Shown here: positions 1 through 34,202 of the stretch, one piece after another
How positions within the stretch are numbered: position 1 is the first letter of the stretch
Layout of the letters: the number at the start of each line of letters is the position of its first letter
Source: Oscillospiraceae bacterium
Lineage (GTDB): Bacteria > Bacillota > Clostridia > Oscillospirales > Ruminococcaceae
NCBI GenBank assembly: GCA_017829005.1
Contig: JAGAJF010000113.1
Location: 1-34,202 of the forward strand
Direction: 5' to 3'
Length of the DNA stretch: 34,202 bases
Notes under the pieces: model-generated
The model's input: only the letters and a program-made list of their open reading frames with translations
Told to the model about the DNA's origin: nothing
Databases searched by the model: none
Position numbers and translations under genes: made by a program

Positions 1-168
1 ATCCTGTCCAGTTTTAAAACCGACTTCGGTTTTAAAGTCTTTTCCTTGACTTCTTTAATACTCTTTGCTTACCTCTCGATAAGCTCGGAATTTCAAGGGT
101 TTCTTTGGTCGTTCATTGTTCAATTTTCAAGGTTCTGAGTTAGCTCTCTCTTTCGAGACAGCTTATTT
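1..168 (-). other. Probable rRNA operon leader, running off the left edge
   Basis: On the minus strand this stretch follows two strong tandem promoters and contains no credible gene. It carries a boxA-like antitermination segment (reverse complement of 121-136, reading AGAACCTTGAAAATTG), which resembles the TTGAAAA motifs found in Firmicutes rRNA leaders and spacers. A perfect 10-bp stem with a 4-nt loop lies at 13-36. I infer that the 16S rRNA gene lies just past position 1. No rRNA sequence itself is visible in the window. Confidence 0.6.
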
Positions 169-197
169 AGTATATCACATTCATTTTAGTTTGTCAA
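169..197 (-). promoter_or_regulatory. Promoter P2, rRNA-type, minus strand
   Basis: TTGACA (reverse complement of 192-197), a 17-nt spacer and TATACT (169-174) point to the left edge. It lies about 130 bp downstream of a second promoter with the same architecture, as in tandem P1/P2 promoters of Firmicutes rRNA operons. Confidence 0.75.
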
Positions 198-298
198 AGA
201 ATATTTTGTATATTCTTTTTGAACCGTTTGTGAATACCAGCCGTAGCTTTTACTTTGTTTTCCCTTTTGGTTTACTCCGTATCACCGACAGCTTTATT

Positions 299-327
299 AT
301 CTTACCATATCCTTTTTCTTTTGTCAA
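299..327 (-). promoter_or_regulatory. Promoter P1, rRNA-type, minus strand
   Basis: TTGACA (reverse complement of 322-327), a 17-nt spacer and TAAGAT (299-304). It is the upstream partner of the promoter at 169-197. It lies between the end of the comEA-like gene and the leader. The span 330-409 between it and that gene shows nothing else. Confidence 0.7.
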
Positions 328-409
328 GCCTTTTTCGACAGGTTTTTTAAGTTTGTTAAATCCGTCTATATACGCCTATATTTAAGCCTGCCCCGTTGTC
401 ACATTTCAC

Positions 410-838
410 CTAAACGCATATCATATCCTTTATATCCTCGAATTTCTTCTCACCGATGCCGCTTACATTCATAATGTCCTCTATACTCTCAAAAGGACAT
501 TGCTCCCTGTATTCAATTATCTTCTCGGCAGTTTTCTCCCCCACGCCCTTGAGCTTCACCAGCTCCTCCGCATCTGCCGTGTTGATGTTTATCATCAGCT
601 TTTCGGAAACGGGCGTATCCGAGATCTCCGAAGCTGCACCGACATCTGTATCGTCAGCGTCCTCCGAAACCGCAGACGTGCCCGTCGTCACGCTCTCCGC
701 CTCGATTATCTCCACCTCGGGTATATCACCCCTCCGCTTCTCGCTGATAAGTCCCCCGACCATCATCACCGCCATCGAAGCAATGAGCAGCACTCCCGCC
801 GCCGTCAATCTGTTAATATCCTTGTCAGAGCCCCTCAT
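410..838 (-). CDS. ComEA-like helix-hairpin-helix DNA-binding protein, membrane anchored
   Basis: This 142-residue protein has one N-terminal membrane segment (about residues 12-31), an acidic Ser/Thr/Glu-rich linker and a C-terminal tandem helix-hairpin-helix domain (about 82-142). The two hairpins are visible as LVKLKGVGEKTAEKIIEYR and IMNVSGIGEKKFEDI. This is the layout of ComEA, the membrane receptor that binds incoming double-stranded DNA during natural transformation. Many Clostridia carry ComEA-like proteins without proven competence, so a general DNA-binding role is also possible. The gene lies 11 nt downstream of recX and is co-oriented with recA and recX, so the three are probably one transcript with a DNA recombination and uptake theme. 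The ribosome binding site is weak, suggesting translational coupling. Confidence 0.8.
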   Translation of the reverse strand: MRGSDKDINRLTAAGVLLIASMAVMMVGGLISEKRRGDIPEVEIIEAESVTTGTSAVSEDADDTDVGAASEISDTPVSEKLMININTADAEELVKLKGVGEKTAEKIIEYREQCPFESIEDIMNVSGIGEKKFEDIKDMICV

Positions 839-849
839 AAAATCACCGC

Positions 850-1485
850 TCAGTCATCAAAATCCAGATCGTAAAGCTCCAGAACCTCTTTTATCTCCCC
901 GAAGGAATACCCCTTTCGGACAAGAGCATTCTTCACCTTCAAAACACCCTTCCTGTCCGTCAGATATCTTTCATATTTCTGCTCCACAAGCTTTTCAAGG
1001 CGCAGGGCAGGCTCGTCCTCCTCAGAGAAATTCTCCATAGCCTCCTCGATTATTTCGGGAGTAAGCCCCCTAAGCCGCATTTCCTGCTTGACACGATATC
1101 GTCCCAGCTTCTTTACCTCAAAAAGCTGCCTGCAAAGCTTTTCCGCATACCGCCTGTCATTGATGACCCCCATCTCCGCCAGACGGTTGCAGACTTCAAA
1201 GCAAATTTCCTCGGAATAATTTTTCTCCAGCTTGTCAAAAAGCTCCCTGTAGGAATGGTCTCTTGATTCCATCAGATACAAAGCCCTCTCACGGGCGCGG
1301 CGCAGGTCATTTTTATAAATGAGCCTGTCCGCCTCCTCCTCGGAAATTTCCATTCCCTTGGAGATCCCGCTCTGACGGATAATATCCGAGTGTATGTAAA
1401 TCTTCATCTCCTGCAATAGACCGCCGCCCGACAGGGTAACGCACATCATACTGCCCTTAAAGGGCGAAATATCCGAAACTGTCAT
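850..1485 (-). CDS. recX: RecX, regulatory protein of RecA
   Basis: This 211-residue protein has the RecX three-helix repeats: RRARERALYLMESRDHSY at about 62-79, the segment with NRLAEMGVINDRRYAEKLCR, and a C-terminal VKNALVRKGYSFGEIKEVL repeat. RecX proteins bind RecA filaments and modulate their growth in recombination and the SOS response. The start ATG shares one base with the recA stop (TGATG, 1483-1487), so translation is coupled to recA. The N-terminal 45 residues form a beta-rich extension before the helical core, as in other Firmicutes RecX. Position directly after recA is the usual arrangement and strongly supports the call. Confidence 0.93.
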   Translation of the reverse strand: MTVSDISPFKGSMMCVTLSGGGLLQEMKIYIHSDIIRQSGISKGMEISEEEADRLIYKNDLRRARERALYLMESRDHSYRELFDKLEKNYSEEICFEVCNRLAEMGVINDRRYAEKLCRQLFEVKKLGRYRVKQEMRLRGLTPEIIEEAMENFSEEDEPALRLEKLVEQKYERYLTDRKGVLKVKNALVRKGYSFGEIKEVLELYDLDFDD

Positions 1486-2711
1486 CAGGTATCAACGGGA
1501 GTAAACTCCTCGTAATCATCATCGGGGTCGATGTCGATATCCACCGCAGCCTTGGGTGATGTCTCGGCAGCACTCTCCTCGGGAACGAATTCCTCAGTGT
1601 CATCACCCGCAGCCGCATTTTCAGCCGCCGCAGCCTTCTCAGCTTCCTTCTTGCTCTTCTTTGACGCCATAACAATGCTGTCCCTGTTTTCCTTTATCTT
1701 GTCCTCGACCTCTTTCATAATTTCGGGATTGGAGCGCAGGAATTCCTTCGCATTTTCACGTCCTTGACCGATCTTCTGACCGTTATAGGAGAACCATGCG
1801 CCGCTCTTTTTGATAATGTCAAGGTCTGTGGCAAGATCGCACACCTCGCCCACTCTGTCAATGCCCTTGCCGAAAATAAGGTCAAATTCGCACTCCTTAA
1901 ACGGGGGCGATACCTTGTTTTTGACCACCTTGCACTTAGTCCTTGCGCCGATAGGCTCGGAGCCCACCTTGATAGTCTCGCCCTTTCTTACCTCAATACG
2001 AACTGAGCTGTAGAATTTAAGCGCACGTCCGCCGGGAGTGGTCTCGGGATTTCCGTACATAACGCCGATTTTCTCACGGACCTGATTGATGAAAATAGCA
2101 ACGCAGTTTGACTTGGAAATTACGGAAGTAAGCTTTCTCATAGCCTGAGACATAAGACGAGCCAGCAGACCCACGTGATTTTCGCCCATCTCGCCCTCGA
2201 TCTCGGACTTTGTTACCATAGCCGCAACCGAGTCAAGAACTATGCAGTCAATTGCACCCGAGCGCACAAGAGCCTCGGCAATTTCAAGAGCCTGCTCGCC
2301 GCTGTCGGGCTGGGAAACCAACAGATTATCAATGTCAACACCAAGAGCCTGAGCATAAACAGGATCAAGAGCGTGCTCAACGTCAATGAAAGCCACCTCG
2401 CCGCCCAACTTCTGAGCCTGAGCCACAACGTGGAGCGCAACGGTAGTCTTACCGGAGCTTTCGGGACCGTATATCTCAACAATTCGTCCTCTGGGAACGC
2501 CGCCGATTCCGAGAGCCATATCCAGTGTCATAGAGCCTGTGGAGATAGCGTCCACATTGAAATCGGGGGTCTTGCCCAGCTTCATGACCGCACCCTTGCC
2601 GTACTGTTTTTCTATGTGAGCGATGGCAGCGTCAAGAGCCTTTTTCTTCTCCTCCGCCGTAGCAAGCTTAACGGGAGCCTGCTTGACCGCCGCCTTTTTC
2701 TTTTCAGCCAT
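1485..2711 (-). CDS. recA: RecA, homologous recombination protein
   Basis: RecA forms ATP-dependent filaments on single-stranded DNA, catalyses strand exchange and activates LexA cleavage. The protein shows Walker A GPESSGKT at residues 82-89 and the Walker B-type segment [10 protein letters not shown], followed by the L1/L2 region with [16 protein letters not shown] and [13 protein letters not shown]. At 408 residues it is longer than a typical RecA (about 350). The excess is a Lys/Ala/Glu and then very acidic C-terminal tail from about residue 350, plus a Lys/Ala-rich N-terminal extension of about 20 residues. AGGAGG sits 9 nt before the ATG. A promoter lies at 2746-2773. I found no obvious Bacillus-type SOS box near it. 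The gene leads the recA-recX-comEA operon. Confidence 0.98.
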
Positions 2712-2745
2712 AATAAAAATCCTCCTCTGAATAAGTCATATTATA

Positions 2746-2773
2746 ATTATACCATATGTGCCGCAAAAATCAA
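2746..2773 (-). promoter_or_regulatory. recA promoter
   Basis: TTGATT (reverse complement of 2768-2773), a 16-nt spacer and TATAAT (2746-2751), 34 nt before the recA start. The -10 is perfect and the -35 has two mismatches. Confidence 0.65.
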
Positions 2774-2847
2774 GACCAAATAAGTCTTATGTTTATTTTC
2801 AAATATATTATAACATTACAACTGTGTAAAAATCGTAACAGCAAATA

Positions 2848-2888
2848 ATACTATAAGTATAAATTAGCAGAAGTTATACTTATAGTAT
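2848..2888. terminator. 15-bp perfect AT-rich inverted repeat, possible terminator
   Basis: ATACTATAAGTATAA (2848-2862) is perfectly complementary to 2874-2888 around an 11-nt loop. It lies 43 nt past the stop of the minus-strand gene at 2932-3216. The following minus-strand bases are AT-rich but lack a clear U-run, so terminator function is uncertain. It could also be an operator-like dyad or part of an acquired cassette. Confidence 0.45.
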
Positions 2889-2931
2889 ATGATATATGTT
2901 TCATCATACACCTGCCCTATAAATTGGAATT

Positions 2932-3216
2932 TTACTTACTTTTTCTTTGTACTATCCAGTCACTTTTTTCATCTTCAGCTTCTGCATATTCACCATAATC
3001 CAATTGTGCTAAATCGGTCATAGTTACATCTATTTCTAAAATATCAGCTAAAGATACTATTCTTGCATCACTCTCTATATGTTGTCCACCACAAAGAAAT
3101 TGCCAATAACCATCTTCATCATGAGAAACATACAATATTGGTTTATTCTCGTTCAGAACATGACAACAAGTAAAGCAAGCAGTGTTTGGAGAATCTTCAA
3201 ACGGAAAATTATTCAT
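2932..3216 (-). CDS. Small conserved hypothetical protein with HDEDG-WQFLCG motif
   Basis: This is a 94-residue soluble acidic protein. It shows an N-terminal cysteine cluster (CFTCCH, about residues 15-20), then the motif SHDEDGYWQFLCGG, then SLADILEIDVTMTDLAQLDYG. I recall similar short proteins with a HDEDG.WQFLC core and a trailing 'D..L..LADLP' segment in many bacterial genomes, annotated only as hypothetical. They could act as immunity or partner proteins, but that is speculation. AGGAGG lies 8 nt before the ATG (3214-3216). The gene is distinctly more AT-rich than recA and the capA-like gene beside it and is followed by a 15-bp inverted repeat, which suggests it was acquired. It may be co-transcribed with the capA-like gene 70 nt upstream. 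Confidence 0.7.
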   Translation of the reverse strand: MNNFPFEDSPNTACFTCCHVLNENKPILYVSHDEDGYWQFLCGGQHIESDARIVSLADILEIDVTMTDLAQLDYGEYAEAEDEKSDWIVQRKSK

Positions 3217-3286
3217 AATACGCCTCCTACAAATTCCGATTTGTAAACCCGTTTAAAGCAACCGCCCAACGGCAAATCTTTATAAT

Positions 3287-4501
3287 TTATTCTTTATAAA
3301 ATTCCAAAAGCCCCTTGCTCTCCAGATACTCCATAATATAATCATAGTCAAACTTAGACATACTCCTCACCCCGTGAGCATTTGCCATTTCGGGAGTGTA
3401 ATCGGACAGCTTGTAAAGGCGAACATTGCTGTAATTCCCGTCATAGTGTGTAACAATGGGAATAAACTCCGTATCGCAGATAACATTTGCTTTGCCCTCT
3501 TCAACAGTAACGCCGAAATTCAGCACACCGCCGATAAGATTAGTGCCCACCGACTGAGCGGAGATAAAATTACCCAGGGAATATGCGCAAAGGGTCTGTC
3601 CACCGTCGGAGGTCTCTATCATCTCTATCTCCCTGAGAACGTGAGGGTGGTTGCCAATGATAACATCTGCTCCCGCCTCGGCAAATTCAGATGCAGCCAC
3701 TCGCTGGTAATCCTCCACCACCCCGCTGTTTTCCGTTCCCCAGTGAAGGGAGACCACGCATATGTCGGATATCTCGTCAGCCGCTTTTATTTCTTTAATT
3801 ATAGTATCCTTGTCAAATCTGCCTATCTGCAGCTGTGTGTCCTCAGGAAGGCTAAGCCCGTTAAGGCTCTCGGTGTAGCAGAGAAATGCCACTTTCACCC
3901 CGTCCTTTTCCACAATGCGTATATTCTCCCTGTCCTCTTGGTCACGGTATGCCCCCACACGTACCATACCCCTCCCATCGTAATAATCAAGGCAGGCGGA
4001 AAGCCCCTTAACGCCCTTGTCAAGAGTGTGGTTGTTTGCAATGGTGAATACATCTACCCCAAGCTGTGCCATATGATCGCCCAGCGCCACAGGACTGTTG
4101 AAGCAGGGATATGTGGACGGCTCAAAAATATCGTTGCAGATAAGCGTTTCCTGATTTAAAACGGTAATGTCCGCCTTGTCAAGCAGGTCAGCCGCTCCCG
4201 CATAGGCATATTCGAAATCATAGCCATTCCCCCGGGCACGCCTTGACGCCTGCTTGTAAATGGAGGAGTGGATAAGATTGTCACCCAGAGCCGTGAATGT
4301 GACAGTTTTTGCCACAACAGGCGGCTCGGTGACGATGGTGGTAGTTTCCGTTGTTTCCACGGTGGTGACGGTGGTAACAGCTGTGACCGCCTCTGTGTCC
4401 GTCACCTCGGACACCGCCGCAGGAACAGCTTCCTCGGAAACAACTGTGCAGGAGCATAAAACAAACGCCGAAACGACCGCCGCAAAAATCCGATTTTTCA
4501 T
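3287..4501 (-). CDS. CapA-family (PGA_cap) metallophosphatase-like lipoprotein
   Basis: This 404-residue protein begins with a lipoprotein signal peptide (lipobox LCSC at residues 15-18) and a Thr/Val/Glu-rich linker (about 30-65). The CapA-type metallophosphoesterase fold follows: GDNLIHSS (73-80), FTIANNHTLDKG, VSLHWGTE, IIGNHPHVL and YSLGNFI. CapA-like proteins take part in poly-gamma-glutamate or capsule export and surface polymer metabolism. The substrate cannot be told here, and there are no capB or capC genes nearby. The true start is the ATG at 4499-4501 with GGGGG 7 nt upstream. An in-frame TTG farther upstream falls inside the -35 element of the promoter and cannot be the start. It is probably a stand-alone gene or one with the small gene at 2932. 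Confidence 0.88.
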   Translation of the reverse strand: MKNRIFAAVVSAFVLCSCTVVSEEAVPAAVSEVTDTEAVTAVTTVTTVETTETTTIVTEPPVVAKTVTFTALGDNLIHSSIYKQASRRARGNGYDFEYAYAGAADLLDKADITVLNQETLICNDIFEPSTYPCFNSPVALGDHMAQLGVDVFTIANNHTLDKGVKGLSACLDYYDGRGMVRVGAYRDQEDRENIRIVEKDGVKVAFLCYTESLNGLSLPEDTQLQIGRFDKDTIIKEIKAADEISDICVVSLHWGTENSGVVEDYQRVAASEFAEAGADVIIGNHPHVLREIEMIETSDGGQTLCAYSLGNFISAQSVGTNLIGGVLNFGVTVEEGKANVICDTEFIPIVTHYDGNYSNVRLYKLSDYTPEMANAHGVRSMSKFDYDYIMEYLESKGLLEFYKE

Positions 4502-4577
4502 AATGATACCCCCATACTTCAAAGCTGTGAGCAAGCCCTTTTCAAAAATTAGTATTATGTACATGTAAATTTTTTTA

Positions 4578-4606
4578 ATTATACCCCATACAGATAAATT
4601 TGTCAA
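4578..4606 (-). promoter_or_regulatory. Consensus promoter of the capA-like gene
   Basis: TTGACA (reverse complement of 4601-4606), a 17-nt spacer and TATAAT (4578-4583), a perfect sigma-A-type promoter. It decides the start of the capA-like gene, because the longer in-frame start overlaps the -35. Confidence 0.88.
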
Positions 4607-4644
4607 ATAATTTCACAAAATGCAGAAAATATTCCGGAAAGCCC

Positions 4645-4673
4645 TTGACAAACAAAAAATCACGTGATATAAT
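4645..4673 (+). promoter_or_regulatory. Consensus promoter of the tetR-family gene
   Basis: TTGACA (4645-4650), a 17-nt spacer and TATAAT (4668-4673). The -10 overlaps a 15-nt dyad at 4671-4685, a layout suited to autorepression. It is divergent from the capA-like promoter, with only 38 bp between the two -35 boxes. Confidence 0.88.
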
Positions 4674-4685
4674 AACAGTGTTATT
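4671..4685. promoter_or_regulatory. Putative TetR-family operator, copy 1
   Basis: AATAACA-G-TGTTATT is a perfect 15-nt palindrome that overlaps the -10 of the tetR promoter. A version differing at two positions lies at 5334-5348 before the next gene. The sharing of the site by both promoters is what suggests it is the operator. Confidence 0.6.
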
Positions 4686-4705
4686 TAAATTGAGGAGCAA
4701 TTACA

Positions 4706-5296
4706 ATGACCAAAAGAAAGGGAGCCGTTTCCGAGGAAACAAAGGAAGCCATATTGTCGGCGGCTGCAGAGGAGTTTTATGAATACGGTTATGAAAAAGC
4801 CTCCCTCAGGCACATATGCAGCAGTGCGGGAGTTACCACAGGCGCGGTCTATTGCTTTTTTGAAAATAAGGAAGACCTGCTTTCCAATGTGATGATGCCC
4901 ATATTCAATGTGGTTCGCTCCATATCCATAAACTATGACAAGGTACTGTGCGATGATTATACCGCCTTTGAGGAGTTTCAAAAATTCTTTTCCGCCAACA
5001 GAAAGCTTTATCATATCCTCTATTCTAATATGAACAACCCCGTAATAGCAGGATATATAAAATCCTTAACCGAGGAGTTCACCCATCAGATAACAGATAT
5101 GGCGCATAAGGCACTGCCCGAGAACAAGGAGCCGCCGAAGGAGCTTGACGACTACATCAGCAGATGCCTTGCGCATATAATGGTCTATTCCATAATAAAG
5201 ATAATAGCCGAGGAACCCGACGACCAAATTGTCACACAGCGCCTTATAACCACCGTCAGGGTCTGCAAAAACGGCATATTATCACTCTTAAAATAA
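4706..5296 (+). CDS. TetR/AcrR-family transcriptional regulator
   Basis: This 196-residue protein has the TetR N-terminal helix-turn-helix domain: KEAILSAAAEEFYEYGYEKASLRHI (split across residues 12-36) followed by SSAGVTTGAVYCFFENKEDLL, the usual recognition helix region. The C-terminal all-helical ligand and dimer domain is not recognisable to a ligand class. GAGGAG lies 8 nt before the ATG. It is transcribed from a perfect promoter whose -10 carries a dyad, and the same dyad precedes the downstream membrane protein gene. I infer an autoregulated repressor that controls its neighbour. A weak hairpin with a U-run (5301-5322) follows the stop. Confidence 0.9.
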   Translation: MTKRKGAVSEETKEAILSAAAEEFYEYGYEKASLRHICSSAGVTTGAVYCFFENKEDLLSNVMMPIFNVVRSISINYDKVLCDDYTAFEEFQKFFSANRKLYHILYSNMNNPVIAGYIKSLTEEFTHQITDMAHKALPENKEPPKELDDYISRCLAHIMVYSIIKIIAEEPDDQIVTQRLITTVRVCKNGILSLLK

Positions 5297-5298
5297 AA

Positions 5299-5327
5299 TT
5301 GAGCCTTAAAAAGCTCTTTTTTAATAA
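5299..5327 (+). promoter_or_regulatory. Weak candidate promoter and terminator-like hairpin before the membrane protein gene
   Basis: GAGC-loop-GCTC followed by TTTTTT (5301-5322) looks like a weak terminator for the tetR gene. The same stretch contains TTGAGC (5299-5304), a 17-nt spacer and TAATAA (5322-5327), a poor promoter match that would place the dyad at 5334-5348 at the start of the transcript. Both readings are tentative. Confidence 0.35.
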
Positions 5328-5333
5328 CAAATA

Positions 5334-5348
5334 AGTAACAATGTTATT
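5334..5348. promoter_or_regulatory. Putative TetR-family operator, copy 2
   Basis: AGTAACAATGTTATT, 13 of 15 bases identical to the palindrome at 4671-4685, with the flanking TTTAAA also shared. It lies 25 nt before the membrane protein start. Confidence 0.55.
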
Positions 5349-5372
5349 TAAAATGCTATGGAGGTAATCAGA

Positions 5373-5837
5373 ATGAAAAAGTCCGATTTAAACGCACTGC
5401 CCAAGTCTATCCGCAAAAAGTACAACCTGACAAACGGGGTAAGAACAGTCACCCTGTTTCTCGGCTGGATGATCGCATTGCTGCTGTTTATCTATTCGCT
5501 GGGAAGCGGACAGAAGGGATTTTCCAATATCATTTTTGCGCCCATTTTCGGCGGAGGCTTTATCCACGGCTTGTTCCATGCAGAGTTTGTGTTTAAAAAT
5601 GCTTTCAAAAAGCTGGGGCTAATAATAGGATTTTTTGTAAGCGGTGTTATCTTTACCATAGCCGCCTACTCGGGCTTTATTTTCATTATCATTGATACGG
5701 TGCTGTTTATCAAGAAAAAGCCCCTTATCTATCCCTTTGAGGACAAGCATTTTCTTGTGGTGGAGGATCTTGCGGAGCTTATCAGACAGGAAGGCGGAGT
5801 CGCATACGAATACGACCTTCCCGAAGATTTTAATTGA
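5373..5837 (+). CDS. Small membrane protein of unknown function, probably TetR-regulated
   Basis: This 154-residue protein has a basic N-terminus and three to four hydrophobic segments (about 25-45, 50-65, 80-110), with a soluble acidic C-terminal tail (FLVVEDLAELIRQEGGVAYEYD). I do not recognise a family. GGAGG lies 8 nt before the ATG at 5373. An in-frame ATG at 5358 is upstream of that ribosome binding site and was rejected. A copy of the tetR operator dyad sits just upstream, so it is the likely target of the adjacent regulator. It might protect the membrane or take part in efflux, but nothing in the sequence shows this. It is followed by a bidirectional terminator shared with the convergent transporter gene. 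Confidence 0.8.
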   Translation: MKKSDLNALPKSIRKKYNLTNGVRTVTLFLGWMIALLLFIYSLGSGQKGFSNIIFAPIFGGGFIHGLFHAEFVFKNAFKKLGLIIGFFVSGVIFTIAAYSGFIFIIIDTVLFIKKKPLIYPFEDKHFLVVEDLAELIRQEGGVAYEYDLPEDFN

Positions 5838-5853
5838 TCGAATAATAAATTAC

Positions 5854-5895
5854 GGGGCAGCTTATCACAAAAGATAGGCTGCCCCCAACTGTTTT
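5854..5895. terminator. Bidirectional terminator between convergent genes
   Basis: GGGGCAGC (5854-5861) pairs with GCTGCCCC (5878-5885), with a further inner TATC/GATA pairing. It is followed on the plus strand by a short T-run (5892-5896). It separates the membrane protein gene from the convergent cation transporter gene. Confidence 0.75.
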
Positions 5896-7064
5896 TACTC
5901 CGCAAAATCCCTGTCAATGGTAATGACCACCCTTGCACCCTCGCCGTAATTATCACGTGCAAAGCGGTCAAACTCGCCTCTGATGTCATCTTCCCCCGCC
6001 TTGCAGTCATAAGGTACCACCACATCAAATATCAGCGTGGGACTGCTTCCCGCCAGCATTCTGAAATCGTGGATATTAAGTCCGCCGTAAACGCCCTTTG
6101 CAAACTCCTTCAAAGCGTCTCGTATCGCCATAGCCTCCTTGTTGTTGATGTCAAGTGGATCCATATGTATGGTCATCATAATACCAAGCCTGTCGTGTAT
6201 GTCCCGTTCTATCTCGTCCACAAGCTCGTGGATATCCGCAAATTTCTCCTCGCTGCTTGCCTCTGCGTGACAGCTTGCTATCATCTTGCCGGGACCGTAG
6301 TTATGCACCACAAGGTCGTGTATGCCGAGGATACGCTTGTCTGCCATAACTATCTCTTTTATCTCATTAACAAGCTCCTTGTCCGCAGGCTTGCCAAGAA
6401 GATCGTCCACCGTGTCACGAACAATGCCGAAGCCTGCCCTGATAATGAATATTGACACCGCAATACCCATAAGTCCGTCAATGGGAAGTGTGGTGAAAAG
6501 GGAAGCCGTAAGACCGATAAGAGCCGCAGCCGTTGCAATAACATCATTCCTGCTGTCCTGAGCGGTTGCAAGCATAACCGAGGAATTTATCCTCCTGCCA
6601 AGCTTGCCGTTAAATGCGGACATCCACAGCTTCAAAAGGATAGAAGCCACAAGGGACACCACCGAAGCAGCGCCGAATGTTACCTCCAAAGGCTCTACAA
6701 GCCTTTCCGCCGAGGATTTCAGAAGCTCGAAGCCCATGAGAAAGATCACCGCCGCAATAATAAGTGAGGTGAGATATTCCACCCTGCCGTGACCGAAGGG
6801 GTGATCCTTGTCCGCAGGCTTAGCCGCCATTTTGTAGCCAATGAGCGTAACAATGCAGCTTGCGCTGTCGGAAAGGTTGTTGAATGCGTCGGAGATAACT
6901 GAAATGGAACCCGAAAAGGTTCCTATTATGTACTTGACGGTAAAGAGCAGAATATTGCAGGCAATTCCCACGCCGCTGCTGAGAACTCCGTACCGCTCCC
7001 TTACCTTTATATCGTTAACATTGTCCTTGTCTCTGATAAAAAGCTTAACTAAAAAATCGGTCAT
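5895..7064 (-). CDS. Cation diffusion facilitator (CDF) metal efflux transporter
   Basis: This 389-residue inner-membrane antiporter has the CDF core of six membrane segments (about 30-215), the signature DHPFGHGRVEYL (87-98) and a C-terminal ZT-dimer metal-sensing domain (about 225-310). A further C-terminal extension of about 75 residues follows. The membrane metal site reads N62-x3-D66 in TM2 and D170-x3-D174 in TM5. It lacks the histidine typical of zinc CDFs, which by family knowledge favours manganese, but this is an inference. The ATG at 7062-7064 has AAAGGTGG upstream. A GTG three codons earlier overlaps that site and was rejected. Its promoter overlaps a 10-bp dyad (7122-7146), suggesting metal-responsive repression. 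Confidence 0.92.
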   Translation of the reverse strand: MTDFLVKLFIRDKDNVNDIKVRERYGVLSSGVGIACNILLFTVKYIIGTFSGSISVISDAFNNLSDSASCIVTLIGYKMAAKPADKDHPFGHGRVEYLTSLIIAAVIFLMGFELLKSSAERLVEPLEVTFGAASVVSLVASILLKLWMSAFNGKLGRRINSSVMLATAQDSRNDVIATAAALIGLTASLFTTLPIDGLMGIAVSIFIIRAGFGIVRDTVDDLLGKPADKELVNEIKEIVMADKRILGIHDLVVHNYGPGKMIASCHAEASSEEKFADIHELVDEIERDIHDRLGIMMTIHMDPLDINNKEAMAIRDALKEFAKGVYGGLNIHDFRMLAGSSPTLIFDVVVPYDCKAGEDDIRGEFDRFARDNYGEGARVVITIDRDFAE

Positions 7065-7121
7065 AAAAACCACCTTTCTTTTATATATGACCTGCTTGCA
7101 GGAAATTCTTTCATATCCTAC

Positions 7122-7146
7122 ATAATATTACCACAAGTAATATTAT
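7122..7146. promoter_or_regulatory. Operator-like dyad at the CDF promoter
   Basis: ATAATATTAC-CACAA-GTAATATTAT is a perfect 10-bp inverted repeat with a 5-nt spacer. It covers most of the spacer and the -10 of the CDF promoter, the position expected for a repressor site. The cognate regulator is not evident in the window. Confidence 0.5.
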
Positions 7147-7153
7147 TTTGCAA
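7125..7153 (-). promoter_or_regulatory. Promoter of the CDF transporter gene
   Basis: TTGCAA (reverse complement of 7148-7153), a 17-nt spacer and TAATAT (7125-7130), lying within the dyad at 7122-7146. Confidence 0.55.
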
Positions 7154-7217
7154 TAACCCTCCAAAAAATTTTACGCTCTGTAACAAATAACAAAACGGTT
7201 AAATTTGAAAAAAACTG

Positions 7218-7246
7218 TTGTAGTAAAAAAAAATATATGCTATAAT
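7218..7246 (+). promoter_or_regulatory. mreB promoter
   Basis: TTGTAG (7218-7223), a 17-nt spacer and a perfect TATAAT (7241-7246). Transcription should start near 7253, giving a leader of about 65 nt to the mreB start at 7320. This also argues against an in-frame ATG at 7257. Confidence 0.7.
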
Positions 7247-7319
7247 AAGATATATAATGCGAAAAATATCCCCAAAAGACAAAGACAAGTCGGGAGATCA
7301 TAAAAAGGAGAAAAGAACA

Positions 7320-8351
7320 ATGCTGTTTACAAAGGAAATAGGAATTGACCTTGGCACCGCAAACACCCTTGTTTATATGAAGGGCAAGGGAATAATTATC
7401 AGAGAGCCGTCAGTGGTGGCGGTGGACTCACGCACCGAGGAGCCAAAATATGTGGGACAGGAAGCCAAGGAAGTTATCGGAAGAACTCCCGGCTCCATAA
7501 CCGCAGTGCGCCCCTTAAAGGACGGAGTTATTGCCGATTTTGAAATAACCTCCGCAATGCTGGATGAATTTATCAAAAAGGCTCTCAAGGGAAGCTTTTT
7601 CTTCACCAGAGCAAACGTTATTATCTGCATTCCCTCGGGAGTTACAGCCGTTGAGCGCAGAGCCGTTAAGGAAGCTGCCGAGAACGCAGGCGCAAAAAGA
7701 GTGAACATCATCGAGGAACCTATGGCTGCAGCTATCGGCGCAGGACTGCCCGTTTCCGAACCCGCAGGCTCAATGATCGTGGATATCGGCGGCGGCACAT
7801 CGGAGGTTGCGGTAATATCTCTGGGCGGCATAGTCACCTCAAGGAGCGTCCGTATAGCAGGAGACGCATTCGACAGCGCAATAATAAACTATATCAAGAA
7901 AAAATATAACCTTCTCATAGGCGAGCGCACCGCCGAGAATGTTAAAATAGCGATCGGCTCCGCATTCCCCCCCGATAAGACGGAAAAGGAGGAGGAAATG
8001 GAGATAAAGGGAAGAAACCTCTTAAACGGTCTCCCCGAGAATATCACCGTTACAAGCGTGGAGATAAGAGAAGCCCTGGCAGAACCGCTTACCCACGTGG
8101 TAGAAGCAATAAAAACAACCCTTGAGAAAACTCCCCCCGAGCTTGCGGCTGATATCATCGATCAGGGCATAACCCTTGCAGGGGGCGGCGCACTTATCAA
8201 GGGACTTGACAGGCTCATAAACAGGGAAACGGGAATGCCCGTAAATATTGCAGAGTCACCCCTTGACTGCGTAGCCGCAGGTGCAGGAAAGGTGCTTGAG
8301 GATATCGAGAAGCTCCACGAAGTCCTCAACGATGACGCAAAGTATTATTGA
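7320..8351 (+). CDS. mreB: MreB, actin-like rod-shape determining protein
   Basis: This 343-residue protein matches the usual MreB length. It shows the actin-fold phosphate 1 motif [13 protein letters not shown] near the N-terminus, [14 protein letters not shown], the phosphate 2 motif [15 protein letters not shown] and a C-terminal adenosine motif [12 protein letters not shown]. MreB polymerises under the membrane and positions the elongation-specific cell wall synthesis complex. AAAGGAG (7304-7310) lies 9 nt before the ATG at 7320. A longer reading from 7257 adds a basic tail and would have almost no leader, so I rejected it. It heads mreB-mreC-mreD, which is the standard order, but mreC is separated from it by an R1 repeat element. 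Confidence 0.97.
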
Positions 8352-8384
8352 TAACGCAAAATAATTAAATTAACGCAAAACTAC

Positions 8385-8719
8385 CCTAAAGCCAAACACT
8401 AAAAGTTTCGTCCACCTTTTCAAAGGTGGCAGGTTTCCAAAGGCGGGGAACCCCCGCTGGTAAGTCGTTTATACTTTTGTATGGACTGTCAGTTTGTGGC
8501 TCGGTACCGATAATTGATTGGGTACGCAGAGGGAAGTCTGCAGAGGGCGAAATCCCCTTTACGAAGGAGCTCCGCAAGGGGTGAACCCCAAAAAAGTCCG
8601 GTGGACTGTTTTGGGGGAGGGGACGCCCTGCGATAGAGGGCGGGGCTTGGAACAAGACCAATTCCCCTCCGGGATTGTTAAGGGCTTGCCCTTAACGCAA
8701 TGCGCCCCAAGGCGCATTG
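8385..8719. repeat. R1 multi-hairpin repeat, copy 1 (forward), between mreB and mreC
   Basis: This non-coding stretch of about 335 nt is built from successive short hairpins: CCACC/GGTGG around CTTTTCAAAG (about 8412-8429), CCCCTT/AAGGGG, AGTCC-GG-TGGACT, CGCCCT/AGGGCG, GTTAAGGG/CCCTTAAC and CAATGCGCC/GGCGCATTG (8698-8719). The same modules in the same order occur reversed at 25739-25981. Several stems differ between the copies by compensating changes, so the structure seems to be kept. Copy 1 has about 90 extra nt (roughly 8458-8540), which include a GGCTCGGTAcCGATA segment like the end of the R2 repeat. The rest of 8352-8778 shows no gene. Confidence 0.85.
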
Positions 8720-8778
8720 TTGACAGACCCAAGCAAAGTAACGTTAATCCCAAGCCAAAAAAGTCAGGGTGCAAACAA

Positions 8779-9669
8779 ATGAAAGAATTTTTCCACACAA
8801 TAAAATTCAAAATAATCATAGCCCTGACAGCGGTGCTTATCGGGGCGATGATATATTCCGTCACCACAGGCGGATATTCCTCGGGAAGCAATTACCTTTT
8901 CGAGGTCATATTCGAGCCTGTGCGGAGCCTTTCCTCGAAAATATCCGATAAGGTGTCCACATCTCTCGATATGGTGATAAACGCCGAAAAATACTATAAC
9001 GAAAACCAGCAGCTAAAGGCTCAGCTGGGCGCCATCTATAACGATGTCATAGACTATGACAAGGTGCTCCGGGAAAACAGGGAGCTTCGGGTTATGCTTG
9101 AGCTTAAAGAGGAGTATGATAACTACAAATTCTCTCCCCCCTGCACCGTTATCGCCCGAACCACAAATGACCCCTACGGCTCATTTACCGTTGATAAAGG
9201 CTCGTCGGACGGCATTGAACCGGGCGACCCCGTTGTTACCGAAACGGGCATCGTGGGAGTGTGCTTCGAGGTCTCGCCCTCCACAAGCAAGGTGAGAACG
9301 CTGTATTCTCCCAAAACAGCCGTGGGCGTGTACACCGTCCGCACAAAAGCCGAGGGAATTGCCGAGGGCGGCTACGACCTTGCCGTAAAGGGCAGGATAC
9401 GAATGAGCTACATCAGCAAGGAAAGCGATATAAAAGAAGGGGACGTGATAGTCACCTCGGGAAGCGCAAACTACCCCGCAGGACAGCTTATCGGCACCGT
9501 CGAATCGGTGCAGATGGAGCAGAACGGTCTGTCTAAATTCGCCGTTATAATCCCTGCGGAGGACCCGAACACCATCACCGGTGTTTTCGTCATAACCGAC
9601 TATACCCTTGACGAAGTGACCGCCATAAAAACAGGACAGCAGGCGGAGGAAACGGCAGATGAACATTGA
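8779..9669 (+). CDS. mreC: MreC, rod-shape determining protein
   Basis: This 296-residue protein has a short cytoplasmic N-terminus, one membrane segment (about residues 9-29), a coiled-coil stretch (about 60-90: EKYYNENQQLKAQLGAIYND and on) and the extracellular beta-barrel region with DKGSSDGIEPGDPVVTETGIVG and YISKESDIKEGDVIVTSG, typical of MreC. It scaffolds the elongasome outside the membrane. I start it at the ATG 8779, where the membrane segment begins normally. The open frame extends upstream to 8518, but that part is translated R1 repeat and is not MreC-like. The ribosome binding site (AGGGTG, about 8 nt upstream) is weak. mreD overlaps its end. Confidence 0.93.
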   Translation: MKEFFHTIKFKIIIALTAVLIGAMIYSVTTGGYSSGSNYLFEVIFEPVRSLSSKISDKVSTSLDMVINAEKYYNENQQLKAQLGAIYNDVIDYDKVLRENRELRVMLELKEEYDNYKFSPPCTVIARTTNDPYGSFTVDKGSSDGIEPGDPVVTETGIVGVCFEVSPSTSKVRTLYSPKTAVGVYTVRTKAEGIAEGGYDLAVKGRIRMSYISKESDIKEGDVIVTSGSANYPAGQLIGTVESVQMEQNGLSKFAVIIPAEDPNTITGVFVITDYTLDEVTAIKTGQQAEETADEH

Positions 9670-10225
9670 GCTTAAAAAGAAAAAAGAACGCCGCAACTAT
9701 ATTGTCAGGCATACGCTTCTTATTCTGCTTATGTCCTTCTGCTACGTTTTCGTCTCCTCAGTGAATACGGGAGGTACGCTGCCCGTGCTGCTTATCCCCT
9801 GTGCAGTGTGCTATGCGGTAAGAGAAGCACCCTTTGACTCGGTGCTGTACGGCTGTGTGTGCGGACTTCTCCTTGACTCCGCCTCGGGGACTCTTACGGG
9901 CTTTAACGCTCTTATACTGATGTGGTCCTGCCTGATGATATCATTGCTGTTTCACTATGTCCTGAGACGGCATATCCTTAATTTCCTGTGGCTCGACCTT
10001 GCGGTGATAGTCATACAGTCAATGCTCCATTACCTTTTCTTCTACTGCCTGTGGGAGTTTGACCCGTCGGGGCTGGTGTTTAGAAGGATATTTATCCCCG
10101 AGATAATATGGACGAACATCTGGGGAATCGTGCTGTACTGGCTCACGGGAATAATCTCACGGGGCTTCGGTACCGTTACGGAGCATTATATTGAGGAAAA
10201 ATCCGAGGATATCGTAAGAGAATAA
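9659..10225 (+). CDS. mreD: MreD, rod-shape determining membrane protein
   Basis: This 188-residue integral membrane protein has about five hydrophobic segments (about 18-36, 40-55, 60-80, 84-100, 108-130, 150-168). Its spacing and position are typical of MreD, a poorly conserved partner of MreC in the elongasome. Motifs include LLLDSASGTLTGFNAL, matching the D-x-x-x-G-x-x-G-x-x-A/N region of MreD. It starts 11 nt inside mreC (GGAGG upstream at spacing 9), so the two are translationally coupled. It is followed after 31 nt by the Dabb-domain gene on the same strand. Confidence 0.9.
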   Translation: MNIELKKKKERRNYIVRHTLLILLMSFCYVFVSSVNTGGTLPVLLIPCAVCYAVREAPFDSVLYGCVCGLLLDSASGTLTGFNALILMWSCLMISLLFHYVLRRHILNFLWLDLAVIVIQSMLHYLFFYCLWEFDPSGLVFRRIFIPEIIWTNIWGIVLYWLTGIISRGFGTVTEHYIEEKSEDIVRE

Positions 10226-10256
10226 AAATCATTTTCATGAAAGGAATGTATATAAA

Positions 10257-10565
10257 ATGATAAAGCACATCGTAATGTTCAGGCTGAAAGCCGCCGAGGG
10301 AAAAACCGCAAGGGAAAATGCCCTTGCCGCAAAGGAGCTTGCAGATAAGCTGCCCGCCCTTGTACCCACCATCAGAAAAATGGAAACGGTAATCAACTCC
10401 GAAGCCGCTCCCGACAGCAATTACCACATTGCTCTTATCTGTGACTTTGACGATATAAAGGGACTTGATGAGTATCAGAACCACCCCGAGCATAAAAAGT
10501 TCGGCGCATTTATCGCAGGCATAAGAGAAGAGGGCGGCAGAGCCTGCATTGACTACGAGTACTGA
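10257..10565 (+). CDS. Dabb-domain (stress-responsive alpha/beta barrel) protein
   Basis: This 102-residue protein begins MIKHIVMFRLK and contains NYHIALICDFDDIKGLDEYQ with a following HPEHKKF, the hallmarks of the Dabb family. These are small dimeric ferredoxin-like proteins. The biochemical role of the bacterial members is generally unknown. AAAGGAATG lies about 10 nt before the ATG. It sits between mreD and the alpha-galactosidase gene on the same strand with short gaps, so it is probably co-transcribed with one or both. Confidence 0.85.
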   Translation: MIKHIVMFRLKAAEGKTARENALAAKELADKLPALVPTIRKMETVINSEAAPDSNYHIALICDFDDIKGLDEYQNHPEHKKFGAFIAGIREEGGRACIDYEY

Positions 10566-10587
10566 TAACAGAAAGGAAGTTAAACCA

Positions 10588-12858
10588 ATGAGTCTTATCA
10601 CCGCAAAGAAAATCAAAAAGGAAATAACCTACTACAAATGGCAGATAAACGGCAACGAGACCTTCACCGAGGAAATGACCCTTTTCACCCTGACGGGCAA
10701 GGGTGTTACATACGCATTCGCCGCACTTGAAAGCGGACACCTTGCGCATATCTACTACGGCAAGCGTGCAGACGATGAAGACCTCTCCTACCTTCTCCGC
10801 CTTGACGAAAATCCATTTACTCCCAAGGTGAACGAGAGGGATATGGGTACATTTATGGACACCACCCCCTTTGAATATCCCGTTCACGGCACAGGCGATT
10901 ACAGAGAGCCTGCAATTATGCTGATGGACAACAAGGGAATGTCCGCTCTCGATCTCCGCTATGTTTCCTATGAAATTATAAAGGGCAAGCCCATACTTGA
11001 GCAGAAGCTTGAGGACATGACCGTCCGTCTCCCTGCCACATTTGCGGAGGAAAACGAAGCAGAGACAATTGCCATAACTCTCGAGGACAAGCGCACAGGG
11101 CTTAATGTTATCCTCTATTACACCGTATTTGCAGACCTTGACGTTATAACAAGAATCGTTAAGCTCATAAACAAGGGCGCTGAGGCTTTTGATGTAAGAC
11201 GTGTCCTCTCCGCCTGCGTTGACTTTGACTCCGACAAATATGACTTCATCACCTTAAACGGCTCATGGGCAAGAGAGCGTGTAATGGAGCGCTGCAGGCT
11301 TCATCACGGCAAGCAGGGCATTGATTCCGTAAAGGGCGAGTCCTCACATCAGAACAACCCCTTTGCGGCTCTCGTTTCCCATACCGCAGATGAGGATATG
11401 GGCGAGGCATACGGCTTCAACCTGGTTTACAGCGGAAACTTCTTTGCGCAGGCAGAGGTCACTCAGCATAAAAAGACCCGTTTCTTAATGGGCATAAATC
11501 CCTTTGACTTCTCATGGAGACTTGAGCCGTCAGCAGAGTTCACCGCTCCCGAGATGGTAATGGTATATTCCTCCGAGGGCATTGGCAAAATGTCCCGCAC
11601 CTTCCACGACCTCTACAGACAGCACCTTATCAGAGGTGAATACAAGGACAAGCGCCGCCCCATTCTCATTAACAACTGGGAGGCTACCTATTTCAATTTC
11701 AACACCGACAAGCTCATTGACATTGCAAAGCAGGCTTCACAGCTTGGCATTGAAATGCTTGTAATGGACGACGGCTGGTTCGGTCACAGAGACAGCGACA
11801 ACAGCTCCCTCGGTGACTGGTTCGTTTACGAAAAGAAGATAAACGGCGGTCTGAAGCACCTTGTGGACGAGGTGAACAAGCTGGGAATGAAATTTGGCAT
11901 ATGGTTCGAGCCTGAAATGATATCCCCCGACAGTGAGCTTTTCAAGGCTCACCCCGACTGGGCTATTCAGATAGAGGGAATGCCTATGACCCAGAGCCGT
12001 GAGCAGTATGTCCTCGACTACAGCCGCAAGGAAGTAAGAGACTGCATTTACGGTCAGATGAAGAAAATTCTTGACAGCGCAAATATCGAATACATCAAGT
12101 GGGATATGAACAGACAGCTTACGGAGGTTGGCTCAAATGCTCTCCCCGCTGACCGTCAGAGGGAGCTGTGGCACCGCTATGTGCTTGGCGTTTATGACGT
12201 GATGAACAGGCTCACCACCGATTATCCCCACATTCTCCTTGAAAACTGCTCGGGCGGCGGCGCACGCTTTGATGCGGGTATGCTCTTCTATTCTCCTCAG
12301 ATATGGACTTCCGATGATACCGATGCCATTGAGAGACTGAAAATTCAGCACGGCACATCTATCTGCTACCCTGCCTCCGCAATGGGCGCACACGTTTCCG
12401 ACTGCCCCAACCACACCGTTGGCAGAAGCACACCCTTCTCCACAAGAGGAAATGTGGCAATGGTGGGTACATTCGGCTACGAGCTTGATGTTACAAGGAT
12501 ACCCGAGGCGGACAGAAACGAGATCCCCTCACAGATCGAGATGTTCAAGAAGTACAATCCCCTTGTGCGCACAGGCGATCAGTACCGCATAGGAAATGTG
12601 TTTGAGGACAATATGTGGGACGCATGGATGTTCGTTGCAAAGGACAAGAGCGAAGCTGTTTTCACCTTTGTTCAGGTCCTGGGCAGACCCAATTACCGCA
12701 GCAGACGTATTAAGCTCAAGGGTCTTGACCCCGAAAGAAAGTACAAGAACCACGAAACGGGAGAAATTCACACAGGCGCTGCTCTTATGAACTGCGGCAT
12801 AAACGTAAATCTCTCGGGAGATTTTCAGTCCAAGGTGGTTTACTTTACGGCTGAGTGA
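10588..12858 (+). CDS. Alpha-galactosidase, glycoside hydrolase family 36
   Basis: This 756-residue enzyme releases terminal alpha-galactose from raffinose-type oligosaccharides or galactomannan. It has an N-terminal beta-sandwich and a central barrel with PILINNWEATYFNF, LVMDDGWFGHR, LGMKFGIWFEPEMIS, the nucleophile motif KWDMNR (D506) and the acid/base motif SDDTDAIERL (D576), as in GH36. There is no signal peptide, so it acts in the cytoplasm on imported sugars. AAAGGAAG lies 8 nt before the ATG at 10588. An upstream in-frame ATG (10549) lies inside the preceding gene and was rejected. No sugar transporter gene is adjacent. A strong terminator follows at 12906-12931. Confidence 0.96.
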   Translation: MSLITAKKIKKEITYYKWQINGNETFTEEMTLFTLTGKGVTYAFAALESGHLAHIYYGKRADDEDLSYLLRLDENPFTPKVNERDMGTFMDTTPFEYPVHGTGDYREPAIMLMDNKGMSALDLRYVSYEIIKGKPILEQKLEDMTVRLPATFAEENEAETIAITLEDKRTGLNVILYYTVFADLDVITRIVKLINKGAEAFDVRRVLSACVDFDSDKYDFITLNGSWARERVMERCRLHHGKQGIDSVKGESSHQNNPFAALVSHTADEDMGEAYGFNLVYSGNFFAQAEVTQHKKTRFLMGINPFDFSWRLEPSAEFTAPEMVMVYSSEGIGKMSRTFHDLYRQHLIRGEYKDKRRPILINNWEATYFNFNTDKLIDIAKQASQLGIEMLVMDDGWFGHRDSDNSSLGDWFVYEKKINGGLKHLVDEVNKLGMKFGIWFEPEMISPDSELFKAHPDWAIQIEGMPMTQSREQYVLDYSRKEVRDCIYGQMKKILDSANIEYIKWDMNRQLTEVGSNALPADRQRELWHRYVLGVYDVMNRLTTDYPHILLENCSGGGARFDAGMLFYSPQIWTSDDTDAIERLKIQHGTSICYPASAMGAHVSDCPNHTVGRSTPFSTRGNVAMVGTFGYELDVTRIPEADRNEIPSQIEMFKKYNPLVRTGDQYRIGNVFEDNMWDAWMFVAKDKSEAVFTFVQVLGRPNYRSRRIKLKGLDPERKYKNHETGEIHTGAALMNCGINVNLSGDFQSKVVYFTAE

Positions 12859-12905
12859 TTTTACTAATTGTAATATTTTTCAGATTTATACTGATGATAA
12901 AAAAT

Positions 12906-12931
12906 CCGTCCGATTATTCGGGCGGTTTTTT
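12906..12931 (+). terminator. Intrinsic terminator after the alpha-galactosidase gene
   Basis: CCGTCCGA-TTAT-TCGGGCGG (8 bp with one G-T pair) followed by TTTTTT. Confidence 0.9.
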
Positions 12932-12983
12932 ACTATTTGTAATATTTAAGATAATTATACAATTGTTTATAGAATGCATAAAA

Positions 12984-13026
12984 ATAGGGAACTTTTTAGT
13001 GTTATTATATCTAAAAAGTTCCCTAT
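12984..13026 (-). terminator. 16-bp perfect inverted repeat, likely terminator of the minus-strand gene
   Basis: ATAGGGAACTTTTTAG (12984-12999) is perfectly complementary to 13011-13026 around an 11-nt loop. On the minus strand it is followed by TTTTTA, as in an intrinsic terminator, 93 nt past the stop of the gene at 13120. Its arm length and loop length resemble the inverted repeat at 2848-2888. Confidence 0.7.
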
Positions 13027-13119
13027 AGAAATAAAAAAGCTCTGTGTACGCCTCGATAATACTATTGGTAATACATCGCATAAATTATACCGACTGCAAA
13101 CTCGAATTTCTCAATAAAT

Positions 13120-13791
13120 TTAAATCATCAATGAAAAGAACGCTTCAAATTCCATCATTTTATCCTGAGATTTGCCAATAAAGGTTCCGCTTGAATCAAG
13201 GCAGCTCAAAAACAATAATATTTTCATTTCATTTTCACCTGAAACGATGTAGGTATGTGTATTGCTTTTATTTTCAGTTTCGGTAACTTCACTTACCAAA
13301 ACTCCCTCAGACAGATTTTCCGTGATTTTTTCAAATGAGGATAATGTGTTAACAAAATAAGTATATCCGGATTTTTCTATGTATTTAGGCAGTTCTTTTG
13401 AAACCGGCATCTGTATTATTTCTAAAGCACGTTGGCTTACAGCCAATTCCCCGACATTTTTTGTAATACAAATATCGGCTGTGGCATTTGTATACATATT
13501 ACGCTTTAATGCGATATCACCGGTGACCTTCATTCTTTTAAGTTGCGGGCATACTTGGTCACCGCTGTAAATCGTAGTCATATCCGATATTTCAAATCCC
13601 GTAATGCCGCTTGCAAGAAGTTTATCCGATAATGACTTTTCACAAAGGAATTCATCTGTACCGCATATCAGCGGGTCACCGTTCCACCCATCATCAAGCT
13701 CAAAAACAAGGTCAGAAACTTTACCGTTTTCAAAAACGCTTTCTAACGAGATATCACCTTGATATAAGGGCTTTATTATATAATAGTTCAT
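13120..13791 (-). CDS. Hypothetical protein, possible immunity-like
   Basis: This is a 223-residue soluble acidic protein with no signal peptide. It begins MNYYIIKPLYQGDI and carries LDDGWNGDPLICGTDEFLCEKSLSDKLLASGITGFEISDM. A segment of the type 'fl.se.l...l...g..gfe' is reminiscent of polymorphic-toxin immunity proteins (Imm11/Imm43-like), but the likeness is weak and no toxin gene is next to it. AAAGGGG precedes the ATG. The gene is 21 nt downstream of the LCP-like gene on the same strand, yet clearly more AT-rich than it, which suggests an insertion behind that gene. A likely terminator lies at 12984-13026. Confidence 0.6.
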   Translation of the reverse strand: MNYYIIKPLYQGDISLESVFENGKVSDLVFELDDGWNGDPLICGTDEFLCEKSLSDKLLASGITGFEISDMTTIYSGDQVCPQLKRMKVTGDIALKRNMYTNATADICITKNVGELAVSQRALEIIQMPVSKELPKYIEKSGYTYFVNTLSSFEKITENLSEGVLVSEVTETENKSNTHTYIVSGENEMKILLFLSCLDSSGTFIGKSQDKMMEFEAFFSLMI

Positions 13792-13812
13792 TTCCGTTCC
13801 CCTTTAAGATCA

Positions 13813-14730
13813 TCATTCCATAGCAAACCACCGTGGCAAAGCGTCCACAAAGACTTCGTCAAGCTGATAGCAGCCGTTTTCATTGTAAGTACCCGAGGGA
13901 ATTACAAGCTGGGCAGGTGCGGAGGTGTTCTCAAGCACATAGTTTATGGCAGGCTTATCCTCATCATAGTCATATCTGGTGATGTCCGTCTCGATGTCGC
14001 TGTTGATAATGTCGGTGAAAACAGTGTCAAGACCGTCACGAAGAATACCTCTGCTGCCCGAATTAAGAAGCTCGGCGGCAAGGCTTCCCAACACCTTTGC
14101 TCGGTATTCCTCTCCGCCCTTGTAATTGGGATAGCACAATACCTTCCTCAGAGTGTTGGTATCAAGAAGCTGACTGCCGCTTCTCAGAACAATGGTCCTG
14201 CCTGCGGAAGGGTCTTCAAAAGTAAGATCGTAGGGTACGTCGTATTCCACATTTCCCATAAAATCCGAGAACAGGGTAAAGCTTGAAGCCGTAAATTTCA
14301 GATATCTGTCAACTGCAAGCCCCGTGAACTTTTCAACAGCTCTTTTTGCCTGATATGTGCCGCCCAGACGGTAAAATTCATAAAGGGTGTTGGCAGTTCC
14401 GTCCAGCTCGCAGGCAATATCCGTCTGCAAAGGCACAAGCACCGCCTTGTTGTCGGCAGGGGCAAATCTTGCCAGCAGAAAGCTGGTGGAGGTCTGGGAT
14501 TTTCCGTCCTCATAGATAAAAAGAACCGTCCGTCCTTCACCGAAAACAGGGGTATATTCTTCATCGCTCAAGGAAGGATCCTGCAATACGATATCGTCCA
14601 TACCGCTTTTTTCAGGCTCTTTTTCAAGGTAGTTCATTATGAACAGATATCCGCCGCCGCCGATAAGCAGTAGGGATATGATAATGGTAAGAAAATAGGT
14701 TGCCGCAATCTTTGCAGATCTTTTTGACAT
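13813..14730 (-). CDS. LCP (LytR-CpsA-Psr)-like membrane protein with degenerate active site
   Basis: This 305-residue protein has an N-terminal membrane anchor (about residues 10-33) and an extracytoplasmic domain. The order of segments follows LCP proteins: LLARFAPADNKAVLVPLQTD, then TANTLYEFYRLGGTYQAKRAVEKF and TGLAVDRYLKFTASSF. LCP enzymes attach teichoic acids or capsule to peptidoglycan and need conserved Arg and Asp residues, for instance IPRD. Here that position reads PLQTD, so the canonical arginine is missing and catalysis is doubtful. The ATG at 14728-14730 has GAGG 9 nt upstream. A GTG two codons earlier lies too close to that site. It is divergent from the transglutaminase-like gene. 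Confidence 0.7.
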   Translation of the reverse strand: MSKRSAKIAATYFLTIIISLLLIGGGGYLFIMNYLEKEPEKSGMDDIVLQDPSLSDEEYTPVFGEGRTVLFIYEDGKSQTSTSFLLARFAPADNKAVLVPLQTDIACELDGTANTLYEFYRLGGTYQAKRAVEKFTGLAVDRYLKFTASSFTLFSDFMGNVEYDVPYDLTFEDPSAGRTIVLRSGSQLLDTNTLRKVLCYPNYKGGEEYRAKVLGSLAAELLNSGSRGILRDGLDTVFTDIINSDIETDITRYDYDEDKPAINYVLENTSAPAQLVIPSGTYNENGCYQLDEVFVDALPRWFAME

Positions 14731-15025
14731 AAGCACTTTCCTCTCTGTTATACTAAATGTAATGACAATAAATATTATACAATATGTTAAAGAACACAGT
14801 TATTCTGTACCTACCTTATATTATCACAACTGAGCCGAGTTTGCAACAGAATATCCATTTTGATTACAAGTTGTAATATTTGTGTAATATTTTACATCAA
14901 AAAGAGGGAGATTTTTACCCGTTTTTTCATTTTCTACTCAGCATATTCATACGGAAATAACAATTGCATAGTATAATTATATGAGAATATTATGTCAGAA
15001 TAAATGAAAGGCAAGCGTCAGACAG
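14731..15025. promoter_or_regulatory. Divergent intergenic region with palindrome and repeated GTAATATT
   Basis: This AT-rich region separates two divergent cell-surface protein genes. It holds ATTACAA-G-TTGTAAT, a perfect 15-nt palindrome (14863-14877), and two GTAATATT copies spaced by one helical turn (starting 14873 and 14884). TATAAT-type -10 elements occur on both strands (minus near 14785-14790, plus near 14972-14977) but without convincing -35 boxes. I see no gene in it. Confidence 0.35.
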
Positions 15026-15862
15026 ATGGAAAAGTCCTTATATCCCGTGGTAGCGGCGATAGGAGCGCTGCTGCTCACAGCGGCTGCCATATCCGCATCA
15101 ATAATATATGTAAAACGGCAAAGCGCCGGCTATGAGGATATCATTCCTGCGGAAACGATATATACCCGCGAGGAAAAAGCTGCCGACAGCTTTGAACGAG
15201 GCGACAGCTTCACCACGCCCTACGGCACCTTTACGCCCTTTGACAGCGTTATGGACATAAACGAATATATGACCAGAAACCCCGTTATCCTTTCAAGCGA
15301 GGAGACCCTGCCCTACATCTGCGGCGAAAACGGAAATGCGGAGGAGATACGCAATGCTGTCCGCACCCTTTCCGATGAAATATGCAGGGACGCCAAAAGC
15401 GACCGCGACAAGGCAATTGCTATTGCAATGTGGGTGGGGGTCAACACCGCCTATGATTTTGACGCGGCGGCAGTCTCGGCGGATCTGAACGTAACCAGCC
15501 TTGAAGCGGTTATGGAAAATGATTTCCGAACCACCTGCGGCGGCTTTTCAAATCTGTACTCCGCCCTTTGCAGTGCCCAGGGGATATACTGCCTTAATAT
15601 GAAGGGCGGGACCTCCTCCGACGGATATTCAAGAGCCGAGCTTGAGACCGCTCCCGCAAACCACGAATGGAACGCAGTCTATATTGACGATAAATGGTAC
15701 TATGCGGACCCCACCTGGATTTCCGATCTGAGCTATGAAAAGGGCGAGGTCTCGGGGGGCAGTGATATAAAGCCCTTCTATGCTCTTTTCGGCTTCGGTG
15801 AAATGAGCGTGGAGCACAGAATTGACAGGTGCGAATATCGGGATTACGGATTTGGAAATTGA
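15026..15862 (+). CDS. Membrane-anchored transglutaminase-like (cysteine protease fold) protein
   Basis: This 278-residue protein has an N-terminal signal anchor (about residues 7-28) and a C-terminal transglutaminase-like core. The catalytic triad is visible: C171 in TTCGGFSNLYSALC, H213 in NHEWNAVYID and D228 in YYADPTW. DKAIAIAMWVGVNTAYDFD (about 128-146) is the usual helix preceding the core. Bacterial members are usually extracellular peptidases or cell-wall related enzymes rather than cross-linkers, and the substrate is unknown. The start ATG has only a distant AAAGG (about 14 nt). It is divergent from the LCP-like gene, which hints at a shared cell-envelope role. Confidence 0.88.
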   Translation: MEKSLYPVVAAIGALLLTAAAISASIIYVKRQSAGYEDIIPAETIYTREEKAADSFERGDSFTTPYGTFTPFDSVMDINEYMTRNPVILSSEETLPYICGENGNAEEIRNAVRTLSDEICRDAKSDRDKAIAIAMWVGVNTAYDFDAAAVSADLNVTSLEAVMENDFRTTCGGFSNLYSALCSAQGIYCLNMKGGTSSDGYSRAELETAPANHEWNAVYIDDKWYYADPTWISDLSYEKGEVSGGSDIKPFYALFGFGEMSVEHRIDRCEYRDYGFGN

Positions 15863-15911
15863 TATTACAATAAGAAAAAACTTACAAATTGAAAATAAGG
15901 AGAAAACGAAT

Positions 15912-16145
15912 ATGGATAAAAAGCTCTCTCCAGAATTAAAAGAACTTAAACAAGAATATGACTTCCTACATAAAATGATTGGTGACTTAGAGTGGAAAAT
16001 TGCAACCGTTTTTTATGGAAAAAAGGCTGTTCGAAAAAGTGAACTTGATATTTTATATGAACAACTTGATAACTATAGAAATAATATGGGAATACTTATA
16101 GAAAGAGTCAAACAAGAGGTAGAAAAAGCAAACAACTCCATGTAA
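15912..16145 (+). CDS. Small coiled-coil-like hypothetical protein, AT-rich
   Basis: This is a 77-residue, highly charged, mostly helical protein beginning MDKKLSPELKELKQEYDFL, with two helical segments separated by a short turn. It resembles the small phage-associated proteins annotated as crAss001_48-related (a LKEEYDFLHKMI-type start followed by LYEQLDNYRNNMGILIERV), but this rests on pattern memory only. AAGGAG lies 9 nt before the ATG at 15912. A longer in-frame reading into the upstream gene was rejected because of this site. It is much more AT-rich than its neighbours and lies beside a tRNA cluster, so it may be a remnant of an integrated element. Confidence 0.6.
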   Translation: MDKKLSPELKELKQEYDFLHKMIGDLEWKIATVFYGKKAVRKSELDILYEQLDNYRNNMGILIERVKQEVEKANNSM

Positions 16146-16200
16146 TACTTCTAATATTTCATTTGTAAAGCTATTTAACTATTTTTAACAACTTACAATA

Positions 16201-16230
16201 AAAAAAAACGCCGAGACTATTGTCTCGACG
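16201..16230 (-). terminator. Intrinsic terminator of the tRNA operon
   Basis: On the minus strand CGTCGAGAC-AATA-GTCTCGGCG (9 bp, one T-G pair) is followed by eight or more T, directly after the 3' end of tRNA-Gly. Confidence 0.9.
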
Positions 16231-16235
16231 AATCA

Positions 16236-16311
16236 TGGAGCGGATTACGAGGCTCGAACTCGCTACCTCCACCTTGGCAAGGTGGCGCTCTACCAGATGA
16301 GCTAAATCCGC
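16236..16311 (-). tRNA. tRNA-Gly (GCC)
   Basis: The reverse complement starts GCGGATTTAGCTCATCTGG and folds into a full cloverleaf. The anticodon stem-loop is CCACC-TTGCCAA-GGTGG, anticodon GCC. CCA is encoded. It is the last gene of the Val-Asp-Phe-Gly operon. Confidence 0.97.
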
Positions 16312-16318
16312 ATATTTA

Positions 16319-16394
16319 TGGTGCCTCCGGACGGAATCGAACCATCGACACGGGGATTTTCAGTCCCCTGCTCTACCGACTGAGCTACAGAGGC
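16319..16394 (-). tRNA. tRNA-Phe (GAA)
   Basis: The reverse complement starts GCCTCTGTAGCTCAGTCGG. The anticodon loop CTGAAAA between GGGGA and TCCCC gives GAA. CCA is encoded. Confidence 0.97.
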
Positions 16395-16397
16395 AAA

Positions 16398-16474
16398 TGG
16401 CGACCTGGATGGGACTCGAACCCACGACCTCCGCCGTGACAGGGCGGCGTTCTAACCAGCTGAACTACCAGGCC
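16398..16474 (-). tRNA. tRNA-Asp (GTC)
   Basis: The reverse complement starts GGCCTGGTAGTTCAGCTGG. The anticodon loop CTGTCAC between CCGCC and GGCGG gives GTC. CCA is encoded. It is separated from tRNA-Phe by only 3 nt. Confidence 0.97.
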
Positions 16475-16512
16475 GAATTATGTGCGGAGCTGAAATTCAG
16501 CTCCGCTCAATT

Positions 16513-16588
16513 TGGTGGGAACAATAGGGCTCGAACCTATGACCCTCTGCTTGTAAGGCAGATGCTCTCCCAGCTGAGCTATGCTCCC
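16513..16588 (-). tRNA. tRNA-Val (TAC)
   Basis: The reverse complement starts GGGAGCATAGCTCAGCTGG. The anticodon loop CTTACAA between TCTGC and GCAGA gives TAC. CCA is encoded. It is the first gene of the operon. Confidence 0.97.
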
Positions 16589-16666
16589 ATTCACCCGATA
16601 TTTCAGGGCTCGCTTCGTGGTTTCCGACCGCTTCGCTTTAAGCCGCTGTCCTCAACCGACTTGTTT

Positions 16667-16695
16667 ATTCTACAACATTCTGAGACAAAAGTCAA
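16667..16695 (-). promoter_or_regulatory. Promoter of the Val-Asp-Phe-Gly tRNA operon
   Basis: TTGACT (reverse complement of 16690-16695), a 17-nt spacer and TAGAAT (16667-16672), about 80 nt before tRNA-Val. The remaining non-coding stretch to pyrG (16700-16930) holds only a small GCGGGT/ACCCGC hairpin at 16893-16908. Confidence 0.8.
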
Positions 16696-16939
16696 GGGGT
16701 TTTTCAAAAAAAATTTCAGTTTGTTACTTTTCACCACATAAGTCACCATATCTCTTTCGCAAAATGTGCAGATTTACATATATTTTGTATTTTCCACTTT
16801 AAAATGTTCATTACCATCGGTCATAGAAAGCCATGCCGACGTTACCGTGCCACAAATATAATGATCCCCGCAAAAAATCAAGCGTACTCGCCGCGGGTCG
16901 TCACCCGCAAAAAAGATGAACAAAGTTAATCAAAACGTC

Positions 16940-16968
16940 TTGCTTTTTCCAAAGATAAATGGTATAAT
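16940..16968 (+). promoter_or_regulatory. pyrG promoter
   Basis: TTGCTT (16940-16945), a 17-nt spacer and TATAAT (16963-16968). The leader of about 47 nt has no visible attenuator, so the CTP-sensing attenuation known for Bacillus pyrG is not apparent. Confidence 0.8.
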
Positions 16969-17021
16969 TAAAAACGATATGTTTATTTGACTATAAAATT
17001 TTACGGAAGGGGATTATTTAA

Positions 17022-18625
<1,604 letters not shown>

Positions 18626-18626
<1 letters not shown>

Positions 18627-18704
18627 GCAGGCTGAGCCTGCAGCCTATCGTTCTATAGTTTATTTAGGCGGCATACCGTCGGCTCGGTAACGATAGAAAA
18701 ATTT
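18626..18704 (+). repeat. R2 repeat, copy A, at the pyrG stop codon
   Basis: This repeat of about 79 nt starts with the hairpin GCAGGC-TGA-GCCTGC one base after the pyrG stop and ends with GTCGGCTCGGTAACGATAG. A reverse-complement copy lies at 20023-20098, directly after the CCA end of tRNA-Pro. The two share both ends and most of the middle (ATCGTTCT, TTTATTT, CATAC-GTCGGCTCGGTAACG). In both places it lies in the 3' untranscribed or untranslated end of a gene before a terminator. Confidence 0.8.
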
Positions 18705-18763
18705 AAGTCTTGCAGGAAACGGGAGACTCGTCACCTACATTGTAAGTATAAGCAATCGTATAT

Positions 18764-18801
18764 ATCCGCATATCTTCGTCAAAGAGGTATGCGGATTTTT
18801 T
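18764..18801 (+). terminator. Intrinsic terminator after pyrG
   Basis: ATCCGCATA (18764-18772) pairs with TATGCGGAT (18788-18796), with an inner CTT/AAG pairing, followed by a T-run to 18801. Confidence 0.9.
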
Positions 18802-18869
18802 GTATTTTAACCGATTTGTCAAAATGGGCGTCGAATTTATAGTCAAAATGTAAAAATAGGAAATTGCTA

Positions 18870-18898
18870 TTGAAAACTTTTTTGTAATATGATATAAT
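18870..18898 (+). promoter_or_regulatory. Promoter of the DHH phosphoesterase gene
   Basis: TTGAAA (18870-18875), a 17-nt spacer and TATAAT (18893-18898), 38 nt before the start. Confidence 0.8.
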
Positions 18899-18936
18899 AA
18901 TTGTAATGTCATCAAAATAATAAGGAGCTGTTGATA

Positions 18937-19866
18937 ATGCGTCTTGTAACACGTTCGGATTTTGACGGTCTTGCCTGCGGAGCATTGCTCAAGGACGCAG
19001 GAATTATAGATTCATGGAAATTTGCCCACCCCAAGGATCTCCAGGACGGTCTGGTGGAGATAACCGAGAATGACTGCCTGGCAAATGTTCCCTTTGTGGA
19101 GGGCTGCGGTCTGTGGTTCGACCACCACTCCAGCGAACACGAAAGAAATCAGCTTGAGGGAAAATATAAGGGCGAGAGCCGCATAACCCCCTCCTGCGCA
19201 AGGATAATCTACGATTACTACGGCGGCAAGGAGCGTTTTGCCCACTATGACGATATGATGATCGCCGTTGACAAGGTGGATTCGGGAAATCTTACCCGTG
19301 AGGAGATACTCCACCCCACAGGCTGGATACTTGTAGGCTTTCTGATGGACCCCAGAACGGGTCTGGGAAGATGGAGAAATTTCACCATCTCCAATTATCA
19401 GCTTATGGAAAAGCTCATTGACTGCTGCCGCACTATGAACACCGAGGAAATCCTCGCTCTCCCCGATGTGAAGGAGAGAATTGAGGTTTACTTCGAGCAG
19501 AACGAAAAGTTCATCGAAATGGTCAAGGCGCACACCAGAGTTGAAAAGGACGTTATCATCTCCGACCTGAGAGGGGTTGACCCCATTTACAGCGGCAACC
19601 GCTTCCTTATCTACAGCCTTTACCCCGAGCAGAACATCTCTGCCTGGATAGTAAGCGGAAAGGGCGGCAAGGGCTGCTCCTGCGCCTGCGGATATTCCGT
19701 TCTGAACCGCACCTCCAATGTTAACGTGGGCAGCCTTATGCTCAAGTACGGCGGCGGCGGTCACAAGGCGGTGGGTACCTGTCAGTTCTCCGACGAGGAA
19801 ATGGACGAGAAAATACCCAAGCTTCTGGACGAGCTTGTTAATTACGATAAGTATTACAATACATAA
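18937..19866 (+). CDS. DHH-family phosphoesterase
   Basis: This 309-residue cytoplasmic protein has the DHH domain motif I SDFDGLACG (D8, D10), motif III FDHH (61-64) and, near the C-terminus, the DHHA1-type KYGGGGHKAVGTCQ motif. Family members are Mn-dependent phosphodiesterases or exopolyphosphatase-like enzymes that act on short nucleotides, cyclic dinucleotide products or polyphosphate. Which of these applies cannot be decided here. The ATG at 18937 has AAGGAG 9 nt upstream. A TTG two codons earlier is too close to it. It has its own promoter and terminator and lies between the two inverted copies of repeat R2. Confidence 0.9.
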   Translation: MRLVTRSDFDGLACGALLKDAGIIDSWKFAHPKDLQDGLVEITENDCLANVPFVEGCGLWFDHHSSEHERNQLEGKYKGESRITPSCARIIYDYYGGKERFAHYDDMMIAVDKVDSGNLTREEILHPTGWILVGFLMDPRTGLGRWRNFTISNYQLMEKLIDCCRTMNTEEILALPDVKERIEVYFEQNEKFIEMVKAHTRVEKDVIISDLRGVDPIYSGNRFLIYSLYPEQNISAWIVSGKGGKGCSCACGYSVLNRTSNVNVGSLMLKYGGGGHKAVGTCQFSDEEMDEKIPKLLDELVNYDKYYNT

Positions 19867-19873
19867 AAACACA

Positions 19874-19906
19874 GGACGTTCCGGCTTGCGCCGAACGTCC
19901 TTTTTT
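19874..19906 (+). terminator. Intrinsic terminator after the DHH gene
   Basis: GGACGTTC-C-GGC-TTGC-GCC-GAACGTCC followed by TTTTTT (19901-19906). The long stem has one bulged base. Confidence 0.92.
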
Positions 19907-19931
19907 ATTGACAAAATTTACGATTTATACA

Positions 19932-19960
19932 TTGACATTTATAAACATTTGTGCTACAAT
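19932..19960 (+). promoter_or_regulatory. Strong orphan promoter, plus strand, antisense to tRNA-Pro
   Basis: TTGACA (19932-19937), a 17-nt spacer and TACAAT (19955-19960). No gene starts downstream before atpI at 20429. Transcription would enter a hairpin at 19975-19995, then repeat R2 and tRNA-Pro in antisense. Confidence 0.6.
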
Positions 19961-19966
19961 ATAAAA

Positions 19967-19995
19967 AAGAAATATGGGACAGGAAACCCGTCCCA
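19967..19995 (-). terminator. Terminator of the tRNA-Pro transcript
   Basis: On the minus strand TGGGAC and GTCCCA (19975-19995) form a stem with an inner GG/CC, followed by TATTTC and a T-run (19964-19970). It closes the tRNA-Pro unit after repeat R2. Confidence 0.65.
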
Positions 19996-20022
19996 CATAA
20001 GCTTTTGATAAAAAATCACATA

Positions 20023-20098
20023 TTTCTACCGTTACCGAGCCGACAGTATGTCGTCCAAATAAATTTACAGAACGATTGACTGCAGGCTCAGCCTGCTG
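20023..20098 (-). repeat. R2 repeat, copy B, at the 3' end of tRNA-Pro
   Basis: This is the reverse-complement copy of the repeat at 18626-18704. On the minus strand its hairpin GCAGGC-TGA-GCCTGC starts within a base of the tRNA CCA end. With copy A it forms an inverted pair that flanks the DHH gene. Confidence 0.8.
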
Positions 20099-20173
20099 GT
20101 CGGGGCGACAGGACTTGAACCTGCGGCATCTTGCTCCCAAAGCAAGCACTCTACCAAACTGAGTTACGCCCCG
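20097..20173 (-). tRNA. tRNA-Pro (TGG)
   Basis: The reverse complement starts CGGGGCGTAACTCAGTTTGG. The anticodon stem-loop CTTGC-TTTGGGA-GCAAG gives TGG. CCA is encoded. It has its own promoter, and repeat R2 follows at once. Confidence 0.97.
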
Positions 20174-20183
20174 CAACCTATTT

Positions 20184-20212
20184 ATGATACCACATAAAAC
20201 GCTTTATGTCAA
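20184..20212 (-). promoter_or_regulatory. tRNA-Pro promoter
   Basis: TTGACA (reverse complement of 20207-20212), a 17-nt spacer and TATCAT (20184-20189), just before the tRNA. Confidence 0.85.
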
Positions 20213-20333
20213 GGGGTTAAAAAGGATTTTTATTTTTTCGGCAGTTTATCTGTTTTGTATAAAGAAAATTTATTGTTATGTTGTAATTTCGACTAATATT
20301 TTAGTATGATTTAACAAAAGTTTCGGAAATTTA

Positions 20334-20362
20334 TTGCTTTTTCTATCCGAATTTGGTATAAT
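20334..20362 (+). promoter_or_regulatory. Promoter of the atp operon
   Basis: TTGCTT (20334-20339), a 17-nt spacer and TATAAT (20357-20362), 66 nt before atpI. The rest of 20213-20428 is AT-rich, and I see no other signal in it. Confidence 0.8.
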
Positions 20363-20428
20363 ACTATTATGCATATTTATCTGTAAATTAACGGCTTTCG
20401 GTATAAAAAGGAGCTTACGGCTAATCTT

Positions 20429-20839
20429 ATGAAGATAAGGATTTTCAGTAAAATGATAAATGAACAGCTTGAGTTTCTGCTCCCTAAAGTACTCATTGCC
20501 GATTTACTCATATTTATCGCAGCTCTGCCCTTTTACGGGCTGAACATTCCCATTCCCGCCGGTCTTCTTCTGGGGACTGCCGCTTCTCTTGCCAACTTCA
20601 TCATTCTCGGGCTTTCGGCGGAGAGAGCCGTTGAGAGAGGCTCCGCAAAGGCGGCTAAAAGATATATGTTCAGCTTCTACCTTATCCGCCTGGCTGTTAT
20701 GGGTGCGGCTCTCGTGCTGGGCTTTAACTGCGCATACTTTAACCCTGTGTGCGTTTTTATCCCCCTGCTGTACCCCAAGCTTTTTTACTCGGGCAGCGCA
20801 ATTATCCATCGGGACAAAAATTCAAGGAAAGGAGGGTAA
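20429..20839 (+). CDS. atpI: ATP synthase subunit I (AtpI-like)
   Basis: This 136-residue protein has four hydrophobic segments and precedes atpB, the standard place of atpI. AtpI helps assemble the c-ring and may aid magnesium or sodium handling. The sequence is poorly conserved, as usual for this subunit, so position carries much of the evidence. AAGGAG lies about 15 nt before the ATG at 20429, which is rather far. The ATG at 20453 (MINEQLEFLLPK) is an alternative start. The stop codon sits inside the ribosome binding site of atpB. Confidence 0.75.
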   Translation: MKIRIFSKMINEQLEFLLPKVLIADLLIFIAALPFYGLNIPIPAGLLLGTAASLANFIILGLSAERAVERGSAKAAKRYMFSFYLIRLAVMGAALVLGFNCAYFNPVCVFIPLLYPKLFYSGSAIIHRDKNSRKGG

Positions 20840-20845
20840 AGCAAT

Positions 20846-21664
20846 ATGGAAACCGCTCAGGCAGTATCCGCTTTATCGGCTGCTGCGGCAGGATTTTTCG
20901 ACACCGAGCTTCACGTTGATGTTCTCGGTCCGAGAAAAATGATCACGGTCATGAACGGGTCGGAGGAGCTTTTCTCAATCTCCGAGACTGTTGTTACAGG
21001 CTGGCTTCTGATCATTCTCCTGTTTATCCTCATCAAATGGCTGACAAGCGATCTGAAAGTCGTTCCCACTTCCAAAAAACAGGTGCTTGCGGAATGGTTC
21101 GTCACCTTCTTCAACAACCTGGTAAAGGAAAATATGGGTGCCAAAATGATGCACCTTGCGCCTTACATCGCTACCATATTTACCTTTGCACTTACAGGCT
21201 CGCTCATCAGCATTTTCGGCTTCAGAAGTATGACGGTGGATATCAACTGCACCGGTACCTGGGCTGCGCTCACGTTTATCCTCATTACGTTCTACAAGAT
21301 AAAGTCCAATGGCTTCGGAGGATATCTCAAGGGCTTTACGGAGCCTGTGGCTGTTATCACGCCCATTAACATTCTCAGTGAAGTGGCGACGCCCGTTGCT
21401 ATGGCTCTGCGTATGTTCGGTAATATTTCCAGCGGTATGATAATCAGCTCCATCGTGTACGCTTTTCTGACGGTACTCAGCAATGTGGTTTATAATGCGC
21501 TGGCGCTCAATTTTAGCGCTCTCAATTATTTCCACATCTTCCAGGTCGGTATTCCCGCTGTGCTGTCGATCTATTTCGATTTCTTCTCGGGCGTTATCCA
21601 GTCCTACGTTTTCATTATGCTTACTATGGCGTATGTGGGAGACGCTGCAGGCAAGGAAGATTAG
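20846..21664 (+). CDS. atpB: ATP synthase F0 subunit a
   Basis: This 272-residue membrane protein forms the ion half-channels against the c-ring. The conserved arginine helix reads ATPVAMALRMFGNISSG (the LR-x-FGN motif). The C-terminal helix contains YVFIMLTMAYVGDA. AGGAGGG lies about 9 nt before the ATG and overlaps the atpI stop. A 93-nt gap with a 9-bp palindrome around 21698 separates it from atpE. Confidence 0.95.
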   Translation: METAQAVSALSAAAAGFFDTELHVDVLGPRKMITVMNGSEELFSISETVVTGWLLIILLFILIKWLTSDLKVVPTSKKQVLAEWFVTFFNNLVKENMGAKMMHLAPYIATIFTFALTGSLISIFGFRSMTVDINCTGTWAALTFILITFYKIKSNGFGGYLKGFTEPVAVITPINILSEVATPVAMALRMFGNISSGMIISSIVYAFLTVLSNVVYNALALNFSALNYFHIFQVGIPAVLSIYFDFFSGVIQSYVFIMLTMAYVGDAAGKED

Positions 21665-21688
21665 CACTATCTGTAATTTTCCGTCAGA

Positions 21689-21707
21689 ATTATACAGACT
21701 GTATAAT
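21689..21707. other. Palindrome between atpB and atpE
   Basis: ATTATACAG-A-CTGTATAAT is a perfect 9-bp dyad around a single base. It could be a small RNA hairpin, a processing site that sets the higher atpE dose, or chance in AT-rich sequence. Confidence 0.35.
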
Positions 21708-21742
21708 AGGGACAGACTTTCTATACTCAAGTAAATTTTTAA

Positions 21743-22048
<306 letters not shown>

Positions 22049-22085
22049 TACGGGATCTGCGGATACAGGACGGAGGTCAGTTTAA

Positions 22086-22595
22086 ATGCAGTTTAATTTT
22101 GAATTTTTCAGCATTGAGCCAAGCACCATTATCGGTGTGCTGCTCAATACCCTTATCCTGTTTTTGTTATTCAAGAAATTCCTTTTCGCTCCCGTTAACA
22201 AGATAATCGAGGAGCGCAAGGCTCAGGTGTCAAAGACCTATGAGGACGCTGACGCTGCTCTCGAAAAGGCTAAGAATATGGAAAATGAATATGCCGAGAA
22301 GCTTTCCGCTGCCAAGGAGGAGTCTGCCGAGATCGTTAAGGCTGCCTCCAAGAAGGCTCAGCTTCGCTCCGACGAGATAATCGCTCAGGCAAAAAGCGAG
22401 GCTCAGGGCATTGTTTCCAAGGCTAATGCCGACATCGAGAGAGAGCGCAAGCGTGCCGTTAATCAGATCAAGGACGAAATTTCCGATATTGCCGTTAACA
22501 TTGCGGGCAAGGTCATCGGAAAAGAGGTTTCCTCCGACGAGGAGCAGGAGCGTCTTATTGACGAGTTTATCGGCGGCATCGGTGAAGATGAATAA
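22086..22595 (+). CDS. atpF: ATP synthase F0 subunit b
   Basis: This 169-residue protein has one N-terminal membrane helix (IGVLLNTLILFLLFKKFLF) followed by a long, charged, Ala/Glu/Lys-rich helix that forms the peripheral stalk. GGAGGTC lies about 8 nt before the ATG. A single b gene is present, so the stalk is a homodimer. The gap to atpH is 44 nt. Confidence 0.94.
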   Translation: MQFNFEFFSIEPSTIIGVLLNTLILFLLFKKFLFAPVNKIIEERKAQVSKTYEDADAALEKAKNMENEYAEKLSAAKEESAEIVKAASKKAQLRSDEIIAQAKSEAQGIVSKANADIERERKRAVNQIKDEISDIAVNIAGKVIGKEVSSDEEQERLIDEFIGGIGEDE

Positions 22596-22639
22596 TCGGA
22601 CGGTGCTTACAGCGCTTACGGAAAGGAAGGGTCATTTTT

Positions 22640-23185
22640 ATGGCAGGCTCAGTCGAAAATGTTTACTCAAGGGCTTTGCTTGAGATAGCTGCCGAGGACG
22701 GCTCTATGAAGGAGCTTGACGAGGAGCTTGACGCTCTCTGCGGCATTTTCTCCGCAAACCCCGAGCTTACCGAGATCCTCTGCGCCCCCACCGTCACCGA
22801 TGAGGAAAAGCTTTCTCTCATTAAGACGGTCTTTGAAGGAAAAATTTCCGATACTGCCCTTAACTTTCTCTGCGTATTGTCTGAGAAAAATAGGTGCAGA
22901 TATCTTCAGGGCATTGCAGAGCAGTTCAGAAACGGCTATTACGAGAGTGCGGGCATTGCCGAGGCTACAGTCACCACCGCCGTTCCCCTCAAGGACGATG
23001 CGAGAGAAAGGCTTCGGGCTAAGCTTGAGAAGAAATACGGAAAAACCGTTATTTTAAAGGAAAAGGTCGATCCTTCCATTATGGGCGGAATGATCGTTTC
23101 CTCGGGCGGCTCTATGATGGACGGTTCTGTTAAGACAAGACTTGAAAATATGCACAAACAGATAAGAGATATGGTTTCAGTCTGA
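22640..23185 (+). CDS. atpH: ATP synthase F1 subunit delta
   Basis: This 181-residue protein begins with the OSCP/delta helical domain (VENVYSRALLEIAAEDG) and ends with DPSIMGGMIVSSGGSMMDGSVKTRLE, the conserved delta C-terminal motif. It links the peripheral stalk to the alpha subunits. GGAAAGGAAGG lies upstream at good spacing. Confidence 0.95.
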   Translation: MAGSVENVYSRALLEIAAEDGSMKELDEELDALCGIFSANPELTEILCAPTVTDEEKLSLIKTVFEGKISDTALNFLCVLSEKNRCRYLQGIAEQFRNGYYESAGIAEATVTTAVPLKDDARERLRAKLEKKYGKTVILKEKVDPSIMGGMIVSSGGSMMDGSVKTRLENMHKQIRDMVSV

Positions 23186-24745
<1,560 letters not shown>

Positions 24746-24779
24746 TACCCCTATCAACTGCTAAAGGAGGAGCATTAAA

Positions 24780-25643
24780 TTGGCTTCAGGCAATATGAAG
24801 GTCATCAAGCGGCGCATAAAAAGCGTAGAGTCCACTATGCAGATAACCAAGGCAATGGAGCTGGTTGCATCTTCCAAGCTCAGAAAGGCTAAGGAAAAGG
24901 CTGACAGGGCTCGCCCCTATTTCAATGCCCTTTATGACACTATGTGCGAAATACAGGCGGAAAATCCCAGATTTCTCTCCCCCTTTACTCGAAAGTCGGG
25001 GGAGGGTAAGTCACTCCTTGTTGTCATTGCAGGCGACAGAGGTCTTGCAGGCGGCTTTAACAACAACGTTTTTAAGCTGGTCCAGGCAAGAATTGACGAG
25101 CTTGGCGGCAGGGACAAGGTGGATATTCTTCCCATCGGCAAAAAAGCGGTGGAATTCTACGAGAAACGCGGCTACACTCTTATGGCTCAGTATCAGAACA
25201 TCTGCGAGAGCATTAAGATAGTGGAGGCGGAGGAGATCGCAGAATCTATCGTGGAGCCTTACATCAAGGGTGTTTACGAGAGAGAAGAGCTTTTTTACAC
25301 CGAATTCGTTTCTCCCATTACTCAGACTGCCGTTTCCAGACAGCTGCTGCCCGTGGAGCTTAAAACAGAGCTGAAAAAATCCAAGGCTCTCCCCATTTAT
25401 GAGCCTTCGGCGGGTGCGGTTTTCAATCACATCGTTCCCAGATATATCACGGGTATGATATTCGGCTCCTGCGTGGACAGCTTCGCTTCCGAGCAGGCGG
25501 CAAGACGTAATGCTATGGAAAACGCTTCGGACAACGCTTCCGAAATGATAAGCAGTCTCTCCCTTATGTATAACCGTGCAAGACAGGCTTCCATTACTCA
25601 GGAAATTACCGAAATTGTCGGCGGCGCTAACAGCGCTGAATAA
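24780..25643 (+). CDS. atpG: ATP synthase F1 subunit gamma, TTG start
   Basis: This 287-residue central-stalk subunit has the typical start (R-R-I-K-S-V-E-S-T-M-Q-I-T-K-A-M near the N-terminus) and the C-terminal helix with NRARQASITQEITEIVGGA. The likely start is TTG at 24780, since AAAGGAGG ends 9 nt before it and the family normally begins MAS. The ATG at 24795 would be too far from that site. It is the last gene before repeat R1 interrupts the operon. Confidence 0.95.
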   Translation: MASGNMKVIKRRIKSVESTMQITKAMELVASSKLRKAKEKADRARPYFNALYDTMCEIQAENPRFLSPFTRKSGEGKSLLVVIAGDRGLAGGFNNNVFKLVQARIDELGGRDKVDILPIGKKAVEFYEKRGYTLMAQYQNICESIKIVEAEEIAESIVEPYIKGVYEREELFYTEFVSPITQTAVSRQLLPVELKTELKKSKALPIYEPSAGAVFNHIVPRYITGMIFGSCVDSFASEQAARRNAMENASDNASEMISSLSLMYNRARQASITQEITEIVGGANSAE

Positions 25644-25684
25644 TGGCAATTACTATTTGTATAATTTTACTTTTGGTATTATAC

Positions 25685-25712
25685 TTGATGTAAATTATAC
25701 TGCTCGTATAAA
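25685..25712 (+). promoter_or_regulatory. Candidate internal promoter before atpD
   Basis: TTGATG (25685-25690), a 16-nt spacer and TATAAA (25707-25712), just upstream of repeat R1. It could supply atpD and atpC if R1 ends the upstream transcript. The match is moderate. Confidence 0.35.
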
Positions 25713-25738
25713 TTTTACCTAAGAAATGTTGCGCTTAG

Positions 25739-25981
25739 CAATGCGCCAAGGGCGCATTGTGTTAAGGGTTGCGACCCTTAACAATCCCGGGGAGAGGGGA
25801 ACGCCCTCTATCGCAGGGCGTTCCCCTCTTGAAAACAGTCCACCGGACTGTTTTCAATTCACCCCTTTGCGGAGCTCCTCCGTAAAGGAGATTTCGCCCT
25901 CTGCGGAGGGCGACAAGGGGCGCCGCCCCCTTGACCCCCGCAAGCCTTTGAAAAGGCTTGAGCGAAACTTTTACCTTTAGG
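25739..25981. repeat. R1 multi-hairpin repeat, copy 2 (reverse), between atpG and atpD
   Basis: This 243-nt copy is inverted relative to 8385-8719. Modules in plus-strand order: CAATGCGCC/GGCGCATTG (25739-25759), GTTAAGGG/CCCTTAAC, a long GAGGGGAACGCCCT stem (about 25792-25830), AGTCC-ACC-GGACT, CTTTGCGGAG/CTCCGTAAAG, CGCCCT/AGGGCG, and AAGCCTTT/AAAGGCTT near 25942-25960. The short direct repeat TTTTACCT flanks it (25713-25720 and 25969-25976), although the right one may belong to the element. No gene is present in 25644-26014. Confidence 0.85.
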
Positions 25982-25999
25982 TTAACAAAGTAACATTAA

Positions 26000-27415
<1,416 letters not shown>

Positions 27416-27429
27416 GGAGGCAGAGCATA

Positions 27430-27843
27430 ATGGCTACACCCTTTCAGCTTACGGTCATAACTCCCGAAAAGACCTTCTTTGACGGGGAGACCACTCAGAT
27501 AATCGTCCGCACCACTGAGGGCGATATCGGTATTCTGGCAAATCACACAAGTCTTGTGGCAAGTCTGCCTTCGGGTCCTCTGAAAGTTATGCAGGCAAGC
27601 GGCGAATACCGCCTTGCTGCGGTCTCGGCGGGACTTATCAAAGTGGGCGGCAACAAGGTAAATATCTTTGCGGACGCTGTTGAATGGGCGGACGAGATTG
27701 ACATTGAATGGGCTAAACGCTCCGAGGAAAACGCTAAGCAGCGTATCGCTGCCAAAAACAGCGAGAGAGACCTTGACCTTGCTGAGCTTAAACTCAAGAG
27801 GGCGCTTAACAGAATCAATGTTCATAATACTTTGATGAAATAA
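27430..27843 (+). CDS. atpC: ATP synthase F1 subunit epsilon
   Basis: This 137-residue subunit begins with the beta-sandwich FQLTVITPEKTFFDGE and TTEGDIGILANHTSLVA, typical of epsilon, and ends with the two-helix domain (EENAKQRIAAKNSERDLD). It couples rotation to the catalytic sites and can inhibit ATP hydrolysis. It starts 14 nt after atpD, with GAGGAGG spanning the atpD stop, and ends the operon. Confidence 0.96.
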   Translation: MATPFQLTVITPEKTFFDGETTQIIVRTTEGDIGILANHTSLVASLPSGPLKVMQASGEYRLAAVSAGLIKVGGNKVNIFADAVEWADEIDIEWAKRSEENAKQRIAAKNSERDLDLAELKLKRALNRINVHNTLMK

Positions 27844-27850
27844 TAATGTC

Positions 27851-27956
27851 TGATACTAAACGCCATTAGAATTATGGAGAATAAATCGCTGCAAAAGCTT
27901 GCATATATGGATTTTGCGGCGAGAGATTCCCATAATTCAATAGGTGTTTAGTATCA
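27851..27956. repeat. 106-nt near-perfect palindromic element after atpC
   Basis: The whole segment can fold on itself. The ends TGATACTAAAC and GTTTAGTATCA pair over 11 bp, followed inward by GAATTATGG/CCATAATTC, GAAT/ATTC, TCGC/GCGA and GCAAAA/TTTTGC, with only a few mismatches and G-T pairs between blocks. It begins 8 nt after the atpC stop. It may be a miniature inverted-repeat element or a large RNA hairpin in the operon's 3' end. No clear target-site duplication is visible. Confidence 0.7.
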
Positions 27957-28000
27957 AGCTGCTCTTGGCGATATTTTCGTCGGGGGCAGCTTTTGGTTTT
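27956..28000 (+). terminator. Intrinsic terminator of the atp operon
   Basis: AAGCTGC (27956-27962) pairs with GCAGCTT (27986-27992), followed by TTGGTTTT. It directly adjoins the 106-nt palindrome. Confidence 0.75.
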
Positions 28001-28035
28001 CGGGAAATTTTGTGATAAAGAAACGGGGAGAAGCA

Positions 28036-28482
28036 ATGCGAACTGAAAATGTTGAGCTTACTGTCTTATGCTTGATACATAAAGATGAAGAATATTTATT
28101 ACAGAACAGAATAAAAAATGATTGGAAGGGGTATACACTTCCGGGAGGACATATTGAACCGGGAGAATCTATTGTTGATGCCGTTGTCAGGGAGATGAAA
28201 GAAGAAACAGGTCTTACAATTTTTAACCCTCACTTATGCGGCGTAAAACAATTTCCGATTGAAAACGGCAGATATATTGTGTTTCTTTTTGAAACAAACC
28301 AATTTGAAGGCGAATTGAGAAGTTCTGATGAAGGAAAAATGTATTGGGTAAAAAAATCAGAATTGCCAACAATAGATCTGGTGAATGATTTTTATGATCT
28401 GCTAAGTGTTATGCTTGATAAAAATTTGTCTGAGTTTCAATATGTAGTCGATGGAGAAGAATGGAGAATTGTAAAGAAATAA
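28036..28482 (+). CDS. NUDIX hydrolase (MutT-like)
   Basis: This 148-residue protein has a perfect Nudix box: G38, E44, R52, E53, E56, E57, G59 and L60, within GGHIEPGESIVDAVVREMKE followed by ETGL. Such enzymes cleave nucleoside diphosphates linked to another group, for instance oxidised nucleotides. The substrate is not evident. The ATG at 28036 has GGGGAG 6 nt upstream. A GTG at 28012 lies before that site. The gene is much more AT-rich than the atp and cysK genes, so it is probably acquired. Confidence 0.92.
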   Translation: MRTENVELTVLCLIHKDEEYLLQNRIKNDWKGYTLPGGHIEPGESIVDAVVREMKEETGLTIFNPHLCGVKQFPIENGRYIVFLFETNQFEGELRSSDEGKMYWVKKSELPTIDLVNDFYDLLSVMLDKNLSEFQYVVDGEEWRIVKK

Positions 28483-28525
28483 TCAATTTCCATTTTTTTG
28501 AATATTTACAGAAAGGAACATTGCT

Positions 28526-28909
28526 ATGACCGACAACGAACTTATGGAACTTGCAGAAAAAGCCTGCGAGAATGCTTATGCGCCCTACTCCAAATTCAAG
28601 GTGGGAGCGGCTCTCCTTACATCTGACGGACGGGTGTTTACGGGGTGTAATGTGGAAAATTCCTCCTACGGGGCGGGGATTTGCGCCGAGAGAACTGCTG
28701 CTGTCAAGGCGGTTTCCGAGGGTGCGGTGAGTTTTTCTGCAATTGCAATTGCAAATGCGGGGGGCGGACTTACCTTTCCCTGCGGTATTTGCAGGCAGTT
28801 TTTAAGCGAATTTGCGGAAGAGGGTTTCCGTATTATTTTGCGAAATGACAAGGGTAGCCTTGAGATTTTCACCCTTGAGGAGCTTATGCCACACAGTTTT
28901 AAATTATAA
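28526..28909 (+). CDS. cdd: Cytidine deaminase
   Basis: This 127-residue protein is of the small tetrameric type. It deaminates cytidine and deoxycytidine to uridine forms in pyrimidine salvage. The zinc site is visible as C53-A-E55 (GICAERTA) and P-C86-G-I-C89 (FPCGICRQF). The substrate motif GCNVENSSYG is present. GAAAGGAA precedes the ATG. It follows the NUDIX gene by 43 nt and may be co-transcribed with it. A terminator follows. Confidence 0.96.
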   Translation: MTDNELMELAEKACENAYAPYSKFKVGAALLTSDGRVFTGCNVENSSYGAGICAERTAAVKAVSEGAVSFSAIAIANAGGGLTFPCGICRQFLSEFAEEGFRIILRNDKGSLEIFTLEELMPHSFKL

Positions 28910-28916
28910 TATGTGC

Positions 28917-28954
28917 TTTTTCGGGGGAATTTATATATCTCCCGAAAAATTTTT
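28917..28954 (+). terminator. Intrinsic terminator after cdd
   Basis: TTTTTCGGG (28917-28925) pairs with CCCGAAAAA (28941-28949), followed by TTTTT. The A-run on the other strand makes it potentially bidirectional. Confidence 0.85.
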
Positions 28955-28964
28955 CCATAAACAC

Positions 28965-28993
28965 TTGACAAATCAGAAACGTTGTGATATAAT
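28965..28993 (+). promoter_or_regulatory. cysK promoter
   Basis: TTGACA (28965-28970), a 17-nt spacer and TATAAT (28988-28993), a perfect promoter. The leader of about 57 nt has a small AGATA/TATCT hairpin (near 29006-29020) that could be regulatory. Confidence 0.9.
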
Positions 28994-29056
28994 TCATATT
29001 AAACAGATAGGAAATATCTATATTTAACATTTAAAACATCAGAAAGGCGGATACAT

Positions 29057-29986
29057 ATGAAGGTTTATAAGAAGATCACCGACCTTATCGGTCACACACC
29101 CCTGCTGGAGCTTGAGAATATCGAGAAGGAGGAAAAGCTTGAGGCTAAAATTTATGCAAAGCTCGAGTATTTCAATCCCGCAGGCAGCGTTAAGGACAGA
29201 ATTGCCAAGGCTATGCTGGAAGATGCCGAGGCTAAGGGCGTTTTGAAGCCCGGCAGCACCATTATCGAGCCTACAAGCGGAAATACGGGCATCGGTCTTG
29301 CTTCGGCAGCTGCGGCTAAAGGCTACAAGCTCATTATCGCAATGCCCGAGACCATGAGCGTGGAGCGCAGAAAGCTTATGAAGGCATACGGCGCTGAGCT
29401 TGTCCTCACCGAGGGCGCAAAGGGTATGAAGGGCGCTATTGCTAAGGCTGAGGAGCTTGCAAAGGAAATTCCAAACAGCTTTATTCCCTCTCAGTTCTCA
29501 AATCCCGCTAACCCTGCGGCTCACGAGAAATCTACAGGCGTTGAGATATGGGACGACACCGACGGTACTGTTGATATTTTCGTTGCAGGCGTCGGCACAG
29601 GCGGTACTATCTCGGGTACTGGAAAATATCTGAAATCCAAAAATCCCAATGTTAAGGTAGTTGCTGTTGAGCCTGCTTCATCTCCCGTTCTTTCCAAGGG
29701 TACGGCAGGTCCTCACAAAATTCAGGGCATCGGTGCAGGCTTTGTTCCCGACACTCTTGATACTAAAATTTATGATGAAATACTCCCTGTTGAGAATGAT
29801 GACGCTTTTGAGACAGGCAGAAGAATTGCCAAGACTGAGGGCGTTCTGGTTGGCATTTCCTCGGGTGCGGCTCTTTATGCGGCTATACAGCTTGCTAAGC
29901 GCCCCGAAAACAAAGGCAAGACCATTGTTGCTCTTCTCCCCGACACAGGCGAGAGATATCTTTCTACGGCTATGTTCTCGGAATAA
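29057..29986 (+). CDS. cysK: Cysteine synthase (O-acetylserine sulfhydrylase)
   Basis: This 309-residue PLP enzyme makes cysteine from O-acetylserine and sulfide. The PLP lysine is K46 in [14 protein letters not shown]. The [10 protein letters not shown] loop and the phosphate-binding [16 protein letters not shown] are present, as is GISSGAA near the C-terminus. GAAAGGCGG precedes the ATG. No serine acetyltransferase gene is adjacent. The promoter for the downstream antisense RNA overlaps the end of the gene. Confidence 0.97.
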
Positions 29987-29989
29987 GGC

Positions 29990-30018
29990 TTGACAAATTT
30001 ATAGTTTTATGCTATACT
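29990..30018 (+). promoter_or_regulatory. Promoter of the antisense (antitoxin-like) RNA
   Basis: TTGACA (29990-29995), a 17-nt spacer and TATACT (30013-30018). No open reading frame follows, only a terminated RNA of about 105 nt. Confidence 0.85.
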
Positions 30019-30024
30019 AAAAAC

Positions 30025-30130
30025 AAAGAAGCAGCCAAATAGACGGCGTGCCTCCAAGAACAGATTATGTCTCTAACGTAATGTTAGAAATGACCGCTCA
30101 AGGTTGCGACTTGGGCGGTCAGTCTTTTTT
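30025..30130 (+). ncRNA. Antisense RNA, type I antitoxin-like
   Basis: This predicted RNA of about 106 nt starts just after the promoter at 29990-30018. It contains a small stem-loop TCTAAC-GTAAT-GTTAGA (30072-30088) and ends in a strong terminator, TGACCGCTCAAG (30091-30102) paired with 30110-30121, followed by TTTTTT (30125-30130). Its 3' end is complementary to the stop codon and last lysine codons of the small peptide gene on the minus strand. It therefore fits an antitoxin that pairs with the toxin mRNA 3' region, as in RatA/txpA-type systems. Ends are inferred from signals only. Confidence 0.7.
30091..30130 (+). terminator. Terminator of the antisense RNA
   Basis: This 12-bp stem (one G-T pair), 7-nt loop and TTTTTT tract overlaps the 3' end of the peptide gene on the other strand. 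The T-run is the complement of that gene's two AAA lysine codons. Confidence 0.88.
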
Positions 30131-30217
30131 ATTGCGTCTGTAATTCAGAATATCTATGATAAGGCGTATTACTTCAACGACAAGCGTTGACAACGCACAT
30201 ATTTCGAGTATCGTCAT
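30119..30217 (-). CDS. 32-residue holin-like/TxpA-type small membrane peptide, putative type I toxin
   Basis: This short open frame starts MTILEICALSTLVVEVIRL and ends with a positively charged RRNKKD tail, after one hydrophobic helix (about residues 3-24). E15, R18 and D22 fall on one helical face, making it amphipathic. AGGAGGTG (30227-30234) lies 9 nt before the ATG. A perfect promoter lies at 30323-30351, and the leader can pair CCTCTTTCC with the Shine-Dalgarno region. Size, hydrophobic core and basic tail match small type I toxins of Firmicutes that insert in the membrane. The convergent antisense RNA supports this. Toxicity is inferred, not shown. Confidence 0.72.
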   Translation of the reverse strand: MTILEICALSTLVVEVIRLIIDILNYRRNKKD

Positions 30218-30228
30218 ATACGTCTGCA

Positions 30229-30265
30229 CCTCCTTTCCCATGGAGATTTTGCAAGTGGAAAGAGG
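30229..30265 (-). promoter_or_regulatory. Hairpin sequestering the toxin-like gene's ribosome binding site
   Basis: On the minus strand CCTCTTTCC (complement of 30257-30265) can pair with GGAAAGGAGG (complement of 30229-30238) with a single bulged G, burying the Shine-Dalgarno. Such occlusion is common in type I toxin mRNAs. Confidence 0.55.
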
Positions 30266-30322
30266 AGACATCACCGCCTACCGTAATGGCTGCTTCAATG
30301 TGATACAATATGTACCGAGTTT

Positions 30323-30351
30323 ATTATACATTATCCGACATTATATGTCAA
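30323..30351 (-). promoter_or_regulatory. Consensus promoter of the toxin-like gene
   Basis: TTGACA (reverse complement of 30346-30351), a 17-nt spacer and TATAAT (30323-30328), a perfect match, giving a leader of about 100 nt before the peptide start. Confidence 0.9.
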
Positions 30352-30368
30352 TTACAATTCGGTTACAA

Positions 30369-30695
30369 TCATTTCCTTTTCGGCTTCTTTGGCTTCGGCT
30401 CGGGCAATTCATCGTACATTTCGGTGAAAAGCTGTGTAAGAAGCTCTCTGTTATCCGTATCCTCCACAAGCAGCATGGGCTTTGCGCCATCGTATGGCGG
30501 CTCCATGGCTGCACCGGGAAGAAGCTTTTTTGCCGCATTTACGGGCTTTACAAGAAGCCTGTCATCGCATAAATATGCGGCTATCTTTCCGTGATAATAA
30601 ACGATATATTCGCCCATCATTGATTTGTATGTGATATCCTCAAGTCCCGAAAGGCTGTCCAGGATATATTCGAGATAAGTCTTGCTTGTTGACAT
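30369..30695 (-). CDS. TfoX N-terminal domain protein
   Basis: This 108-residue protein has the TfoX-N core: LSGLEDITYKSMMGEYIVYY, then GKIAAYLCDDRLLVKPVNAA, and the conserved PYDGAKPMLLVED. The C-terminal TfoX helix-hairpin-helix domain is absent and a Lys/Pro-rich tail replaces it. TfoX-N domains occur in competence regulators of Gram-negatives, but the stand-alone version in Firmicutes has no settled role. AAAGGAGAG precedes the ATG. It lies 12 nt after the YkvA-like gene and is the last gene of that operon. Confidence 0.88.
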   Translation of the reverse strand: MSTSKTYLEYILDSLSGLEDITYKSMMGEYIVYYHGKIAAYLCDDRLLVKPVNAAKKLLPGAAMEPPYDGAKPMLLVEDTDNRELLTQLFTEMYDELPEPKPKKPKRK

Positions 30696-30707
30696 AAACG
30701 CTCTCCT

Positions 30708-31559
30708 TTACAGAATTGCCTTAACGATAAGCCCGATAATTATCAGCCATATGATTATTATAGGCAGAGAATAATACCACCGCTTTTTGGGCGACACTCT
30801 GCCCTCGGCGGCTTTTTTTGCGCATTCCGCCAGCACGTCATTTGGGATCAGCTTTACAGCTATGGCGATAAGTCCCGAAAGGATAAGCACATCGTCAAGG
30901 TAGCCCAGAACGGGGATAAAATCGGGAATAAGGTCAATGGGGGACAGGGCATAGCCGAGAGCTGCTCCTGCCGCTATTTTTGCCGCAAGTGGCGTGTCCT
31001 TGTGACCGAGAGCTAAGAAAACTGCGGGGATATAGTCTTTGAGGATAGCCGCACGCTGTTTCAGGGTGAGCTTATCGTTTATGGCTTCACCGAATTCCTC
31101 CCAAACGGCGGTTATGTGGGAGCAGGCAAATTTAATGTGATACCACTTCCGCTCATCGTCTTCGATGTTTATTTCCGCCAAAAGCTCATATCCTCCGTCA
31201 CATTCCTGCACCGTGAGTGAGAAAATATCCATATCTCCGCCGCCGCAAAGCCGTTTCTCAAGTGCGGAAAGCTCGCTTTTGTAAAGCTGCCTGTCCTTAT
31301 TTGTTCTGACGGCATTGTCCTTGACGTTAAAGACAGATATTCCGTGAAGAAGGGCGTTTTTTATACGGAAGTCCGAAAGGGTGAGCCATAGCTTCGGAAT
31401 ATGGCATTTTTTTCCCGTATTATTTCCCGGGGCGTTCTGTTCGGCGGTGCAGCCCGAAATGCAGATAACAAGGTCTTTTTCGTTTATCCGAACGGAGCTT
31501 ATGTCGGAATGTGTAAAATCAAAATAGTTTATCTCGGTATTTTCGGAGGAGTATTTCAT
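30708..31559 (-). CDS. YkvA/DUF1232-domain membrane protein with unknown N-terminal domain
   Basis: This 283-residue protein has an N-terminal beta-rich region of about 150 residues that I do not recognise. The DUF1232 (YkvA) core follows, LAAKIAAGAALGYALSPIDLIPDFIPVLGYLDD (split over about 194-226), with the invariant SPIDLIPD-IP-LGYLDD motif, then a hydrophobic stretch and a C-terminal membrane helix (about 261-283). The function of DUF1232 proteins is unknown. Its ATG overlaps the stop of the ATP-grasp gene by 4 nt (ATGA), so translation is coupled. Confidence 0.85.
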   Translation of the reverse strand: MKYSSENTEINYFDFTHSDISSVRINEKDLVICISGCTAEQNAPGNNTGKKCHIPKLWLTLSDFRIKNALLHGISVFNVKDNAVRTNKDRQLYKSELSALEKRLCGGGDMDIFSLTVQECDGGYELLAEINIEDDERKWYHIKFACSHITAVWEEFGEAINDKLTLKQRAAILKDYIPAVFLALGHKDTPLAAKIAAGAALGYALSPIDLIPDFIPVLGYLDDVLILSGLIAIAVKLIPNDVLAECAKKAAEGRVSPKKRWYYSLPIIIIWLIIIGLIVKAIL

Positions 31560-32578
31560 ATTGTGGCACCTGCAAATTCCCTTTCGCCTACTATAACGGG
31601 GCTTTCGATGTAGCTTACCCGACGTTCTCTTCTGTTAACGCTTATTTCGGGCTCATTTCCCATTAGCCTTTCAAGGGCAATTCGGGGAATATTCACATCA
31701 GCAGCAAGGCAGGAAAGCTGGACGCCTCCCGACATTCGGGTGTTTACCTCCAGCAGATATGGCTTTCCCTCGTGATATTTAAGCTGAACGTTGCAGGGCA
31801 TTTTAAGTCCCGAGTGCTGTAAGAATTCCTCGCAGAAGCTTACTATCTCGTCCTCGTATTTTACGGTGTAGATACGTCCCTGAGACTTGTAGCGGGGAAT
31901 GATAATGCTGCCGCCCTCTCTGTAAAGGCAGTCGGCGCTTACCTCCACTCCCGTAAGATAGGGCATCATCAGAAGGGGCTTTGAAAAATCGTAATCCGAG
32001 AGAATTGCCTCTGCATTTTCATAGCTTAGCTTCATTCCGGGAGCCTTGTAAAGTCCGCCTGCGTCGCTCATAAAATTGTCGATGACACGAAAGCTCACCG
32101 CTCCCTCATCGGCTGAAAATTTGAAGCAGGCACGTTCATACTCCGCCGTTATTGCCTTATACGCCTGCCTGAAATCCTCAAGGCTCCTGACCTCAAAGCG
32201 CAGGGGAACATATTCGGGAGCAAAGCTTTCAAACCATTTGTATGCCTGTGCCTTGTTTCGGAGAGTATCAAGCATTTGGGGGTCGGTGTCCATAAGGAGC
32301 TTCACGCCTATTTTATCAAATAAATGTGCATTTTCGGCAATAACTCCCATTCCACGACGGGGAACGAACACATCTGCATTATGCTTTTGGCAGAAGTCCA
32401 AACAGAAGGACACGTATTCCTCCTCGGGCAGCTCGGGCTCGGTATACCATTCATCACAGGCAAGTCCCACAACGCTATGTGGATTGCTGCTTGAGCCGAT
32501 AATAATATCTTCCTCGCCTTTCATCAGATTTATTATATGATAAGCGGTGCTGAACCAGTGGTTGAACCATATCCTCAT
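31556..32578 (-). CDS. ATP-grasp domain protein of unknown substrate
   Basis: This 340-residue protein has an N-terminal Rossmann-like pre-ATP-grasp part (MRIWFNHWFSTAYHIINLM) and a central ATP-grasp fold: FKFSADEGAVSFRVID, LLMMPYLTGVEVSADCLY and the metal-binding KPYLLEVNTRMSGGVQLS. The segment NVQLKYHEGKPYLLEVN is the usual E-x-N active-site strand. Family members ligate carboxylates to amines or thiols at ATP cost. The substrate cannot be told. It heads an operon with the YkvA-like and TfoX-N genes and is preceded by a leader of about 110 nt with two stem-loops. Confidence 0.87.
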   Translation of the reverse strand: MRIWFNHWFSTAYHIINLMKGEEDIIIGSSSNPHSVVGLACDEWYTEPELPEEEYVSFCLDFCQKHNADVFVPRRGMGVIAENAHLFDKIGVKLLMDTDPQMLDTLRNKAQAYKWFESFAPEYVPLRFEVRSLEDFRQAYKAITAEYERACFKFSADEGAVSFRVIDNFMSDAGGLYKAPGMKLSYENAEAILSDYDFSKPLLMMPYLTGVEVSADCLYREGGSIIIPRYKSQGRIYTVKYEDEIVSFCEEFLQHSGLKMPCNVQLKYHEGKPYLLEVNTRMSGGVQLSCLAADVNIPRIALERLMGNEPEISVNRRERRVSYIESPVIVGEREFAGATI

Positions 32579-32600
32579 GATTATTTTATTCCTTTCTCGA

Positions 32601-32662
32601 GAGTTTTGTGGTTTTCGTCAGAAAAACAAAACTCGGTTTGAAAATCTCTGATTTTCAAACAT
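32601..32662 (-). promoter_or_regulatory. Structured leader with mini open reading frame before the ATP-grasp gene
   Basis: Two perfect hairpins lie in the leader: GAGTTTTGT/ACAAAACTC (32601-32609 with 32626-32634, with further inner pairing) and GTTTGAAAATC/GATTTTCAAAC (32636-32646 with 32650-32660). A 14-codon frame (32618-32662, MFENQRFSNRVLFF) lies over them with AAAGGAG almost touching its ATG. It may be a leader peptide or an RNA switch, or the frame may be chance. Confidence 0.4.
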
Positions 32663-32696
32663 TCTCCTTTGACATAATGCGTCTTGCTATGACATT

Positions 32697-32725
32697 ATTT
32701 TACCACCATGAAAAATTTATGTCAA
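32697..32725 (-). promoter_or_regulatory. Promoter of the ATP-grasp operon
   Basis: TTGACA (reverse complement of 32720-32725), a 17-nt spacer and TAAAAT (32697-32702). Confidence 0.8.
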
Positions 32726-32867
32726 GTCGAGAATGATTTGCTGTTTTTGCGGTTGTATGAAAATCGTTAAAAAATTTAAATGTTTATAAAGAATGCTATC
32801 CCAAAATATGTTATAATTTTTTTAGGGATAAACAATACAAAAATACAATATACGAGGAGAATGCACT

Positions 32868-34076
32868 ATGAAATACAGAAAAACAGCGGCATTACTGTCA
32901 TTTGCCCTTGCTTTCGGAACATTTGCAGTCCTTCCCGAAAGCATTTCGGAAAGCCTTGATATCGGCATAACCGCTGAAGCTGCTTCGGACGATCATTATT
33001 TTATAGGCGATTATTTTATAAAAAAAGAAAGTGACGGGATAGACTATATTGTTTATTACTCAGGTCCGGGCGGAGATATCACGCTGCCTGAGGGTGTGGC
33101 TGTGGGAAGCTATGCTTTCTCTGATAATGACACCATCACAAGCATTACCATACCAAAGGGATTTCCGCAGAACGCTTCTATCGGAGAATACGCTTTCAGC
33201 AAATGCATAAATCTGAAAAAGCTGGTTATTGAAAGTCCCATTTCTATTGGCGAAGGCTCATTTTACAATTGTATCAACCTTAGAACCGTAGAATTAAAGG
33301 GCGGCGTAAGTGACAGGATCGGCAGAGAAGCTTTTTTCACCTGCTATAATCTGAAAAAAGTATCTATCGGAGAAAATAAAAACGACAGCTTTTATATTGA
33401 TAATGCAGCCTTTTATGACTGCTTCGCCCTCAGCTCTGTAAACATTCCCGAAAGCTGCTCGGAAATAAAAGGCACAGCATTTATGAACTGCTGCGGACTC
33501 ACGGAGGTACGTATTCCCGAAAAAACAATATTCACCCCCGACGGAGTATATCATATGGGTTATATCCACGGCGCAGAATCATACTTTCTTGCTCGCAGTG
33601 ACTGGAAAAAAAATCAGGTCACCAAGCTTGCCGACGGAAATACCACATTATATGAAATGAAGGCCAAACCGAAGGAAGATCGGTCTCTGAGAAAGAACTT
33701 TGTGGCTGTAACTGCTCAAAAGATTACTCTCATAGTAACAAAAGGCTCCGACGCAGAGAGATATGCAAAGGAAAACGGCATAGCATACAAGTATGATGAC
33801 TCCTCTTCCGTAAAGCTTGCCGCTCCCTCAGACTTCAAAGTCTCCAAAACAAATAACAGTATAACTCTGAGCTGGAGTAAGGTCGAGGGTGCAGACGCAT
33901 ACACCATTTATTTGTTAAATGAAGAGACAGGAAAATTTGAAAAGTATAAGACTGTCAAGAGTGAAAAATGCACCGTCAGCGGTCTTAAAAATGACACTTC
34001 TTATAAATTCAAGGTCACGGCGCTTGTAAAGGAAAACAACACATACCAAAAGGGCGGGACCTCTTATGTAAAGTAA
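32868..34076 (+). CDS. Secreted BspA-like leucine-rich repeat protein with fibronectin type III domain
   Basis: This 402-residue exported protein has a signal peptide (about 1-39, cleavage after AEA). It has LRR_5/BspA-type repeats (about 80-235), seen as recurring YAFSDNDTITSITIP, YAFSKCINLKKLVI, SFYNCINLRTVELK and AFYDCFALSSVNIP. The C-terminal fibronectin type III domain runs from about 315 to 400 (LAAPSDFKVSKTNNSITLSW through TSYKFKVTALV). No LPXTG, dockerin or membrane anchor is present. Such proteins are typical of gut Firmicutes and may bind host or dietary polymers. GAGGAG lies 8 nt before the ATG. A TATAAT occurs at 32813-32818 without a clear -35. Confidence 0.92.
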   Translation: MKYRKTAALLSFALAFGTFAVLPESISESLDIGITAEAASDDHYFIGDYFIKKESDGIDYIVYYSGPGGDITLPEGVAVGSYAFSDNDTITSITIPKGFPQNASIGEYAFSKCINLKKLVIESPISIGEGSFYNCINLRTVELKGGVSDRIGREAFFTCYNLKKVSIGENKNDSFYIDNAAFYDCFALSSVNIPESCSEIKGTAFMNCCGLTEVRIPEKTIFTPDGVYHMGYIHGAESYFLARSDWKKNQVTKLADGNTTLYEMKAKPKEDRSLRKNFVAVTAQKITLIVTKGSDAERYAKENGIAYKYDDSSSVKLAAPSDFKVSKTNNSITLSWSKVEGADAYTIYLLNEETGKFEKYKTVKSEKCTVSGLKNDTSYKFKVTALVKENNTYQKGGTSYVK

Positions 34077-34079
34077 GTA

Positions 34080-34146
34080 ATTATGTAAAGAAATTGATAA
34101 AAACAATGGAAACAAGCCAATAAATCAACCAATTTCTTTACATAAT
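34080..34146. terminator. 17-bp inverted repeat after the LRR gene, likely bidirectional terminator
   Basis: ATTATGTAAAGAAATTG (34080-34096) is perfectly complementary to 34130-34146 around a 33-nt loop. It lies just past the LRR stop and just past the stop of a probable convergent gene at the right edge. There is no T-run, so rho-independent action is uncertain. Confidence 0.5.
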
Positions 34147-34159
34147 ACTTCATAGATAA

Positions 34160-34202
34160 TTAAAGAGATTTCAGCCAATCAAGCAAGTCATTATCCTTTT
34201 TC
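34160..34202 (-). CDS. C-terminal end of a probable minus-strand gene, cut by the window edge
   Basis: On the minus strand, the last 13 codons (KKDNDLLDWLKSL) lead to a TAA stop at 34160-34162. The amphipathic residue pattern and the placement next to an inverted repeat make a real gene end plausible. The piece is too short to assign. Confidence 0.4.
   Translation of the reverse strand, partial: KKDNDLLDWLKSL

What the first reader, a model, noticed from the sequence alone, without database searches (positions are those of the whole stretch)
29990..30351. Unannotated type I toxin-antitoxin-like locus between cysK and the TfoX operon
Seen: a 32-codon membrane-type peptide (30119-30217, minus) with AGGAGGTG and a perfect TTGACA-17-TATAAT promoter, facing an ORF-less RNA (plus) with its own TTGACA-17-TATACT promoter and strong terminator. 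The two overlap at the 3' end of the peptide gene: the antisense T-run is the complement of the peptide's AAA-AAA codons. Known: small Firmicutes type I toxins (txpA/RatA, bsrG/SR4 types) use this convergent 3'-overlap design. The peptide has charged residues E15, R18 and D22 on one helical face, which differs from simple holin-like helices. It may be a new subfamily.
Basis: partly seen in the sequence, partly recalled or inferred. Interest (0 to 1): 0.78.

Follow-up and report, generated by a model that had tools for sequence, protein, structure and literature searches.

The report
Multi-copy BsrG-like type I toxin-antitoxin locus
A gut bacterium carries several copies of a tiny, probably self-poisoning peptide gene that appears to be held in check by an RNA copied from its opposite strand, and related bacteria keep the same layout with different letters, which marks an unrecorded family of a known kind of toxin-antitoxin switch.

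Summary
In detail: the 32-codon ORF, both promoters, ribosome site and convergent terminator are there. The whole ~380-bp unit is repeated: 13 places in 5 of 20 genomes of the genus, 5 of them (at least 4 loci) in the window's own genome, and 0 of 41 genomes outside it. The peptide is under purifying selection (dN/dS about 0.25). No library searched claims peptide or RNA.

Peptides from other genera of the family share the layout: of 28 loci picked by peptide alone, 26 have an antisense promoter 81-101 nt past the stop.

The toxin mRNA's 5' leader pairs with its own 3' end (28 of 29 rows beat all 200 shuffles), and leader and tail co-vary between subfamilies (0 of 200,000 permutations). The same tail is also the toxin's likely terminator (26 of 28). 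B. subtilis bsrG is predicted to fold this way too.

Best reading: a new BsrG/SR4-like type I toxin-antitoxin family, here with a WalR-type box at most toxin promoters. Transcripts and toxicity are untested.

The parts
30352..30368 (-). WalR/OmpR-type direct-repeat box TTGTAACCGAATTGTAA, flush with the toxin -35
   Evidence: exact match; 9 of 24 places in 4 genus genomes are at copies of this unit, reversed-pattern control 0
30323..30351 (-). toxin promoter TTGACA-17-TATAAT
30264..30296 (-). 5' strand of the leader-tail clamp (GAAGCAGCC ... GGTAGGCGGTGATGTCTCC)
30257..30267 (-). anti-SD strand CTCCTCTTTCC
30227..30239 (-). ribosome-binding arm GGGAAAGGAGGTG, predicted paired with the anti-SD strand
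30119..30217 (-). 32-aa putative toxin ORF MTILEICALSTLVVEVIRLIIDILNYRRNKKD
30019..30055 (-). toxin mRNA 3' end: likely terminator hairpin (predicted -14.2 kcal/mol) with T-run, and 3' strand of the clamp
29990..30018 (+). antisense promoter TTGACA-17-TATACT
30025..30130 (+). predicted antisense RNA (antitoxin), about 105 nt; start inferred from the promoter
30028..30055 (+). antisense 5' head GAAGCAGCC...GACGGCGTGCCTCC, which repeats the toxin mRNA leader
30072..30088 (+). second antisense hairpin TCTAAC-GTAAT-GTTAGA
30091..30130 (+). antisense terminator, overlapping the last codons of the toxin gene

Best explanation
A chromosomal, multi-copy type I toxin-antitoxin locus of the BsrG/SR4 (TxpA-like) design. 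The toxin promoter makes an mRNA of about 300 nt encoding a 32-aa hydrophobic helix with an acid-Arg-acid stripe and a basic end, probably active at the membrane. The convergent promoter makes an antisense RNA of about 105 nt that pairs with the mRNA from the last codons to its 3' end. The mRNA tail first forms the terminator hairpin and then clamps onto the 5' leader, next to a local hairpin that hides the ribosome site. The leader is a copy of the antisense RNA's own 5' end, so the antisense RNA competes with the leader for the tail. When it wins it forms a duplex (RNase III substrate by analogy) and frees the leader's anti-SD strand to lengthen the helix over the ribosome site. Translation becomes possible when antisense runs short or toxin transcription rises, in this genus probably through a WalR/OmpR-type regulator. 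Shown by sequence: anatomy, conservation, coding constraint, leader-tail coevolution. Predicted: folds and switch. Inferred: transcription, toxicity, neutralisation, regulator.
For: Own genome 5 matches; L003 and L004 are contig ends sharing exactly 141 bp, so one locus. 13 places in 5 of 20 genus genomes. Unit conserved. dN/dS median 0.24 over 45 pairs of 10 ORFs; variable columns by codon position 15/2/17 of 32. Independent test: 28 loci picked by peptide only, 26 with an antisense promoter (24 of them 12/12), 22 with both promoters, and in 22 of the 26 no shuffle of 100 reaches the leader-tail pairing. Pairing in 29 rows (28 distinct units): 28 rows 0/200; permutation of tails among 9 or 12 subfamily representatives 0/200,000 each. 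Masking the antisense-covered part raises leader:ribosome-site pairs in 24 of 29 rows, lowers in 1; 23 and 1 of 28 units, and shuffled tails raise it in 21 and lower in 2. bsrG shows the same predicted clamp and a rise from 2.0 to 5.3 pairs; the review passages state 4 to 8 bp on SR4 binding (PMC6562991). Terminator hairpin in 26 of 28. Toxin-side loss with antisense kept in L010 and L011.
Against: No expression or toxicity data. The ribosome site stays mostly paired in every modelled state (median unpaired probability 0.24, 0.22, 0.22), so the modelled switch changes its partner more than its exposure. In the genus subfamily the 9-bp outer clamp helix never varies, so it says nothing. The bsrG pairing exceeds its shuffles only modestly (27 of 500 reach it). 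Both ways of blocking the tail remove competing pairing, so the modelled rise is partly built in. L092, L106, L111 and L112 show weak or no pairing (5, 34, 1 and 3 of 100 shuffles; in three of them no leader promoter was found). Charged residues inside the helix are unusual for a membrane peptide.
Confidence: 0.82

Rival explanations
1. The small ORF encodes a functional membrane or regulatory peptide that is not toxic at natural levels (an envelope-stress effector under a WalR-type regulator), and the antisense RNA tunes its dose.
For: The box fitting TGTWAH-N5-TGTWAH sits at the toxin promoter in 9 places and elsewhere in the same genomes before an OmpR-type regulator, an M50 peptidase and other genes. 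The charged stripe is conserved.
Against: Layout and predicted fold match bsrG, a proven toxin mRNA (PMC6562991 passages). The box is missing in L005 and, in strict form, in all 22 rows from outside the subfamily.
Confidence: 0.13
2. The leader-tail match is only the footprint of an inverted duplication kept alike by gene conversion, with no role for the mRNA clamp; the rest is still an ordinary toxin-antitoxin pair.
For: Both RNAs begin with the same head (GAAGCAGCC at 30288-30296 minus and 30028-30036 plus), and in this genus that part never varies.
Against: Self-complementary hairpin inserts are found on one side only (leader in L005 and L008; tail in L006, L007, L013), and G-U pairs and compensated changes keep pairing rather than identity. 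The same clamp appears with other letters in other genera.
Confidence: 0.12
3. A small non-autonomous mobile repeat (MITE-like), whose inverted ends only look like promoters.
For: Multi-copy, with TTGACA near both ends in inverted orientation; tandem copies in G010.
Against: Coding constraint on the peptide; 12/12 promoters with fixed 17-bp spacing; what look like shared sites between species (L006 and L007; L003/L004 and L008; L010 and L011; flanks compared by eye). No target-site duplication was looked for.
Confidence: 0.04
4. Chance ORF between genes with spurious promoters.
For: Short ORFs abound (93 of at least 20 aa in 6.5 kb).
Against: Conservation of the whole unit in 12 other copies and of its layout in other genera.
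Confidence: 0.01

Closest known systems
bsrG/SR4 of Bacillus subtilis prophage SPbeta
   Same: Small hydrophobic peptide starting M-T/S-x-x-E and ending in lysines; antisense RNA overlaps the mRNA 3' end; long 5'-3' helix in the predicted mRNA fold directly before a ribosome-site hairpin. Review passages mention helix P1 with a 3' part contacted by SR4, and longer sequestration of the ribosome site on SR4 binding.
   Different: No detectable sequence similarity by the libraries used; here the clamp tail is itself the likely terminator (26 of 28), whereas bsrG has a separate terminator hairpin downstream; WalR-type box; multi-copy chromosomal sites.
txpA/RatA and bsrE/SR5 of B. subtilis
   Same: Convergent, 3'-overlapping antisense RNA of about 100-140 nt; ribosome site hidden by 4-5 GC pairs (PMC6562991 passages; PMC3531473 passages).
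   Different: According to the review passages no conformational change on antisense binding there; sequences unrelated by the searches made; loci not fetched here.
Hol_Tox (PF16935), putative holin-like toxins
   Same: Short hydrophobic peptides; relatives from other subfamilies give weak sub-threshold hits (best E 0.069, 13.5 bits against a cut-off of 23.3).
   Different: The window peptide gives no hit even at E 10.
Clostridioides difficile CD2517.1/RCd8-type pairs
   Same: Convergent type I pairs in a clostridial genome (PMC6563280 passages).
   Different: 50-53-aa toxins; not compared here at sequence level.
hok/Sok and Helicobacter aapA/IsoA
   Same: 5'-3' long-distance interaction in the toxin mRNA (PMC6733600 passages).
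   Different: There the clamp hides the ribosome site and must be removed by 3' processing; here a local hairpin hides the site and the clamp is predicted to weaken that hairpin.

Membership tests
type I toxin-antitoxin system | small hydrophobic peptide gene under coding constraint with a ribosome site | tested here: met
type I toxin-antitoxin system | antisense RNA gene complementary to the toxin mRNA, with its own promoter and terminator | tested here: met
   sequence level only:
type I toxin-antitoxin system | both RNAs are made | not testable with these tools
   no RNA-seq at hand
type I toxin-antitoxin system | peptide toxic, antisense RNA neutralises | not testable with these tools
   needs bench work
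[quoted passage not shown]
   the overlap reaches the last codons and the 3' UTR
bsrG/SR4-like (txpA group) subgroup | 5'-3' helix before a ribosome-site hairpin that lengthens when the tail is covered | tested here: met
   prediction only; overall exposure of the ribosome site hardly changes
bsrG/SR4-like (txpA group) subgroup | peptide homologous to BsrG/TxpA | tested here: inconclusive
   common M-T/S-x-x-E start and lysine end by eye; no direct profile comparison with BsrG was made; Hol_Tox sub-threshold for other subfamilies, none for the window peptide
Hol_Tox PF16935 | score above Pfam gathering cut-off 23.3 | tested here: not met
hok/Sok-type mRNA | 5'-3' clamp is what hides the ribosome site | tested here: not met
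   predicted ribosome-site pairing is local and rises without the tail
prophage or plasmid addiction module | found on phages or plasmids | tested here: not met
   no match in viral contigs, phages or plasmids

The most novel reading that the evidence does not exclude
The locus belongs to a family-wide, unrecorded class of envelope-stress-triggered type I toxins in Ruminococcaceae-type gut bacteria, in which one ~28-bp segment does three jobs (toxin terminator, 3' half of an mRNA clamp, antisense 5' head) and the toxin leader is a built-in decoy copy of its own antitoxin, so that the mRNA competes in cis with the antisense RNA; a WalR-like regulator fires the toxin in this genus as part of cell-wall stress control rather than for addiction.
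Probability: 0.25. Interest if true: 0.78.

Novelty: new variant of a known kind. Interest (0 to 1): 0.58.

Why it matters
At E <= 0.005, peptides of the wider group turn up in 37 of 396 sampled genomes of the bacterial family (16 of 126 genera; the weakest may be chance), and none of the libraries searched names them. That would make short toxin genes a common, overlooked part of gut commensal genomes. Coevolution of leader and tail across subfamilies gives comparative evidence that the 5'-3' clamp known as a single structure in bsrG is a selected, general feature. The decoy-leader idea and the WalR-type box both make direct, simple tests possible.

Tried and rejected
Mobile or phage origin: no match in viral contigs, phages or plasmids for the window peptide, nor in phages for the G405 relative. 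Rfam: only tRNAs at gathering score in the window; one chance-level ctRNA_pGA1 hit (16.5 bits against 45, E 1.1). Protein libraries: Pfam none at E 10; NCBIfam one far below cut-off; PADLOC none; PHROGs phrog_16891 at E 0.1, unknown function; solved structures only E 0.52 chance hits.

Hok-like reading (clamp hides the ribosome site) rejected: modelled ribosome-site pairing is local and rises without the tail. Activation by 3' trimming: modelling removal of 50 nt does not open the site (median 0.24 to 0.22).

Site history: of 12 loci around TfoX-like genes in other genus genomes, 4 keep the TfoX-DUF1232 pair and none shows the peptide or cysK nearby, so this position is not shared; no precise empty site was shown. 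Outside the family the class-level sample gave 7 of 391 genomes, 2 of them in the family and 5 weak ones outside whose layout was not examined. G405 peptides (45-46 aa) look like a further branch with the same antisense promoter spacing; they are not in the clamp counts.

Rows dropped: of 33 units found by script, 1 had a wrong ORF and 3 were alternative promoters of kept copies, leaving 29; L036_14 and L036_15 are one copy, so 28 distinct. Only 7 of the 13 genus places are among them (the script missed the others through contig ends, ribosome-site spelling or lost promoters). dN/dS used 10 of 13 places (L004 identical, L009 and L011 left out). One search examined 28 of 35 other genomes with a match; about nine of those loci were already. 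A structure prediction was not accepted.

Full report
WHAT IS THERE. No RNA family reaches its gathering score there.

A MULTI-COPY UNIT. The peptide has five matches in the window's genome. Two of them (L003, L004) lie on contig ends that share exactly 141 bp and by eye have the two flanks of a tandem pair in genome G010, so they are one locus; the genome has at least four loci. In the genus 5 of 20 genomes have 13 places; in the sample none of the 41 genomes outside the genus has one. Six loci in named records are Oscillospiraceae MAGs or an uncultured Ruminococcus sp.. None was found in viral contigs, phages or plasmids.

CONSTRAINT. The alignment of 13 copies shows the entire unit conserved. 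Of 12 copies with upstream sequence 10 have a 12/12 toxin promoter; of 12 with downstream sequence 12 have an antisense promoter of at least 11/12. dN/dS is about 0.25 over 10 ORFs, and variable columns by codon position are 15, 2 and 17 of 32, a coding and hydrophobicity-preserving pattern. The acid-Arg-acid triad (15, 18, 22) and E5 are kept in 11 of 11 distinct peptides. The hydrophobic moment of the best 18-mer is 0.51 for the window peptide but 0.29 for L005 and 0.22 for BsrG, so high amphipathicity is not uniform.

DECAYED COPIES. L010 (G004) has an intact ORF and ribosome site but no toxin promoter (best 9/12); L011 (G002, by eye the same site) has lost promoter, ribosome site and start, with the antisense promoter kept at 11/12 in both. 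L009 has a 12/12 toxin promoter but no ribosome site in the list used.

A WIDER GROUP WITH THE SAME LAYOUT. A looser profile found peptides in other genera, and scripts found convergent-promoter units around them. The test free of layout bias is: 28 loci chosen by peptide score only; 26 have an antisense promoter with its -10 at 81-101 nt past the stop, 24 of these 12/12; 22 have both promoters. At E <= 0.005, 37 of 396 family genomes and 16 of 126 genera match. Tandem arrays occur (G254, G391, G382, G010).

THE CLAMP. The antisense 5' head and the toxin mRNA leader carry the same sequence (GAAGCAGCC at 30028-30036 plus and 30288-30296 minus). Because the antisense head is the complement of the mRNA tail, leader and tail of one mRNA are complementary. 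In 28 of 29 rows no shuffle of 200 reaches the pairing energy, and in the last row 1 does. Between subfamilies the letters differ: with tails permuted among 9 or 12 representatives, 0 of 200,000 permutations reach the natural sum in either set; with only 5 representatives the natural order is matched by 838 of 100,000, which is the floor for 5! orders. Within the genus (8 sequences) 96.2% of cells pair and 4 of 50 pairs have changes on both sides (17 of 500 shuffles reach this); the number of pair types is not above shuffles (455 of 500), and the outer 9-bp helix never varies. Folding the mRNAs gives 16 to 34 expected leader-tail pairs in 29 rows.

TAIL AS TERMINATOR. In 26 of 28 distinct units the tail forms a hairpin followed by a T-rich end (-8 to -20 kcal/mol; window -14.2), so the same segment is probably the toxin's terminator.

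HOW IT PROBABLY WORKS. The leader contains an anti-SD strand next to the clamp. Covering the part taken by the antisense RNA raises predicted leader:ribosome-site pairs in 24 of 29 rows and lowers them in 1; on 28 units 23 and 1, and replacing the tail by shuffles raises it in 21 and lowers it in 2. bsrG, fetched from phage SPBc2, shows the same predicted clamp (27 of 500 shuffles reach its duplex energy) and a rise from 2.0 to 5.3. This agrees with the published statement, seen as passages of a review, that SR4 lengthens the sequestering helix from 4 to 8 bp (PMC6562991). Against a strong switch: the site is mostly paired in every state.

REGULATION. A box TTGTAACCGAATTGTAA lies flush with the toxin -35 (30352-30368). 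It fits the WalR consensus TGTWAH-N5-TGTWAH (PMC9210968, passages). In 4 genomes of the genus it has 24 matches at up to 1 mismatch, 9 at copies of this unit, with 0 for the reversed pattern. Others precede an OmpR-type regulator (PF00486; receiver domain not matched, sequence cut), an M50 peptidase and secreted or lipoprotein-like proteins, or lie farther from an HD-domain protein. L005 lacks it, and the strict form is absent from the 22 rows outside the subfamily. That a WalR-like regulator binds it is inference.

LITERATURE. Eight paper searches returned no description of this family. Papers were seen as search listings, and as passages for PMC6563280, PMC6562991, PMC6733600, PMC3531473 and PMC9210968. 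Subscription papers, including the primary bsrG work, are not held.

VERDICT. A real, conserved, multi-copy locus; most likely a new family of BsrG-like type I toxin-antitoxin systems, with a fused terminator-clamp-antisense head and a genus-specific operator as its distinctive traits.

Noticed in passing
30352-30368 (minus) and 24 places in G000, G002, G004, G010: WalR-consensus box shared by toxin promoters and by other genes, among them an OmpR-type regulator and an M50 peptidase: a possible envelope-stress regulon of the genus.
   Followed up: partly
14872 (plus): A second exact TGTAAY-N5-TGTAAY match in the window, TGTAATATTTGTGTAAT.
   Followed up: no
L010 and L011, upstream of the toxin end: Each carries an outward-facing perfect promoter (TTGACA-17-TATAAT by eye) beside a GC-rich inverted repeat where the toxin promoter should be; perhaps the remains of another unit.
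   Followed up: no
L054, L055 and L052, L053 (genome G405): A branch with 45-46-aa peptides (..LLVDVVHVTFDI..KKK) and the same antisense promoter 120-127 nt past the stop, in tandem at one site.
   Followed up: partly
L058 (G254), L036 (G391), L099 (G382): Head-to-tail arrays of units about 300-330 bp apart.
   Followed up: partly
L003 and L004 (G000 contigs C16 and C100): The assembly breaks inside this repeat with an exact 141-bp overlap, so tandem copies may be hidden in assembly gaps and copy numbers underestimated.
   Followed up: yes
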